Shown: positions 1 to 64,000 of the stretch, one piece after another
Layout: each line of letters starts with the position of its first letter
Position numbering within the stretch: the stretch's first letter is position 1
NCBI RefSeq assembly: GCF_900177415.1
Contig: NZ_FXAF01000011.1
Location: forward strand, 620,001 to 684,000
Origin: Xaviernesmea oryzae
Lineage (GTDB): Bacteria > Pseudomonadota > Alphaproteobacteria > Rhizobiales > Rhizobiaceae
Reading direction: 5' to 3'
Length of the DNA stretch: 64,000 bases
Translations under genes and position numbers: made by a program
Notes under the pieces: generated by a model
Told to the model about the DNA's origin: nothing
The model's input: only the letters and a program-made list of their open reading frames with translations
The model's database searches: none

Positions 1-27
1 CTCGATTCCTTCCGCAAGAAGCAGTAG
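1..27 (+). CDS. C-terminal end of a probable SspB-like protein (partial)
   Basis: The first 27 bases read as eight codons ending in LDSFRKKQ and a TAG stop, so a gene enters from the left edge. In rhizobia a ClpXP adaptor SspB gene, whose protein ends in a basic tail of this kind, often precedes a DUF4169 gene, as here. The assignment rests on this tail and on the neighbour only, so it is weak. Confidence 0.4.
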   Translation, partial: LDSFRKKQ

Positions 28-45
28 CGCGGAGGCGCTATCCCC

Positions 46-237
46 ATGAGCGCCGAGATCGTCAACCTGCGTCAGTTCCGCAAGAGCAAGACCCGGCTCG
101 AAAAGGAAAAGGACGCGGAGCAGAACCGAATCACCTTCGGCCGCAGCAAGGCGGAAAAGTCGCTCACCAAGGCGCGCAACGAGAAGGCCGACAAGGCGCT
201 CGATCAGGGCCGGCTCGAAAATCCCCACAAGGAATGA
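46..237 (+). CDS. DUF4169 family small basic protein
   Basis: This 63-residue, highly charged protein (MSAEIVNLRQFRKSKTR start) is rich in Lys, Arg, Glu and Ala and is probably one long helix with no membrane segment. It matches the general look of the DUF4169 family, which is common in Rhizobiales and has no known function. A purine-rich CGGAGG lies about ten bases before the ATG. The gene starts only 18 bases after the stop of the partial upstream gene and is probably co-transcribed with it and with the ribbon-helix-helix gene that follows. Nucleic-acid binding is possible given the charge, but that is inference. Confidence 0.75.
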   Translation: MSAEIVNLRQFRKSKTRLEKEKDAEQNRITFGRSKAEKSLTKARNEKADKALDQGRLENPHKE

Positions 238-346
238 CGTCCGGACACCCGTTAACCCTCTGTTAGCCAAGCCCGGACCGGCCAGCTTGACGGCGAAGGC
301 GCGGCGGTTTGAATAAGCGCGCATTTGTTCCCGACGGCCGGAGAGC

Positions 347-565
347 TTGTTGATTCGTAAACATTCCGCGACGCTTCATGGTCATCGCACCAGCTTTTCC
401 CTCGAAGACGAATTCTGGTTCGAACTGAAGGCGATCGCCGTTCAACGCGGGATCAGCCTCGCAAACCTGATCGCGGAAATCGACGATCAGCGCGGACCGG
501 ACAGCAATCTTTCCTCGGCGCTGCGCGTCCATGTGCTGATCTGGCTCAAGAAGAAGGCGGCTTGA
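347..565 (+). CDS. Ribbon-helix-helix domain protein
   Basis: This is a 72-residue protein of the ribbon-helix-helix type (RHH_4-like). A short basic strand (KHSATLHGHRTSFSLED) is followed by two helices, and LKAIAVQRGISLANLIAEID is the typical first-helix/turn pattern. Proteins of this fold usually bind DNA as dimers, and small rhizobial members of unknown target are common beside DUF4169 genes. I chose the TTG at 347 because a GGAGAG lies just upstream; no ATG precedes the conserved part. A TTAA-N7-TTAG motif at 252-266 resembles a CtrA site and lies about 80 bases upstream, but it has one mismatch and may be chance. Confidence 0.75.
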   Translation: MLIRKHSATLHGHRTSFSLEDEFWFELKAIAVQRGISLANLIAEIDDQRGPDSNLSSALRVHVLIWLKKKAA

Positions 566-590
566 GCCTTCGGGCCGGCATGCCGGCAAG

Positions 591-3500
591 TCAGCGCTGG
601 ACGCCCGGCAGGTTCGGTACCTCCGGCGGAAGGATTTCCGGCAAGGTCTGGCGCAGGGCGCCTTCGGTGGGCGGCACGATCAGCTGCGGTTCGCTGTTGT
701 TCTGCCGCTGGCGCTCCTCCTGCGCCGCGCGGGCCGCGGCCTGCTGCCGCTGGCGTTCGGCCTCCGCCGCCGCCTGCCGGGTCCGTTCCTCGGCCTCCGC
801 CTTCTCGCGCGCCGCCTGCCGTTCGGCGGCCTGAAAATTGTAGAGCGCCGCTTCGCGACGCAGGCGCTGTTTTTCCAGGACGCTCGCCTGCAGCGTCTCG
901 ACGCGCCGCCGCTCCTGCTCGAAGGCGCGCTGCGACAGGAAATTGGTCATGGCCGCGATGTCGATGTGTTTTGCGGGTGCGGCGAGATCCCCCGAATAGT
1001 CGAGCCTCACGGTCGGATCGCCGCCCGCAAGCCCTTCCTCCCCGGCATCGTAGGTGATGGCGAGACCGGCGCTCATGCCGTCTTCCAGGAGATCGAAGCG
1101 GCCCTCCCCCAGAAACCTCGTGGTACCGGCCGAAGCGGCGATATTCTGGGCCCGGGCCTCGCCCGCCGTGATGGTGAAGGGAATGGTCACGTCGCCGATG
1201 TCGACGCCGCCCCGATGCACGAGGCTGGCGACGAGCGGCCGGACCTTGTTTTCCGTCACCTCGCCGCCGAGCTTGTCCACCTCGGCCATCAGCGGCTTCA
1301 GCGCGTCGGCATTGATGCCGCTGACGGTCAGCCCCTTCAGCCGCAGCTCGGCCGAACCGCTGGCCGCGCCGAGAAGCTCGGCGAGATTCCGGCCGGTCGA
1401 TTCGGCGGAAAGGTCGAAATCCAGCTTTCCGCCGGCGACCGGCTTGCCTTGAGCCTTCCAGACGAGCGGCGCGAGATCGGCATCTTCCGCCGAGAGCCGC
1501 GTCTGCAGAAGCCCGCTGCCGTCGCCGTTCGACATCATGACGCGGCCGGTCAGTCGTCCGCCCTGCCAGCTGCCTCCGGCATTCTCGATGGTGATCCCGC
1601 CGCTGCGATGGGTAATTTTTGCGGAGAAATCCGCCACGTCCCCGAACGCGCCGGTGCGGAAGAGGCCCGCATCGACGTCGAGGGCGACATCCGTATCGCC
1701 GAAGATCGGCGAGCCGAACGGTTTTGAGGAAAAGGCGCCGGTCGCAGGATCGCTGGTGGCGCCGAAGACCGCCTCGCCAAGCCAGGCGAGGTCGAGCGTA
1801 TCGACCTTGAGCGAACCCGAGGCCGGCAGGCCCGGCGCCTTCCGGTCGATGGCGATCTCGCCGCCGAAATCGTTGTCCGCCACGGCGCCCTTGAGCCCCG
1901 CGACCCTGACCGCATCGGCCGTCATGGCGATATCCGCGTCGAGCGTGACCGGCAGGCCCGTTCCGAACTGCGGCAGACCGATGCCGTTCATCAGCAGATA
2001 GGGCTCCAGATCGGCGCTCTTCAGCGTCACGTGGCCGCTGCCCTCGCCAAAACCCTCGTTCCGGAGGTTCACCTCGCCCTTCGCATCGAAGGAGGTCCGG
2101 CCGGTCGCAAATGAGATCCCGGCTTTCGCCGCTCCTTCGGAACCCTGCTCGATGTTGAGCGCGAGCCGTCCCGCCCCGTCTCCGTCGAATGGCAGCGGAT
2201 CGAGCCCCGCCTGGCCGAGGAGAACCCGCGCCTCGGGATTCTCAAGCGATGCGTCGAGCGTCATGCCGGTGCCGCCCGTCAGGTCGAGCAGACCGGGGAG
2301 CTTGAGGTCGCCGTTCACCGTGCTGCCGTTGGACTTGCCCTTCAGCGCGACCTCCACCCCGCCGGTATCCCCGTCGACCGAAAGGTCGGCGGTCAGGTCG
2401 GTATCGGCAAACCACGCGGCGTTTCCGGCAAGCCGCCGCAGCACCGGATGGGGCGGCAGCCGGTCGCGCAGCATGGCGAGGAATGCCGCCGGATCGGCGG
2501 AGCGGAAGCTCAAGGTGCCGTTGCCGGCATAGGAAAGCAGCGAGCCTTCCACCCTGCCCTTCGCGGCGATCGTCGCCCCCTCCACATCGCCGACCGCCAG
2601 CCGCTCCAGCGAGAGCACGCCGCCGGCCATTGTGAAGGCCGTATCGACATTGTCGGCGGCGACCCCGAAGGCCGTGAACCGGTCGGCCTTCAGCGTCGCC
2701 GCAACCCGATGATCGAGCACGTCCTGCCCCGCATCATCGCCCGTGAACAGCGAAGCCAGCGCCCTCATGGCGTCGATATCGATCTCGTTGCCGGCAAGGC
2801 TCACCGAAAGGTCCGGCACGTGCCCTTGCTGCGACTGGCGCTCCAGCCTGCCCCTCAGCGTCGCCGGCCCGATCGCCAGTTCGAGCGTTTCGAAACGCTG
2901 CAGCTCCGGCGTCAGGTTGACCTTGGCCGAAAAGCCGGCGGAGCGGAGCTGGCGGATTTCGGGCGCGACGCTTCCCGACAGCCAGTCCGCAAGCCCGGAC
3001 GGCTGGTTGGAGGCGACCAGCATATCGCCGACGAAGGAGAACCGGTCGCGCAGCACGAGGCTGCCCTTGGCTTCTAGCTGCGTGCGGCCCGGCAGGGTCG
3101 CCACGACGTTGTCGACCGTCCAGCCGCGCCCGGCGGGGCGGACGTCGAGCCGGATGTCGCGTATGGTCGTGTCGTTCACCACGATCGCCGGCAGTTTCAG
3201 GCTGGCGCGGCCCGGCACCTGCGGGATCGGGATCGATGCGGCCATCTGGATGAAATTGTTGATGCGGCGCTGCGCAGATACGGCGGGATCGCGACCGGTC
3301 TTGGTCTGGACGCCCTCGCCGATCTGGTTCACGTCGATCTGCTGGCCGTCGGCCGTCAGCAGGAATTCCGGCTTCTCGCCGGTATCCAGCGTCGCCTCGC
3401 CGGTCACGACATAGGGATTGTCGGCCGCTCCGATCTCCAGCCGGTATTCAGGTATGCGGATGCGTTCGTTGGTGAGTTCGAAACCGCCCTTCATCCGCGG

Positions 3501-4283
3501 TCCGGGAGGCGGCGGCGTGACCGGCTCGGTCTCGTCCTCCTCCTGCAGGATAGCGAGGGAGAAGTTGCCGTTATAGGCCGGCTTGTTGTCGGCTAGCGTC
3601 AGCTCGCCGTCGAGATTGAGTTCGACCGGCTGCGCGTCCGGCCAGAGCCTCAGCCGCAACGGCATGCGCCTGGCTTCACTGTCGGCCGTGCCGCTCGCGA
3701 GGCTGAACCTCGCCTCGTAGCCGTCGAGCGTCGCATTGCCCTCGCCCCGCCAGGGACCGCGCAGCGACGCGGCGGAGAAATCGGCCGAAAGGCCGGTGAT
3801 CTGCCGCGACTGGCCGGACTGTTCGTCGATCAGGTCGATCTCGCCGCCGCTGACATGGATGTCCTCGATGACCACCGTGCGGGCGGGGATCGCCGCACGG
3901 CTGCCGCGCATCCAGTCGAGCGTGCCGTCCGGCAGCACCCGCAGGCGCGCCTTCGGCTCCTCGATGCGCATGTCGAAGATCCGGGCCTCGCCGGAGAGGA
4001 AAGGCGCGAGCTCCATATCCATGGAGAAGCGCGCCACCTGCACCAGCGGCTGGCCGTCGGTATCCGTACCGACCCTCACGTCGTGCAGCGTGACGGAGGG
4101 AAACGGCAGTATACGCGCATCGACGGCACCGTGGACGGAAACTTTCTTGCCGAGGATGCGGCTTGCCTGGTCCTCGAAGCCGACGCGGAAATTGGACCAG
4201 TCGACGAAGAACGGCGCGAGCAGCGCCGTGAACAGCGCCACAACCACCAATCCGCCGAATGCCACCAGGATGCGTCCAAGCAC
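591..4283 (-). CDS. AsmA family inner-membrane-anchored protein
   Basis: This 1230-residue protein starts with a single hydrophobic anchor (about residues 3-25) and then a long beta-rich periplasmic region with the repetitive AsmA/AsmA_2 character. AsmA-like proteins form long hydrophobic grooves that are thought to move phospholipids between inner and outer membrane; that role is family knowledge, not shown here. The C-terminal 110 residues are different: a very charged Gln/Arg/Glu/Ala stretch (about 1115-1200) predicts a long coiled coil, ending in a Pro-rich tail. The gene is alone on its strand between the FAD dehydrogenase upstream (75-base gap) and the converging ribbon-helix-helix gene. 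Family assignment is secure; substrate is unknown. Confidence 0.85.
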   Translation of the reverse strand: MLGRILVAFGGLVVVALFTALLAPFFVDWSNFRVGFEDQASRILGKKVSVHGAVDARILPFPSVTLHDVRVGTDTDGQPLVQVARFSMDMELAPFLSGEARIFDMRIEEPKARLRVLPDGTLDWMRGSRAAIPARTVVIEDIHVSGGEIDLIDEQSGQSRQITGLSADFSAASLRGPWRGEGNATLDGYEARFSLASGTADSEARRMPLRLRLWPDAQPVELNLDGELTLADNKPAYNGNFSLAILQEEDETEPVTPPPPGPRMKGGFELTNERIRIPEYRLEIGAADNPYVVTGEATLDTGEKPEFLLTADGQQIDVNQIGEGVQTKTGRDPAVSAQRRINNFIQMAASIPIPQVPGRASLKLPAIVVNDTTIRDIRLDVRPAGRGWTVDNVVATLPGRTQLEAKGSLVLRDRFSFVGDMLVASNQPSGLADWLSGSVAPEIRQLRSAGFSAKVNLTPELQRFETLELAIGPATLRGRLERQSQQGHVPDLSVSLAGNEIDIDAMRALASLFTGDDAGQDVLDHRVAATLKADRFTAFGVAADNVDTAFTMAGGVLSLERLAVGDVEGATIAAKGRVEGSLLSYAGNGTLSFRSADPAAFLAMLRDRLPPHPVLRRLAGNAAWFADTDLTADLSVDGDTGGVEVALKGKSNGSTVNGDLKLPGLLDLTGGTGMTLDASLENPEARVLLGQAGLDPLPFDGDGAGRLALNIEQGSEGAAKAGISFATGRTSFDAKGEVNLRNEGFGEGSGHVTLKSADLEPYLLMNGIGLPQFGTGLPVTLDADIAMTADAVRVAGLKGAVADNDFGGEIAIDRKAPGLPASGSLKVDTLDLAWLGEAVFGATSDPATGAFSSKPFGSPIFGDTDVALDVDAGLFRTGAFGDVADFSAKITHRSGGITIENAGGSWQGGRLTGRVMMSNGDGSGLLQTRLSAEDADLAPLVWKAQGKPVAGGKLDFDLSAESTGRNLAELLGAASGSAELRLKGLTVSGINADALKPLMAEVDKLGGEVTENKVRPLVASLVHRGGVDIGDVTIPFTITAGEARAQNIAASAGTTRFLGEGRFDLLEDGMSAGLAITYDAGEEGLAGGDPTVRLDYSGDLAAPAKHIDIAAMTNFLSQRAFEQERRRVETLQASVLEKQRLRREAALYNFQAAERQAAREKAEAEERTRQAAAEAERQRQQAAARAAQEERQRQNNSEPQLIVPPTEGALRQTLPEILPPEVPNLPGVQR

Positions 4284-4358
4284 CGTTTCGTCTCCCTGGA
4301 TCCCGCTAAGAGACTAGTTCCATCGGGCTCCGAGGCAAGTCAAGCTTCGGGGAGCGTC

Positions 4359-5789
4359 TCATTCGGCGCTCCGGAAGATCTTGCCCGGATTGAAGATACC
4401 GTCGGGATCGAAGCTCTTCTTGACGGCGCGCATCAGATCGACCGCGCCGCCGAGCTCCTCCTCCAGGAACGCCATCTTGCCCTGGCCGATACCGTGTTCG
4501 CCGGTGCAGGTGCCGTCCATGGCAAGCGCCCGCCGGTTGAGGCGCCCGATGAAGGCCTCGACCCTGCCGACCGAATCCGGATCCTTGCCGTCGAAAAGCA
4601 CCAGTACGTGGAAATTGCCGTCGCCCGCGTGCCCGACGATCGGCGCGAGCAGTCCCTCCGCGACGATATCGGCCTGGGTCTCGGCGACGCATTCGGCAAG
4701 CCTTGAGATCGGCACGCAGACATCGGTCGAAAGCCCGTCGAGCTCCGGCGCCAGCGCCCGGCTCGCCCAATAGGCATTGTGCCGGGCGTTCCAGAGCTTG
4801 GCGCGCTCCTCCGCGTTGGCGGTCCAGAGGAATTCGTCGCCGCCGCATTCGGCGGCGATTTCGGAAAACTGCGCCGATTGCAGCGCCACCGTCTCCTCCG
4901 TGCCGTGGAACTCCAGAAAGAGCGTCGGCTTTTCCGGATAGGAGAGCTTCGAATAGGCGTTGCAGGCGCGCATCTGAACGTCGTCGAGGAGTTCGATGCG
5001 GGCGACGGGAATGCCCATCTGGATGGTCATGATGACGGCGTCGCAGGCGGCCTTGATCGTCGGGAAGGCGCAGACCCCGCCGCCGATCTTCTCCGGGATG
5101 CCCTGGAGGCGCAGCGTGATCGAGGTGATGACGCCGAGCGTGCCTTCCGAGCCGACGAAGAGCCGGGTGAGATCGTAGCCGGCCGAGGACTTCTTGGCGC
5201 GCCGCGCGGTGCGGATCTCCTCGCCGTCGGCGGTGACGACGGTGAGCGACAAGACATTGTCCTTCATCGTGCCGTAGCGCACCGCATTGGTGCCGGAGGC
5301 CCGCGTCGCCGTCATGCCGCCGATCGAGGCATTGGCGCCCGGGTCGATCGGGAAGAACAGGCCGGTGTCGCGCAGCTCCCGGTTCAGCTCCTCGCGGGTG
5401 ATGCCCGGCTCCACCGTAACGTCAAGATCGGCGGGGCTGACGCGAAGCACCTTGTTCATGCGGCTGAAATCGATGGAGATTCCGCCCGACGGCGCGTTGA
5501 CCTGGCCTTCCAGCGAGGATCCGGTCCCGAAGGGAATGACCGGCACGCGGTGGGCGGCGCAGGCCTTCACGACCGCCTTCACATCATCCGTGCTTTCGGC
5601 GAAAACGACGCCGTCCGGAAGCTGGGCCGGCAGATAGGTGGTCGTATGCGCGTGCTGCTCGCGAAAGGCCTGGCCGGTCTGGAAACGCTCGCCGAAGGAC
5701 TGTTTCAGGATGCCCAGAACCGTCCTGATGCCCTCTTCGTTGCGAAGGCCCGTCTTCACGTCCCTGACTGCCATCACCATTCTCCTCAT
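4359..5789 (-). CDS. FAD-binding oxidoreductase, D-lactate dehydrogenase (cytochrome)/glycolate oxidase type
   Basis: This 476-residue flavoprotein belongs to the PCMH-type FAD-linked oxidase family. The FAD-binding half has PFGTGSSLEGQ near residue 90 and IDPGANASIGGM near 155, where FAD pyrophosphate is held. The C-terminal half carries HAGDGNFHVLV and the closing motif CTGEHGIGQGKM with the conserved histidines. This layout fits D-lactate dehydrogenases of the Dld1/LDHD type and GlcD; 2-hydroxyglutarate oxidation cannot be excluded. No glcE/glcF genes are next to it, which favours a stand-alone D-2-hydroxyacid dehydrogenase. The start has three nearby options (MRRMVMAVRD); the first is given. 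Confidence 0.85.
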   Translation of the reverse strand: MRRMVMAVRDVKTGLRNEEGIRTVLGILKQSFGERFQTGQAFREQHAHTTTYLPAQLPDGVVFAESTDDVKAVVKACAAHRVPVIPFGTGSSLEGQVNAPSGGISIDFSRMNKVLRVSPADLDVTVEPGITREELNRELRDTGLFFPIDPGANASIGGMTATRASGTNAVRYGTMKDNVLSLTVVTADGEEIRTARRAKKSSAGYDLTRLFVGSEGTLGVITSITLRLQGIPEKIGGGVCAFPTIKAACDAVIMTIQMGIPVARIELLDDVQMRACNAYSKLSYPEKPTLFLEFHGTEETVALQSAQFSEIAAECGGDEFLWTANAEERAKLWNARHNAYWASRALAPELDGLSTDVCVPISRLAECVAETQADIVAEGLLAPIVGHAGDGNFHVLVLFDGKDPDSVGRVEAFIGRLNRRALAMDGTCTGEHGIGQGKMAFLEEELGGAVDLMRAVKKSFDPDGIFNPGKIFRSAE

Positions 5790-6525
5790 GATACTGCGGA
5801 AATTGGTTAGGCGACGGGTCCGGCTTTGTCCAGAAATAACGACAGCCCCGGGTTCGACCTCGGTACGGACACCGCCCTTTGCCCTCGGGTCAAGCCCAAG
5901 GGTGACGAGAGACAGAATCCTCCCTTGGCGATCTTGAGATTTTCAAGTCGGACGGGGCGCTGAAAGCTGCCTCTTAGGTTAGTTTAACAGGTGACACCTC
6001 TCAGCGCCCCGTTCGGCGGTTTTTATCCGCGACTTCGGTCCCTCTGCCTTGGCCTTCCCGGACGGTGTTCTCCTCGGGTTAAACCCGAGAATGCCGCATG
6101 GACCCCGGGCGAACCGAGTTATCGCCAACGATCCATGACGCCGCCGCCGGACTATCCGCTTTACGCAGACGGACAGAAAAGTCCGGCGAAACCATCCGTT
6201 CGGCCACCCTGTGTGCCGCACAGGCACGCCCGGCGCGCTCTTTCGGGCATCAAGAGACGATGGGCCGGTCCGTTGCCCGTCATCTCTCCCCGTGTCGCCG
6301 GAGGGAGACCATTTTCCGCGAACCCGGAGGTTGAGGCTTTGCGTCTTCCCCTCAACACCCGCGCCGGCCCCGCCTCGCCGGAACGCCTTCCGGTGTATCC
6401 GCTGCGGGACGGGGTGATTGTAGGCATGGAGTGAAGGAGCGGGGATGAGAAAGGGGTCAAGTGATTGATAGAGCTGAGGCGGGTTTGCGTTTTATCCATC
6501 AGAGCCGGTGGATGCCTGCCGCCGC

Positions 6526-6573
6526 ACCCCCCTCTGCCCTGCCGGGCATCTCCCCCTCAAGGGGGGAGATCGG
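6526..6573. repeat. Mosaic palindromic repeat unit (A-type)
   Basis: A C-rich start (CCCCCCTCTG) is followed by the small hairpin GCCCTGCCGGGC and then a larger one, ATCTCCCCCTCAAGGGGGGAGAT. The same order of parts recurs near 32.3, 32.4, 47.2 and 47.3 kb. It resembles the intergenic mosaic elements (RIME-like) reported in rhizobia. Confidence 0.75.
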
Positions 6574-6660
6574 ATGGGGGCGGCGGTTTCCCCAAACGAC
6601 AAGCGCCGCTATTCGGCATACCGCATACGCATACGGGGGAACGGAGCGGGATCGGCTTGC

Positions 6661-6815
6661 GCCCTCTTCTCCCCAGCGGGGAGAAGTGCCGAGCAAAGCG
6701 AGGCGATGAGGGGGTGTACATGCGGCAAACGCCGTGCTGGATTTTGGCTTCGCCCCCCTCATCCGCCCTGCCGGGCACCTTCTCCCCGCTGGGGAGAAGG
6801 GGAGAGCCGCTGCTT
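6661..6815. repeat. Inverted pair of mosaic palindromic repeats, first composite
   Basis: Two units face each other. The left one runs from 6661 (TTCTCCCCAGCGGGGAGAAG hairpin, then a weak hairpin, then GATGAGGGGG to 6714). The right one runs from CCCCCCTCATC at 6753 through GCCCTGCCGGGC to CTTCTCCCCGCTGGGGAGAAG near 6801. The roughly 40 bases between them (ATTTTGGCTTCG at the right side) are shared with the second composite, so the whole pair looks like one duplicated unit. Confidence 0.75.
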
Positions 6816-6874
6816 GGGATCTCCTTCACGAGCGGGGGCAATCGCATATGAGAACCGAGCCAGTTCGGCTTTCT

Positions 6875-7024
6875 CCCTCTTCTCCCCAGCGGGGAGAAGT
6901 GCCGAGCAAAGCGAGGCGATGAGGGGGTGTACACGCGGCAGGCGCGGCATCGCTGTATTTTGGCTTCGCCCCCCTCATCCGGTCCTTCGGACCACCTTCT
7001 CCCCGCTGGGGAGAAGGGGAGAGC
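6875..7024. repeat. Inverted pair of mosaic palindromic repeats, second composite
   Basis: This is nearly the same arrangement as 6661-6815: CTTCTCCCCAGCGGGGAGAAG, the GCCGAGCAAAGCGAGGC arm and GATGAGGGGGTGTACA, then the facing unit from 6968. In the facing unit the inner hairpin is GGTCCTTCGGACC instead of GCCCTGCCGGGC, so the stem is kept but the bases differ. It ends 63 bases before the RND permease stop codon. Confidence 0.75.
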
Positions 7025-7087
7025 GCGCCGCCGCCTCGTCAGCTTCAGGCACTCGTCGCTGCAATCGGTTCGCTGGTCAATTGCCCG

Positions 7088-10000
7088 CTACTCCGCGGCG
7101 AGCAGCGGTTCTTCCTTGCCCTTCTCTTCCGTATCCGAGTTCTCCGCCTTGCGGCGCGAGGCATGCGCGAGTTCCTGATGCAGGCGCTGTTCCTCGTGCA
7201 CATGCGGCTTGGCGAAGCGGGCGATCAGGAGATAGGCGACCGGCGTGATGAAGAGGGTCACGAGCACGGCAAAGCCGAGGCCGCCGACGATGACCCAGCC
7301 GAGCGCGATGCGGGCTTCCGCGCCGGCGCCCTTGGCGAGAACCAGAGGCACACCGCCGATGATGGTGGCGATCATCGTCATCATGACCGGGCGAAGGCGC
7401 ATGGCGCAGGCGGTCTCGATCGCCTCCCGCACCTCCGCCCCGCGGTCACGGAGCTGGTTGGCGAACTCGACGATCAGGATGCCGTTCTTCGCCATGACGC
7501 CGACGAGCAGCACGAGGCCGATCTGGCTGTAGACGTTGAGGCTCGAGCCCGTGAGCACCAGAGCGATGGCCGCGCAGGCAAGCCCGAGCGGCACGGTGGA
7601 CATGATGATGAGCGACGACAGCACGCTTTCGAACTGCGCGGCGAGCACCAGGAAGATGATGGCGATCGCAAAGCCGAAGGTCAGCAGCATGGCGTTGGAA
7701 TTCTCGCCGAGCGTCTTTGCTTCCGCCATCGGAATGAGCCGCACGCCGGCCGGAAGCAGCGGCTGGGCGAGCGCCGTCATTTCCCGGACCGCGTCGCCGA
7801 GCGCGACGCCGTCGCGAAGGCTGGACGAGATCGACACGGACGCAAGGCGCTCCTCGCGGTTGAGCTGCGGCGCGACGGCCCCTTCCTTCAAGGTCGCGAT
7901 GGTCGACATCGGCACGATCTTGCCGTCGCCGGCCTTCAGGAAGATGTTTTCGAGATCGGTCGGATCGTCGATCGGCCGCGTCGTCGAGGTGAGCTTCACC
8001 GGCAGCGCGTCGCCGGCGACGAAGACGTCGACCACCGAACGGCCCTCCAGCAGCGACTGCATGGCGGTCGACAGGCCCGTGATGTCGATGCCGAGGTCGG
8101 AGGCGCGTTCGCGGTCGATCGCGACGGAGAGCTGCGTCTGGGTCGGCTCGTTGGTGAGGCGGGGCGTGTCGAAGAGCGGGCTCTTCTCCATTTCCGAGAC
8201 GAGCTTCTGGGCGGTCGAGGTCAGGACGTCGTAATCGTTGCCGACCAGCGCCATCTGCAGGCCGTTGCCGGCGCCGCGGATCTTCAGGCTGTTCGACTGC
8301 ATGGCGAAGCCGCGGAGCGCCGGCACGCGCTGTGCCGCGGCGTTCACGTCCGCGGCGATCTCGTCCTGGCTGCGGGTGCGCTCGTCCCAGGGCGCCAGCG
8401 TCAGGACCATGAAGCCGCTGTTGGTGTTGCTGCCGAAGCCGGAGATCGAGAAGATGTTGCGGATTTCGCCGGAATCGCGCAGCGGCTTCAGGTTCTCCTC
8501 GACCCGCTGCATCTGGTCGCGCGTGTAGTCGAGGCTGACGCCCTGCGGCGCCGTGAGGCGCAGCATGACGGTCGCGCGGTCCTCGCGCGGCGTCAGCTCG
8601 TTCTTGACGAGGCCGAAGACGTTGTAGGCGGCGATCGCGAAGATCACCGAAAAGACGATGACGACGAGCGGCGCGTTGAGGCAGTACCGCAGCGTGATCG
8701 CATAGACGCGGGCAAAGGCGCTGCCGAAGGCGCCGAGCAGCCCGTGATGCTCCTTGATCGGCTTGGTCAGCATGCGCGAGGCGAGCATCGGGCAGAGCGT
8801 CAGGGCGGTAATCGACGACAGGGCCACCGAGAAGGCGAGCACGAAGCCGAATTCCTTGAACAGACCGCCGATCTGGCCGGGCAGGAAGGAAAGCGGGATG
8901 AAGACGGCCGCGAGCGTCGCGGTCGTGGCGATGACGGCGAAGAAGACTTCCTGCGTGCCGAGCACGGCGGCGGCGCGCGGCCCCATGCCTTCCGCCCGTC
9001 GCCGGACGATGTTTTCGAGCACGACGATCGCGTCGTCCACCACCAGACCGGTCGCCAGAACGATCGCGAGCAGCGTCAGGATGTTGATCGAGAAGCCGAC
9101 GAGGTAGATCGCCACCAGCGTGCCGATCAGCGCCACCGGCATGGTGAGGCCCGGAATGAGCGTCGCCCGCCAGTCGCGCAGGAAGAGGAAGATGACGACG
9201 AGCACGACCGAGGCCGACAGGATGAGCGCGATCTCCACCTCGTGCAGCGCGCCCTGGATGAAGATGGCGTCGTCGCCGGTGATCGCGATGCGCGTGCCTT
9301 CGGGCAGCGTCTTCTGCATCTCGTCCACGGCCGCCTTGACGCCGTCGGAAATGTTGAGCGTGTTCGACTGCGCCTGGCGGATGATGCCGAGGCCGACGCC
9401 CTGCACGCCGTTGGCGCGCAGCACCGTGCTGCCGTCGTCCGGGCCGAGCGAGACGGTGGCGACGTCGCGGACGCGCACGTTCGGCGCGACCAGCACGTTC
9501 TCGAAATCGCGCGGCGTCGTCAGGTTGGCGGTGGCGCGCACGACGATATCCTGGCTGGTGCTTTTCAGCGAACCGGCCGGCACGTCGAGCGCCGCGCTTT
9601 GCAGCGCCTTGTCGACATCGGCGACGGTGAGGCCCCGGCCGGCAAGAGCCGCCTGGTTCACGTCGACGCGGAACACCTTGTCCTGATCGCCGTAAAGCTC
9701 GACGTCGGCCACGCCTTCGACGGCCGCCAGACGGTCGACGATCTCGTTGTTGACGAGCTGGGTGAGGTCCTCCATCGAGAGCGTCGAGGACGTGACCGCC
9801 AGACGCATGATGGCATCGGAATCGGCGTCCGCCTTGACGATGCGGGGCTCGTCGGCATCGTCCGGCAGCTGGTTGACGACGCGGCCGACCGCATCGCGCA
9901 CGTCGTTGGCGGCTTCCGAGAGATCGACGGAATCGGAGAACTCCATCGTCACGCGGCTGGAGCCGAACTGCGACTGGGAAGACAGCGCCTTGAGGCCGGA

Positions 10001-10306
10001 GACGCGCGCGACCGCGCCCTCGATGACCTGGGTGACCTCCTGGTCCATCGTCTGCGGCGAGGCGCCGTCGTAATTGGTGCGGACCGTGATGACCGGCTGG
10101 TCGACGTCGGGAAGCTCGCGCACCTCGACGCCCGCAAGGGCGGCAAGGCCCGCGACGACGAGCAGCGTGTTCAGAACCGCGGCAAGGATCGGCCGGCGGA
10201 CGAAGAGCGCGGTGAAGCTCTGGCCGGATTTCTCCCCGCCACCGCCGTGCTCTGGTTTTTCTTGGCCGGCGCCGCCATGGCCGAAGCCCGGAAGGTCGAT
10301 CTTCAT
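7088..10306 (-). CDS. RND efflux transporter, inner-membrane permease subunit (HAE1 type)
   Basis: This 1072-residue protein is a proton-driven RND pump of the AcrB/MexF/MdtB class. After a soluble Gly-rich N-terminus (about 35 residues) the first membrane helix (FVRRPILAAVLNTLLVV) begins. The TM4 proton-relay aspartates are visible in GLVVDDAIVVLENIVRR. The second half repeats the fold and ends with a charged 40-residue tail. Two large periplasmic loops (after TM1 and TM7) are present, and length is normal for the family. Its ATG overlaps the stop of the adaptor gene by four bases, so the two form one operon. No outer-membrane channel gene is adjacent, so a shared TolC-like protein is probably used. 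Substrate unknown. Confidence 0.93.
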   Translation of the reverse strand: MKIDLPGFGHGGAGQEKPEHGGGGEKSGQSFTALFVRRPILAAVLNTLLVVAGLAALAGVEVRELPDVDQPVITVRTNYDGASPQTMDQEVTQVIEGAVARVSGLKALSSQSQFGSSRVTMEFSDSVDLSEAANDVRDAVGRVVNQLPDDADEPRIVKADADSDAIMRLAVTSSTLSMEDLTQLVNNEIVDRLAAVEGVADVELYGDQDKVFRVDVNQAALAGRGLTVADVDKALQSAALDVPAGSLKSTSQDIVVRATANLTTPRDFENVLVAPNVRVRDVATVSLGPDDGSTVLRANGVQGVGLGIIRQAQSNTLNISDGVKAAVDEMQKTLPEGTRIAITGDDAIFIQGALHEVEIALILSASVVLVVIFLFLRDWRATLIPGLTMPVALIGTLVAIYLVGFSINILTLLAIVLATGLVVDDAIVVLENIVRRRAEGMGPRAAAVLGTQEVFFAVIATTATLAAVFIPLSFLPGQIGGLFKEFGFVLAFSVALSSITALTLCPMLASRMLTKPIKEHHGLLGAFGSAFARVYAITLRYCLNAPLVVIVFSVIFAIAAYNVFGLVKNELTPREDRATVMLRLTAPQGVSLDYTRDQMQRVEENLKPLRDSGEIRNIFSISGFGSNTNSGFMVLTLAPWDERTRSQDEIAADVNAAAQRVPALRGFAMQSNSLKIRGAGNGLQMALVGNDYDVLTSTAQKLVSEMEKSPLFDTPRLTNEPTQTQLSVAIDRERASDLGIDITGLSTAMQSLLEGRSVVDVFVAGDALPVKLTSTTRPIDDPTDLENIFLKAGDGKIVPMSTIATLKEGAVAPQLNREERLASVSISSSLRDGVALGDAVREMTALAQPLLPAGVRLIPMAEAKTLGENSNAMLLTFGFAIAIIFLVLAAQFESVLSSLIIMSTVPLGLACAAIALVLTGSSLNVYSQIGLVLLVGVMAKNGILIVEFANQLRDRGAEVREAIETACAMRLRPVMMTMIATIIGGVPLVLAKGAGAEARIALGWVIVGGLGFAVLVTLFITPVAYLLIARFAKPHVHEEQRLHQELAHASRRKAENSDTEEKGKEEPLLAAE

Positions 10307-11538
10307 TGGCTCGCTACCTCTGCCTTATCCGGCGCGCCGAAGATGCGCACGGGCGCCCCTTCCCTCACGCGCTGCAGGCCTTCGGTCACCACCCGGTCGC
10401 CCTCGTTGAGCCCCGCCTCGACGAGGACCGCATCCGGATTGCGCTGCACGACGCGCACCCGGGTCTTGACCGACTTGTTGTCCTGGACCAGCCAGACATA
10501 GGAGCCCTCGCCGTCCCACTGCACGGCGAGCGGATCGACGGACGGGTATTTCTCGCCCTCAAAGCGCATGCCGACGTTGAAGGCCATGCCGGCGCGCAGG
10601 ACGTCGTCGGGATTTTCGACGCGGGCGCGGATGCGCATGGTGCGGCTTGCCGGATCGACGCGGTTGTCGATCGCCTCCACCTTGCCCGTAAAGACCTGGC
10701 CCGGGCGGGCGACGGAACTCGCCTCGACCGCCTGGCCGGGTTCGATGGCGACGGCGAAGCGCTCGGGCGCCCAGAAATCGACGAGGATCGCCGAACGGTC
10801 GTCTATGGTGACGATGCTGGTCTGGGTCGTGACGTTGTCGCCGATATTGACCGCGACGATGCCGGCGATGCCGTCGATGGGCGCGACGATGTCGCGGCGC
10901 CTGAGGTTGAGCTCGGCGGTGGAGAGCGCCAGCTTCGCAGCCTGTTCGGCGATCTGCGCATCGAGCACGTCGAGGCGCGAAACGGACTGCAGGTTCTTGT
11001 AGGAGGCGGATTTCTCCTGGGCGCTCTTCAGCGACACCTGCGCCTTGTCGCGCTCGATGATCTGCTCGTCGTCGTCGAGGCGGGCAAGCACTTGGCCCTT
11101 CACCACCTTTTCGCCGGAACTGACCATGATCTCGTGGATCGTGCCGGCCGCCTGCGGCATGACGACGACGGACTGGATAGCCTCGCCGCTGCCGATCGCC
11201 GTCAGACGGTCGTTGACCGTGCCGGTCGCGACGGGTTCCACCACGACGAGCGTCGCGCGATTGCCGCCGCCCTGGCCCCGCTGGCCACCCTGGCCGGCGC
11301 CGCCCTGGCCTTGGCCCTGGCCCTGGCCCTGGCCCTGCTGCCGCGCCGCGGCATTGGTGTTGCCGGCCGTGCCTATAGCCGCCTGCTGGGCCTGTTCGGA
11401 ACGGATGGCGGCGATCACCTCTCCCGGCACGCCCATCTTGGCAAGCGTCTCACCGGCGCTCGGCACCATGAAGACCCAGAGACTAAGCCCTGCAGCCAGA
11501 ACCACGATACTGAGCAGAAGCTGTTTCCAAATCCGCAT
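10303..11538 (-). CDS. RND efflux periplasmic adaptor subunit (membrane fusion protein)
   Basis: This 411-residue protein is the HlyD/AcrA-type adaptor that joins the RND permease to the outer-membrane channel. An N-terminal membrane anchor (LLLSIVVLAAGLSLWVFMV, residues 7-25) is followed by a Gly/Gln-rich linker at about 70-92 and then the lipoyl-like half motif, the alpha-helical hairpin (LARLDDDEQIIERDKAQV) and the beta-barrel (SAILVDFWAPERFAV). The linker has five GQ dipeptides encoded by hexamers near CCCTGG, an in-frame microsatellite that can change length without breaking the frame. The gene is first in the operon and overlaps the permease gene by four bases. No regulator gene sits next to it. 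Confidence 0.92.
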   Translation of the reverse strand: MRIWKQLLLSIVVLAAGLSLWVFMVPSAGETLAKMGVPGEVIAAIRSEQAQQAAIGTAGNTNAAARQQGQGQGQGQGQGGAGQGGQRGQGGGNRATLVVVEPVATGTVNDRLTAIGSGEAIQSVVVMPQAAGTIHEIMVSSGEKVVKGQVLARLDDDEQIIERDKAQVSLKSAQEKSASYKNLQSVSRLDVLDAQIAEQAAKLALSTAELNLRRRDIVAPIDGIAGIVAVNIGDNVTTQTSIVTIDDRSAILVDFWAPERFAVAIEPGQAVEASSVARPGQVFTGKVEAIDNRVDPASRTMRIRARVENPDDVLRAGMAFNVGMRFEGEKYPSVDPLAVQWDGEGSYVWLVQDNKSVKTRVRVVQRNPDAVLVEAGLNEGDRVVTEGLQRVREGAPVRIFGAPDKAEVASQ

Positions 11539-11828
11539 TCACTTCTCCGGTTGAGGCACGCGCGGGCCTATTTGCGAAGGAGTATCCTTTTTTGCCGATG
11601 TACAAGCAATGGCTGATCGGCATTCTTACGAAATTGTAATTTCACAAGATTTTGTAGACTTTTTGACTGCCCCGACCGCCTCCGTCTGCCTATCGGGAGG
11701 GCAGAACCCGGTCCTTTCCTGGGCGATCTGCATCAACTTACCACAATTTAGCCTCCCCTTGTGGAGAGACTGGGAATAAAAGAGGAACATTTTCTGGTCT
11801 TTCGGGTCCGAATCATTACATTGGCCGC
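11539..11828. promoter_or_regulatory. Divergent promoter region between RND operon and uvrD, with an inverted repeat
   Basis: This 290-base gap must hold the promoters for the RND operon (minus) and the helicase (plus). It is AT-rich at 11610-11670. An inverted repeat GAAATT-GT-AATTTC lies at 11630-11643, about 100 bases upstream of the adaptor start. It could be an operator for an unlinked repressor; I see no clear consensus promoter. Confidence 0.35.
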
Positions 11829-14318
11829 ATGAGTAACAGTTTCGACGACATCCCGTTCTTCGACGAGGAGCCGCAGCCGGCGCCGCGCAAAGGCCCCGCC
11901 CCGACCCCGCCCGGCGCAGGCGGCGGCCTCGGGATTGCGGCGCGCGCCATGGCCGCCCGCGACCAGCACCGCGCCCCGGACTATCTCACCGGCCTCAACC
12001 CGGAGCAGCGCGAGGCGGTCGAGACGCTGGACGGCCCCGTCCTCGTGCTCGCGGGTGCCGGCACCGGCAAGACGCGGGTGCTGACGACGCGCATCGCCCA
12101 TATTCTGGCGACCGGCCGGGCCTTCCCCAGCCAGATCCTCGCCGTCACCTTCACCAACAAGGCGGCGCGCGAGATGAAGGAGCGCATCGGCGTGCTGGTC
12201 GGCGGCGCGGTCGAAGGCATGCCCTGGCTCGGCACCTTCCATTCGATCGGCGTGAAGCTTCTGCGCCGCCATGCCGAACTGGCGGGACTCCGCTCCGATT
12301 TCACCATTCTCGACACCGACGACGTGATCCGGCTGATCAAGCAGCTCATCCAGGCGGAGGGACTGGACGACAAGCGCTGGCCGGCCCGCCAGTTCGCCGG
12401 CATGATCGACACCTGGAAGAACAAGGGCCTACTGCCGGCCGATATCCCGGAAGGCGACGCCCGCGCCTTCGCGAATGGAAAAGGCCGCGAGCTCTACGCC
12501 GCCTACCAGGCGCGGCTGAAGACGCTGAACGCCTGCGATTTCGGCGACCTTCTGCTTCATCCGATCGCGATCTTCCGCCAGAACCCGGATATCCTGAAGG
12601 ACTATCACGGCAGGTTCCGCTACATCCTGGTCGACGAGTACCAGGACACCAACACGGCGCAATACATGTGGCTCAGGCTGCTCGCGCAGCGGCCGAAGGG
12701 AACGCCGCAGAACGTCTGCTGCGTCGGCGACGACGACCAGTCCATCTACGGCTGGCGCGGCGCGGAAGTGGACAATATCCTGCGCTTCGAGAAGGATTTT
12801 CCGGGCGCGAAGGTGATCAAGCTGGAGCGCAACTACCGCTCCACCGAACATATTCTCGGCGCCGCCGGCCATCTCATCGCCCATAACGAGGGGCGGCTTG
12901 GAAAGACGCTCTTCACCGACCGGGTCGACCCCGACGACGAGAAGGTGATGGTGCATGCCGCCTGGGACAGCGAGGAAGAGGCCCGCGCCGTCGGCGAGGA
13001 GATCGAGCGTCTGCAGCGCGGCGATGCCGACGGCAAGCGGCATGCGCTGAACGACATGGCGATCCTGGTGCGCGCCTCCTTCCAGATGCGCGAGTTCGAA
13101 GACCGCTTCGTGACGCTCGGCCTCAACTACCGCGTCATCGGCGGCCCCCGCTTCTACGAGCGGCTGGAGATCCGCGACGCGATGGCCTATTTCCGGCTCG
13201 TCTGCCAGCCGGCCGACGACCTCGCTTTCGAGCGGATCATCAACACCCCGAAGCGGGGCCTGGGCGACACGACGGTACGCTACCTGCACGACTATGCCCG
13301 CGCCCGCGACGTGCCCATGCTCGCGGCATCCGCCGAGATCATCGAGACGGACGAGCTGAAGCCCAAGGCGCGCAAGGCGCTGTTCGACGTGGTGCAGAGT
13401 TTCAGGAACTGGCAGCAGCGGCTGGAGACGACCCCGCATACCGAGCTTGCCGAACAGATCCTCGAAGAATCCGGCTATACGGACATGTGGAAGGCCGACA
13501 AATCGGCGGAAGCGCCCGGCCGGCTGGAAAACCTGAAAGAGCTCATTCGCTCGATGGAAGCCTTCGAGAGCATGCGCGGCTTCCTGGAACACGTCTCGCT
13601 GGTCATGGATGCCGAGCAGAACGAGGACATGGATGCCGTCTCGATCATGACGCTGCATTCCGCCAAGGGCCTGGAATTCGATACCGTCTTTTTACCCGGC
13701 TGGGAGGAAGGCCTCTTTCCGCACCAGCGGGCGCTCGACGAAGGCGGCCGCGCAGGCCTCGAAGAGGAACGCCGCCTCGCCTATGTGGGCATCACCCGCG
13801 CCAAGCGGCGCTGCCACATCTGGTTCGTCTCCAACCGCCGCATCCACGGGCTGTGGCAATCCACCATGCCGTCGCGCTTCCTCGACGAACTGCCGCAGGC
13901 GCATGTGGATGTCGCCGTATCCGAGAGCAATTACGGCGGCTATGGCGGGAGGGGCGGCTACGGCCAGTCGCGTTTCGACAAGGCCGATCCCTTCGCCAAT
14001 TCCTATTCCACGCCCGGCTGGAAACGCGCCCAAGCCAACCAGACGGACGCCACGCGCGACAACTGGGGCACGCGCTCGGGCTACGCCGTGGAGCGCATCG
14101 GCTATGGCGAAAGCGGCCCGCGCGGCCGCACGATCGAGGGCGAGCTGGTGGCGAAATCCGTGGCCGACACGCCCTCGCAATTCTCCATCGGCGACCGGGT
14201 GTTCCACATCAAGTTCGGCAACGGCAATATTTCGGCGATCGAAGGCAACAAGCTGACGATCGATTTCGACCGGGCGGGTCAGAAGCGGGTGCTGGAAGGG
14301 TTCGTGGAGAGAATTTAG
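11829..14318 (+). CDS. UvrD/PcrA-type superfamily 1 ATP-dependent DNA helicase
   Basis: This 829-residue helicase unwinds DNA 3' to 5' in nucleotide excision and mismatch repair. Motifs in order: Q motif LNPEQREAV (residues 56-64), Walker A GAGTGKT (76-82), motif II VDEYQDTN, motif III GDDDQSIYGWRGA, motif V TLHSAKGLEFD, and motif VI EERRLAYVGITRAKRR. The N-terminal 50 residues are Pro/Ala-rich and probably disordered. After the helicase core comes a Gly/Tyr-rich linker, then a small beta-rich end (SIGDRVFHIKFGNG) like the Tudor-like C-terminal domain of PcrA. In rhizobia this gene is usually called uvrD, but pcrA-like naming is equally fair. It is transcribed alone, with an AT-rich orphan gene 63 bases behind it. 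Confidence 0.93.
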   Translation: MSNSFDDIPFFDEEPQPAPRKGPAPTPPGAGGGLGIAARAMAARDQHRAPDYLTGLNPEQREAVETLDGPVLVLAGAGTGKTRVLTTRIAHILATGRAFPSQILAVTFTNKAAREMKERIGVLVGGAVEGMPWLGTFHSIGVKLLRRHAELAGLRSDFTILDTDDVIRLIKQLIQAEGLDDKRWPARQFAGMIDTWKNKGLLPADIPEGDARAFANGKGRELYAAYQARLKTLNACDFGDLLLHPIAIFRQNPDILKDYHGRFRYILVDEYQDTNTAQYMWLRLLAQRPKGTPQNVCCVGDDDQSIYGWRGAEVDNILRFEKDFPGAKVIKLERNYRSTEHILGAAGHLIAHNEGRLGKTLFTDRVDPDDEKVMVHAAWDSEEEARAVGEEIERLQRGDADGKRHALNDMAILVRASFQMREFEDRFVTLGLNYRVIGGPRFYERLEIRDAMAYFRLVCQPADDLAFERIINTPKRGLGDTTVRYLHDYARARDVPMLAASAEIIETDELKPKARKALFDVVQSFRNWQQRLETTPHTELAEQILEESGYTDMWKADKSAEAPGRLENLKELIRSMEAFESMRGFLEHVSLVMDAEQNEDMDAVSIMTLHSAKGLEFDTVFLPGWEEGLFPHQRALDEGGRAGLEEERRLAYVGITRAKRRCHIWFVSNRRIHGLWQSTMPSRFLDELPQAHVDVAVSESNYGGYGGRGGYGQSRFDKADPFANSYSTPGWKRAQANQTDATRDNWGTRSGYAVERIGYGESGPRGRTIEGELVAKSVADTPSQFSIGDRVFHIKFGNGNISAIEGNKLTIDFDRAGQKRVLEGFVERI

Positions 14319-14381
14319 ATTGATTTTCAGTAAAATACCAAAATAATATACTCGCTGGGGTGGTATTCTGGTGAGGGATTC

Positions 14382-15251
14382 GTGGCTTTAGAATTTGCGC
14401 TGTCGTTTGAGGGGGCGTCTGCAGACAACAACTTGCTAGATTTTTATGACGCTGCGGCCGCCTTCTCGGCATTTCAAAGAACATTAGCTCTAACAGCACA
14501 TCTAGTAATAAATGGGGAAATTATAACTCAAGCTCCCGCACTTAAGGGAGCACAGATCTTATCATACCCTATTGAACCAGGAAGTTGGAAAGCAGTTGCT
14601 GTCGTCGCGGGAACGCTAATGCTGTCTGGAGCAGTTGCATCAAGAGATTCCGTTTTGGGCCACATTTTTACCTCCGCCTACGACTATGTATTAAACGAAG
14701 CGCTCGGCTTTCATGTTGATTTCAACAAAGCACTTGGTGAGCAACTAGAGGAATACAGACGGCAAACCGATGTAATTCCCAAAGGCTTAGATGAGGGTAA
14801 AATTCAGGCACTTATCGAAAAAAACGAAAACTCTCTCAAGGACCTACATCGACCAATTTCTCAATCAAGAACCGCAGAAACCGGAACCATAGGATTAAGC
14901 CAGGGCGGCAAGATAACAAGAAAAACTGGCCCTACCCTCAACATCGAAACATACGAATATATTAACGTAACGCGTTTATCCGACAGGCCTATCCATCGAA
15001 CTGGGAAGGTTTCCAGCTATAATACAAACACATTTAAGGGGCGTATATACGTAGAAGAAGAAGGACGTCCAGTTCCATTTACACTGTCAGAAACTTCAAG
15101 AACGCCGAGAAATATCTCAAAGATAGTACGAAGCCTTTCATCCAACGCGATTGACCGATTTGACTCCCAAGCGGAAATAGAATTCGAGGCGCTAACCTTT
15201 GAAAGTAAAAACGGTCGACTAAAAAGCTATCTTATCATCAGCATTAAATAA
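14382..15251 (+). CDS. AT-rich orphan protein of unknown function, probably acquired
   Basis: I do not recognise this 289-residue protein. Residues 1-60 look alpha/beta (FALSFEGASADNNLLDFYDA, then IITQAPALKG). Residues 69-86 form a hydrophobic stretch (AVAVVAGTLMLSGAVA) that may be a membrane helix or a buried core helix. The middle (120-165) is charged and helical. The last 110 residues look beta-rich (KGRIYVEEEGRPVPF). Base composition is visibly lower in GC than every neighbour and codon use differs (many AAA, ATA, TTA). The unusual composition starts right after the uvrD stop and ends at about 15,270. The GTG at 14382 has GTGAGG seven bases upstream. A defence or mobile-element role is only a guess from composition. 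Confidence 0.75.
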   Translation: MALEFALSFEGASADNNLLDFYDAAAAFSAFQRTLALTAHLVINGEIITQAPALKGAQILSYPIEPGSWKAVAVVAGTLMLSGAVASRDSVLGHIFTSAYDYVLNEALGFHVDFNKALGEQLEEYRRQTDVIPKGLDEGKIQALIEKNENSLKDLHRPISQSRTAETGTIGLSQGGKITRKTGPTLNIETYEYINVTRLSDRPIHRTGKVSSYNTNTFKGRIYVEEEGRPVPFTLSETSRTPRNISKIVRSLSSNAIDRFDSQAEIEFEALTFESKNGRLKSYLIISIK

Positions 15252-15276
15252 ACATACCTCTCCGCCAAACCGAACG

Positions 15277-15915
15277 TCATTCGCGCGCGACCGGCCGCAC
15301 GAACCTCCTGTCGAGCCAGACCATTCCCGCGCCCACGACGAGATAGCCGATGGCGATCGCGGCGGCGTTGAGGAAGACCTGTGTCCAGCCGAGATTGCCC
15401 GCATCGAGGAACGGATAGGCATATCGCCCCTCGATGGTGCCGCGAATGGCTGCGTAGACGAAATAGAGAACCGGATAGAGCATCCACTGGAACGGGGCAC
15501 GGAAAGACAGCGTGTTCTTCGGGACGAGAGACAACCAGAACAGCGGAACAAAGACCGGATTGAGCCTGTGAAGCAGGAAATTCGCGAGAGCCCCGGCGCC
15601 GCTGAGTTCGCGCAGTCCCTGCAGCAGAAGGGCGAAGACGATGCCTACCAGCATGATGCTCAAGGCCAGCCCGCCGGCCGCCCAGGCATGGCCGGGACGC
15701 AAGCCAGCGATGGCGACATGCGTAAACAGCAAGGCGACCAGGAAATTCGTGATGATGGTGAAATAGCCGAAGATCGCCCAGATTGCGGGCAACAAGGTCG
15801 CGCCGTTCGACATGACCGTATTCAGCTCGATCAGGATGCCGACCCATGCCGAAACGGCGATCACCGCCGCGAGTATGCGCGACAGAATAGACGTGCGCAC
15901 CGGAAACATCGGCAC
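15277..15915 (-). CDS. Pr6Pr family integral membrane protein
   Basis: This 212-residue protein has about six hydrophobic segments (for example ILAAVIAVSAWVGILIEL near residue 12, YFTIITNFLVALLF near 50, LYPVLYFVYAAI near 145). The conserved TIITN and the WMLYPVLYFVYA...G region are typical of the Pr6Pr family of bacterial membrane proteins distantly related to FAR-17a/AIG1 proteins. No enzymatic function is established for the bacterial members. It is a single gene converging on the AT-rich orphan. Normal GC resumes here, so it is part of the native backbone. Confidence 0.8.
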   Translation of the reverse strand: MPMFPVRTSILSRILAAVIAVSAWVGILIELNTVMSNGATLLPAIWAIFGYFTIITNFLVALLFTHVAIAGLRPGHAWAAGGLALSIMLVGIVFALLLQGLRELSGAGALANFLLHRLNPVFVPLFWLSLVPKNTLSFRAPFQWMLYPVLYFVYAAIRGTIEGRYAYPFLDAGNLGWTQVFLNAAAIAIGYLVVGAGMVWLDRRFVRPVARE

Positions 15916-16171
15916 CTCCCCTCACCGCATGGTCAGCCCGCCATCGACGGCGTACCGGATTATTCTTTCCCGCAAGCCGGCTCACCGGCCCGCCTTCATA
16001 CCCGGGCCTTCAATTGTCGGGAATGCGCCTTAGATATGCCCTCGGCCGGCGTCGGCAAGCCGATGACGAAAGTTTGTCGGACTGCGTGGCCGGGCAAACC
16101 CTATCTTGTCAGGGCTCCTGTCACCCATTACCTCACGCATGGAGATCGTTTGGGATCCGAGGGAGGAATTC

Positions 16172-17173
16172 ATGAAAGCTATCGTCACAGCACCCGGCGG
16201 ACTGGATGCCCTGAAGCTTGTCGACCTGCCGGACCCCGGCAAGCCCGGACCCGGAGAAATCCGCGTCGCGCTGCATGGCAGCTCGCTCAACTATCACGAC
16301 CTCGGCGTCGCGAGCGGCAGGACGCCGACCGATGGCCGGATTTTGATGGCGGATGGTGCGGGCGTGGTCGAGGAAGTCGGCGAAGGGGTGACGGAGTTCA
16401 AGCCGGGCGACCGTGTCGTCTCCTGCTTCTTTCCCGACTGGCAGGACGGTCCGCCCCTGCCCGGCGGATTTTCGCGTGTCCCGGGTGACGGTATCGACGG
16501 CTTCGCGGCTGAATATGCGGTACGGCCGGCGACCGCCTTCACGCTGGCGCCGAAAGGGTTCAGCCATGTGGAGGCGGCGACGATCACCACCGCAGGCCTG
16601 ACCGCATGGCGGGCGCTGGTCGAGATCGGCAGGCTGAAGGCCGGCGACACGGTGCTGGCGCTCGGCACCGGCGGCGTCTCGATCTATGCGCTGCAGCTGG
16701 CAAAGGCGATGGGCGCGCAGGTGGCGATCACCTCCTCCTCCGACGAGAAGCTGGAGCGGGCGAAAGCCCTCGGCGCGGATTTCACGGTCAACTACCGGAC
16801 CCATCCCGAATGGGCCGGGAACGTGCTCGAATGGACCGGCGGCCGCGGCGTCGACCACGTGGTGGAAGTGGGCGGTCCGGGCACGCTCGGCCAGTCGATC
16901 CAGGCGGCTCGCATGGCCGGCAGCATCACCATGATCGGCGTGCTGACCGGTGCGCGCGGCGAAGTGCCCACCGCAGCCCTTGCGGGCAAGCAGATCACCC
17001 TTTCAGGCCTCATCGTCGGCAGCCGCCGGCAGCAGCAGGATTTCGTCCGCGCCCTCGATACCGGCCTCTTCAAGCCGGTGATCGACAGGGTGTTTCCGCT
17101 GGAAAAGCTGGCCGACGCCTTCCGCTACGAGATGGGCGGCGGCCACTTCGGCAAGATCGGCATCGAGTGGTGA
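16172..17173 (+). CDS. NAD(P)-dependent medium-chain dehydrogenase/reductase (non-zinc type)
   Basis: This 333-residue protein has the MDR layout: a GroES-like N-terminal domain (to about residue 120), then a Rossmann domain with the nucleotide-binding turn LALGTGGVSIYALQLAKAMG. The usual GHE motif and catalytic-zinc cysteine of zinc alcohol dehydrogenases are replaced (LNYHDLGVA, ADGAGVVEEVG). No four-cysteine structural zinc loop is visible, so it is closer to quinone oxidoreductases and enoyl reductases. Substrate is unknown. I set the start at the ATG at 16172, preceded by GGGAGGA, rather than the longer frame from 16106. The M20 amidohydrolase gene follows 82 bases downstream on the same strand and may be co-transcribed. 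Confidence 0.85.
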   Translation: MKAIVTAPGGLDALKLVDLPDPGKPGPGEIRVALHGSSLNYHDLGVASGRTPTDGRILMADGAGVVEEVGEGVTEFKPGDRVVSCFFPDWQDGPPLPGGFSRVPGDGIDGFAAEYAVRPATAFTLAPKGFSHVEAATITTAGLTAWRALVEIGRLKAGDTVLALGTGGVSIYALQLAKAMGAQVAITSSSDEKLERAKALGADFTVNYRTHPEWAGNVLEWTGGRGVDHVVEVGGPGTLGQSIQAARMAGSITMIGVLTGARGEVPTAALAGKQITLSGLIVGSRRQQQDFVRALDTGLFKPVIDRVFPLEKLADAFRYEMGGGHFGKIGIEW

Positions 17174-17255
17174 CGGGCCGGGCGGAGGTTTTCCTTGCCG
17201 AAAACCCCTGCCCCGTCTACCGCTTGGGCTACACCCGGAACAAGGGAGCGGCCGC

Positions 17256-18401
17256 ATGTTTCTTTCCAACCAGGACGTGATCGAACTCACCGCATGGCGG
17301 CGGAAATTGCATGCCATGCCGGAGGTTTCCGGCGAGGAGATCGCAACCGCCGCAGAAGTCCAGGGCTTTCTGGCGGATACCGGGCCGGACCGGGTGATCT
17401 CCGGCCTCGGCGGCACCGGCATCGCCGTGGTCTACGACAGCGGCGCGCCCGGTCCGACGGTGATGTTCCGCGCCGAGCTCGACGCGCTGCCGATCGAGGA
17501 AACCGGCACGCCGGAGCACCGCTCGCAAATTCCCGGAAAGGGCCACATGTGCGGCCATGACGGCCACATGACCATGCTCGCCGCCCTCGGCCGGCAGTTC
17601 AGCCGCGAAAGACCGAAACGCGGTCGCGCCATCCTGCTCTTCCAGCCGGCGGAGGAGACCGGCGCGGGTGCCGCCGCCGTCATCGCCGACGGGAAATTCG
17701 CGGACCTGACGCCGGACTACAGTTTCTCGCTGCACAACATGCCCGGCCTGCCGCTCGGCCATGCCTGGCTGAAGGACGGCATCGCCAACTGCGCCTCGCG
17801 CGGACTGAAGATCGTGCTTTCGGGCCGGACCGCGCATGCCTCCATGCCGGAAACCGGCATCTCGCCGGTGCCCGCCGTGGCAAGGCTGATGCCGGCGCTG
17901 ACGGCCCTGAGCAAAGGCAGCATCGCGGCGGAGGACCTGGTGCTCGCAACGGTCACGCATGCCGCGATCGGCGAGCCGGCCTTCGGCATCGCCCCGGGCC
18001 ATGCGGAGGTCTGGGTGACGCTCCGCGCCATGACCGACGGCGAAATGGAGGCGCTGGTCACCGCCGCCGAGACGCTGGTGAGCGAGATCGCTGCGGAAGC
18101 CCGGCTCGAACATGCCCTGGAATATCACGACATCTTCGTGCATTCCGAAAACGATCCGGAGGCCGCCGCGCTGCTGCGTGCCGCGATGGAGGCGGAAGGC
18201 GTTCCGCACGAACCGGGCGAGACGATGCGCGGCTCGGAGGATTTCGGCCGCTTCGGCTCGGTCTCGAAATCGGCGATGTTCTTCCTCGGCGCCGGCGAGG
18301 ACATGCCGAACCTGCACAATCCGAACTACGATTTTCCGGACGACCTGATCCCGATCGGCACGCGGATTTTTGCGCGCGTCGCCAGGGATATCCTGGGGTG
18401 A
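17256..18401 (+). CDS. M20-family amidohydrolase (hippurate hydrolase-like)
   Basis: This 381-residue metallopeptidase cleaves amide bonds of N-acylated amino acids or related compounds. The family pattern is clear: substrate/metal region FRAELDALPIEET, the zinc-ligand segment KGHMCGHDGHMTML with the conserved Cys and two His, the catalytic PAEETGAGA, and the dimerisation-domain signature SGRTAHASMPETG. The last metal histidine lies in NLHNPNYDF near residue 350. Annotators usually call this hippurate hydrolase or aminoacylase; the natural substrate cannot be told from sequence. It follows the MDR gene on the same strand. Confidence 0.88.
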   Translation: MFLSNQDVIELTAWRRKLHAMPEVSGEEIATAAEVQGFLADTGPDRVISGLGGTGIAVVYDSGAPGPTVMFRAELDALPIEETGTPEHRSQIPGKGHMCGHDGHMTMLAALGRQFSRERPKRGRAILLFQPAEETGAGAAAVIADGKFADLTPDYSFSLHNMPGLPLGHAWLKDGIANCASRGLKIVLSGRTAHASMPETGISPVPAVARLMPALTALSKGSIAAEDLVLATVTHAAIGEPAFGIAPGHAEVWVTLRAMTDGEMEALVTAAETLVSEIAAEARLEHALEYHDIFVHSENDPEAAALLRAAMEAEGVPHEPGETMRGSEDFGRFGSVSKSAMFFLGAGEDMPNLHNPNYDFPDDLIPIGTRIFARVARDILG

Positions 18402-18573
18402 CGAGATGGGGCACGGTGCCTGCCGACGTCAGAGGCAGGTCGTCACCCCAACTGCGATATGCTTAGGCTTGGATCTTCAGGACAAGCCCGAGGATCTACA
18501 CGTGGGAGATATGAAGCCCCTCACCCGGTGGAATGGGGAAACGGTGGCGGCGGGAGCTCCCGCCGGAACCCGA
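18402..18573. other. Convergent intergenic region with hairpins
   Basis: The gap lies between two converging genes. A stem CCTGCC/GGCAGG at about 18419-18438 and a loose repeat around GGCTTGGATC/GACAAGCCCGAGGATC at 18469-18496 could form hairpins and serve as terminators in either direction. No T-tract is obvious, so this is weak. Confidence 0.35.
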
Positions 18574-19947
18574 TCAGGCGTCCTTGCCCTTGAAGAGCTT
18601 GGCGAGGAAATTGTCGCCGCCGCCGCCGCGACCCGGGCGCCTGCCGTCCCATTTCGGCACGATCACCATATGGGTGATCTCGCCGCGCTGGAAGGCTTTC
18701 AGGAAGCGGTCGTATTCGGCAAAGGCGACGCAGCCGTGCGAATCGCCCCGCACGCGCAGCAGAAAGCTGTGGGCGAGGAGGCCGGTGCGTCCCTGCGGCG
18801 CCTTGCCGTCCACCGGCGTCAGGCGGATGGCGGCCACGCCATGGAACAGCTTTTCGCGCATGGAGAGCTTGTAGGTGCCGGGCGGCGTCGGGCCGCGCAT
18901 CTTCACATGCGTGAATTTCGGGTTGTCGCGCATGCTGCCGATGCCGGAATGGGCTTCGAGCCTGGTGCCGTTCGGCAGGTGGACGACGGCGTTGCTGATG
19001 TCGTAGACCGCCACCTTGGCGCCGATGCCCGGCCAGCTCGGCGCGGACGGCGCAGGCGCAGCCGGCGTCTCGCGCATCGGATTGTCGGGTTTGGCGAAGG
19101 CGAGTGCGGTCGGCTTGTCGTCGTCGCCGGCCCTGCCCGGCTTCTGCGGCGCAACGGCGGCGATCGCGGCCAGCGCATTCGGTTTCGCCGGCTTCGCATC
19201 CGCCGTCGCCGTCGAGGGACGGATAACCGGCAGGGGGCCGGCCTTCGGCAGGTCGTAACCCGGCACGGGCGCTTCGACGATCGCGACGGCTTCCTCTTCG
19301 CCGGCATCGTCCTCGACGGCGGTCTCTTCGAGCGCCGCCATCTCGACCGGCTTCATGTCCTTCAGTTCGGCGACCGTGGTGGCCGGCGCGGCATCCTGGA
19401 TGAGATCGGGCATGACCTCGTTGCCGCGCGGCGCGACGACGACGAGGTTTTGCATCGCCGGAGCGAGCACGGCGCGGATGGCATCCGCATCCGGACGGAT
19501 TTTCGCGAGCGAGGCGAACTGCTGCTCGTTCTCGGCACGGCGGGCGGCCATGGCCAGAGCGGCATCGAGCATCTGCCGGACGCTCGATCGATCCGGCTTG
19601 CGCGCCTCGAGCGCCGCCACGTCGGCCCCGGAAAGGCGCCCGCCCTTGGGATCGGCCGGCGTGCTGCCGGGCAGACGGGAGAATTTCGAGACCTCGATCT
19701 CGCGATCATTGGAGACGATCGGGGCGGCGGGGGCGATCGGCCGGGCCAGCGCCGTTTCGAATTCGACGTCGGAGGCGGATTTGACGGCCGTCGCCATGGT
19801 GACCACGGAAGCGCCCACCAGGGCGGATACGGTGAGACCGATACCGAGGGCGACATTCGTCAGGAGAGAGCGGGATTTCTTTCGGCGAGGCGGTGCCTTA
19901 CGTGCCTGTTTGCCATTCGCGGAAGCCTGGACCGTACGCGCCATCAC
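18574..19947 (-). CDS. Tlde1 (DUF2778) domain protein, membrane-anchored L,D-transpeptidase-like
   Basis: This 457-residue protein has a basic N-terminus, one membrane helix (about residues 29-53), a long Ala/Pro/Asp-rich stalk with low complexity (about 60-310) and a C-terminal catalytic domain. The catalytic domain shows HSFLLRVRGDSHGC with His393, Ser403 and Cys406, the pattern of DUF2778/Tlde1, related to YkuD L,D-transpeptidases. Family members act on peptidoglycan stem peptides: some are type VI secretion effectors with L,D-carboxypeptidase activity, but many rhizobial copies are chromosomal and of unknown role. No secretion genes or immunity gene lie nearby, so a housekeeping envelope role is the simpler reading. 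The C-terminal tail is Gly-rich. Confidence 0.8.
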   Translation of the reverse strand: MMARTVQASANGKQARKAPPRRKKSRSLLTNVALGIGLTVSALVGASVVTMATAVKSASDVEFETALARPIAPAAPIVSNDREIEVSKFSRLPGSTPADPKGGRLSGADVAALEARKPDRSSVRQMLDAALAMAARRAENEQQFASLAKIRPDADAIRAVLAPAMQNLVVVAPRGNEVMPDLIQDAAPATTVAELKDMKPVEMAALEETAVEDDAGEEEAVAIVEAPVPGYDLPKAGPLPVIRPSTATADAKPAKPNALAAIAAVAPQKPGRAGDDDKPTALAFAKPDNPMRETPAAPAPSAPSWPGIGAKVAVYDISNAVVHLPNGTRLEAHSGIGSMRDNPKFTHVKMRGPTPPGTYKLSMREKLFHGVAAIRLTPVDGKAPQGRTGLLAHSFLLRVRGDSHGCVAFAEYDRFLKAFQRGEITHMVIVPKWDGRRPGRGGGGDNFLAKLFKGKDA

Positions 19948-20389
19948 TCGTTACCCGAACCGTTACATACACCGGCGGAAACCGCTTGCGCGAAGCCGCC
20001 AACACAACCCCGGCGAAGTGCGCGCAGAGAGGGAATCTGCTCACTGCCGCCGAAGGACTGCAGGTGAGGATGAACGATTATGGTAACCAATGTCTTTACG
20101 CCGCCCCGATTTGATTTCGGTGGTGCGCATAAAAGCGCATGCCGCCGGAAGTTAAGCCGAAATATGGCGTTAACGTGTTTGTGATATGCGAAAGGGTGAC
20201 AGTCAAGAGAAGAACGGCGAGCGACGGCCAGGATTCCGGCCCGTGTTGCCTCACCGCCTCATTTCGGCAACGATTTCCTCGACCGAGCGGCTGGCGCAGG
20301 CCTGACGGCTAAAGGGCCCAAGCTCTTCGAGCTTGATCCCTCCGCCCATGATTGGCATTTTATTTCGGCCAAGGCTCGGAGGAAGACCG
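19948..20389. other. Divergent intergenic region, nothing recognised
   Basis: This stretch of 440 bases lies upstream of both the Tlde1-domain gene (minus) and the nicotinamidase gene (plus), so both promoters must be here. The central part (20085-20180) is less GC-rich and contains GTTAAG and GTTAAC half sites 14 bases apart. I see no small gene and no riboswitch-like structure. Confidence 0.4.
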
Positions 20390-21016
20390 ATGAAAGCTCT
20401 GCTCCTGATCGACATCCAAAACGGCTTCTGCCCCGGCGGCAATCTGCCGGTCGCGCATGGCGACGAGATCGTGCCGGTCGTTAACCGGCTGATCGACGAC
20501 GGCGGCTACGATCTGATCGTCGCCTCCCAGGACTGGCACCCGGAAAACCACGGCAGCTTTGCCTCGCAGCATCCCGGCAAGAAGCCTTTCGAGATGGGCG
20601 AGCTTTGCGGCAAGCCGCAGGTCATGTGGCCGGACCATTGCATGCAGGGCACGCCGGACGCCGAATTTCACCCGGACCTGAATGTCGAGGCGTTCGACTA
20701 CATCCAGCAGAAGGGCGACAACCCGGCGGTCGACAGCTATTCGGCCTTCCGGGACAACGACCAGGCGGCGCTGACGGGGCTCGCGGGCTATCTGAGGGCG
20801 CAGCAGGTGGCCGAGCTCGACATCTGCGGGCTTGCGACGGACTATTGCGTAAAATTCTCCGCGCTCGACGCCGTCGAGATGCTGCCGGAGGTGAAGGTGC
20901 GCTTCATCGAGGATGCCAGCCGGGGCATCGATCCCAAGGGCGTGAAGAGCGCCATTGCCGAGATGAAGGCGAAAGGCATCGGCATCGTCAAGAGCAGGGC
21001 CATCCTCGCGGACTGA
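20390..21016 (+). CDS. pncA: Nicotinamidase (bifunctional nicotinamidase/pyrazinamidase)
   Basis: This 208-residue isochorismatase-fold enzyme converts nicotinamide to nicotinate plus ammonia in NAD salvage. The catalytic triad is visible: Asp8 (LIDIQNGFCPGG), Lys108 (QQKGDNP) and Cys153 (ATDYCVKFSALDA). The metal site is in SQDWHPENHGSF. Length and motifs match PncA closely. The ATG at 20390 is preceded by CGGAGGA; upstream in-frame codons lack a ribosome site. It is a single gene. Confidence 0.93.
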   Translation: MKALLLIDIQNGFCPGGNLPVAHGDEIVPVVNRLIDDGGYDLIVASQDWHPENHGSFASQHPGKKPFEMGELCGKPQVMWPDHCMQGTPDAEFHPDLNVEAFDYIQQKGDNPAVDSYSAFRDNDQAALTGLAGYLRAQQVAELDICGLATDYCVKFSALDAVEMLPEVKVRFIEDASRGIDPKGVKSAIAEMKAKGIGIVKSRAILAD

Positions 21017-21131
21017 CCGGCCGAGCAAACGGCAGCCGCCGACAGTTCAGCGGAATCGATCGTTCCATCAGCCCAATTTAATTGCGCCGCCCGCCGCACG
21101 GTTCTAAAGCCGGGGCGGAAGGATTTCTCGT

Positions 21132-21851
21132 ATGAACAGCAGTGAATTTTACGCGGGCCTGAAGGGCGGCATCGTTGTCGCGCTCTCCTCGGCGCCTTTC
21201 GGGATATTGTTTGGCGCCATTGCGGTCGACAACGGAATTTCGGTGCTGGAAGCGGCACTCATGAGCGCCACGATCTTCGCCGGCGCGAGCCAGCTGGTGG
21301 GCATCGAGCTCTTCGGCCATCATGTCGCCGCCTGGCTGATCGTGCTGTCCGTCTTCGCGGTCAATTTCCGCCATGTCCTCTATTCGGCGGCCATCGCCCG
21401 CTTCATCGGCCATTTCACGCCGGTCCAGAAATTCTTCACCCTCTTCCTTTTGACGGACCCGCAATTCGCCGAAAGCGTCAAGCGCGGCGAAAGCGGCCGG
21501 GGCGTCAGCTTTCCGTGGTATATCGGCTTCGGCGTCGCGGTGTATTTTCCCTGGCTCTTCTTCAGCGTCGTCGGCGCCTTCTTCGGCAAGATGATGGGCG
21601 ATCCGCGCGCAATCGCGATCGACGTCCTGCTGCCGGTCTATTTCCTCGGCCTGGTGGTCGGCTTCCGCCGCAAGCCAGGCTTCCATCCGGTTGTGGCGGC
21701 AAGCGCGCTTGGCTCCGTCTTCGGATACCATTTCGTGGGTTCGCCCTGGCATGTCAGCATCGGCGCGGCCGTCGGGGTCGTCGTGGCGGCACTGCTGCCG
21801 CTGCCGAAGGAGCGCGTGCCGGTGACCGCCGCCAGCGAGGTGGAGACCTGA
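21132..21851 (+). CDS. azlC: AzlC family branched-chain amino acid exporter, large subunit
   Basis: This 239-residue membrane protein has the AzlC pattern: an N-terminal AGLKGGIVVALSSAPFG-like start, a conserved GASQLVGIELFG segment after the second helix, NFRHVLYSAAIA, and a polar central loop with LTDPQFAES. AzlC and AzlD together export branched-chain amino acids (studied as AzlCD in Bacillus and BrnFE in Corynebacterium). The small subunit gene starts one base after its stop, so they are translationally close. GGCGGAAGGA lies ahead of the ATG. Confidence 0.9.
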   Translation: MNSSEFYAGLKGGIVVALSSAPFGILFGAIAVDNGISVLEAALMSATIFAGASQLVGIELFGHHVAAWLIVLSVFAVNFRHVLYSAAIARFIGHFTPVQKFFTLFLLTDPQFAESVKRGESGRGVSFPWYIGFGVAVYFPWLFFSVVGAFFGKMMGDPRAIAIDVLLPVYFLGLVVGFRRKPGFHPVVAASALGSVFGYHFVGSPWHVSIGAAVGVVVAALLPLPKERVPVTAASEVET

Positions 21852-21852
21852 C

Positions 21853-22167
21853 ATGGCCGAACCGATCTCGATGGACATGGCGTTCCTGATCTTGGCCGCG
21901 GCGGTTGCGACCTTCCTGACCCGCATCGGCGGCTATGTGCTGATCAACAGGATGAAGACCATCCCGCCGCGGATGGAACAGGCGCTGAATGCCGTGCCGG
22001 CTGCGGTCCTGACCACGCTGGTCGCCCCCGCCTTCTTCGACGGCGGCTGGGACGTGAAGATCGCCATGCTGGTGGCGCTCGTCGTCAGCCTCAGATATCC
22101 GGGCCTGCTGATGCTGGTGGCCGGCTGGGCAGCGGCGATGATCTGCCGCCACCTCCTGGGCTTCTGA
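21853..22167 (+). CDS. azlD: AzlD family branched-chain amino acid exporter, small subunit
   Basis: This 104-residue protein has three to four hydrophobic segments and the AzlD signature ATFLTRIGGYVLINRM, followed by AVPAAVLTTLVAP. It is the small partner of AzlC and is encoded immediately after it (ACCTGACATG, one base between stop and start). The gene converges on the M24 aminopeptidase with only two bases between stop codons. Confidence 0.9.
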   Translation: MAEPISMDMAFLILAAAVATFLTRIGGYVLINRMKTIPPRMEQALNAVPAAVLTTLVAPAFFDGGWDVKIAMLVALVVSLRYPGLLMLVAGWAAAMICRHLLGF

Positions 22168-22169
22168 TA

Positions 22170-24002
22170 TCAGGCGAGCGGCTCGGTCGCCTTCACCAGC
22201 CAATCCCTGACGGATGCGTCGTCGATGAGCGGCATCAGCTTCTCGCGCACCGCCGCGTGATAGGCATCGAGCCACAAGAGCTCTTCCGCCGTCAGCAGCG
22301 CCGGCAAGACGAGCCGCCGGTCGATCGGGCACCAGGTCAGGGTCTCGAAGGAGAGCATCGGCTGGTCGCCGCCCTCGATCTCCTCCGCCGCCTTCACGTA
22401 GATCAGGTTCTCGATGCGGATACCGAAGGAGCCGGGGCGGTAATAGCCGGGCTCGTTGGAGAGGATCATGCCGGGCAGCAGTTCCTGGGTCGAGAGCCGC
22501 GAGATGCGCTGCGGTCCCTCATGCACGGAGAGATAGGAGCCGACGCCGTGGCCCGTTCCATGCGCATAGTCGCCGCCCGCCTTCCAGAGCGCGATGCGGG
22601 CGAGCGGATCGAGATCGCAGCCGCGCGTGCCCTTCGGGAAACGCGCCGTGCTGATGGCGATCATGCCTTTCAGGACCAGCGTGAAGAAACGCCTGCGATC
22701 CTCCGGCACGGCGCCGACCGCGACCGTGCGGGTGATGTCGGTCGTGCCGTTGATATATTGCGCTCCGGAATCGATGAGGAACAGCTCGCCGGCTTCCAGC
22801 TTGCGGTTCGTCTGGGTCGTCACCCGGTAATGGATCACGGCGCCGTGCTCGCCGGCACCCGAGATCGTGTCGAAGGAAATGTCCTTCAGCGGGTTCTGCA
22901 TGCTCTGGCCGACCCGGGCCCGGGCAGCCTCCAGCGCCTTCACCGCGTCGATCTCGGTGATCGTGCCGGGTGCCTGAACGTCGAGCCAGTGCAGGAATTC
23001 GACCATGGCAGCACCGTCCTGCAGATGCGCCTTCGCCGAGCCGTCGAGTTCCGCCTTGTTCTTGCAGGCGCGCGGCAGCTTTGCCGGATCGCCCGCCTCG
23101 ACCACCTGCCCCCCGGCGGCATCGATCGCCCTGGTGAGTGCGAGCGGCGTCAGATCCGGATCGACCAGGATCTTCGCGCCGTCCTTCGAGAAGGCCGAAA
23201 GCCGGGCCAGGAATTCCGACGGCGGCCGCTGGACGGCGAGCTGCGCCAGATAGGCTTCCTGTTCGATGCCCGTCTTGCGCTTGTCGAGGAAGATTTCCGC
23301 CTTGCCCTCGGCCGGAATGATCGCGCGGGAAAGCGGATGCGGCGTGTGCGGCACGTCGTCGCCGCGGATGTTGAAGATCCAGGCGACGGATGTGGGATCG
23401 GCGATGACGACCGCGGCAGCGCCCTTTTCCTTCACCTGCGCGGAAATTGCGGCAATCTTCTCGCTGGCGAGCGTGCCGGCATGGTCCAGCTTCTGGATCG
23501 AGACGGAGCCAAGCGGCTCGGCGGGGCGGTCTGTCCAGATTTTGTCCAGCGGGTTGGAGGGCAGCAGGACGAGCGAGCCGCCGATTTCGGCAAGCGCCTT
23601 CTCGAGCCGACGCACTTCCGCGCCCGCGTGCAGCCAGGGATCGATGCCGAGCCGGAAACCCTTCGACGCATGGCGCGGCAGCCAGACATGCGGCGGCTCG
23701 TTGACGAGATCGCCGCCGGTGAAGACCGTGCCGTCCACCTGTTCGGCAAACTGGGTCACGTAACGTCCATCGACGAAAACCACCGCCTCACGCCGCGTGA
23801 TGAGCGCAATGCCCGCCGAGCCGGTGAAACCGGTCAACCATGCGAGCCGCTCGGCGCAGGCCGGCACGTACTCGCCCTGGTATTCGTCGGCCCGGGGCAC
23901 CAGGAAACCGTCGATGCCGAGCTCATCGAATTTTGCCCGGAGCGCATTGACGCGGTCGCGGCCGAACTGCGGGGCGGATTTCACTTCGAAAGACTGAAAC
24001 AT
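22170..24002 (-). CDS. M24-family aminopeptidase P-type metallopeptidase
   Basis: This 610-residue protein is of the large aminopeptidase P type, which removes an N-terminal residue before proline. It has the two creatinase N-terminal domains (residues 10-300) and a C-terminal pita-bread domain. Metal ligands are visible in LIDSGAQYINGTTDITR (both Asp), HGTGHGVGSYLSVHE (His), SNEPGYYRPGSFGIRIEN (Glu, Glu). The extra C-terminal module after the catalytic domain (about 540-610, ending in VKATEPLA) is normal for this long eukaryote-like class (PepP2). It is a single gene; convergent to azlD. Confidence 0.9.
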   Translation of the reverse strand: MFQSFEVKSAPQFGRDRVNALRAKFDELGIDGFLVPRADEYQGEYVPACAERLAWLTGFTGSAGIALITRREAVVFVDGRYVTQFAEQVDGTVFTGGDLVNEPPHVWLPRHASKGFRLGIDPWLHAGAEVRRLEKALAEIGGSLVLLPSNPLDKIWTDRPAEPLGSVSIQKLDHAGTLASEKIAAISAQVKEKGAAAVVIADPTSVAWIFNIRGDDVPHTPHPLSRAIIPAEGKAEIFLDKRKTGIEQEAYLAQLAVQRPPSEFLARLSAFSKDGAKILVDPDLTPLALTRAIDAAGGQVVEAGDPAKLPRACKNKAELDGSAKAHLQDGAAMVEFLHWLDVQAPGTITEIDAVKALEAARARVGQSMQNPLKDISFDTISGAGEHGAVIHYRVTTQTNRKLEAGELFLIDSGAQYINGTTDITRTVAVGAVPEDRRRFFTLVLKGMIAISTARFPKGTRGCDLDPLARIALWKAGGDYAHGTGHGVGSYLSVHEGPQRISRLSTQELLPGMILSNEPGYYRPGSFGIRIENLIYVKAAEEIEGGDQPMLSFETLTWCPIDRRLVLPALLTAEELLWLDAYHAAVREKLMPLIDDASVRDWLVKATEPLA

Positions 24003-24279
24003 GGGCTGATGATCCGGACTTTGTCTTTATTCCGAGAAGGCTCTGATTCCGAGAAGGTCGCCGCATGTTAGCCGATGTTGATCGGACTAGGCCAGCGGTA
24101 GCGGCAAGTGCCGGCCGATTGTGCAATTGCCGCCCTGCTATGGATCGAAAAGCGGCGTCCCATGCGCGGAACGCATACCACCTTTGAGCGAAGCCCTCTC
24201 ACTGTGCGGTGCAGCAAAGATTATATAACAAGCATCGAACGGGCGCCGAACAAGGCCCATTCCAAAAGGACACGTCAAC

Positions 24280-24453
24280 ATGGCCTCCTCTTTCTTCCGC
24301 AATGCCTTGAACCGCATGGTCGAAGCTCGTGAGCGTCAGGTCGCCCGCTATGTCAACGGCGCGCTTCTCAACCTCGACGACGAAACGCTGAAGGGCCTCG
24401 GCACCAGCCGTGAAGAACTGCGCCGCAAGGGCGCTGCAAACTACGTATTCTGA
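24280..24453 (+). CDS. Small 57-aa DUF1127-like protein
   Basis: This short gene encodes MASSFFRNALNRMVEARERQ and onward to a C-terminal NYVF. The pattern of a basic amphipathic helix, then LLNLDDETLKGLGTSREEL, resembles the DUF1127 (YjiS-like) motif, in which a short Arg-rich helix is followed by LDDxxLxDIGLSRxEI. Related small proteins in rhizobia and Agrobacterium have been linked to RNA binding and phosphate or stress phenotypes, which is family knowledge and not shown here. The ATG has AAAAGGA ten bases upstream. A TATATAAC sequence at about 24220-24228 could be its -10 element. A strong terminator follows. Confidence 0.75.
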   Translation: MASSFFRNALNRMVEARERQVARYVNGALLNLDDETLKGLGTSREELRRKGAANYVF

Positions 24454-24546
24454 GCAAGGGCCGGGGCGGTTCTCCTCCTCCCTCACTCGCACCGGCTTTC
24501 AGGATACGGGGCCTGCTTGAGCATCCTCCTCCCGGCTCGCGGGCAC

Positions 24547-24597
24547 GATCAATCGCAAGATTGATCGGCAAGGCGACACCTTTGGTGTCGCCTTTTT
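24547..24597 (+). terminator. Hairpin plus rho-independent terminator after the 57-aa gene
   Basis: A perfect 8-bp hairpin (GATCAATC-GCAA-GATTGATC, 24547-24566) is followed by a perfect 10-bp stem AGGCGACACC-TTT-GGTGTCGCCT (24571-24593) and TTTT. This ends the plus-strand transcript; the facing prmA gene ends at 24652. Confidence 0.85.
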
Positions 24598-24651
24598 GCT
24601 GTCCGTCGCCCAAAATCCGAAAGCCGCTTCCTTGTTGCGGCGCACAATATC

Positions 24652-25530
24652 TCAACCATGACGCAAGTGTATCGTCACCCAGCCGTTGCGCCAGATGGTC
24701 CGCACATGGCGGAGACTCGCCCCGTTATAGGCGGCCAGCACCTTCCAGCGCTGCTCGGCCAGGATGCCTGAGAGGATGACCGAGCCGCCCGGCGCCAGGT
24801 GGGCCGCGAGCTGCGGCGCCATCTTCATCAGCGGCCGTGCCAGGATATTGGCGATGATGAGGTCGAACGGTCCTTCCTGACGGAAAGCGGGCGAATGGAA
24901 GCCGGGCGCCGTCTCGAGCCGGATGCCCGAGGCAATTCCGTTGCGGCGCACGTTCTCCTTCGCCACCCGCACGGCGACCGGATCGATATCGGTTGCGAGC
25001 ACCGGAACAGGCCTGAGCTTGCGCACGGCGATCGCCAGCACGCCGCTTCCCGTCCCGAGATCGAGTGCGTTGCGGACCGGACGGGCGCGCAAGACCTCCT
25101 CGATCATTTCCAGGCAGCCGGCCGTCGTGCCGTGATGGCCGGTGCCGAAGGCCTGGCCCGCATCGATCTCGATGGCGATATCGTTCGCCTTCACCTTGCC
25201 GCGGTCATGCGAGCCGTGGACGAGGAAACGCCCTGCCCTCACCGGCTTCAGGCCTTCGAGCGATTTGGCGATCCAGTCGATATCCGGAATCACTTCCCTC
25301 TCGATCGCCGCATCCGGAAAGGCGTGGCGGATGCCCGCCGCCATCCTGTCGCGGACGACCTCTTCCTCGTCCCTCATCAGATAGACGGAGGCTTCCCAGA
25401 TATCCTTCTTCTCATCCACTTCGGTGGTGGCGATGGCGTAATCCTCCTCGCCGAACACTTCCGACAGGATGTCGAGGATCTGCGCTGCCCCCTTTTCGGT
25501 GGACGTGACGTAAAGGCGGATTTCGCTCAA
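24652..25530 (-). CDS. prmA: Ribosomal protein L11 methyltransferase
   Basis: This 292-residue SAM-dependent methyltransferase trimethylates ribosomal protein L11. The N-terminal substrate-binding domain (residues 1-130) is followed by the SAM site LDLGTGSGVLAIAVRKL, motif II TDIDPVAVRVAKENV and the catalytic-site DLIIANILARPLMKMAP, which is characteristic for PrmA. AFGTGHHGTT before the SAM motif is also typical. Length is normal. The gene precedes nothing on its strand but the SCO gene 78 bases upstream, which may share the transcript. Confidence 0.94.
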   Translation of the reverse strand: MSEIRLYVTSTEKGAAQILDILSEVFGEEDYAIATTEVDEKKDIWEASVYLMRDEEEVVRDRMAAGIRHAFPDAAIEREVIPDIDWIAKSLEGLKPVRAGRFLVHGSHDRGKVKANDIAIEIDAGQAFGTGHHGTTAGCLEMIEEVLRARPVRNALDLGTGSGVLAIAVRKLRPVPVLATDIDPVAVRVAKENVRRNGIASGIRLETAPGFHSPAFRQEGPFDLIIANILARPLMKMAPQLAAHLAPGGSVILSGILAEQRWKVLAAYNGASLRHVRTIWRNGWVTIHLRHG

Positions 25531-25608
25531 GGGAATGTTCTCTCAGCTATCGACGGATGGCCGAGAGGATTGCCACAGAAGGGCCTTCGGCTTCAACCGC
25601 CAAAGGTG

Positions 25609-26208
25609 TCAGCCCTTGATCAGATTTTCGAGCTTTTGGACGGCGACATCGGGATTTTCGCCATAGGCGATCGTGCCGGCGAAACGTCCGCCGTCGTCGA
25701 GCAGGAAGACGGACGCCGTGTGATCCATCGTGTAATCGCCGTTCGGGTCCTTCTCGTTGACCGGAACCTTCTTGGCATAGACCTTGAAGCCCTTGATCAT
25801 TTCGTTGACCTTTTCCGGCGGACCGGAAATGCCCTTCACCCGGTCGGTGACATTCGAAATATACTGGCCGAGCAGCTCCGGCGTGTCGCGTTCCGGATCG
25901 ACGCTGACGAAGAAGCCGTTGAGCCTGGTGCCGTCCGGATCGACCTTGTGCAGCCAGCCATTGAGCTCGAAAAGCGTGGTGGGGCAGACTTCCGGGCAAT
26001 GGGTGAAGCCGAAGAAGAGCGCGGTCGGCTTTTCCTGAAACGCCTTTTCGGTGATCGGCTGGCCGTTCTGGGCGACGAGCTCGAACGGCACGCCGAACGG
26101 CCCCTCGGCAAGCTCCTGCTTCGAGCGCGTCACTTCCGTCGTCAGCCAGACAAGCACGCCGGCAAGCACGACGACCGCAGCCCAGAGGGCGGCACGAAAG
26201 GTCTTCAT
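25609..26208 (-). CDS. SCO1/SenC family copper-binding protein
   Basis: This protein of 199 residues has an N-terminal signal anchor (AALWAAVVVLAGVLVWL) and a thioredoxin-like domain. The copper motif is THCPEVCPTT with Cys71 and Cys75, and the third ligand His is in TMDHTASVFLLDD. SCO proteins deliver copper to the CuA site of cytochrome c oxidase or act as thiol reductases. The ATG at 26208 begins MKTFRAALW and gives a normal signal anchor; longer frames to 26253 are possible but less likely. A small membrane-protein gene lies 144 bases upstream on the same strand and may be in the same transcript. Confidence 0.9.
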   Translation of the reverse strand: MKTFRAALWAAVVVLAGVLVWLTTEVTRSKQELAEGPFGVPFELVAQNGQPITEKAFQEKPTALFFGFTHCPEVCPTTLFELNGWLHKVDPDGTRLNGFFVSVDPERDTPELLGQYISNVTDRVKGISGPPEKVNEMIKGFKVYAKKVPVNEKDPNGDYTMDHTASVFLLDDGGRFAGTIAYGENPDVAVQKLENLIKG

Positions 26209-26352
26209 CGGAATTCTCTTCACGTTCACGCCTTTTCGGCGATCAGGCCTCACATTGTTCCACGAGCGATAGACCCGAAGAGGCCGAGATGCAATTCAAG
26301 AAGCCGTTCTCGAAGAACGTCGCGCTGATTTGTCCCACGGGGCGGGCATTCC

Positions 26353-26511
26353 TCAGAAGCACCAGGAAAGGCCGCGCTCGCCGAGCGCCAGCAGGATGGA
26401 GGAGCCGTGCAGCAGCCAGCCATAGAAGGCAACGCCGGCAATGCCCAGCAGGAACAGGCTGACGGCTGCGATCAGCGGCAGGCGCTGGCTTGTGACGATG
26501 CTCCGGCTCAT
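26353..26511 (-). CDS. 52-aa predicted membrane protein
   Basis: The frame encodes 52 residues beginning MSRSIVTSQRLPLIAAVSLF and ending LGERGLSWCF. One long hydrophobic segment (residues 12-43) with a Gly in the middle (GIAGVAFYGWLL) could span the membrane once or form a hairpin. Third-position GC is high, as in true genes here, and the region has no other explanation. The ribosome site is poor, so the start may be weakly translated. It sits just upstream of the SCO gene on the same strand; a role in cytochrome oxidase or copper handling is conceivable but unproven. Confidence 0.55.
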   Translation of the reverse strand: MSRSIVTSQRLPLIAAVSLFLLGIAGVAFYGWLLHGSSILLALGERGLSWCF

Positions 26512-26899
26512 GGCGCCATTCTAAGGCCAATCCGTCCTTTCCGGAAGAGCCTGCGATCCCGGGCGCAATTAGCGGAAGATTAATCTCTCTCTGAGACGCT
26601 GGAAGGAGCGAAACTGGTTCGATGAATCGATCCGGCGATCGGGAATGCCGAGGCAGCGCGCCGGCGGCATCCGCGACAAGCCGGCGAGGCGGAACCACGA
26701 AAGACATGACGTCGCCGAGACCGGCTCATCGATATGCGCCGGGAAGGACGCGCTGACAATCAGCGATCACGTTCACGCGAACTTCATTGTCTGCGCGCGA
26801 ACGATCGACCGGACTGACAGAGATCGACACCGCGATCGGCCGGAGGAACCTGGCGATGCGGCGGACGCGGATCCTCAGACAAATGGAAAGAATTCTGAT
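26512..26899. other. 388-base intergenic region upstream of cheW
   Basis: This is between the 52-aa gene (minus) and cheW (plus). One plus-strand frame runs through it into cheW, but its codon use is poor and a purine-rich AATGGAAAG precedes the real cheW start. I see no second gene. The promoters of both genes should lie here. Confidence 0.4.
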
Positions 26900-27367
26900 A
26901 TGACGAACGCCATCAAGCAATCCGGCGCCTATCTCGAAATCGTCTCCTTTCATCTCGGAGACCAGGAATTCTGCATCGACATCATGGCGATCCGCGAAAT
27001 CCGCGGCTGGGCGCCGGTGACCCCGATGCCGCACACCCCGCCCTACGTTCTCGGCCTGATCAACCTGCGCGGCGCGGTGATCCCGGTCATCGACATGGCC
27101 TGCCGCCTCGGCATGAAGATGACGGAGCCTTCCGAGCGTTCGGCGATCATCGTCACCGACATCGCCGGCAAGCTGGTCGGCCTGCTGGTCGAACAGGTAT
27201 CCGACATGATGACCATTCGCGGCGAAGACCTGCAGCCGGCGCCGGAAATCATTCCGGAAGCCCAGCGCGCCTTCTGCCGCGGCATCGTGGCGCTGGAAAA
27301 GACCATGGTCTGCTTCCTGAACCTCGATACCGTCATCGCCGACGAACTGGCCCGCGAAGCCGCCTGA
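26900..27367 (+). CDS. cheW: CheW chemotaxis coupling protein
   Basis: This 155-residue protein has the full CheW fold: FHLGDQEFCIDIMAIREI at the start, the receptor/CheA-binding NLRGAVIPVIDMACRLG near residue 55, and the C-terminal ALEKTMVCFLNLDTV. CheW links chemoreceptors to the CheA kinase. The start at 26900 is chosen from GGAAAG nine bases upstream and from family length. No cheA, cheY or receptor genes lie in the window, so it is an orphan copy outside the main chemotaxis operon, which is known in rhizobia. A long hairpin follows. Confidence 0.93.
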   Translation: MTNAIKQSGAYLEIVSFHLGDQEFCIDIMAIREIRGWAPVTPMPHTPPYVLGLINLRGAVIPVIDMACRLGMKMTEPSERSAIIVTDIAGKLVGLLVEQVSDMMTIRGEDLQPAPEIIPEAQRAFCRGIVALEKTMVCFLNLDTVIADELAREAA

Positions 27368-27393
27368 TCTTGCAGCGCAAAAAGATACTCGCG

Positions 27394-27425
27394 ATCTTCC
27401 GCTACACGCCAGCGTAGCGGAAGAT
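27394..27425 (+). terminator. Perfect 12-bp hairpin after cheW
   Basis: ATCTTCCGCTAC and GTAGCGGAAGAT pair perfectly around an 8-base loop, 27 bases after the cheW stop. The run after it is TAAAT rather than a strong T-tract, so it is either a weak terminator or an mRNA-stabilising hairpin. Confidence 0.6.
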
Positions 27426-27565
27426 TAAATCCATGTAATTATTACATAAATTTAAGAATTCCGCCACGGAACCGCCGTGCCGGCATGCGAGTTCTTCCGT
27501 CGCAAAACGCCCAACCGAACCGATCCAAAACTCTTCGGCTGGTTTTCGAAGATAGGAGAATGACC

Positions 27566-27889
27566 ATGAACAAGGCTTTTGCTCTCGCAGTCATGATGTC
27601 CGCCGCAGCGATGGGAAGCGCCCATGCCCGTGAAATGGGGATGGCGGTAAAGCCCGCCACCGACGTCGCCATCGTCTATACCGATCCTGAAACGCCCGAC
27701 GTCGCCCGCCAGCTGGACATCCCCGACACCATCCTTCATCCGAGCCAGCCGATGATCCGGAAGGCCCAGGCGGAGATCCGCCAGGATCCGGCGCTGCATG
27801 CCGCGCTCGTCAAGCAGGATGTCGAACTCAACAATGTCGTTGCCATCGACACTGCCGCCGACGGCAGCAGGATCGTCTACGTCCGCTGA
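27566..27889 (+). CDS. Small secreted protein of unknown function (107 aa)
   Basis: A Sec signal peptide (NKAFALAVMMSAAAMGSAHA, cleavage after AHA) is followed by an 87-residue mature part with no cysteines, no repeats and no motif that I recognise. It contains VYTDPETPDVARQLDIPDTI and a C-terminal VVAIDTAADGSRIVYV. I prefer the ATG at 27566 to the one at 27560 because AGGAG lies seven bases ahead of it. It is a single gene with its own terminator; probably periplasmic. Confidence 0.7.
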   Translation: MNKAFALAVMMSAAAMGSAHAREMGMAVKPATDVAIVYTDPETPDVARQLDIPDTILHPSQPMIRKAQAEIRQDPALHAALVKQDVELNNVVAIDTAADGSRIVYVR

Positions 27890-27910
27890 CCGGACCTTCA
27901 CGAATGCTTC

Positions 27911-27943
27911 AAAACCGGGTTCGCCAGTCGGACCCGGTTTTTT
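27911..27943 (+). terminator. Rho-independent terminator
   Basis: AAAACCGGGT and ACCCGGTTTT form a strong stem ending in a run of six T, 21 bases after the stop of the small secreted protein gene. Confidence 0.85.
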
Positions 27944-28015
27944 CATGCCCATTGTCGAGTGCCGGCTTGGCCGATTTCGTTCGGGAACCGGAGCCGCATC
28001 GCCGCGACCGACCTC

Positions 28016-28510
28016 TTACTGAGGCTTGCCCTTCGTCCAGGTCACCTGCTGACCGTAGAGCGGGACGGTGGAGATCGCCATCTTGGCGGAGCCTTCGACG
28101 ACCTGCCGCGAATGGGCGAGATAGATGAGGGTGTCGTTCGCCTTGTCGTAGATGCGCTTCACGAGAAGATCCTTCCAGATCAGCGAACGGCCCTCGCGAA
28201 AGACCTCCTCGCCGCCCCTGGACAGGTCTATCTCGCCGATCTCGATCGGCCCGGTCTGGCTGCAGGATATCGCGCTGTTGGACGGGTCCTCGAACCAGTT
28301 GCCCTGCTTCAGACGATCGATGATCGAACGGTCGAAATAGCTGACGTGGCAGGTCACGCCTTTGATTTCCGGATCGGTGATCGCCTCCACGACGATGTCG
28401 TTGCCGATCCAGTCCACGCCGACCTTGCCGACTACCTGCGCGGCGGCGGGAATGGACAGAAGGCCGAGCGACAAGACGGCGGCGGATGCGAGGCTGGTGA
28501 GGCGGTTCAT
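28016..28510 (-). CDS. creA: CreA family periplasmic protein
   Basis: This 164-residue protein has a signal peptide (ASAAVLSLGLLSIPAAAQ) and the CreA signature: VGKVGVDWIGNDIVVEAI, DPEIKGVTCHVSYFDR and, further on, ISCSQTGPI, with two cysteines likely to form a disulphide. CreA is widespread in proteobacteria and its function is unknown. I set the start at the ATG at 28510, which gives a normal signal peptide; the longer frame adds an implausible N-terminus. It lies 91 bases downstream of the exonuclease gene on the same strand. Confidence 0.9.
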   Translation of the reverse strand: MNRLTSLASAAVLSLGLLSIPAAAQVVGKVGVDWIGNDIVVEAITDPEIKGVTCHVSYFDRSIIDRLKQGNWFEDPSNSAISCSQTGPIEIGEIDLSRGGEEVFREGRSLIWKDLLVKRIYDKANDTLIYLAHSRQVVEGSAKMAISTVPLYGQQVTWTKGKPQ

Positions 28511-28601
28511 GGGCTTGGGCTCCGGTAAACGATCCGTGATCTGAGATAAGACGCGCCGGCGCAGTTGCAAGCCGGGTCGGAAGCCGAAGCGGCCGGAAGC
28601 C

Positions 28602-29192
28602 TCACTTGAGGCGGCAGGTGCAGGGCGCATAGCCGCCGGAGAACAGCCGGCCGACCTTCATGCCGATCGCCGCCGGAATGTCGCGGACATGCGGCACCTG
28701 CAGGGATTTGGCGATGGCGACCGTCGCCCTCGCGCAGATCGCGGCATCCTCCGCCGCATTGTGATGGGCGAAGCGGAGGCCGAGATGCGCCGCGAGCACA
28801 TTGAGCTTGTGCGAGCCGAGATGCGGCCATGCCTTCTGCGCCATCTTCACGCTGCAGAGATAGGAAAGCTCCGGATAGCTCTGCCTGTAGAGATCGAGGC
28901 AGGCGCGCCAGACGCTGAAATCGAAGGCGGCGTTATGGGCGATCATCGTCGCCCCGCGGAAATCGTCCGCGAACTCGTCCATGACTTCGGGAAACTCCCC
29001 CGCATCCTCGACATCTTCCGGCCGGATGCCGTGTATGGCGACGTTGAAAGAGGAAAAGCGCATGTCCTTCGGACGGATCAGCCGCTCCTCCACCCGCACG
29101 ACCTCGTCGCCTTCGAGCCAGGCAAGTCCGACCGAACAGGCGCTGCCGCGCTGCTCGTTGGCGGTTTCGAAATCGATGGCGATGGTCTTCAA
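28602..29192 (-). CDS. DEDDh-family 3'-5' exonuclease
   Basis: This 196-residue protein is of the DnaQ/PolC-epsilon exonuclease fold. Exo I is AIDFETAN (Asp7, Glu9), Exo II is HNAAFDFSVWR, and Exo III is HHNAAEDAAICA, whose His five residues before the Asp marks the DEDDh type. The C-terminus ends in a short Cys-containing tail (APCTCRLK). It lacks a DNA polymerase, so it is a stand-alone proofreading-like or DNA/RNA trimming nuclease. The substrate is not visible from sequence. Confidence 0.88.
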   Translation of the reverse strand: MKTIAIDFETANEQRGSACSVGLAWLEGDEVVRVEERLIRPKDMRFSSFNVAIHGIRPEDVEDAGEFPEVMDEFADDFRGATMIAHNAAFDFSVWRACLDLYRQSYPELSYLCSVKMAQKAWPHLGSHKLNVLAAHLGLRFAHHNAAEDAAICARATVAIAKSLQVPHVRDIPAAIGMKVGRLFSGGYAPCTCRLK

Positions 29193-29472
29193 GGGCTAAT
29201 TCCGAACAGAGATGGACCAACTTCTATAGTCCGCAATCCGATTCGGCAAAGACGGATGGCATCCCGTCCCTTGACGCCAAGCCGTGCCTCTGGCTTCATG
29301 CTGCGCATGACCAGTTCCGCCGCCCGCATGCATCTTACCGTGACCATTCACCCCGCAGGGTGCGTGGCGGTTTTGGCGCGTTAGCCGGTCATCCGTCCAC
29401 CAACCCTGCCGGAGCTTAGGCAGGGTTCGGTGTTTCCGCTCTGCCTCGGCCTGAAGACCAAGGAGAGCATTC

Positions 29473-30015
29473 ATGCAAGATTTCGATATCCCGCCGCCTC
29501 TTGATCCGGACGCGCGATGGCCAGACGGCTTGTCGATCCGCGCCCGCACGCCCGCCGATGCCGCTGCGATCGCCGCCTTGCACAATCTGCCCGGCTACCG
29601 CTACGGAACGCTGCGCACGCCCCACCACACGCCGGACGAGATCCGCAAGGGGATCGAGAATCAGTCGAGCAACTCCTTCAGCCTCGTTGCCGAGCAGGAT
29701 GGCAGGATCGTCGGCGATTGCGGACTGACCCGCTTCGCCAATCACCGCCGGGCCCATGCCGGCAGCATCGGCATGGGGGTCCACGACGCCTACCACGGCC
29801 GCGGCATCGGCAGCGCGCTCATCGGCGAAATCCTTGCCATCGCCGACCGCTGGCTGAACCTGAAGCGCATCGAGCTGACGGTCTATACCGACAACGAACC
29901 CGCGCTGGCGCTCTATCGGAAATTCGGCTTCGAGGTGGAGGGACATCTCAAGGCCTTCGCCTTCCGCGACGGCCATTATGTCGATGCCTATTCCATGGCA
30001 CGGCTGAGGACGTGA
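29473..30015 (+). CDS. GNAT N-acetyltransferase similar to YhhY/AaaT
   Basis: This 180-residue acetyltransferase has the acetyl-CoA motif GMGVHDAYHGRGIGSAL and the following RIELTVYTDNEPALALYRKF, ending in FRDGHYVDAYSMARL. The order and wording are very close to Escherichia coli YhhY, which acetylates some L-amino acids. The substrate here is inferred. AAGGAGAG precedes the ATG. Between the upstream gene and the start lies a 9-bp hairpin at 29402-29427 (AACCCTGCC/GGCAGGGTT) in the probable leader. The gene converges on ligA with three bases between stop codons. Confidence 0.87.
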   Translation: MQDFDIPPPLDPDARWPDGLSIRARTPADAAAIAALHNLPGYRYGTLRTPHHTPDEIRKGIENQSSNSFSLVAEQDGRIVGDCGLTRFANHRRAHAGSIGMGVHDAYHGRGIGSALIGEILAIADRWLNLKRIELTVYTDNEPALALYRKFGFEVEGHLKAFAFRDGHYVDAYSMARLRT

Positions 30016-30018
30016 GCC

Positions 30019-32470
<2,452 letters not shown>

Positions 32471-32502
32471 GATCGGCACGACATCTATTAGAAACCGGAG
32501 CC

Positions 32503-34176
32503 CTACCCGTTCCCCGCCAGCAGCCGCTTGGCAGCCGCGCGCGCCTCGTCGGTCACCGAGGCGCCGGCGAGCATGCGGGCGATCTCTTCGGTGCGGTGCT
32601 CGGGGGCCATGGTCGCAACACGCGTGGCGATCTTTTCCGAGCCTTCCGCCGCCGGTCCCTTGGAGATGAGGAGATGTGTGGCCGCGCGCGCGGCCACCTG
32701 CGGCGCGTGGGTGACGGACAGCACCTGCACCTTGTCGGAAAGCCGTTTCAGCCGCTGGCCGATCGCATCCGCGACCGCGCCGCCGACGCCCGTGTCGATC
32801 TCGTCGAAGACCAGCGTCGGAGCCGAGCCGCGGTCGGCAAGCGCCACCTTGAGCGCCAGCAGGAATCGCGACAGCTCGCCGCCGGAGGCGACCTTCATGA
32901 TCGGCCCCGGGCGCGTGCCGGGATTGGTCTGGACGTGGAATTCGACGGTATCGATGCCTTCGGCGGTGGCGGTTTCCGGATCGGTTGCGACCTCGACCAT
33001 GAACCGGGCGCGCTCGAGCTTCAGGGCCGGCAGCTCGGCCATCACCGCATCCGCCAGCGCCTCGGCGCCGCGGCGGCGCTTTTCGGAAAGCGCGGCCGCA
33101 GCCTGGTCGTAATCCGCCTTTGCGGCTGCCGTCAGCTTTTCGAGCTCGGCAAGCTTCTCCTCGCCGGCATCCAGATCGGCGAGGTCCGCGACCATTTTTT
33201 CGGCAAGCGCCGGCAGGTCGGCGACGGCGACGGAATATTTGCGGCCGGCGGCACGCAGCGCGAAAAGCCGCTCCTCGACCCGCTCCAGTTCGCGCGGATC
33301 GAATTCGGTTTTCCGAAGCGCGGCCTCGACCTCCATCTGCGCGTTGGAGAGATGGTTGAGCGCGGCGTCCAGAAGCTCCACCGTCTCTTCCAGAAGACCG
33401 GGCGCCTCGTGGCTCTTGCGCTCCAGCCGCCGCACCAGCGAGGCGATCAGCGGCACGGGCGAGGCATTGCCGTTCAGGAATTCGGAAGCTTCGGAAATGT
33501 CGCCGGCGATCCGTTCGGCCTTCTGCATGCGGGAACGCTCTTCCGCGAGCTCGTCCTCCTCGCCGTCGCGGGGCGCCAGTGCTTCCAGTTCCTCGACCGA
33601 GGCGCGGATGTAATCGGCCTCGCGCGCGGCGGCCTCCACCTTGGCCCTGTGCGTCCTGAAGGCGCGTTCGGCGTCCTTCCAGGTCCGATAGAGGCCAGAA
33701 AGCTGCAGCGCTTCATCGCTCAGGCCCGCGAAGGCGTCGAGCAGCGTGCGGTGGGCGTCCGTATCGATCAGCGCCCGGTCGTCGTGCTGCCCATGGATTT
33801 CCACGAGAAGCTGCCCCGCCTGGCGCATCAGCTGCACGCTGACGGGCTGATCGTTGATCGACGCGCGGGTGCGTCCGTCGGCGGATTGGACGCGGCGGAA
33901 GATCAGGTCGCCGTCGTCATCGATGCCGTTGTCGCGCAGGAGCCGGCGGGCGGCGTGGCTGCCGGACACGTCGAAGACCGCGGTCACCTGCCCCTTCTCC
34001 TCGCCGTGACGCACAAGGCCGCCGTCGCCGCGGCCGCCGAGCGCCAGCGAAAGGCTGTCGAGAAGGATGGATTTGCCCGCCCCCGTCTCGCCGGTCAGCA
34101 CCGACAGGCCAGTCTCGAAGGCAAGATCCAGCCGCTCGATCAGAACGATATCGCGGATCGACAACTGGATCAGCAT
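32503..34176 (-). CDS. recN: DNA repair protein RecN
   Basis: This 557-residue SMC-like ATPase acts in double-strand break repair. The Walker A is LTGETGAGKSILLDSL near residue 35, then a long coiled-coil middle (about 160-365). The C-terminal half carries the signature GGELSRFLLALKVAL and Walker B PTLVFDEIDTGVGG. Length is normal. The gene is ten bases downstream of bamD, so probably in the same transcript; this neighbourhood is common in rhizobia. Confidence 0.95.
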   Translation of the reverse strand: MLIQLSIRDIVLIERLDLAFETGLSVLTGETGAGKSILLDSLSLALGGRGDGGLVRHGEEKGQVTAVFDVSGSHAARRLLRDNGIDDDGDLIFRRVQSADGRTRASINDQPVSVQLMRQAGQLLVEIHGQHDDRALIDTDAHRTLLDAFAGLSDEALQLSGLYRTWKDAERAFRTHRAKVEAAAREADYIRASVEELEALAPRDGEEDELAEERSRMQKAERIAGDISEASEFLNGNASPVPLIASLVRRLERKSHEAPGLLEETVELLDAALNHLSNAQMEVEAALRKTEFDPRELERVEERLFALRAAGRKYSVAVADLPALAEKMVADLADLDAGEEKLAELEKLTAAAKADYDQAAAALSEKRRRGAEALADAVMAELPALKLERARFMVEVATDPETATAEGIDTVEFHVQTNPGTRPGPIMKVASGGELSRFLLALKVALADRGSAPTLVFDEIDTGVGGAVADAIGQRLKRLSDKVQVLSVTHAPQVAARAATHLLISKGPAAEGSEKIATRVATMAPEHRTEEIARMLAGASVTDEARAAAKRLLAGNG

Positions 34177-34186
34177 GCCTCAGACC

Positions 34187-35053
34187 TTATGCGCCGATGA
34201 GCTTGGCCCCGGCGCGAGAAATCCACGAACCGCGATTCTCGCGGGGTTCGACACCGCCCGTCTGCAGCAGCTTGTAGGAATCCGCATACCACTGGCTGTC
34301 GGGATAGTTCCGGCCGAGGACGGCAGCGGCGGTCTGCGCCTCCTCGACGATACCCATGGCGTAATAGGATTCCGTCAGGCGCGCCAGAGCCTCTTCCACC
34401 TGGTTGGTGTTGGAATATTGCTCGACCACGTTGCGGAAGCGCCGGATCGCCGCAAGATATTCCTTGCGCTCCAGATAATAGCGGCCGATCTGCATCTCCT
34501 TGCCGGCGAGCTGGTCGCGGGCAAACCGGATCTTGGCCTGCGCATCCTCGACATATTCCGAATCCGGATAGTCGTTGATGACCTTGTTCATCGCGTCGAT
34601 CGTGCGGACGGCCGCGCGCTGGTCCTGCGTCACATCGGCGATCTGGCGCGCGTAGGAAAGGCCGACGAGATACTGCACATAGGCCGAATCCGCCGAACGC
34701 GGATACTGGCTCATATAGCGGTTGCCGGTGGTGATCGCCTCCTCGCTGCGGCCGAGACGGTATTTGGTGAAGGTGCTCATGACGAGCGCCTTGCGGCCCC
34801 ATTCTGTGAACGGGTTCTGCTTGTCGATCGCGTCGAACTTGCGGCTCGCCTCGGTCAGGTTGCCGGCCTTCATGTTCGCAAGGCCCTGATTGTAGAGCGT
34901 TTCCGGCGGATCGGTCTCCATGCCGAGCTTGGTGATGTCGATATCCCGGTCCGATTGGCAGGCGGTGATTCCAAAACCGGCGCCGACAAGTACCAGCGAG
35001 ACCAGCGCCATCCGTGCCGTCTTGCGCATTCCAACAGACCTTACATGGTTCAT
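34187..35053 (-). CDS. bamD: Outer membrane protein assembly factor BamD
   Basis: This lipoprotein is a part of the BAM complex that inserts beta-barrels in the outer membrane. The signal peptide ([20 protein letters not shown]) ends in the lipobox ITAC, after which five TPR-like helical repeats follow (for example [21 protein letters not shown] and [20 protein letters not shown]). The start is uncertain: the ATG at 35053 has AGGAA about eight bases ahead, but the ATG at 35029 is also possible. A family note: rhizobial BamD is encoded after lpxC, as here. Confidence 0.9.
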
Positions 35054-35187
35054 TCGAGAGTTCCTGATCGTCCCGCGCACTGAAGCCCCTGCCCCGATGA
35101 GGCCGTTCTAGCCATAAAAGCAAAAGGAGAGCAACGCAATGATGGCTCAATAATGCATTTTTGTGGCATCGACCGGTGTTATCTCCA

Positions 35188-35218
35188 AAAGAAAAGGCCG
35201 CCTCCGAAGGAAGCGGCC
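35188..35218 (-). terminator. Rho-independent terminator after lpxC
   Basis: On the minus strand GGCCGCTTCC-TTC-GGAGGCGGCC is followed by TTTTCTTTT, 22 bases after the lpxC stop. It should end most transcripts from the ftsZ-lpxC side before bamD. Confidence 0.8.
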
Positions 35219-35240
35219 AAGTCTACCGGGTCAAATTTAC

Positions 35241-36197
35241 TCAGGCGAACCAGGGCGTCAGTTCCGGCATGCTGACCGGAACGAATTCCCCTGCCCGCAC
35301 GCGCGCCGCACGCGACGACGGCGCTTCGACGACTTCGTAGGCCGTCGGATCGCTCATCAGCGCTTTCAGGGCATTGGCGTTCATCTTGTGGCCGCCGCGA
35401 TAGGAACGGTAGCAGCCGATGAACTGCGCGCCGGCGAGCGCCAGATCGCCGACGGCGTCGAGCGTCTTGTGACGGACGAATTCATCCGTGTAGCGCAGGC
35501 CCTCGACATTCACCACCGTGTCGTCGTCGGAGATGACGACCGAATTCTCGAGCGAGGAGCCGAGCGCGTAACCGGCAGCCCAGAGCCGCTCCACATCGCG
35601 CATGAAGCCGAAGGTGCGGGCCCGCGAAAGCTCCCGCTTGAACGTCTCCGCCGTCAGATTGCCTTCCCACTTCTGCCGGCCGATCATCGGCGAGGAAAAG
35701 TCGATCTCGACCTCGAAACGGGTTCCGTCATAGGGGCGGAATTCCGCCCAGGAAGCGCCGGAATCGATGCGCACCGGCTTCACGACGCGGATATAGCGCC
35801 GCTTGATGCCGAGGTTGACGATGCCGGCCTGTTCGATCGCTTCGATGAAGGGATAGGAGCTGCCGTCCATGATCGGCATTTCGCCGCCGTCGACCTCGAC
35901 CATGACATTGTCGATGCCGAGCGCATAGAGCGCGGCCATGACATGCTCGATCGTGGCAACCCACTTGGCCGGCGAACTGCCGAGAACGGTGCAGAGGTCG
36001 GTCGGTCCGACCTGCGAGGAAACGGCGCGATACTCGACCGAGCTGCCGTCCTCGAAAAGGCGCGTGAAGACCACGCCGGTGCCGGCTTCGGCAGGCTGGA
36101 AGGTTATGGAAACGGGTGCTCCGGAATGAACGCCGATACCCTTCATGGTCACCGGGGCGGCGATGGTGGTCTGGAAACCGAGCAATCCAATGGTCAT
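35241..36197 (-). CDS. lpxC: UDP-3-O-acyl-N-acetylglucosamine deacetylase
   Basis: This 318-residue zinc enzyme carries out the committed step of lipid A synthesis. The zinc-binding His is in TIEHVMAALYALGIDN near residue 80, with the other ligands in RHKTLDAVGDLALAG (His and Asp). The substrate-tunnel region around YRSYRGGHKMN is also present. Length matches. It lies between ftsZ and bamD on the same strand, as in many alphaproteobacteria, with a terminator behind ftsZ and one behind lpxC, so it is probably its own unit. Confidence 0.96.
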   Translation of the reverse strand: MTIGLLGFQTTIAAPVTMKGIGVHSGAPVSITFQPAEAGTGVVFTRLFEDGSSVEYRAVSSQVGPTDLCTVLGSSPAKWVATIEHVMAALYALGIDNVMVEVDGGEMPIMDGSSYPFIEAIEQAGIVNLGIKRRYIRVVKPVRIDSGASWAEFRPYDGTRFEVEIDFSSPMIGRQKWEGNLTAETFKRELSRARTFGFMRDVERLWAAGYALGSSLENSVVISDDDTVVNVEGLRYTDEFVRHKTLDAVGDLALAGAQFIGCYRSYRGGHKMNANALKALMSDPTAYEVVEAPSSRAARVRAGEFVPVSMPELTPWFA

Positions 36198-36403
36198 TCT
36201 TATTGCCTTCTTATCGCCGGATCCTCAAAGTACCGGGATCCGGAATTCCTGACGCCTCTTCAATCGGCCGATCACGTGAATCGGTGGTCCCTTCGGGCGT
36301 CTTTCAGCGTCCTTCATACGCAGCCATCCGGCACAATCCAAATCACTGTTCGTTTCGGATTGTTACGTTGTTAACTCCGCGTCTTGATTGATAAAACGCG
36401 CAA

Positions 36404-36428
36404 CGGCCCGGATCGGTGATCCGGGCCG
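36404..36428 (-). terminator. Terminator-like hairpin after ftsZ
   Basis: A perfect 11-bp stem (CGGCCCGGATC/GATCCGGGCCG with a three-base loop) begins 28 bases after the ftsZ stop. The following minus-strand sequence TTGCGCGTTTT is only a weak T-tract. Confidence 0.7.
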
Positions 36429-36455
36429 TCTTCACGTTTCGTGACCGCAGTTAAC

Positions 36456-38234
36456 TCAGCTGGACTGGCGCCGCAGGAAGGCCGGAATTTCGAGCTGGTC
36501 TTCCTCGTGGTGAGCCTGCGGAATGGCGCGGCCATGGTCATCGAGGTTGCCGCGACGCGGTGCGTAGAGGCTTGCTTCCGGCGACAGCGGACGGCGCTGC
36601 TGCGAAGCCTGAGCAGGCGCGGGAGCGGTCATATCGGAGCTGACCGGCTCTTCTTCCTCCCGGCGCCCGAGCGAATTGGTGATCCGCTTCAGGAGCCCCA
36701 TCGGACCGCGCTCTTCCTGCACATGCTGGACCGGCTGGGAGCGACGATCGAGCTCCGCCTTCACGACCGGCGGAAAGTCCTCGACCTTCGGCATGCGCAC
36801 CGGCTCCACGACCGGAGAAAGCGGCTCGTGATGCGCCGGCTGCGCCATGCGCGGAGCGGGCTGGCTCATCGCCGGGGCCTGATACGCATGAGCCTGGACC
36901 GGAGCCGGCTGCGGGGCCGGAGCAGGACGGCTTGCAACCGGCGCCGGAGCTTCGGCCGGAGCGGCCGCGAAAATGCGGCTCTGCGGGCGGAACTCCTCCT
37001 GCAGCGGCTGCGGAGCGGCCGGCTGGGGTGCCGGAGCGATGCGCGGCGGTTCGGCGATGGCGAGCTCGCGTTCCATCTCGGCTTCCGCCATGCGGATCGT
37101 CTCGGCGATCGGGTCGACGGCCGGCTTCAGGACGGGTGCCGGGGCGGCCTGCATGACCGGAGCGGACTGCTGGACGACCGGCTGCGCCGGAGGAATGGCG
37201 GCCGAGGGACGGACGACCGGCTTGGCGGCGGCGCGCATTTCGGCGGCACGGATATCGACCGAGGCCGCACCGCGATCGATGCCGGTCGCGACGACCGACA
37301 CGCGGATCAGGCCTTCGAGCGCTTCGTCGAAGGTCGCGCCGAGGATGATGTTGGCGTCCGGATCGACTTCCTCGCGGATGCGGGTCGCCGCTTCGTCCAC
37401 TTCGAAGAGGGTCAGGTCGCGGCCGCCGGTGATGGAGATCAGGAGGCCCTGCGCACCCTTCATCGACGTCTCGTCGAGCAGCGGGTTGGCGATCGCCGCT
37501 TCCGCGGCCTGCATCGCACGGCCCGGACCGGAGGCTTCGCCGGTGCCCATCATCGCGCGGCCCATCTCGCGCATCACCGAGCGGACGTCGGCGAAGTCGA
37601 GGTTGATCAGGCCCTCCTTCACCATGAGGTCGGTGATGCAGGCAACGCCCGAATAGAGCACCTGGTCCGCCATGGCGAACGCGTCGGCGAAGGTCGTCTT
37701 GTCGTTGGCGATGCGGAACAGGTTCTGGTTCGGGATGACGATCAGCGTGTCGACGGACTTCTGCAGCTCCTGGATGCCCGATTCGGCAAGCCGCATGCGG
37801 CGCTGGCCTTCGAAATGGAAGGGCTTGGTGACGACGCCGACGGTCAGGATACCCTTGGAACGGGCAGCCTGCGCCACGACCGGGGCGGCACCCGTGCCGG
37901 TGCCGCCGCCCATGCCGGCGGTGACGAAGCACATATGCGTGCCGGCGAGATGATCGGAGATCTCGTCGAGGCATTCTTCGGCGGCGGCGCGGCCGACTTC
38001 CGGCTGGGAGCCGGCGCCGAGACCCTCGGTGACCTGAACACCCATCTGGATGATCCGGTCAGCCTTGGTCATGGTGAGCGCCTGGGCATCCGTATTGGCG
38101 ACAACGAAATCGACGCCTTCGAGCCCGGCCGTGATCATGTTGTTGACGGCGTTGCCGCCGCCCCCGCCGACGCCGAACACGGTAATCCGAGGCTTCAGCT
38201 CGGTAATATCAGGCTTCTGCAGCTTGATGGTCAT
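36456..38234 (-). CDS. ftsZ: Cell division protein FtsZ with long C-terminal linker
   Basis: This 592-residue tubulin-like GTPase forms the Z-ring. The N-terminal GTPase has the glycine run [12 protein letters not shown] (residues 21-32), the tubulin signature GGGTGTG (109-115) and [11 protein letters not shown] (T7 loop). From about 320 to 575 there is a Pro/Ala/Gln-rich disordered linker, much longer than in E. coli (383 residues total) but normal for Rhizobiales. The conserved C-terminal peptide [10 protein letters not shown] (581-590) binds FtsA and other anchors. The start at 38234 is chosen from AAGGA upstream and the family N-terminus. It is 87 bases behind ftsA. Confidence 0.96.
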
Positions 38235-38321
38235 TGCACCCGTTCCTTCTTTTTCTGGCCGCATCGCCGCCGGCCAATTCATTGCAACTCTTCTCTGAAG
38301 CGGTGGGCACAGGCCCCCGCA

Positions 38322-39653
38322 TCAAAAACTCTCCTTCAGCCACTGGCCCACACGGGCCAGCCGACCGTTGCCGCTGCCGAACGAAGCCATCAGCCCGCCC
38401 TGCGAGGCATGCGTTTCCATGTCCGCGACCTGCGGATAGATCATCAGGCCGACCGCCGTCGAAAAGGCCGGACCCTTGGCCGCCGCCGGAAGACCGGAGA
38501 CGCCCATCGGACGGCCGATCCGGACATTGCGCGCCAGGATGCGGCGGGCGGTTTCCGGAAGGCCGGTGAGCTGGCTTGCGCCGCCCGTCAGCACGACGCG
38601 TTTTCCGACGATCGGACTGAAACCCGATTTCTGGATACGGTCCCGAATCAGCTCCAGCGTCTCTTCGATGCGGGCCCGAACGATTCGGGTGACCAGCGAA
38701 CGCGGCACCTGGATCGGCTGATCGCGATCGTCCTCGCCGATCGGCGGAACCGCAATCACGTCGCGCTCGTCGGCACTGTTGCCGATCGCCGAGCCGTGCA
38801 CGACCTTCATGCGCTCCGCATCCTCGATACGCGTCGAGAGGCCGCGCGCGAGGTCGGTCGTCACATGATGGCCGCCGAGGCTGATGGCGTCCGTATGGAC
38901 GAGCTTGCCTTCGGCGAAGACCGAGATCGTCGTGGTGCCGCCGCCCATGTCGATCGCCGCACAGCCGAGCTCCACCTCATCATCGACGAGAGCCGCAAGG
39001 CCGCTGGCATAAGGCGTCGCAACCACGCCTTCGACCGAAAGATGCGCACGATTGACACAGAGCTCGAGATTCTTGAGCGTCGCCCGCTCGGCGGTCACCA
39101 CATGCATGTCGACGCCCAGCTCGTCGCCGAACATCGCCAGCGGATCGCGAATGCCGCGTTCGCCGTCGAGCGAGAAACCGGTCGGCAACGAATGCAGGAT
39201 CGCCCGATCCTGGCGCAGCGACTGCTGGCTCGCCGTGACCAGAACCTTCTTCAGGTCCGCCGCTTCCACTTCCTGGCCGCCGAGATCGATCGTCGCGGTA
39301 TAGACGTCGCTGGCAAGCCGCCCGGCGGAAACGTTGACGATCAGGCTGTCGACGGTGAGGCCCGCCATGCGCTCGGCGGCATCCACCGCAAGCCGCACGA
39401 CGCTTTCCGCCGCATCGAGATCACCGATCACGCCGGATTTCACGCCGCGCGACCGCTGATGGCCAATGCCGATGATCTCGATATTATGGGTGCGGCCTGG
39501 CAGGACCTCACTTTCCTGGCGCGGCGTCAGCCGGGCGATCATGCAGACCACCTTGGTCGATCCGATGTCCAGGACGGACACCACATGCGAACGCTTGGAA
39601 GAGAGCGGCTTCATGCGCGGCAGGCCGAAATGGGAGGAACCAAAAACGCTCAC
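38322..39653 (-). CDS. ftsA: Cell division protein FtsA
   Basis: This 443-residue actin-like ATPase anchors FtsZ to the membrane. SVLDIGSTKVVCMIARL is the phosphate-1 motif (about residue 27), and CAAIDMGGGTTTISVF the second phosphate motif near 220. VVLTGGASQLTGLPETA is the adenosine motif. The C-terminal amphipathic helix (ARVGQWLKESF) binds the membrane. Its ATG overlaps the ftsQ stop by four bases (ATGA), so translation is coupled. Confidence 0.95.
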   Translation of the reverse strand: MSVFGSSHFGLPRMKPLSSKRSHVVSVLDIGSTKVVCMIARLTPRQESEVLPGRTHNIEIIGIGHQRSRGVKSGVIGDLDAAESVVRLAVDAAERMAGLTVDSLIVNVSAGRLASDVYTATIDLGGQEVEAADLKKVLVTASQQSLRQDRAILHSLPTGFSLDGERGIRDPLAMFGDELGVDMHVVTAERATLKNLELCVNRAHLSVEGVVATPYASGLAALVDDEVELGCAAIDMGGGTTTISVFAEGKLVHTDAISLGGHHVTTDLARGLSTRIEDAERMKVVHGSAIGNSADERDVIAVPPIGEDDRDQPIQVPRSLVTRIVRARIEETLELIRDRIQKSGFSPIVGKRVVLTGGASQLTGLPETARRILARNVRIGRPMGVSGLPAAAKGPAFSTAVGLMIYPQVADMETHASQGGLMASFGSGNGRLARVGQWLKESF

Positions 39654-40582
39654 GACTGCTCTCCCAGCTTCTTCAGGGCCTTGGTACGCGCCTCCAGCGC
39701 CTGCCGGCGGCGCTCGACGGCCTCAGGGGTGAGCCGTATGGTCGTGCGGTCCTCCAGACGCAGGTCGATCGCGGCGACATCGCGCTGCAGGACGCTCTGA
39801 TCCTGTTCGAGGCGGGCAAGCACCGTGAGCGCCTTGCCGATATTGGCCTCGGGCAGCTTTAGCACGATGCCGTTGTCGAGATGCAGATCCCAGCGGCGGC
39901 CGGCGACACGCACATAGGCCTTTACCCGGCTCTTCAGCTCGGGCCACGCGGACATCTCGTCCTCGAAGGAGGCGGCGGCGGTTTCGGCGTCGCGGCCGAC
40001 GAAGAGCGGAAGCGAGGCGAACTTGTTGTCGCGCAGCGGCGCGATCACGCTGCCGTTCTTCTCGATCAGGGAAAGTTCGGCCCCATGCTGCCAGATGCCG
40101 AACGCCTGGCGCTCTTTCAGCATGACCTCGATCGTCCTCGGATAGACCTTGCGAACCTCCGCATATTCAACCCAGGGAAGCTGGGAGAGCTTGCGGCGGG
40201 CGGCGTCGATATCGAGCGCCACGAGCGAGGTCGTTCCGTCGAGGCCGAGAAGCTGGAGGATATCGATTTCGGACGTCTGCTCGTTGCCGGAGACGCGCAC
40301 ATCCTCGATCGCGAAGCCGACGGCCGCCGTCGTCGCCTGGGCGACCTCATGGCCGTGACCGCCGAGCGACATGCCGTAGAGCCCGACCGCCGCGAAGAAA
40401 CCGAACGCCGACACGGTGCCCGTGTGCGGCGGAATGTGGATGCGGCCGGTCGCAAGGCTGACGCAGAAGCGCACAGCCCGCCGAAGCGGCCGCGGAAGAA
40501 CACGGCGTTCTTCCATACCGACATAGGAAGCCTCGGAACGGCCGCGCGGTCCACCCGCTCTATTGCCGATCAACGCAAACAC
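39650..40582 (-). CDS. ftsQ: Cell division protein FtsQ
   Basis: This 310-residue divisome protein has a basic cytoplasmic N-terminus, one membrane helix ([18 protein letters not shown]), a POTRA domain ([20 protein letters not shown]) and the FtsQ/DivIB beta domain. The GTG at 40582 has GGAGG seven bases ahead and is the best start; an ATG at 40603 lacks a good site. With the GTG the gene overlaps ddlB by 13 bases. Position between ddlB and ftsA is standard. Confidence 0.93.
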
Positions 40583-41496
40583 GTAGCGTCCTCCACCATC
40601 CAACGGACGAGCTCACCAAACGAGTGGCCGGCATGCGCGGCCATTTCGGGCACCAGCGATGTCGGGGTCATTCCCGGCTGCGTGTTGATCTCGAGCCAGA
40701 TAACCTCGCCGTCCTCGGAGAAGCGGTCGTCGTAGCGGAAGTCTGAGCGACTGACGCCCCGGCAGCCCATCGCCTGATGCGCCTTGAGTGCCAGTGTTTG
40801 AATCTTTTGGTAAATATTCGGTGAAATCTGCGCCGGAATGACGTGTTTCGAACCACCTTCGGCATATTTCGCGTCGTAGTCGTAGAAGGCATGACTGACG
40901 GGCACGACTTCCGTCACGCCGAGCGCCACGCCGCCCATGACGCCGCAGGTGAGCTCACGCCCATAGATATAGCGCTCGACAAGCACCTGCTCGCCGTAGC
41001 GCCACTCGGAAGAGCCGATGACCTGCGGCGGATGGGACTGATTCTCCTGAACGATCACCACACCGAAGGACGACCCCTCACGGACCGGCTTCACCACATA
41101 GGGCGGCTTGATGGGGTGGAGGTTTCCGATCTCGAACCGGCTCATCACCTTCGCCTCGGCGACCGGAATACCGGCGGCCCTGGCGACATGTTTTGCCTGA
41201 TGCTTGTCCATGGCAAGCGCGGAGGCCAGCACGCCGGAATGGGTATACGGAATTTCCAGGTATTCGAGGATGCCCTGGATCGTGCCGTCCTCGCCGAAAG
41301 GCCCGTGCAGTGCGTTGAAGGCGACATCCGGCTTGAGTTCGGCAAGCACGGCCGCGACGTCCCGGCCGACATCGACGCGGGTGACGCGATAGCCTTCGCC
41401 CTCAAGGGCATCGGCACAGGCATTGCCCGAGGACAGGCTGACAGGCCGCTCGGAGGAAAACCCTCCCATCAGAACAGCCACGTGCTTGTCGCTCAT
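40570..41496 (-). CDS. ddlB: D-alanine--D-alanine ligase
   Basis: This 308-residue ATP-grasp enzyme makes the D-Ala-D-Ala dipeptide used by Mur[20 protein letters not shown] near residue 60, [14 protein letters not shown] and the C-terminal [17 protein letters not shown] are diagnostic. It is the first gene of a ddlB-ftsQ-ftsA-ftsZ series, cut off from murB upstream by an MFS gene on the other strand, so it must have its own promoter in the 41,497-41,888 gap. A CtrA-like motif lies in that gap. Confidence 0.95.
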
Positions 41497-41888
41497 CGAT
41501 CACTCCCGAAAAAGATTTCACTCTACGCCTCGGCGCCTTGCGCCAACCTTGTTTCCGCAGGCGATTCCCGCCGGATATAAGGCATGCCTGCATTAGTGCC
41601 CGAATATAGTTAACAAATCGTTTACTTTGATTAATCCAAGAAACCAACAGCATGAAAACAAAGGAAAAATCGAATCGGAAAAGGTTAACGCGAAACCCTG
41701 TCTCCCTGGACGAAAGCGCGTGACGCAGACCGTTGATCGTTTTCCCGCGGCAGCATTTCATGAGGCAGGAAAGCAGCTTTTTTGCCGATCATTGCGGATT
41801 TTCGGTTTCAGCGGCCAGAAAATTACGCTATGGCCCTCCCCGGCCTCCCTATGAGCCCTGAAAGAAACCTTCTTTGAATGGAATCAGC
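41497..41888. promoter_or_regulatory. Divergent promoter region ddlB/MFS with CtrA-like motif
   Basis: This gap of 392 bases must contain promoters for ddlB-ftsQAZ (minus) and the MFS gene (plus). It is less GC-rich than the flanks. At 41610-41624 TTAA-N7-TTTA, inside GTTAACAAATCGTTTAC, is close to the CtrA consensus TTAA-N7-TTAA (one mismatch), about 115 bases upstream of ddlB. No small gene is visible. Confidence 0.4.
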
Positions 41889-43193
41889 ATGACAAACGCG
41901 ATACCTTCCGTATCGCCGTCCGCTGAGCCGTTAGAGCCTGTTGCATCGAATTCCCCTGCACGAGTCCTGACGGCCAGTCTGGTCGGCACGACAATCGAAT
42001 TTTTCGATTTCTATGTTTACGCGACCGCCGCGGTCCTGGTCTTCCCGGCCCTGTTCTTCCCGAACAGCGACCCCACGACCGCGCTTCTTGCATCCTTTGC
42101 CACCTTTTCGATCGCCTTCTTCGCCCGCCCGCTCGGCGCCGTGGTGTTCGGTCACTTCGGCGACCGTATCGGACGCAAGACGACGCTGGTCGCAGCCCTG
42201 TTGACGATGGGCATTTCGACCGTGGTGATCGGACTCCTGCCGTCCTACGACACGATCGGCGTCGCCGCTCCGCTGCTGCTTGCGCTTTGCCGTTTCGGAC
42301 AGGGCTTCGGTCTCGGCGGAGAATGGGGCGGCGCGGTGCTGCTCGCCACCGAAAATGCGCCGGAAGGCAAGCGGAGCTGGTACGGCATGTTCCCGCAGCT
42401 CGGCGCGCCGGTCGGCCTGTTCCTGTCCTCCGGCGTGTTCTGGATCCTGCTGCACTTCATCTCGCAGGAATCGCTCCTGAGCTGGGGCTGGCGCGTACCG
42501 TTCCTCGCCTCGATCGTGCTGATCGCCATCGGCCTCTGGGTGCGCCTCTCGATCACCGAGACCCCCGACTTCCAGAAGGCGATCGACAAGCATGAGCGCG
42601 TCGAGGTGCCGGTCGCGGAGCTCTTCCGCAATCACAAGCGCAGCCTGGTGCTCGGCACTTTCGTGGCGCTCGCCACCTTCGTGCTCTTCTATATCGGCTC
42701 GGCCTACCTGCTCTCCTACAACATCAAGGTGCTGCAGATGCCGTTCATCGAAGCGCTGGAAGTGCAACTGCTCGGCTCCGTCGTCTTCGGCATCTTCATC
42801 CCGATCATCGGCAAACTGGGCGACCGCTTCGGCCGGCGGGAAATGCTGATCCTGACGACCGTGCTGATCGGCATCTTCTCCTTCTTCCTGCCCGGACTGA
42901 TGACCGGCGGCGAAGCGTCGATCTTTGTGTTCGTCACGATTGCGATGGTGCTGATGGGCATGACCTACGGACTGATCGGCACGGCGCTCGCAGCGCCCTT
43001 CCCGACCGCCGTCCGCTATACCGGCTCGTCCATCACCTTCAATTTCGCCGGCATTTTCGGGGCCTCGCTCGCCCCCTATATCGCCACATGGCTCCAGGCG
43101 AATTACGGCATGACCTATGTGGGCTACTATATGGGCCTTTCGGCCGTGGTGACGCTCGTCTGCATCCTGCTTTCGGGCAAGGACGAAGTCTGA
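41889..43193 (+). CDS. MFS transporter of the metabolite:H+ symporter (MHS) type
   Basis: This protein of 434 residues has twelve membrane helices. Family motifs include IEFFDFYVYATAAVLVFP at helix 1, GHFGDRIGRKTTLVAALLTM (loop 2-3) and CRFGQGFGLGGEWGGAVLL (helix 5), which places it with proline/betaine/shikimate/alpha-ketoglutarate symporters. The substrate cannot be told. I chose the ATG at 41889 (MTNAIPS); a TTG at 41874 is possible. It is the only plus-strand gene inside the otherwise minus-strand cell-wall cluster, which is unusual, although composition is like its neighbours. A bidirectional terminator follows. Confidence 0.9.
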   Translation: MTNAIPSVSPSAEPLEPVASNSPARVLTASLVGTTIEFFDFYVYATAAVLVFPALFFPNSDPTTALLASFATFSIAFFARPLGAVVFGHFGDRIGRKTTLVAALLTMGISTVVIGLLPSYDTIGVAAPLLLALCRFGQGFGLGGEWGGAVLLATENAPEGKRSWYGMFPQLGAPVGLFLSSGVFWILLHFISQESLLSWGWRVPFLASIVLIAIGLWVRLSITETPDFQKAIDKHERVEVPVAELFRNHKRSLVLGTFVALATFVLFYIGSAYLLSYNIKVLQMPFIEALEVQLLGSVVFGIFIPIIGKLGDRFGRREMLILTTVLIGIFSFFLPGLMTGGEASIFVFVTIAMVLMGMTYGLIGTALAAPFPTAVRYTGSSITFNFAGIFGASLAPYIATWLQANYGMTYVGYYMGLSAVVTLVCILLSGKDEV

Positions 43194-43213
43194 CCTATCC
43201 GAAATCAAACTGA

Positions 43214-43254
43214 CAAAAAAGCCCACGAACCGAATGGTTTCGCGGGCTTTTTTA
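43214..43254. terminator. Bidirectional rho-independent terminator
   Basis: AAAAAAGCCC and GGGCTTTTTT form the base of a long stem (inner arms ACGAACC and GGTTTCG) with A and T runs on both sides. It can end both the MFS transcript and the murB-small gene transcript coming from the other strand. Confidence 0.88.
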
Positions 43255-43270
43255 AGGTATAATTCGAATA

Positions 43271-43378
43271 TTAAAGCCTATGGTGAGGGTTCTTGTAATA
43301 GTCGTAGACCAGCCAAGCGCCTCCGATCGCGGAAACGATCCATGGAAATACATACCAGAAGAATTCCTGCGAGGTCAT
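43271..43378 (-). CDS. 35-aa single-pass membrane protein overlapping the 86-aa gene
   Basis: The frame encodes 35 residues starting [20 protein letters not shown] and ending YKNPHHRL. One hydrophobic helix (residues 6-24, with aromatic residues FFWYVFPW) is followed by a short charged tail. Its ATG overlaps the TGA of the 86-aa gene (sequence ATGA), the same overlap that joins that gene to murB. Such a precise overlap in a tight operon is good evidence of a real gene. I recognise no family. A terminator starts 17 bases downstream. Confidence 0.65.
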   Translation of the reverse strand: MTSQEFFWYVFPWIVSAIGGAWLVYDYYKNPHHRL

Positions 43379-43635
43379 ACCTTCAGCCCTCCAAGGGCAC
43401 GCTGTGCTATCCAATGTAGTATAACAGCACCCAAAATCCAACCTGCCATGATGACTGCCTGACTCACGCTGGCGGAAGCGGGACTGAGCGACAGCACTTG
43501 TCCGAGAACACCCACAGCCACAAATGCCGTCGAAAGGCGATCCAATGCGCCGGCGATGAGTTTGCGACGTTCGTTATTCACAAGGACAAGCCGACGTTCT
43601 TCTTTGTCGGAAGCGTCCGCCGTAGATTCCGTCAT
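43375..43635 (-). CDS. 86-aa membrane protein of unknown function, coupled to murB
   Basis: The protein has a charged cytoplasmic-type N-terminus ([20 protein letters not shown]) and two hydrophobic helices (about residues 31-50 and 58-79, the latter [19 protein letters not shown]). The layout looks like a small holin-like or accessory membrane protein, but I cannot name a family. The ATG at 43635 overlaps the murB stop by four bases (ATGA), and its own stop overlaps the 35-aa gene in the same way. GC is lower than in murB, hinting at a later addition to the cluster. A longer frame up to 43707 overlaps murB and is unlikely. Confidence 0.75.
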
Positions 43636-44606
43636 TCGTTCGTCGCGCCCTGAAACGGCTTCACTTCGCGGCCGGGCATGAAGATGCCGAGTCGCTTGAT
43701 CTCCCATTCGAGCTTGATGCCGGCGTGTTCGAAGACCCGCTGGCGGACCGTCTCGCCGAGATATTCCAGGTCGTAGCCGGTCGCATGGCCGATATTGATC
43801 ATGAAGTTGCAGTGGAGCGACGACATCTGCGCGCCGCCGCTCATCAGGCCGCGGCCGCCCGCCTCGTCGATCAGCTTCCAGGCCGAATGGCCCTCGGGAT
43901 TCTTGAAGGTCGAGCCGCCGGTCTTCTCCTTGATCGGCTGCACGGTCTCGCGATGCTGGCGGACCGCATCCATCTCGGCGCGGATCTTGGCGCGATCCTC
44001 GGGGTAACCTTCGAAGACGGCATGCGTGAAGATCAGGTCCGCCGGGGCGGCCGAATGGCGGTAGCTGTAGCCCATCTCCGCCTTCGAGAACACGTGCTTG
44101 TTGCCCTTGCGGTCGACGGCATGAACCTCGGCGACCCGGTCGGCAGTCTCGGTGCCGTTGGCTCCGGCATTCATGCGAAGCGCGCCGCCGATCGAGCCCG
44201 GAATGCCGTAATAGAAGGCGAAGCCGCCGATCCCGTTGTCCATGGCCATGGCGGCGATATGCTTGTCCGGGCAGATGGCGCCGGCCTGGATGCGGTTCTC
44301 GCCGACGAGGTCGAGGCCGCCGAACCCCTTGGCCGAGAGGCGCAATACGACGCCCGGAATGCCGCCGTCACGCACGAGCAGGTTCGAACCGACGCCGACC
44401 ACCGTCAGCGGCACCTCCTCCGGCAGGATCTGCAGGAAGGTGACGAGGTCGTCGATGTCGTGGGGCTGGAACATGAGCTCGGCAAGGCCGCCTGCCTGAA
44501 ACCAGGTGACGCGATCCATCGGCGCGTCCGGCGTGAGGCGCCCGCGCAGTTTTTCGACGCCAACCCCCAACGACGCCAGAAGCTTTTCCCCATTCACCTG
44601 TTTCAT
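43632..44606 (-). CDS. murB: UDP-N-acetylenolpyruvoylglucosamine reductase
   Basis: This 324-residue FAD enzyme reduces the enolpyruvyl group to make UDP-MurNAc. Motifs: [16 protein letters not shown] near residue 75, the flavin segment [20 protein letters not shown] near 135, GYSYRHSA, and the catalytic serine/glutamate region [20 protein letters not shown]. It lies three bases behind murC and overlaps the 86-aa gene. The order murG-murC-murB-ddl is standard in alphaproteobacteria, but here it is broken after murB. Confidence 0.95.
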
Positions 44607-44609
44607 TTC

Positions 44610-46019
44610 CTATCGTCCCGATATGCTTTCCAGTTCCTTCGGCAATGCGGCCGCCCACTGCGTAATATTGCCAGCCCCCAGAAGAACCACGAAATCACCC
44701 GGTTTAGCAATGCCCGACACAATCGAAGCGAGTTCCGTGGGCGACGCCATGTACCGCGCGTCGCGATGGCCGCCGGAGCGGATGCGGGCCACCAGCGCCT
44801 CGGAATTGACGCCTTCGATCGGCTCTTCTCCCGCCGCATAGACCGGTGCGAGGATGATGCTGTCGGCATCGTTGAAGCAATTGGCGAAATCCTCGAACAG
44901 GCTCGAAAGACGGCTATAGCGGTGCGGCTGGTGCACGGCGATGATGCGGCCCTGGCATGCCTCGCGCGCCGCCTTCAGCACCGCCTTGATCTCCACCGGA
45001 TGGTGGCCGTAGTCGTCGAAGACGGACACGCCGTTCCAGGTGCCGGTGAGCGTGAAGCGGCGTTTGACGCCGCCGAAGGCGGCCAGCCCCTTGCGGATGT
45101 CCTTCTCCGAAATGCCGAGCCGGTTGGCGACGGCGATCGCGGCGGTGGCGTTCGAGATATTGTGGCGGCCGGGCATCGGCAGCGTCAGATCCTTGAAACT
45201 GAAGACCCGTCCGGTCCGGCGGCGACGGATTTCCACATCGAAGACGGACTTGGTGCCCTCCATGCGGACGTTGAAGAAGCGGGCGTCGGCCTGCGGGTTC
45301 TCGCCATAGGTGACGATCTTGCGGTCCTCGATGCGGCCGACGAGGGCCTGCACTTCCGGATGATCGAGGCAGAGCACGCCGAAGCCGTAAAAGGGCACGT
45401 TCTCGACGAACTGCCGGAAGGCCGCCCGCACCGCGTCGAAATTGCCGTAGTGATCGAGATGTTCCGGATCGATATTGGTGACGACCGCGACATCGGCGGG
45501 AAGTTTGAGGAATGTGCCGTCCGATTCGTCGGCCTCCACCACCATCCATTCGCCCTCGCCCATGCGGGCATTGGTGCCGTAGGCGTTGATGATGCCGCCA
45601 TTGATGACGGTCGGATCGAGCCCGCCGGCTTCCAGAAGGGTGGCGACCATCGACGTGGTCGTCGTCTTGCCGTGCGTGCCGCCGATCGCGATCGCATTGC
45701 GGAAGCGCATCAGTTCGGCGAGCATCTCGGCGCGGCGGACGATCGGCAGCGACCTTTCGCGCGCCGCGACGAGCTCCGGATTGTTCTTCTTGATGGCGGT
45801 CGACACGACGACGACTTCCGCATCGCCCAGATTTTCCGGCTGGTGGCCGACGAAGACCGGGATGCCCTTGTCGCGCAGGCGCTGGACGTTGGCGCCATCG
45901 GCCTGATCCGAGCCCTGCACCTTGTGGCCGAGATTGTGGAGCACCTCGGCGATGCCGCTCATGCCGATCCCGCCGATGCCGATGAAATGAACGAGCCCGA
46001 TGGCCTTCGGCATCTTCAT
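44610..46019 (-). CDS. murC: UDP-N-acetylmuramate--L-alanine ligase
   Basis: This 469-residue Mur ligase adds L-Ala to UDP-MurNAc. The N-terminal [18 protein letters not shown] binds the UDP, the ATP site is [17 protein letters not shown] near residue 115, and [14 protein letters not shown] marks the C-terminal domain. The ATG overlaps the murG stop by four bases. Confidence 0.96.
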
Positions 46020-47170
46020 GCCCGCACTCCCCTGTCCTGCAACATCGTGTCTGCCGATGTCTTGAATTCCGTAACCGATCTGCGCTCGGCAATAGCGACG
46101 ACCATGTCCGCAAGCAAGCTCGCAGCGTTCGGATGCCCTGCCGTTTTCGCCGCCGCGGCCATTTTCTCCAGCCGGTCCGGCTCCTTCATCGCCGCCGAAA
46201 TGAGGGAAGCAAGCTTCTCCGGGGAAAGCTCCGATTGCGGCACGACCTGCGCACCGCCCGTCGCGACGAGCGCCGCCGCGTTGGCCGCCTGATCGTGATC
46301 CAGAGCATGCGGGTAAGGCACGAGAATGGCCGGGCGGCCGATCACCGCGATTTCCGAAACGGTCGAGGCGCCGGAGCGGCAGACGACGAGATGCGCCGTC
46401 GCAAGCCGTTCCGCCATGTCCGAGAAGAACGAGGAGATATCGGCCGGCGCCCCGAGTTTCGCAAAGCAGGAGGTGACGCGATCCTTGTCCTCGGGACGCG
46501 CCTGCTGGGTGACGGCGAGGCGGTCGCGCTCGGCCTTGTCGAGCAGGCTCAACGCCGTCGGTACGGCGGAGGAAAAGAACTGCGCACCCTGGCTGCCGCC
46601 GAAGACCACGAGGCGGAACGGATCACTGCCGCGGGAGGCGACGTAGGGAATGTTCGAAGCGGCGAGCACTGCGGGACGCACCGGGTTGCCGGTCGTGACC
46701 GTCTTGTCCGCATAGGGGCCGTCGCTCTCGGGCAGGAAGCCGCCTGCGATCGCCTGGACCTTGGCCGCCAGGGCCTTGTTGGCGCGGCCCATCACGGCAT
46801 TCTGCTCGTGGATCATCGACGGCACGCCCATCGAGGTCGCAGCCATCAGCGGCGGCACGGTGGGATAGCCGCCGAAACCGACGACGGCGAGCGGCTTCAG
46901 CCTGCCGATCAGGCGGCGCGCGGCTCTGAGCCCGGTCCAGAGCTTCCAGCCGGTGCGGATGACGGCAACCGGGTTCTTGGAACCCAGGGTCGCGGAGGGC
47001 ACCACATGGATTTCCTCGGCCGGAAACGTGCCGGCGAACCGCTCGGCCCTGCTGTCGGTGACGAGATGGACGGAATAACCGCGCTCGCGGAGCTCGTAGC
47101 CAAGCGCCTCGGCGGGAAACACATGGCCGCCGGTTCCCCCTGCGGCAAGCAGGATGATGCCTTTGGTCAT
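46016..47170 (-). CDS. murG: UDP-GlcNAc:lipid I N-acetylglucosaminyl transferase
   Basis: This 384-residue membrane-associated glycosyltransferase (GT28) makes lipid [19 protein letters not shown] at the N-terminus and [15 protein letters not shown] near 95 form the acceptor site; [20 protein letters not shown] near 270 and DHDQAANA bind UDP-GlcNAc. Its stop overlaps murC. Upstream of it, 160 bases with a palindromic repeat pair separate it from ftsW, a place where these two genes are usually closer. Confidence 0.96.
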
Positions 47171-47189
47171 CGAGATGCCTCCACCCTAC

Positions 47190-47313
47190 ACCCCCCTCTG
47201 TCACTTCGTGACATCTCCCCCTCAAGGGGGGAGATCAAAGGGAGGATGCCGCACTGGCCATTTGCCGATCTCCCCCCTTGAGGGGGAGACGCCCGGCAGG
47301 GCAGAGGGGGGTT
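47190..47313. repeat. Inverted pair of mosaic palindromic repeats between ftsW and murG
   Basis: A unit at 47190-47236 (CCCCCCTCTG, hairpin TGTCACTTCGTGACA, then ATCTCCCCCTCAAGGGGGGAGAT) faces one at 47268-47313 (ATCTCCCCCCTTGAGGGGGAGA, hairpin GCCCGGCAGGGC, then AGAGGGGGG). It sits inside the mur/fts operon, so it is transcribed and could affect murG expression or mRNA processing. Confidence 0.8.
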
Positions 47314-47330
47314 AACTTGAATCATATTTA

Positions 47331-48485
47331 TCACTCCGCCGGCACGCCCGAGGCGACCCGGAACAGGCTTCTCTCCTGCGCCCGCTTCTCGGGACGGTGG
47401 CGCGTCAGCGCCAGAACGAAGCCGGCCGTGACACAGATCGCGATCATCGATGAGCCGCCATAGGAGATCAAAGGCAGCGTCATCCCCTTGGCCGGCATCA
47501 GTTCGAGGTTGACGCCGATATTGATCAGCGACTGCATGCCGATCTGCAGCACCAGGCCCGCGACCGCAAAACGGTTGAAGTCGTTGCGCTCCTTGAAAGC
47601 GTGGTTGAGGCCGCGCAGCACGACGAAGGCGAAGATCGCCACCAGCGCCATGCAGAAGATAATGCCGAATTCCTCCGCGGCAACGGAGAAGATGAAGTCC
47701 GTGTGGCTGTCCGGCAGGATGCGCTTGACGATGCCTTCGCCCGGTCCCTGGCCGAACCAGCCGCCCTGGAGAATGGCCTCATGGGCGGTCTCGATCTGGA
47801 AGCGGTCCCCCTCTCCAGTCAGGAACTTGTCGAAACGCGCCGTTACGTGCGGCAGCATGTAATAGGCCGCGACGATGCCCCCGGCGCCTACGCCGCCGAG
47901 CAGGAAAATCCAGAGCCACGGCATGCCGGCCATGAAGAACATGCCGCCCCAGACGACGCTGGTCAGAATGGTCTGGCCGAAGTCCGGCTGGGCGACGAGC
48001 AGCGCCGCAACGATGCCGAACAGGATGATGGCGAAAAGATTGCCGGGAATTTCCGGCTGGCGCGCGTGTTCGGCAAAGAGCCAGGCGCAAACCACGACGA
48101 AGGCCGGCTTCATGAATTCCGATGGCTGGATGGAGAAGCTGCCGATGCCGAGCCAGCGGCGCGATCCCTTGACTTCGACGCCGAAAAACAGCGCCAGCAC
48201 CATCATCGCCACGGATATGACCAGCAGCACGATCGCGGTGCGGCGCACCTGTCTCGGCGTCAGGAAGGACAGTCCGATCATCACCGCCAGCGACGGCAGC
48301 AGGAAAATCGCGTGGCGTTCGACGAAATGGAAGCTGTCGAGACCGATGCGCTCGGCCACCGCCGGCGAAGCGGCGAAGGAAAGCATGAAGCCGAGGCCCA
48401 TGAGGAGCACGAAGGCAGCAAGGAAGAAACGGTCGATCGTCCAGAACCAGTCTGCGAGCGGCCCACGATCTGCGCGGCTTACCAT
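47331..48485 (-). CDS. ftsW: Peptidoglycan glycosyltransferase FtsW
   Basis: This 384-residue SEDS-family protein polymerises septal glycan from lipid II with FtsI. About ten hydrophobic segments are visible. Family signatures include RRWLGIGSFSIQPSEFMKPA (central), GEGDRFQIETAHEAI..GGWFGQGPGEG with the catalytic region, and the C-terminal MPAKGMTLPLISYGGSSM. It lies 25 bases after murD and is followed by the repeat pair before murG. Confidence 0.95.
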   Translation of the reverse strand: MVSRADRGPLADWFWTIDRFFLAAFVLLMGLGFMLSFAASPAVAERIGLDSFHFVERHAIFLLPSLAVMIGLSFLTPRQVRRTAIVLLVISVAMMVLALFFGVEVKGSRRWLGIGSFSIQPSEFMKPAFVVVCAWLFAEHARQPEIPGNLFAIILFGIVAALLVAQPDFGQTILTSVVWGGMFFMAGMPWLWIFLLGGVGAGGIVAAYYMLPHVTARFDKFLTGEGDRFQIETAHEAILQGGWFGQGPGEGIVKRILPDSHTDFIFSVAAEEFGIIFCMALVAIFAFVVLRGLNHAFKERNDFNRFAVAGLVLQIGMQSLINIGVNLELMPAKGMTLPLISYGGSSMIAICVTAGFVLALTRHRPEKRAQERSLFRVASGVPAE

Positions 48486-48510
48486 CTGTCAGCTTCCCCT
48501 TCCGTCCCGA

Positions 48511-49923
48511 TCAACCGAGGTCGATCAACATCGTAACGCCGTCGAGTGCTGCGACATGGCCGACGAAGGCATCGCCGCGGACCTCGAAATTCTTGAACTG
48601 ATCGAAGCTGGCGCAGGCGGGCGACAACATCACCGCGGACGGCGTGGCGTCGGCGCTCGCGTCTTCGGCGGCGTGGGCGACGGCCCTTTCCAGCGTGCCC
48701 GATATTTCATAAGGCACCGCCTCTCCGAGTGTCGCCGCGAAGGCCGGCGCCGCCTCTCCGATCAGGTAGGCTTTGACAATACGCCCGAAAAGTGGAGCAA
48801 GGCTTACGATCCCGCCCTCTTTCGGCAGACCGCCCGCGATCCAGTAGATGCGGTCGTAGCTGGAAAGCGCCGGGGCGGCCGCATCCGCATTGGTGGCCTT
48901 CGAATCGTTGACGAAGACGACCTGGCCGCCCCCCTGGTTCGTCAACCGGCCGACCGGCTGCATGCGATGCTTGAGGCCGGGGAAGGATTTGAGGCCCGCG
49001 CGGATGTCCTCCCTGGATACGCCGACGGCGAGGCATGCGGCGATCGCCGCAGCGGCGTTCTGGGCGTTGTGGCTGCCCTTCAGCGTCTGGATGCCGCCGA
49101 GATCGACGAGCGTCGACGACGCTCCGCCATGCGCTTCGACGATCCGGGCGCCTTCGGCATAGAGGCCATCGGCGACGACGCTGCGCTTGGAAATCCGCCT
49201 GACGGCGACGCCGGCACGCTCGACGCGGTCGGCGATCAGGGCGCTGTAGGAATCGTCGACGCCGATCACCGCCGTCCGGCTGCCGGCGACCAGCCGCTCC
49301 TTCACGTCGGCATAGTGCTGCATCGTGCCGTGGCGATCGAGATGGTCGGGCGTGAGATTCAGGAGGATGCCGGCGGTCGGATCGAGCGTCGGCGCAAGAT
49401 CGATCTGGTAGGACGAGCACTCGACGACGAAGTAGCGCTCCGACTTCGGCGGATCGAGCGTCAGGATCGCGGTGCCGATATTGCCGCCGAGCTGCGTATC
49501 GCGTCCGCTCGATGTCAGGATATGGGCGATCAGTGCCGTGGTGGTCGACTTGCCGTTGGTGCCGGTGATGGCGATGAACGGGCAATCCGGCGCATGCGCG
49601 CGCCGCTCGCGGACGAAAAGCTCGACATCGCCGATGATCTCGACACCGGCCGCCCGGGCGAGATCGACGCTCCAATGGGGCTTCGGATGGGTGAGCGGCA
49701 CGCCGGGTGACAGCACGAAGGCGGCCTGCGCCGGCCAGTCGATGGTGCGCAGGTCCGCGGTCGCGATCCCCTCGCCCGCCGCCTTCGCGACGCTGTCCGG
49801 ATTGTCGTCCCAGGCGACGACCCTCGCGCCACCGGCGACGAGCGCTTTTGCCGTCGCAAGGCCCGAGCCGCCGAGCCCGAAGAGCGCGACCTGCTTGTCC
49901 CGGAATGTGGTGACGGGGATCAT
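48511..49923 (-). CDS. murD: UDP-N-acetylmuramoylalanine--D-glutamate ligase
   Basis: This 470-residue Mur ligase adds D-Glu. The N-terminal [18 protein letters not shown] binds UDP, the ATP loop is [19 protein letters not shown] near residue 120, then [15 protein letters not shown] and the C-terminal [20 protein letters not shown], which is highly specific for MurD. It lies seven bases behind mraY. Confidence 0.96.
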
Positions 49924-49930
49924 CGTGGCG

Positions 49931-51034
49931 TCACCGCAGCTTGAGCGTCGAAAGGCCGAGCATCGCCAGCCCGACGGCGATGATCCAGAAGCGGATCACC
50001 ACCTGGCTCTCCGTCCAGCCGAGCTTTTCGAAATGGTGATGGATCGGCGCCATCAGGAAGACGCGCCGGCCGGTCATCTTGAAGAAGCCGACCTGGATGA
50101 TGACCGAGAGGGTCTCCATCACGAAGAGGCCGCCGATGATCGCCATGACGATCTCGTGCTTGGTGGCGACGGCGACGGAGCCGATCAGGCCGCCGAGCGC
50201 CAGCGAACCGGTATCGCCCATGAAGATCGCGGCCGGCGGCGCGTTGAACCAGAGAAAACCGAGGCCCGCGCCGATCACCGCGCCCAGGATGACGGCAAGC
50301 TCGCCGGTGCCGGGAACGAAATTGATCTGCAGATAGTTCGCGAAAACCGCGTTGCCCGCGAGATAGGCGATCACGCCAAACGACGCGGCTGCGATCATCA
50401 CCGGCACGATGGCGAGCCCGTCGAGACCGTCGGTCAGGTTCACCGCATTGCCGGCCGCGACGATCACGAAGCCGCCGAACAGCACGAAGAAGATGCCGAG
50501 ATTGATGAACAGGTCCTTGAAGAAGGGAAAGGCGACCGAGGTGCCGAGCGTCGGATTGGTCGACGAGCCGGTGGCGACCGCCATGCGCATCATGAAGAAG
50601 ACGGCGATGCCGGCGATCACGAATTCGATGGCGAGGCGGGCCTTGCCGGAAAAGCCCTTGTCCGTCTGCTTCGTGACCTTGAGGTAGTCGTCGTAAAAAC
50701 CGATCGCACCGAAACCGAGCGTCACCAAAAGCGTGGCGACGACGTAGATGTTGGAAAGGTCGGCCCAGAGAAGCGAGCCGCCGACGATGCCGGCGAGGAT
50801 CATCAGGCCGCCCATGGTCGGCGTGCCGGCCTTCTTGAAATGGGTCTGTGGCCCGTCGGCGCGGATCGGCTGACCCTTGCCCTGACGGACGCGAAGCGAG
50901 TCGATGATCATGGGACCGAAGAGGAAGACGATCAGGGCCGAGGTGAAGAGGGCGGCACCGGTCCGGAAGGTGATGTATCGGAACAGATTGAAAAATTGAA
51001 GTTTATCCGCCAGTTCCACAAGCCAGATCAGCAT
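49931..51034 (-). CDS. mraY: Phospho-N-acetylmuramoyl-pentapeptide transferase
   Basis: This 367-residue integral membrane enzyme makes lipid I. Ten hydrophobic helices are visible. The catalytic aspartates lie in [12 protein letters not shown] (about residue 118) and [14 protein letters not shown] (near 200), and the C-terminal loop has [19 protein letters not shown], a MraY hallmark. [13 protein letters not shown] is also conserved. It follows murF by 28 bases. Confidence 0.97.
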
Positions 51035-51062
51035 TCAGGGCCCTTTCTCAAGCCGCGTCTTA

Positions 51063-52496
51063 TCAAGATTGGCGCCCCGTGTCGGAAAACGCCGGATAGT
51101 TGTCAAGAAGTGCGGCGACGATCTTGCCGAAACCGAGCCCGAGCGACGACTTCACCATCACCACGTCGCCGGGCATGACCGAGCGCACGACGAAATCGGC
51201 AAGCTCCGAGGTCTTCTCGCGGTATTCCACCTGGACGCTGTCCGGCAGTGCGTCGCGCAGCGCCGCCATCTCCGGACCGGCAAGCCAGACGTGTTCGATG
51301 CCGGCGGCGAGCAGCGGGCCTGCCAGTTCCTCGTGCACCCTGGCGGAGAATTCGCCCATCTCGAGCATGTCGCCGAGCACGGCGATTCGCCGGCCGGTCA
51401 GTTCCGGCGTCGCGGACGCAAGCAGCGCGATCGCCGCGCGCATGGAAGCCGGATTGGCATTGTAGCTTTCGTCGATCAAGGTCAGGTGGCCTTCACCGAT
51501 GCCGAGCAGGTGGCGCTCGCCCCTGCCTTTCACCGGCTTCAGCGCGGCAAGCGCCTCCATTGCCCTCGCCATGTCCGCCCCGACGAGCAGGCAGGCGCCG
51601 AGCGCCGCCATGGCGTTTTCGGCGATATGCCGGCCGGGCGCGCCGATATGGATTTCCGACGTCTCGCCGCTCAGCACGGCCCAGACGGTCGAGCTCTCCG
51701 CATTGCCCTCGAAATCCGCCAGACGAAAATCCGCCTTGGCGTGCTGGCCGAAAGTATAGACGCGCGCAATCCCCGCCTCCTGAGCCTTCTGCTCCAGAAA
51801 GCCGAATTGCCCGATATCGCGGTTGAGGATCGCCGCGCCGCCCGGCTCGACGCCTTCGAAAATCTCGGCCTTGGCCGCGGCGATCTCCTCGAGGTCCTTG
51901 AAATGGCCGAGATGGGCGGCGGCGATCGTGGTGATCATCGCCACATGCGGCCGCACCATCTTCACCAGGGGCCGGATCTCGTCCGGATGGTTCATGCCGA
52001 TCTCGAAGACGCCGAACTCGGCATCCGCCGGCATGCGCGCCAGCGTCAGCGGCACGCCCCAGTGATTGTTAAAGGACGCGACGGCCGCATGCACCTTGCC
52101 GGAGGGCGCCAGCACGTGCCGCAGCATCTCCTTCGTCGTCGTCTTGCCGACCGAACCGGTGACGGCGACGATCCGGGCATTGCTCCGCTCGCGCGACGCC
52201 ACCGCGAGCCGGCCAAGCGCTGCCAGCACATCGTCGACGACGATCATCGGCGCGATCAGCCGCCCTAGCGCCGGAAGCTTCGCCTCGCTGACGACGATGA
52301 GCGAGGCGCCGTTCGCCACCGCCATGCTGGCGAAGTCGTGGCCGTCGACGCGATCGCCCTTGATGGCGAAGAAGGCCTCGCCTTCGCCGATCGACCGGCT
52401 GTCGATCGAAATGCCCGTAATGCCTTCCGGCAGCGTGCCGATCGGCCGGCCGCCTATTACGGCCGTCATGTCCTCAGAGGTCCACAGAAAGCTCAT
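51063..52496 (-). CDS. murF: UDP-N-acetylmuramoyl-tripeptide--D-alanyl-D-alanine ligase
   Basis: This 477-residue Mur ligase adds the D-Ala-D-Ala dipeptide made by Ddl. The ATP loop is [19 protein letters not shown] near residue 115; [15 protein letters not shown] and GMNHPDEI are the following MurF motifs; [17 protein letters not shown] near 335 is typical. The ATG overlaps the murE stop by four bases. Confidence 0.96.
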
Positions 52497-53968
52497 GGCT
52501 TCAGCTCCTCCAGCGCCTTGCGTACTTCCACATGGTCGGAAAACGGCAGGACCGTCGTGCCGATCGTCTGGCCTTCCTCATGGCCCTTGCCGGCGACGAT
52601 CAGCGTGTCGCCGGAATGCAGCATCCTGACCGCCTCGCCGATCGCCTGCGCCCGGTCGCCGATTTCGATCGCGCCGGGTGCCGCCGCCATGATTTCGGCG
52701 CGGATCACTTCCGGCACCTCGGAACGCGGATTGTCGTCGGTGACGATGACGACATCGGCAAGCCGCGTCGCCACCTCGCCCATGATCGGCCGCTTGCCCT
52801 TGTCGCGATCGCCGCCGCAGCCGAAAACCACGATCACGCGCCCCGTCGTGAAGGGGCGGACGGAGGTCAGGACGTTTTCCAGCGCATCCGGCTTGTGGGC
52901 ATAGTCGACATAAGCAGGCGCGCCGTCCTTCGTCTGGCCGACGAGTTCGAGGCGGCCGGAGGCGCCCGTGAGCTTCTCCAGCGCCGCCATCGCGACGGAA
53001 GCCGGAACGCCGGTCGACATGGCAAGACCGGCCGCGACGAGAGCGTTGGCCACCTGGAAATCGCCGGCGAGCGGAATGTCGACCTCGAATATCTCGTCGC
53101 CGAAATGCACCTCGGCCATCTGCCGGTGGCGGAAATGCTCGACGCGCTTGAGAGAAAGATAATCGCCGCGCCGCCCGACGGTGCGCACATCGAGACCCGC
53201 CGCGGTCGCCGCCCGGACGGCTTCGTCGGACCAGGCATCGTCGGCGAAGATCACGGCCGGCGCGCTCTTCGGCAGCAGCGTATCGAAAAGCCGCATCTTG
53301 GCAGCCATGTAGCTCTCGACCGTCGGATGGTAGTCCATATGGTCGCGGCCGAGATTGGTGAAACCGGCGGCCGACAGCCGCACGCCGTCGAGCCGGCTCT
53401 GGTCGAGACCGTGGCTTGAGGCTTCCATCGCCGCATGGGTGACGCCTTCCGCAGCCAGTTCCGCAAGAAGTTTCTGGAGTTCCACCGGATCGGGCGTCGT
53501 CAGCGAGCCGTAATCGTTGCGGGCCGGCGAAACGACGCCGGTCGTGCCGATCTGCGCCGCGGCATGACCGGCATGCGCCCATATCTGGCGGGTGAAGGAG
53601 GCGACGGAGGTCTTGCCCGCCGTTCCCGTCACCGCAACCATGGTTTCCGGCTGGTCGCCGTAGAACCGGGCGGCGGCGAGCGCAAGAAGCCGGCGCGGAT
53701 TGGAAACCGCGAGAACCGGAATGCCTGTTTCGGCAGAATGGGCGGCGATTGCCGCGACCGCACCGCGCGCGGCGGCATCGCCGATATAGGCCGAACCGTC
53801 GGCCTTCGAGCCTGCAAGCGCGGCAAACAGCATGCCGGGCTTCACCTTGCGGCTGTCGGAGGAAAGGCCTGTCACATCGAGATCGCCCGCCGGCCCCGCC
53901 ATCAGCTCGGCTATTTCCGGAAAGTCCTGACCGGCAAGGTCTCGCAATTTCATCGACTGATTGTCCAT
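52493..53968 (-). CDS. murE: UDP-N-acetylmuramoyl-tripeptide synthetase, meso-DAP adding
   Basis: This 491-residue Mur ligase adds the third residue of the stem peptide. The ATP loop is [12 protein letters not shown] near residue 115. The specificity motif is DNPR at residues 412-415 (VTDDNPRSE), which marks meso-diaminopimelate enzymes and not lysine enzymes. The loop carries TAGKTS where many MurE proteins have TNGKTS; Ala at that place is seen in alphaproteobacteria, so I do not regard it as a defect. It lies 52 bases after ftsI and overlaps murF. Confidence 0.95.
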
Positions 53969-54020
53969 TCTGAGCGTCGTCCCGTCGTCCCCACGAATCG
54001 TCCGCTCAAGTTGTTATCGC

Positions 54021-55763
54021 TCAATAAGACACAAGCAGGGCAGAGCCGTCATTGCCGAATTTCGGCTTTACACCGAGAATAGGCGCCGCGCGGCTGATGA
54101 TTTCCTTCACCATCGGCGCGGCGGAGGTGGCCGCGAGCGCCGCGCCGTTGCCCTTGTCGGTCTTCGGCTCATCCGAGAACGTCAGGACGACATATTGCGG
54201 ATTGTCCATCGGAAAGGCCGCCAGGAACGCGTTGAAGTTCTTGTCGTGCGCGTAGCGCCCGTTGACCACCTTGTCGGCCGTGCCCGTCTTGCCGCCGACG
54301 TCGAAACCGGCAACGCGCGCATTCCTGCCGGACCCGTTGATGCCGTTCCAGTCGAACAGGAAACGCATGTCCTTGCTGGTCGAAGGCTTGAGCACCTGGG
54401 CCGCCACCTTGTCGGCCTCTTCACGCGTGCGCGGCAGGAAAGTCGGCTCGATCAGCTTGCCGCCGTTGACGAGGGCCGCCCCCGCGACGGCGGTCTGCAG
54501 CGGCGTCGTCGAGACGCCATGGCCGAAGGAGATGGTGATCGAATTGATCTTCTTCCACTCGCGGGGCTGGCTCGGCTGCGCCACTTCCGGAAGCTCGGTC
54601 TGCATCTTCGTCAGGAGACCGAGCTTGGTGAGGAAATCCTTGTGGCCTTCGATGCCGACGGTATCGGCGATCTTCGCGGTGCCGATATTGGAGGAATACT
54701 GGAAGATTTCGGGAACGCTGAGCACGCGTCCCTTGCCGTGGAAATCCTTGATGGTGAAGCCGCCGATGCGGATCGGGTAACGCGCGTCGAACGTGCTCTG
54801 CAGGTTCATCTTGCCGGAATCGAGCCCCATGGCGATGGTGAAGGACTTGAAGGTCGAGCCCATTTCGAACGTGCCGTTCGACATGCGGTTGAACCACCCC
54901 TCCTCGCCGCCGGCGGCCGGATTGTTGGGGTCGAAATCCGGTGCGGACGCCATGCCCAGTATCTCGCCGGTGTGGACGTCGAGCACGACCGCGCCGGCTC
55001 CGATGGAGCGATACTTGATCATCGATTCGGCCACCACGTCGCGGACGATCGACTGGACGCGCAGATCGATCGACAGCTTGACCGGCTCCAGCGGCTGGCT
55101 CGACGTCATGCCGACGGCCGCGAGGTCCGCAAGACCCTGGCTGTCGACGTAACGCTCCATGCCGGCGACGCCGCGATTGTCGATATTGACGTAGCCGACG
55201 ACATGCGCCGCGGTCGGACCGCCCGGATAGAAGCGGCGCTTTTCAGGCCGGAAACCGATGCCCGGAATGCCGAGCGCGAGAATCTGGCTCTGCTGCTTCG
55301 GCGTGAGCTGGCGGCGCAGCCACTGGAAACGGGAGTTGGACTTGAGCTTCGAATAGGTCGATCTCACGTCGAGATCGTGAAGCACGGTCGAGAGCTTCTC
55401 GATGACTTCGTCGGCGTCAACGATCTTATGCGGCTCCGCGAAGAGCGAAACCGTGCGGATATCGGTCGCCAGCAATTCCCCGTTGCGGTCGACGAGATCG
55501 GGCCGCGAAGCCATCAGCCGGTCGGCCGGCAGGATGCTCGACGTCGTCAGCGGCTGCGCCACGCCGTATTGCACGAGGCGGCCGCCGATGACGCAGTAGA
55601 AGACGGCGAAACCGGCGATCAGCAGACCGACGCGGTTCCTGGCCTGCGCCGACTTGCGCTTGCGGGTGCCTTCGAAAGACGCCGCTTCCGAAACGCGGCC
55701 GCGGCTGCCGGAGGAGAAATGCGCCCGGCTCTTCAAGACCATGATGCGGGACAGAAAAGACAT
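54021..55763 (-). CDS. ftsI: Septal penicillin-binding protein (FtsI/PBP3 type)
   Basis: This 580-residue class B PBP cross-links septal peptidoglycan together with FtsW. After a basic N-terminus comes one membrane helix (VGLLIAGFAVFYCVIGGRLV), then the dimerisation module (ATDIRTVSLFAEPHK) and the transpeptidase with the SxxK serine at Ser303/Lys306 (MGSTFKSF), the SSN motif (FQYSSNIGTAK) and KTGTA starting at Lys492. Its ATG overlaps the ftsL stop by one base (TGATG). Confidence 0.96.
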   Translation of the reverse strand: MSFLSRIMVLKSRAHFSSGSRGRVSEAASFEGTRKRKSAQARNRVGLLIAGFAVFYCVIGGRLVQYGVAQPLTTSSILPADRLMASRPDLVDRNGELLATDIRTVSLFAEPHKIVDADEVIEKLSTVLHDLDVRSTYSKLKSNSRFQWLRRQLTPKQQSQILALGIPGIGFRPEKRRFYPGGPTAAHVVGYVNIDNRGVAGMERYVDSQGLADLAAVGMTSSQPLEPVKLSIDLRVQSIVRDVVAESMIKYRSIGAGAVVLDVHTGEILGMASAPDFDPNNPAAGGEEGWFNRMSNGTFEMGSTFKSFTIAMGLDSGKMNLQSTFDARYPIRIGGFTIKDFHGKGRVLSVPEIFQYSSNIGTAKIADTVGIEGHKDFLTKLGLLTKMQTELPEVAQPSQPREWKKINSITISFGHGVSTTPLQTAVAGAALVNGGKLIEPTFLPRTREEADKVAAQVLKPSTSKDMRFLFDWNGINGSGRNARVAGFDVGGKTGTADKVVNGRYAHDKNFNAFLAAFPMDNPQYVVLTFSDEPKTDKGNGAALAATSAAPMVKEIISRAAPILGVKPKFGNDGSALLVSY

Positions 55764-56224
55764 CAGCGGTTCACCGATCCTGTGGAGATAGCTTCAATGG
55801 AACCGCGCGGCAGCGGGACCGGGATTTTGGGGGCGGGCTTCGCCTTGGCGGCGGCAACGCCCTTCAGAGCCGCCGCAACCTCGCTGTCCTTGCCGGCGAT
55901 GATATCCTCGATCGTCGTCTCCGGCTGCGGCAGCGCCGACCTCATCATCGGCAGTTCCTTCGGCATGGCGAGCTGGGTGGGCTCGGTCGGCGCGAGAGAC
56001 AGTTCGGAATTGTAGACATTGACGAGCCGGTGCAGGCGGTTCGGTTGGGTCAACAGGGCCCAGTCCGCCCTCAGGAGCTCGATCGTGTCCTTTTCCAGCT
56101 TGATTTCCGACTCCAGCCGCCGGACTTCCGCGAGCTTCTCGTCGGCGCGATGCTTGATCGTGTAGGTGACGACGGCGGCTGCCGTCATGATGCCGATCAG
56201 AACGAGATCGAAGCTTCTGAGCAT
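55763..56224 (-). CDS. ftsL: FtsL-type small divisome protein
   Basis: This 153-residue protein has a short N-terminus, one membrane helix (LVLIGIMTAAAVVTYTI, about residues 7-23) and a leucine-zipper-like coiled coil (DEKLAEVRRLESEIKLEKDT). The later part (100-153) is Ala/Pro-rich. FtsL binds FtsB and FtsQ and activates FtsWI. FtsL sequences are poorly conserved, so the call rests on topology, length and position between rsmH and ftsI (three bases after rsmH). Confidence 0.85.
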   Translation of the reverse strand: MLRSFDLVLIGIMTAAAVVTYTIKHRADEKLAEVRRLESEIKLEKDTIELLRADWALLTQPNRLHRLVNVYNSELSLAPTEPTQLAMPKELPMMRSALPQPETTIEDIIAGKDSEVAAALKGVAAAKAKPAPKIPVPLPRGSIEAISTGSVNR

Positions 56225-56227
56225 TCC

Positions 56228-57253
56228 TTACGCTCCCATCTTTGCGAGGCTGGCGAGATCGGGCAGATCGAAAATGGACATGTCGGCGGCCCGCGGCGGT
56301 GCGGCGGTGCGGATGCCTGCCCGCAGCTTCGCGGAACGGGCGCGCGGATTGGCTTCCGCCTCCTCGTCGCTCGCCGCGATCATCGGCTTGCCGAGCGCCT
56401 CGAAGATCACGGGCTTGGCCTCGACCATCGGCAGGTGGCGAGAACCGGAAACCTTGCCGGAGCGATCGGCGAAGAACTGCTTGACGATCCGGTCTTCGAG
56501 CGAATGGAAGGTGACGACGACCAGCCGTCCGCCGGGCTTCAGAACCCGTTCGGCCGCAAACAGCGCCTCGGCGAGTTCGCCGAGCTCGTCGTTTACGAAG
56601 ATGCGCAGCGCCTGGAAGACGCGCGTCGCCGGATGGATCTTGTCCTTGGCCTTGCGGGGATTGACCGTCTCGATGAGGTTCGCGAGGTCGCGCGTGGTGG
56701 CGAAAGGCTGGGAGGCGCGGCGCTTCTCGATGGCGCGGGCGATGCGACCCGCCTGCTTTTCCTCTCCGAGGAACCCGAAGATACGGGTGAGATCGCTCGC
56801 CTTGGCGCGGTTGACGACATCGGCGGCCGAAACGCCGTCCTTCGACATGCGCATGTCGAGCGGCCCGTTCTTCTGGAAGGAGAAGCCCCGCTCCGCCTCG
56901 TCGATCTGCATGGAGGAAACGCCGATATCGAATACCACGCCGTCGAGCCCCCCCTCGGGCGCATGGTCGGCAAGCCGCGAGAACTGCGAATGGATAAGTT
57001 TGAGCCGCCCCCCGGAAGCATCGGCCAGAGCCCGGCCGGCCGCGATCGCCGTCGGATCGCGATCGAGCGCGATCACGTCGGCGCCGGCAGCAAGAAGAGC
57101 GGACGCATAGCCGCCCGCACCGAACGTGCCGTCGAGGATGAGCCTGCCGGGCCGGGGTTCCAGCGCCCGGACGACCTCTTCGAGGAGAACCGGGATGTGG
57201 CGAACCGGTCCGCCTTCGGGCTCGGTTGTTCCGTCGCCTGGATTCGCCACCAT
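56228..57253 (-). CDS. rsmH: 16S rRNA m4C1402 methyltransferase
   Basis: This 341-residue SAM-dependent enzyme (formerly MraW) N4-methylates C1402 of 16S r[21 protein letters not shown] opens the conserved part, [18 protein letters not shown] is the SAM motif, [20 protein letters not shown] is diagnostic, and [16 protein letters not shown] closes the catalytic domain. I chose the ATG at 57253 (MVANPGDG), with AGAGGAG just upstream; the frame runs on far upstream but across mraZ. Confidence 0.95.
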
Positions 57254-57267
57254 CCCGCTCCTCTGTT

Positions 57268-57702
57268 TCATGAAGGGCGCAAACCCGAACGCCCCTCTCT
57301 CGCCGCCGCCTGCGCCTCGTGAAACGCCTGCGGCTGCCACAACTGAAAATGATCCGAGCGCCCGACGAAGGTCACTTCCGAGCCGATTCCCGTGAAGTCG
57401 CGGATGAAATCCGTGACCATCAGCCGGCCCTCCGCATCGAGCCTCATGAAGACGCCGCCGCCATGCACGAGCAGCGACATCCGGTTCGCCTCCGGCGAAA
57501 AAGGATCCACGGAAGCGATCTGCCGCTCGTAGCGATCGAGCAGATCCGGCCCTCCGACGCTGATCGCCGGATAGATGAAATCCTGGAGACAGTATAGCTC
57601 CTGGATTCCCCGCTCCGAAAGAACCGAACGGAAGCTCGCCGGCACGGAGACCCGTCCCTTCGCATCGATCCTGTTCGTCGCATTCGACAGGAAGCGGCTC
57701 AT
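57268..57702 (-). CDS. mraZ: Transcriptional regulator MraZ
   Basis: This protein of 144 residues has two SpoVT/AbrB-like half domains, beginning [20 protein letters not shown] (first) and [17 protein letters not shown] (second), with the DAKGR and DAEGR repeats visible. MraZ forms a ring and represses its own operon by binding TGGGN direct repeats (shown in E. coli). Four such repeats stand upstream (57867-57901). It is the first gene of the dcw cluster. An alternative start lies four codons upstream at 57714. Confidence 0.94.
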
Positions 57703-57866
57703 CACGCCAAACATCCGCCCCGTTGCAGTTCAAGACGGGACCCAGCCCGCCTACACACGCCGCACCGAATACGGCTTCGCCTTCCGGATGGACGAAAACC
57801 CACCCGGCCCTGCGGCCGATACTCGGGGATTGGAGGGCGCTTATTCGCCCTTGTGCAGTGCAGTTT

Positions 57867-57901
57867 TGGGATACCATGGGACCATATGGGCGTCAATGGG
57901 A
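57867..57901 (-). promoter_or_regulatory. Putative MraZ box and overlapping promoter of the dcw cluster
   Basis: Four copies of TGGGN stand at 57867, 57877, 57887 and 57897 (TGGGA, TGGGA, TGGGC, TGGGA), each with a five-base spacer, so the period is exactly 10 bp. On the minus strand TTGACG (57896-57891), a 17-base spacer and TATCCC (57873-57868) form a good sigma-70-like promoter lying inside the repeats, about 165 bases before the mraZ start. MraZ bound here would block RNA polymerase. The repeats read TGGG on the plus strand, opposite to mraZ transcription. Confidence 0.8.
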
Positions 57902-58150
57902 GAAGCCCCGCTTGCCGCTCCCAAACCGGATTTATTTATAAGCCGTTAAGTTTAACAAAGGGTTATTGGCGCAAGCGGAGAAACCGGCTCCGCAGACCGC
58001 CGCAAGTGAATCGCGCGGGCCTCTCAAGACGCTGCAATAAAAGGAATTTCAGGACTAAGGCAAGGAAGGAGCGACCGGAAACGACGCCCCGGAATGCGCC
58101 ATTCGCGCAGCCGGAGAGATTTAGGCCCAGCCCCTCCCGGGGGCCGATAT
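57902..58150. other. Intergenic region between the mraZ promoter and rnpB
   Basis: No gene is visible in these 249 bases. The stretch 57931-57967 is AT-rich. It contains TTAA-N7-TTAT (57952-57966), close to the CtrA consensus with one mismatch, about 60 bases upstream of the mraZ promoter. The end near 58150 holds the T-tract that terminates rnpB. Confidence 0.4.
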
Positions 58151-58152
58151 AG

Positions 58153-58597
58153 AAAAACGCCAGTTGGCCTGTAAGCCGGGTTCTGTATGGCTCCGGTGCA
58201 GGCACCGGAACGTGGCAGCCATTCATCTGGGACGATGCTTGCGCACCGCCTCACGCAACCCACCCGGATGACTGGCCCGGAAACCGGCTGTAGCCCGCGC
58301 TTTCGCTTGGACCCGCGTCATCCCTATTCGGTCTTGCTCCCGGTGGGGTTTACCCTGCCGCCCCTGTTGCCAGCGGCGCGGTGGGCTCTTACCCCACCCT
58401 TTCACCCTTACCCCGCCATTTCAGCCGCTTGAGGTTTCCAAGCGGTAGAAAAAGCGGGGCGGTTTCCTTTCTGTGGCACTTTCCCTGGGGTCGCCCCCGC
58501 CGGATGTTATCCGGCACCGTGTTTCCGTGGAGCCCGGACTTTCCTCACCTCACCGCCTTTCGGCACTGGTGAAGCGCGGCTGCCCGGCCAACTGGCA
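58153..58597 (-). ncRNA. rnpB: RNase P RNA component (class A)
   Basis: This is the catalytic RNA that removes 5' leaders from tRNA precursors. The 5' part reads GCCAGTTGGCCGGGCAGCC and then GGTGAGGTGAGGAAAGTCCG, with the universal GAGGAAAGTCC (CR I). Toward the 3' end come ACAGAACCCGGCTTACAGG (CR V), which is the standard closing element. The first and last helix arms (GCCAGTTGGCC and GGCCAACTGGC) pair perfectly as P1, which sets the ends to within a few bases. TTTTT follows directly, consistent with a terminator. Only about 40 bases separate the 5' end from the upstream gene's stop, so its promoter may lie within that gene's 3' end. Confidence 0.95.
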
Positions 58598-58635
58598 TGC
58601 GGTCCATAACCGACATGGGCGTTGAAGGCCAGAGT

Positions 58636-59829
58636 CTACAGGTAATTTGCCGAAAAATCCGCAGAATAGGCGTCGTCCACGATCCGGCCGTGGAAAATCA
58701 GCTCCGCACCCAGCCTGCCGATCTCGTCGGAACTCTTGGCCGCCGCGCCACAGCCGCCGCTCAAGACGCCGATACGGTCCGCCTCGGTCATGGCGATCGC
58801 CGGGTAGCCGGTCGGCGTGAACGAGGTGACGCAGGCCGCCATGGACGAACGGGAAAGATCGAGCGTCGGCATCAACCGGGTCATGATCTCGGTGAGCCGC
58901 CGTTTCGTGCTTTCGCGCCCGCCGGAACGGAACCACGCACGCACCTCCGGCTCCGTCGGCAGCAGCAGATCGTCCGGATCCCCGCCGATCTTGAGATAGA
59001 TCCTGCCGTCGGGGTAACGCACCGGCGGCAGAAGGTAGATGCCGTCCTCGCCTTCACGCCACTTCCAGATCAGCGACGGCACCCTGCCCCAGACATCCAT
59101 CGCGGCCTCGTCCACCTCGAAGAAGGCCACGGTGCGGGCATAAACCTTGAGATCAAGACGCCGCGGCAAGAGATTCTCGTTGATGGAAAAACCGCCGGCG
59201 GCGACCAGGACCTTCTCGCCCGAATAGATGTTGCCTTCGGCGGTCGTGACCGTGACGGCATCGCCTTCCTGGCGCACGGAGGAAACGGTCTCCGGAATGA
59301 TCGCCGCGCCTTGCCGCCCGGCAAGCTGCGCCTGCGCCTTCACCAGCCGGCGCGGGTTGATATGGCCGGCATCCTTCGGCTCCCACACCCCCTCGCTGCC
59401 GTCAGGGAAGGAGAAGAAGGGAAACCGGTCTGTCAGGTCGGCGTCCGCCAGCGTCTCGGTCGCGACCCCGAGCCTGCCCGCCGCATCGAGAACGTTGCCG
59501 ACATAGGACGGAGCGCCGCCCGTCCGTCTCGGCCCCACCAGCAGGCAGCCGGATTCGGAGTAGAAATCGATGCCGCTTTCGGCGGCGATCTCGCCGTATC
59601 GCGCAATGGACCGGTTGGCGAGGCGTGCCCAGACGGGATCAGGATCGATCGTCCTGGTGATGCGCGCCTCGTCGTAATGACTGGCGAAGACGCCTTCATG
59701 CCGCGCGTAGTCCGCCGGCTCCCCGGGGCCGATCAGCGCCACGCCTTCGGTCCATTTGGAGAGGTGGCGGGCCGCGGCCGCACCCATCATGCCCCTGCCG
59801 ATAACGATATATCTGAACCGTGCCGTCAT
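58636..59829 (-). CDS. FAD-dependent oxidoreductase (DAO family)
   Basis: This 397-residue flavoprotein has the Rossmann start RYIVIGRGMMGAAAARHL with the GxGxxG form GRGMMG, and a C-terminal SGGCGAAAKSSDEIGRLGAEL that binds FAD. It is of the D-amino-acid oxidase/sarcosine oxidase type (MSOX-like); the residue expected to carry covalent FAD in monomeric sarcosine oxidase cannot be judged by eye. Substrate unknown. I set the start at MTARFRYIV with GAGGGCAGG ahead. It stands alone between rnpB and the lytic transglycosylase gene. Confidence 0.83.
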   Translation of the reverse strand: MTARFRYIVIGRGMMGAAAARHLSKWTEGVALIGPGEPADYARHEGVFASHYDEARITRTIDPDPVWARLANRSIARYGEIAAESGIDFYSESGCLLVGPRRTGGAPSYVGNVLDAAGRLGVATETLADADLTDRFPFFSFPDGSEGVWEPKDAGHINPRRLVKAQAQLAGRQGAAIIPETVSSVRQEGDAVTVTTAEGNIYSGEKVLVAAGGFSINENLLPRRLDLKVYARTVAFFEVDEAAMDVWGRVPSLIWKWREGEDGIYLLPPVRYPDGRIYLKIGGDPDDLLLPTEPEVRAWFRSGGRESTKRRLTEIMTRLMPTLDLSRSSMAACVTSFTPTGYPAIAMTEADRIGVLSGGCGAAAKSSDEIGRLGAELIFHGRIVDDAYSADFSANYL

Positions 59830-59899
59830 GCCTGCCCTCTTGATTCCGTCGGCTCGAAAATGCCCGTTTCCACGATGCACTTCCAGCCGTTTTCCGGAA

Positions 59900-60508
59900 T
59901 CAGGATGCCGCGGGCGAAAGCGACGCGGTCTGTTCCGCGGGCTGCTCGGCGGGACGTTGCGTATCCTTCAGGATCGCTTCCACCCGATTGCAATAGCGCC
60001 TGGAGATCGGGTTCATCCGCGTCGCGCCGTGGCCGGCATTGTATCGCAATATGGTGCCGCAGGTCTTGCCGCCGCCCCGTTCGTGGGCGCCTGCCAGATA
60101 TTTCATCCCGTAGCGGATATTCGTTTCCGGATCGTAGAGACCGTAATCCGGCCCTTCATATCCCATCAGGCGGGCCGTTGCTGGCTTGATCTGCATGAGG
60201 CCGATCTCACCGGCCTTGCCTTTCACCGTTGGGCGGAAATTGCTCTCGATCTGGACCACCGCATTGGCGAGCTCGACCGGCACGCCGTATTCATCGGCAT
60301 ATTTCTCGATCAGATCCGCATAATGAACCTGGCGAAGCAGGCGCTTGGCGGCATCCGTGGGTGCAGCAAAACTGGTCTCGCGCGTTTCCCATGGCGTGAT
60401 CAGCGGTTTGGTATAAGTTCTGACGGTATCGTCCTGAGCGCGCACGCGTTCGGTATTCGCGGCGAGCAAGGCAAGACCCGCCGTGACAGCAACAGCCAAT
60501 TTTTTCAT
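59900..60508 (-). CDS. Secreted lytic transglycosylase (SLT domain)
   Basis: This protein of 202 residues has a signal peptide (AVAVTAGLALLAANTERVRA) and a single SLT domain that cleaves peptidoglycan between MurNAc and GlcNAc. The catalytic glutamate is Glu88 in VVQIESNFRP, followed by GEIGLMQIKPATARLMGY and the downstream RYNAGHGATRMN. The small size (about 170 mature residues) resembles VirB1-like or Slt70-tail-like stand-alone enzymes. No secretion system lies nearby. The tail is Ala/Pro/Gln-rich. Confidence 0.88.
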   Translation of the reverse strand: MKKLAVAVTAGLALLAANTERVRAQDDTVRTYTKPLITPWETRETSFAAPTDAAKRLLRQVHYADLIEKYADEYGVPVELANAVVQIESNFRPTVKGKAGEIGLMQIKPATARLMGYEGPDYGLYDPETNIRYGMKYLAGAHERGGGKTCGTILRYNAGHGATRMNPISRRYCNRVEAILKDTQRPAEQPAEQTASLSPAAS

Positions 60509-60749
60509 TGAATAGGAATGTCTCCGGACTAGCAGGTCCGCGGACATTCACACGCAAACATCCTCTCACCGCACCGCCGGATGGACGGCGCGGCGTTCAC
60601 CGAACCTGATCGTTTATCTCTGCAACCCCCGTCCACACTGGCGGCTGCGTTAACCAAGTTCTTTAGAACGAGATAATAAGGACAGGATGTGGCACGGAAA
60701 AATTTTCTGATTTTATGGCGAAATCAAGGGGCGAAGAGGTACGTTCGAC

Positions 60750-61511
60750 CTAGCTGTATTTCGGCAGCGCCTTCAGCAGCCGGTGCAATGTGTCGATGGT
60801 CGAGAAGTCGGCGATCCCATCGACCAGTTGCGGCCGGAAATGGCGCTGGAAGGCCTCCACCACGCCTTTCGTTCGCTCACAGAAAATCCCTGTTATCTCA
60901 ATGTTATAACCATAGAGAGACAGCATCGACTGCAGCGCTTCGATGGGCTGGCCGCTCTCTCCGAGCTGGAAGAAGCGGCCGCCGCTGATCGGGGTCGGAT
61001 CGATCCAATGACCGACCTCGCCGGCATGCAGTTTTTCCCAGGGGAAATTCTCCCCCGGATCGACCTTGCGGATCGGCGCCACATCGGAGTGCCCGAGCAC
61101 TCTCTCCGGCGGGATATTCCACCTTGCGCCGCAATCGCGACACAATTCGGCGACCGCCTCGATCTGCTTGTCGGGAAAATCCGGCAGGCCCCCGGGATGG
61201 CCGGGATTGGCGATCTCAATGCCGATGGAACAGGAGTTGATGTCCGTCTCGCCTGCCCAGGAGCTCTTTCCCGCGTGCCAGGCCCGGCGCTCTTCCGGCA
61301 CGAGCTGCACCACGCGCCCATCCTCATGGACGAAATAGTGGCTGGAAACCTGGCTTTCCTCGCGACAGAGCCAGGAGAGCGCACCGTCCGCGGTTCCCAT
61401 GCCCGTATAATGCAGGATGATCATGTCCGGCTTTCGCCCGCCGGCACGTTCGCCATGATTGGGGGAAGGTCTTACCGATGCGCCGGCATAGTCGGCGGCA
61501 AAGACTGTCAT
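60750..61511 (-). CDS. N-acetylmuramoyl-L-alanine amidase (AmpD/Ami_2 type) with PG-binding domain
   Basis: This 253-residue protein cleaves the lactyl amide between MurNAc and L-Ala. Zinc ligands are His34 (IILHYTGMG), His141 (VLGHSDVAP) and Asp151 (KVDPGENFPW), and the central SSHYFVHEDGRVVQLVPE and GIEIANPG are typical of Amidase_2. Residues 175-253 form a peptidoglycan-binding domain (SGQPIEALQSMLSLYGY). No signal peptide is visible, so it may be cytoplasmic and act in muropeptide recycling like AmpD. The ATG overlaps the stop of the TerB/DnaJ gene (four bases). Confidence 0.88.
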   Translation of the reverse strand: MTVFAADYAGASVRPSPNHGERAGGRKPDMIILHYTGMGTADGALSWLCREESQVSSHYFVHEDGRVVQLVPEERRAWHAGKSSWAGETDINSCSIGIEIANPGHPGGLPDFPDKQIEAVAELCRDCGARWNIPPERVLGHSDVAPIRKVDPGENFPWEKLHAGEVGHWIDPTPISGGRFFQLGESGQPIEALQSMLSLYGYNIEITGIFCERTKGVVEAFQRHFRPQLVDGIADFSTIDTLHRLLKALPKYS

Positions 61512-62251
61512 GCGGCGCGGCGCTCTTTCGCAATCGCCGCATAAGCGGCGTTGAGGGCCGCCATGCGTTCGTTGGCGGCGGCATGCAGCGCGACCGGCAC
61601 GCCGCGGGCGATCAGCCTGTCCGGATGATGCTCGGAGACCAGCAGCCGGTATTGCTTGCGGATCTTCGCAAAATCGTCTTCGGGCGACACGCCGAGCACA
61701 AGATAGGGATCCGCTCCGTCGAGATGCACATGACGCGCCATGATGCGGCGGAAATGCGCCTCGTCGATCCGGAAGATCTCTGCGATGCGGGCGAGGAAGC
61801 CGAGCTCCTTCTCGTGCACCAGCCCGTCCGCCTTGGCGATGTGGAACAGGCCGTCGACCACGTTTTCCAGCATAGGGCAGTTTTGGGAAGCGCCGGAACC
61901 GCAGAGACCCGCGAGCTTCATCGCATAGGCCTCGTAACCCGCGACGTCCTGGCGCGCGAGGTTGTAGAGCCGCGCCACGTTGCGCGCCTCCTCGTCCGGG
62001 AAATCGAAGATCTGCTGGAAAGCCCTGACTTCGGTTTCCGTCACGATGCCGTCGGCCTTCGCCATCTTGGCGGAAAGGGCGATGATCGCCACCGAAAAGG
62101 ATACTTTCCGGCGCGTTTCCGGATCGCCTTCGAACAACGTGCGGATCGCCTCCACCACGCGGCCGAGCGTGTTTCCAGCCGCGTCGCCGATCGCGCCGAG
62201 CAGTCGTTCCCAGAGGGAGGAAAATTGGAGACAGGCGAAGTCGAAAATCAT
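61508..62251 (-). CDS. DjlA-like protein: TerB domain plus DnaJ domain
   Basis: This 247-residue protein starts with a hydrophobic/amphipathic segment, carries a TerB-like helical domain (about 45-175, with the repeated acidic pattern KADGIVTETEV and KADGLVHEKEL) and ends in a J domain (181-245) with HPD at 209-211. It should stimulate DnaK; E. coli DjlA is a membrane-bound J protein with envelope-stress roles. The classical DjlA N-terminal membrane helix is weak here. It is coupled to the amidase gene, which hints at a cell-envelope link. Confidence 0.86.
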   Translation of the reverse strand: MIFDFACLQFSSLWERLLGAIGDAAGNTLGRVVEAIRTLFEGDPETRRKVSFSVAIIALSAKMAKADGIVTETEVRAFQQIFDFPDEEARNVARLYNLARQDVAGYEAYAMKLAGLCGSGASQNCPMLENVVDGLFHIAKADGLVHEKELGFLARIAEIFRIDEAHFRRIMARHVHLDGADPYLVLGVSPEDDFAKIRKQYRLLVSEHHPDRLIARGVPVALHAAANERMAALNAAYAAIAKERRAA

Positions 62252-62575
62252 TACCGCAATGGACCAGATTATCCGGGGGATTGCAAGGTGGCGGACGGTC
62301 CATCTCGGATTAAACTATGTTCATGTTTTCCGAACAATCACCGCCGTTCACCAACGAGTTACCTCCCTATCCGGCACAATCTGCCCTGCCCGCCATCCCC
62401 GTCTTTCCACAGGCCGGGCACGGCCGTCGCCCGGTTGAATCGATTATATTCCCCCGTCTGGAGGCTCCGAGGCGAAGTTCCGGTTTTTCTTGAGAAATTC
62501 ACTTTACAGGCGGTCATCTCTGTCGCATCCATTCCCACGGTTTTGAACTGCACGCGTATGCGTCAAGGAGGATCG

Positions 62576-63787
62576 ATGGCCAAACAGAAAGTAGCAATGC
62601 TCACCGCCGGAGGCCTTGCGCCCTGCCTGTCGTCCGCCGTCGGCGGCCTGATCGAGCGCTATAACGATATCGCGCCGGAGATCGAGATGGTCGCCTACCG
62701 TTCCGGCTACCAGGGCGTTTTGCTCGGCGACCGCATCGAGATCACGCAAGACATGCGTGAGAAGGCCTATCTCCTGCATCGTTACGGCGGCTCGCCGATC
62801 GGCAACAGCCGCGTCAAGCTCACCAATGCCGCCGACTGCGTGAAGCGCGGCCTCGTCAAGGAGGGCGAAAACCCGCTCCGGATCGCGGCCGAACGGCTTG
62901 CGGCCGACGGGATCACCATTCTCCACACGATCGGCGGCGACGACACCAACACGACCGCCGCCGACCTTGCCGCCTATCTCGGCGCCAATGGCTACGACCT
63001 GACGGTCGTCGGCCTGCCGAAGACGGTCGACAACGACGTCGTGCCGATCCGCCAGTCGCTCGGCGCATGGACCGCGGCGGAAGTCGGGGCCTATTTCTTC
63101 GACAACGTCTCGAACGAGCAGAGTGCCGCACCTCGCACACTTGTGATTCACGAAGTGATGGGACGTCACTGCGGCTGGCTTACCGCCGCGACCGCGCGTG
63201 CCTATATCCAGAAGACCAGGAACAACGAATATGTCGAAGGCTTCATGATGAACACGGCGATGAAGAACATCGACGGCCTTTATCTGCCGGAGATGGCCTT
63301 CGATCTCGACAGGGAGGCCGCCCGCCTCAAGGATGTGATGGACAAGCGCGGCTTCGTGACGCTCTTCGTCTCGGAAGGGGCCTGCCTCGACGCCATCGTC
63401 GCCGAGCGGGAAGCCGCGGGCGAGACGATCAAGCGCGACGCTTTCGGCCACGTGAAGATCGACACGATCAATGTCGGCAACTGGTTCCAGAAGCAGTTCG
63501 CCGCCCTTCTCGGCGCCGAACGCTCCATGGTCCAGAAATCCGGCTATTTCGCCCGTTCCGCCCCGGCCAACGGCGACGACCTGCGCCTGATCCACAGCAT
63601 GGTCGACCTTGCCGTCGAGAGTGCCCTGAACAAGGTTTCGGGCGTGACGGGTCATGACGAAGACCAGAACGGAAAACTGCGGACGATCGAATTTCCGAGA
63701 ATCAAGGGTGGAAAACATTTCGATCTGACGGCAAGATGGTTCGGCGAGGTGATGGACCATATCGGCCAGACCTTCGAAACAGCGTAA
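62576..63787 (+). CDS. pfp: Pyrophosphate--fructose-6-phosphate 1-phosphotransferase
   Basis: This 403-residue phosphofructokinase interconverts fructose 6-phosphate and fructose 1,6-bisphosphate using PPi. The dinucleotide site reads IGGDDTNTT with Asp in the second place after GGD (residues 120-123), and the catalytic loop reads PKTVDND with Lys149; ATP enzymes have GGDGS and PGTIDND. These two differences mark PPi use. Further motifs are EVMGRHCGWL and the C-terminal GHDEDQNGK. The ATG at 62576 follows AAGGAGGA. The reaction is reversible, so it may serve glycolysis or gluconeogenesis; rhizobia typically lack ATP-PFK. Confidence 0.94.
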   Translation: MAKQKVAMLTAGGLAPCLSSAVGGLIERYNDIAPEIEMVAYRSGYQGVLLGDRIEITQDMREKAYLLHRYGGSPIGNSRVKLTNAADCVKRGLVKEGENPLRIAAERLAADGITILHTIGGDDTNTTAADLAAYLGANGYDLTVVGLPKTVDNDVVPIRQSLGAWTAAEVGAYFFDNVSNEQSAAPRTLVIHEVMGRHCGWLTAATARAYIQKTRNNEYVEGFMMNTAMKNIDGLYLPEMAFDLDREAARLKDVMDKRGFVTLFVSEGACLDAIVAEREAAGETIKRDAFGHVKIDTINVGNWFQKQFAALLGAERSMVQKSGYFARSAPANGDDLRLIHSMVDLAVESALNKVSGVTGHDEDQNGKLRTIEFPRIKGGKHFDLTARWFGEVMDHIGQTFETA

Positions 63788-63833
63788 GACGGGAAAATGA
63801 CGGACGCGCCGGCGGCGTTCGGGAGGAAATGGG

Positions 63834-64000
63834 ATGACGGCTGAAATCTGGCTCGCTTTTGCCGCGACCGCGTTCGTTCTCGTCCTTCTGCCCAGTCCGC
63901 TTGCCTGCCTGACCGCCAGCTTCTCGCTTCAGCGCGGCCGCCGCACGGCGGTCGCCACAGTTCCGGGGCTTGCCGCCGGATTGTCCGTCGCCTTGATCGC
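63834..64000 (+). CDS. LysE family exporter (partial, N-terminus only)
   Basis: Fifty-five codons are visible before the window ends, starting MTAEIWLAFAATAFVLVLLP. The first helix followed by SPLACLTASFSLQRGRRTAV fits the LysE/RhtB exporter pattern (PGP-like turn then a Gly/Arg-rich loop, here LPSPLACL and RGRRTAVATVPG). GGGAGGAA stands ahead of the ATG. The gene begins 46 bases after pfp and may be read with it. Substrate is not predictable. Confidence 0.75.
   Translation, partial: MTAEIWLAFAATAFVLVLLPSPLACLTASFSLQRGRRTAVATVPGLAAGLSVALI

Follow-up and report, generated by a model that had tools for sequence, protein, structure and literature searches.

The operator of the Escherichia coli MraZ protein at PmraZ is reportedly the subject of work by Eraso from 2014. 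In the sequence of E. coli K-12, GTGGGAAATTGTGGGGCAAAGTGGGAA is found on the sense strand just before mraZ and after a TTGACA. This gives three sense boxes adjoining the mraZ start. A passage of PMC7761207 places them downstream of the -10 element, and MraZ is presented there and in an excerpt of PMC8475190 as a repressor of its own cluster that acts from these repeats. For B. cenocepacia, the same excerpt of PMC7761207 reports that MraZ binds four repeats with a 10-nt period on a fragment probed by gel shift; this site is located downstream of the -10 element and overlaps the transcription start. The MraZ sites of Mollicutes are also direct repeats with a 10-nt unit in the mraZ promoter, and in M. 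genitalium this type of site occurs only once in the chromosome (excerpts of PMC8475190 and PMC5282649). Parts of PMC5089854 deal with two alphaproteobacterial systems: the Rhodobacter dcw cluster with UpsM, which has a long 5′ leader from which a terminator makes an sRNA, and S. meliloti mraZ, with a 5′ UTR of 170 nt and a start inside a predicted terminator. Among the matches listed, titles and abstract starts pointed to no work on the binding or expression of MraZ from an alphaproteobacterium or on its boxes, and no paper combining MraZ and TGGGN was found in a search that mostly covered literature outside subscription.

Here, we describe the corresponding region of Xaviernesmea oryzae (Rhizobiaceae), analyzed as a window of 64,000 nucleotides. 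Its minus strand carries the dcw cluster, the presumed regulated unit (43632–57714), in which the division and cell-wall genes run consecutively from mraZ to murB, in the order mraZ-rsmH-ftsL?-ftsI-murE-murF-mraY-murD-ftsW-murG-murC-murB. Herein, murE, murF, and mraY were named from sequence, murD was assigned as a murD-type ligase, and the small ftsL-like gene gave no Pfam match. mraZ (PF02381) spans 57268–57714 on the minus strand, with the ATG at 57702 as the more likely start judging by the conserved MSRF/MNRF. rsmH (mraW) follows at 56228–57253 on the same strand and encodes 341 aa from its own ATG at 57253; PF01795 was matched with a translation beginning at 57259. The upstream neighbor, again on the strand of mraZ, is rnpB for the RNase P RNA (58156–58595). 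Apart from rnpB, an Rfam search over 55000–60000 with E up to 1 returned only sub-threshold matches to Twister-sister and HOTTIP_3, which were taken as chance.

About 150 nt upstream of mraZ, the plus strand reads TGGGATACCATGGGACCATATGGGCGTCAATGGGA at 57867–57901, corresponding to CCCATTGACGCCCATATGGTCCCATGGTATCCCA on the mraZ strand. This array bears four boxes at an exact 10-bp period—TGGGA at 57867, TGGGA at 57877, TGGGC at 57887, and TGGGA at 57897—and 5-nt spacers part these TGGGN direct repeats, which are oriented antisense to mraZ. A promoter on the minus strand is woven into them: The -35 element TTGACG (57891–57896) lies between boxes 3 and 4 in plus-strand order, and the -10 element TATCCC (57868–57873), preceded by a conserved TG, shares its CCC with box 1. 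In mraZ-strand order, TTGACG stands between the first two boxes and TG-N-TATCCC between and over the last two. The two elements are 17 nt apart, which equals TTGAC-N18-TATCC reading leftward to mraZ. The sigma70 consensus of Alphaproteobacteria is TTGAC-N18-TAT, and the promoter core of the window matches it. By the sigma70 consensus of E. coli, TATCCC is a poor -10 element, and a consensus promoter scan of 57000–58500 found none. The exact period of the four boxes, their antisense orientation over both promoter elements, and the TTGACG-N17-TATCCC promoter toward mraZ had all been named in the original prediction; each is borne out by the letters, and those of the promoter are strongly conserved in the arrays of the family.

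The array resembles its E. coli counterpart in its TGGG direct repeats with a 10-nt period, which in both cases lie in the dcw promoter region ahead of mraZ. Unlike the three sense boxes that we read in E. coli K-12, however, the window shows four antisense boxes over the -35 and -10 elements, at a distance from mraZ—a contrast that had been foreseen correctly. The E. coli geometry of sense boxes downstream of the promoter, which we do not treat as defining, is hence absent. The likeness to B. cenocepacia extends to the number of repeats, and, therefore, four repeats are not unusual in themselves, whereas the site of B. cenocepacia downstream of the -10 element differs from the window array. 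The Mollicutes repeats, with their core AAAGTGK-N3, differ in sequence and belong to another phylum. Since the boxes of the window are antisense and lie over the promoter, unlike in E. coli and Burkholderia, it cannot be assumed that regulation has the same sign as in these systems.

Within its 6.07-Mb genome, the array is the sole place that matches the four-box pattern with up to two mismatches (in two overlapping registers). The exact three-box pattern finds the array, again in two registers, and one other place, and backwards control patterns gave 0 matches in this genome. Within the window, the two-box pattern by itself lacks significance: its 3 matches were reached by 21/100 shuffles. 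The genome's only other exact three-box array is located at G000:C5:526172–526195 (TGGGTCCGGCTGGGCTGTCTTGGG).

Conservation in close relatives had been set as a test beforehand, and 80/80 Rhizobiaceae loci—the best 80 of 258 relatives from one scan—show four exact boxes in the same orientation with the same promoter letters. The larger family set of 191 loci (186 distinct sequences) consists of the window, these 80 loci, and 110 more from further family genomes, of which 30 were given by the genome search and 80 taken among its further places. The array is present at a score of at least 34/41 in 190/191 of these loci; the exception, L083, has an upstream sequence of only 90 nt. Four exact boxes are found in 139/191 loci, three in 40/191, and two in 11/191. 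In rounded figures, TTGA, TG, and TA are conserved to 100%, the C of TTGAC to 99%, and the last T of TAT to 91%. For 28 close pairs, chosen by hand and with L025 used twice, the substitution rate amounts to 0.012 in the array vs 0.143 in the 120 nt upstream.

Outside the family, we sampled 100 loci—the 60 best-scoring from order and class searches and 40 picked from the order list—and kept 97 after removal of two duplicates and one locus with short upstream sequence. Three or four exact boxes at 10-bp period, antisense and at most 400 nt upstream of mraZ, occur in 63/97 of them; the remaining loci have two exact boxes (26/97), one (7/97), or none (1/97). Three boxes were found in 0/291 mononucleotide shuffles of these loci, and three sense-strand boxes in 0/97 outside loci and in none of the family loci. 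The antisense, promoter-covering layout is a variant common to many Alphaproteobacteria. In several other families of the order, the row extends to five slots at 10-bp period, the outer boxes being degenerate (CGGG ... TGGA), for example at G295:C4:1685058–1685101.

The array can also be related to the presence of MraZ itself. Out of 199 family genomes, the MraZ profile was found in 159, and BLAST with the window protein added 12 of the other 40, giving 171 genomes with and 28 without MraZ; G001, G110, G144, and G158 among the latter are incomplete. Among the matches listed, the four-box pattern with at most one mismatch occurs anywhere in the genome in 147/199 cases, namely in 144/171 genomes with MraZ vs 3/28 without, and 27/171 MraZ genomes have no such match. 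The three MraZ-less genomes with a match are G016, G091, and G162, and the promoter letters are absent from these matches; in addition, at least one counted match in an MraZ genome (G048) lies away from mraZ. A cleaner test of the link is the local one around rsmH, where a three-box array occurs in 0/25 MraZ-less loci examined (26 have rsmH). Judged from these counts, array and MraZ occur together. The match region of G091, a 1.5-Mb family genome without MraZ, contains at least six head-to-tail TGGGATATAA-type units (G091:C1:196022–196085), perhaps a remnant or else a simple repeat.

We propose, with a probability of roughly 0.88, that the array is the operator of a negative autoregulation by MraZ over the dcw promoter, binding and repression both being predicted from sequence. 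An MraZ oligomer would bind the four direct repeats, whose spacing is close to one turn of the helix. As the boxes are interleaved with TTGAC and TAT, bound MraZ would exclude RNA polymerase, and mraZ would be transcribed less, along with the dcw genes that follow it. Binding, repression, a start near 57861, and a reach of the effect to murB are inferred here. As a putative MraZ element, the array is a known type of operator with a new geometry, and the interpretation as MraZ control, which the original prediction had put forward, is well supported by the comparison.

Could the repeats be merely a promoter with a conserved spacer, the TGGG periodicity being incidental? TTGAC and TG/TAT do rank among the best conserved letters. 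However, the CCC letters of the boxes are conserved to 96–100% in the family vs 35–93% for the non-promoter spacer letters, three to four boxes at 10-bp period persist in the 63/97 loci outside the family, and the MraZ-less rsmH loci are without such an array; we find an incidental periodicity hardly credible. MraZ might, on the other side, bind the array and activate, or tune expression both ways with CtrA or NtrX. For S. meliloti mraZ, a CtrA motif is reported (part of PMC3616915) and an NtrX site predicted (part of PMC7240162), secondary start sites are listed for the mraZ gene of agrobacteria (part of PMC10469942), and the promoter considered here may also be a target of CtrA and NtrX. Yet both the -35 and -10 contacts are occupied by boxes, favoring exclusion over activation, and MraZ is a repressor in E. 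coli (excerpt of PMC8475190), which makes activation or two-way tuning improbable next to repression. With repression by MraZ as the preferred reading, many Alphaproteobacteria would share a form of MraZ control of dcw that has a distinct geometry, antisense boxes woven into the -35 and -10 elements. Hence, it would become possible to predict and test where in rhizobia this division-cluster regulator, itself widely conserved, acts.

Between array and mraZ lies the leader (57715–57866, minus strand). The predicted transcription start at 57861, 7 nt after the -10 element, would place a hairpin of 5–6 pairs with a 6-nt loop (57834–57851, minus strand) near the 5′ end of the mRNA. All five inner pairs of this hairpin are kept in 75/98 distinct near-relative leaders, among which several pair types occur; farther off in the family, they are kept in 3/77, no better than in slid controls. 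Start and hairpin agree in kind with the S. meliloti UTR, although the S. meliloti array was not identified among the loci compared. Unlike the Rhodobacter leader, where a terminator makes an sRNA, the leader of the window keeps an open frame: It is free of stops in the frame of rsmH.

This open frame extends over 549 aa (56228–57877, minus strand), comprising leader, mraZ read out of frame, and rsmH; the first ATG of this frame starts at the border of box 2 in plus-strand order. In the window and the 80 Rhizobiaceae loci, the array-to-mraZ distance is divisible by three, and one frame stays open all the way from the array across mraZ and on into rsmH; the leaders of these 81 loci contain 0 stops in the rsmH frame vs 135 and 91 in the others. 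We further considered 183 distinct family loci with rsmH present, an array score of at least 34, and the array more than 120 nt upstream. In the rsmH frame, the leader is stop-free in 173/183 (other frames 22 and 53), mraZ in 176/183 (third frame 0), and both together in 170/183. Over the 15 nt next to the array, this frame has 1.1 stops per 100 codons, and at most 0.2 thereafter, compared with mostly 1–7 in the other frames. The depletion is thus clear from 15 nt past the array, and the constraint begins about where transcription should. Since pairwise gaps in the leader are mostly 1–2 nt rather than 3, it is the net lengths and the absence of stops, not single indels, on which the in-frame claim is based.

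A by-product of G+C and codon context, in place of selection, might be suspected. In this genome, the other dcw genes avoid such stops as well (T at the critical codon in 36/964 vs 683/4155 elsewhere, mraZ left out), rsmH of the window has no such stops in 340 codons, and taken in this genome alone the stop-free frame would be unremarkable. Among loci outside the family, 24/81 overall have an mraZ without stops in the rsmH frame, as do 15/26 at a G+C of 0.66–0.75, compared to 19/20 family loci in this range. At matched G+C, however, family and outside loci part: 46/48 vs 1/19 at 0.50–0.60 and 109/109 vs 8/23 at 0.60–0.66 (below 0.50, 2/6 vs 0/13). The open rsmH frame is not explained by base composition. 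The same emerges from 63 disjoint sister pairs that were not conditioned on an open frame (189 loci kept, L054 and L104 dropped): mraZ shows 0 stop-changing synonymous substitutions vs 43.3 expected, whereas rsmH shows 286 vs 324.2. For the leader, where mraZ codons play no part, the 43 sister pairs alignable at 75% identity or more give 0 observed vs 21.4 expected, and the other leader frames give 33/45.1 and 30/41.2. Correspondingly, T stands at a stop-completing codon end in 72/4582 cases vs 5171/18722 elsewhere in mraZ and in 762/6254 vs 6498/25779 in rsmH. We hence consider a compositional by-product very improbable and the stop-free frame a strong sign of selection. It is a trait mainly of this family; outside it, 17/64 distinct loci with at least three boxes are open up to the array, all at a G+C of 0.59 or higher.

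The depletion of stops points to translation in the rsmH frame, possibly yielding an extended RsmH. We read it as translation through leader and mraZ, which would either yield an extended RsmH or amount to no more than ribosomes passing through. The more specific idea that ribosomes starting near the 5′ end translate the leader and all of mraZ in the frame of rsmH, yielding RsmH with ~200 extra residues, is put forward only tentatively. Here, the absence of stops would be what is selected, and the extra residues would need no function. Ribosomes in this frame would pass over the start of mraZ and, never terminating, would not reinitiate there, such that MraZ could stay low relative to RsmH. 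Their passage could also keep the leader ribosome-covered and, thus, add a translational arm beside the transcriptional MraZ loop.

Changes in the leader by codon position (71/74/82 in 20 pairs) show no amino-acid constraint, and its G+C by codon position (0.634/0.607/0.593 in 176 open loci) reflects a codon usage that is not coding-like. No conserved start codon was found after the array in the family leaders. The ATG within the array is in the usual rsmH phase in 155/183 distinct loci and out of phase in 28/183, and it sits upstream of the predicted transcription start. A general start at this ATG was rejected, as the rsmH frame is open from the array, or from farther up, in 20/22 shifted-array loci listed. 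AlphaFold2 predicts the 191-residue extension as unfolded (33 sequences, mean pLDDT 49.6, pTM 0.16), and Pfam matches on the 549-aa frame are only those of RsmH and methyltransferases in the C-terminal part.

Further causes of the open frame were tried and dropped. An antisense gene was rejected because none of the antisense frames stays open: They are stop-free in 55 to 81/188 leaders and in 85, 0, and 0/188 mraZ genes. A constraint on RsmH itself is at odds with the MraZ-less genomes, which keep no 200-aa extension: rsmH is present in 26/28, 25 of them with an open frame of 331–403 aa and one with a partial match of 222 aa. The fixed phase of mraZ and rsmH is weakened as proof of a fused frame, for the two genes overlap (in many loci as ATGATG), which accounts for a large part of it. 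Divergence at fourfold sites in the 28 close pairs is lower in mraZ than in rsmH (0.111 vs 0.280), which as a sign of a second frame is no more than suggestive, given that mraZ also falls below rsmH in pairs from outside the family (147/755 vs 304/1070, from 12 pairs less two made of the same genome).

The stop-free frame is more surprising than the regulatory array. If translated, it would constitute a long same-strand overlap in a bacterial gene cluster that ranks among the most studied, and mutants of mraZ and rsmH would have to be read differently: Changes silent in mraZ could alter RsmH. A search that mostly covered literature outside subscription found no paper joining overlapping, rsmH, mraZ, and frame. 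Within the window, the dcw genes (36456–57714) avoid T-ending codons before codons starting with AA, AG, or GA, and, given this avoidance, one off-frame is nearly stop-free in most of them.
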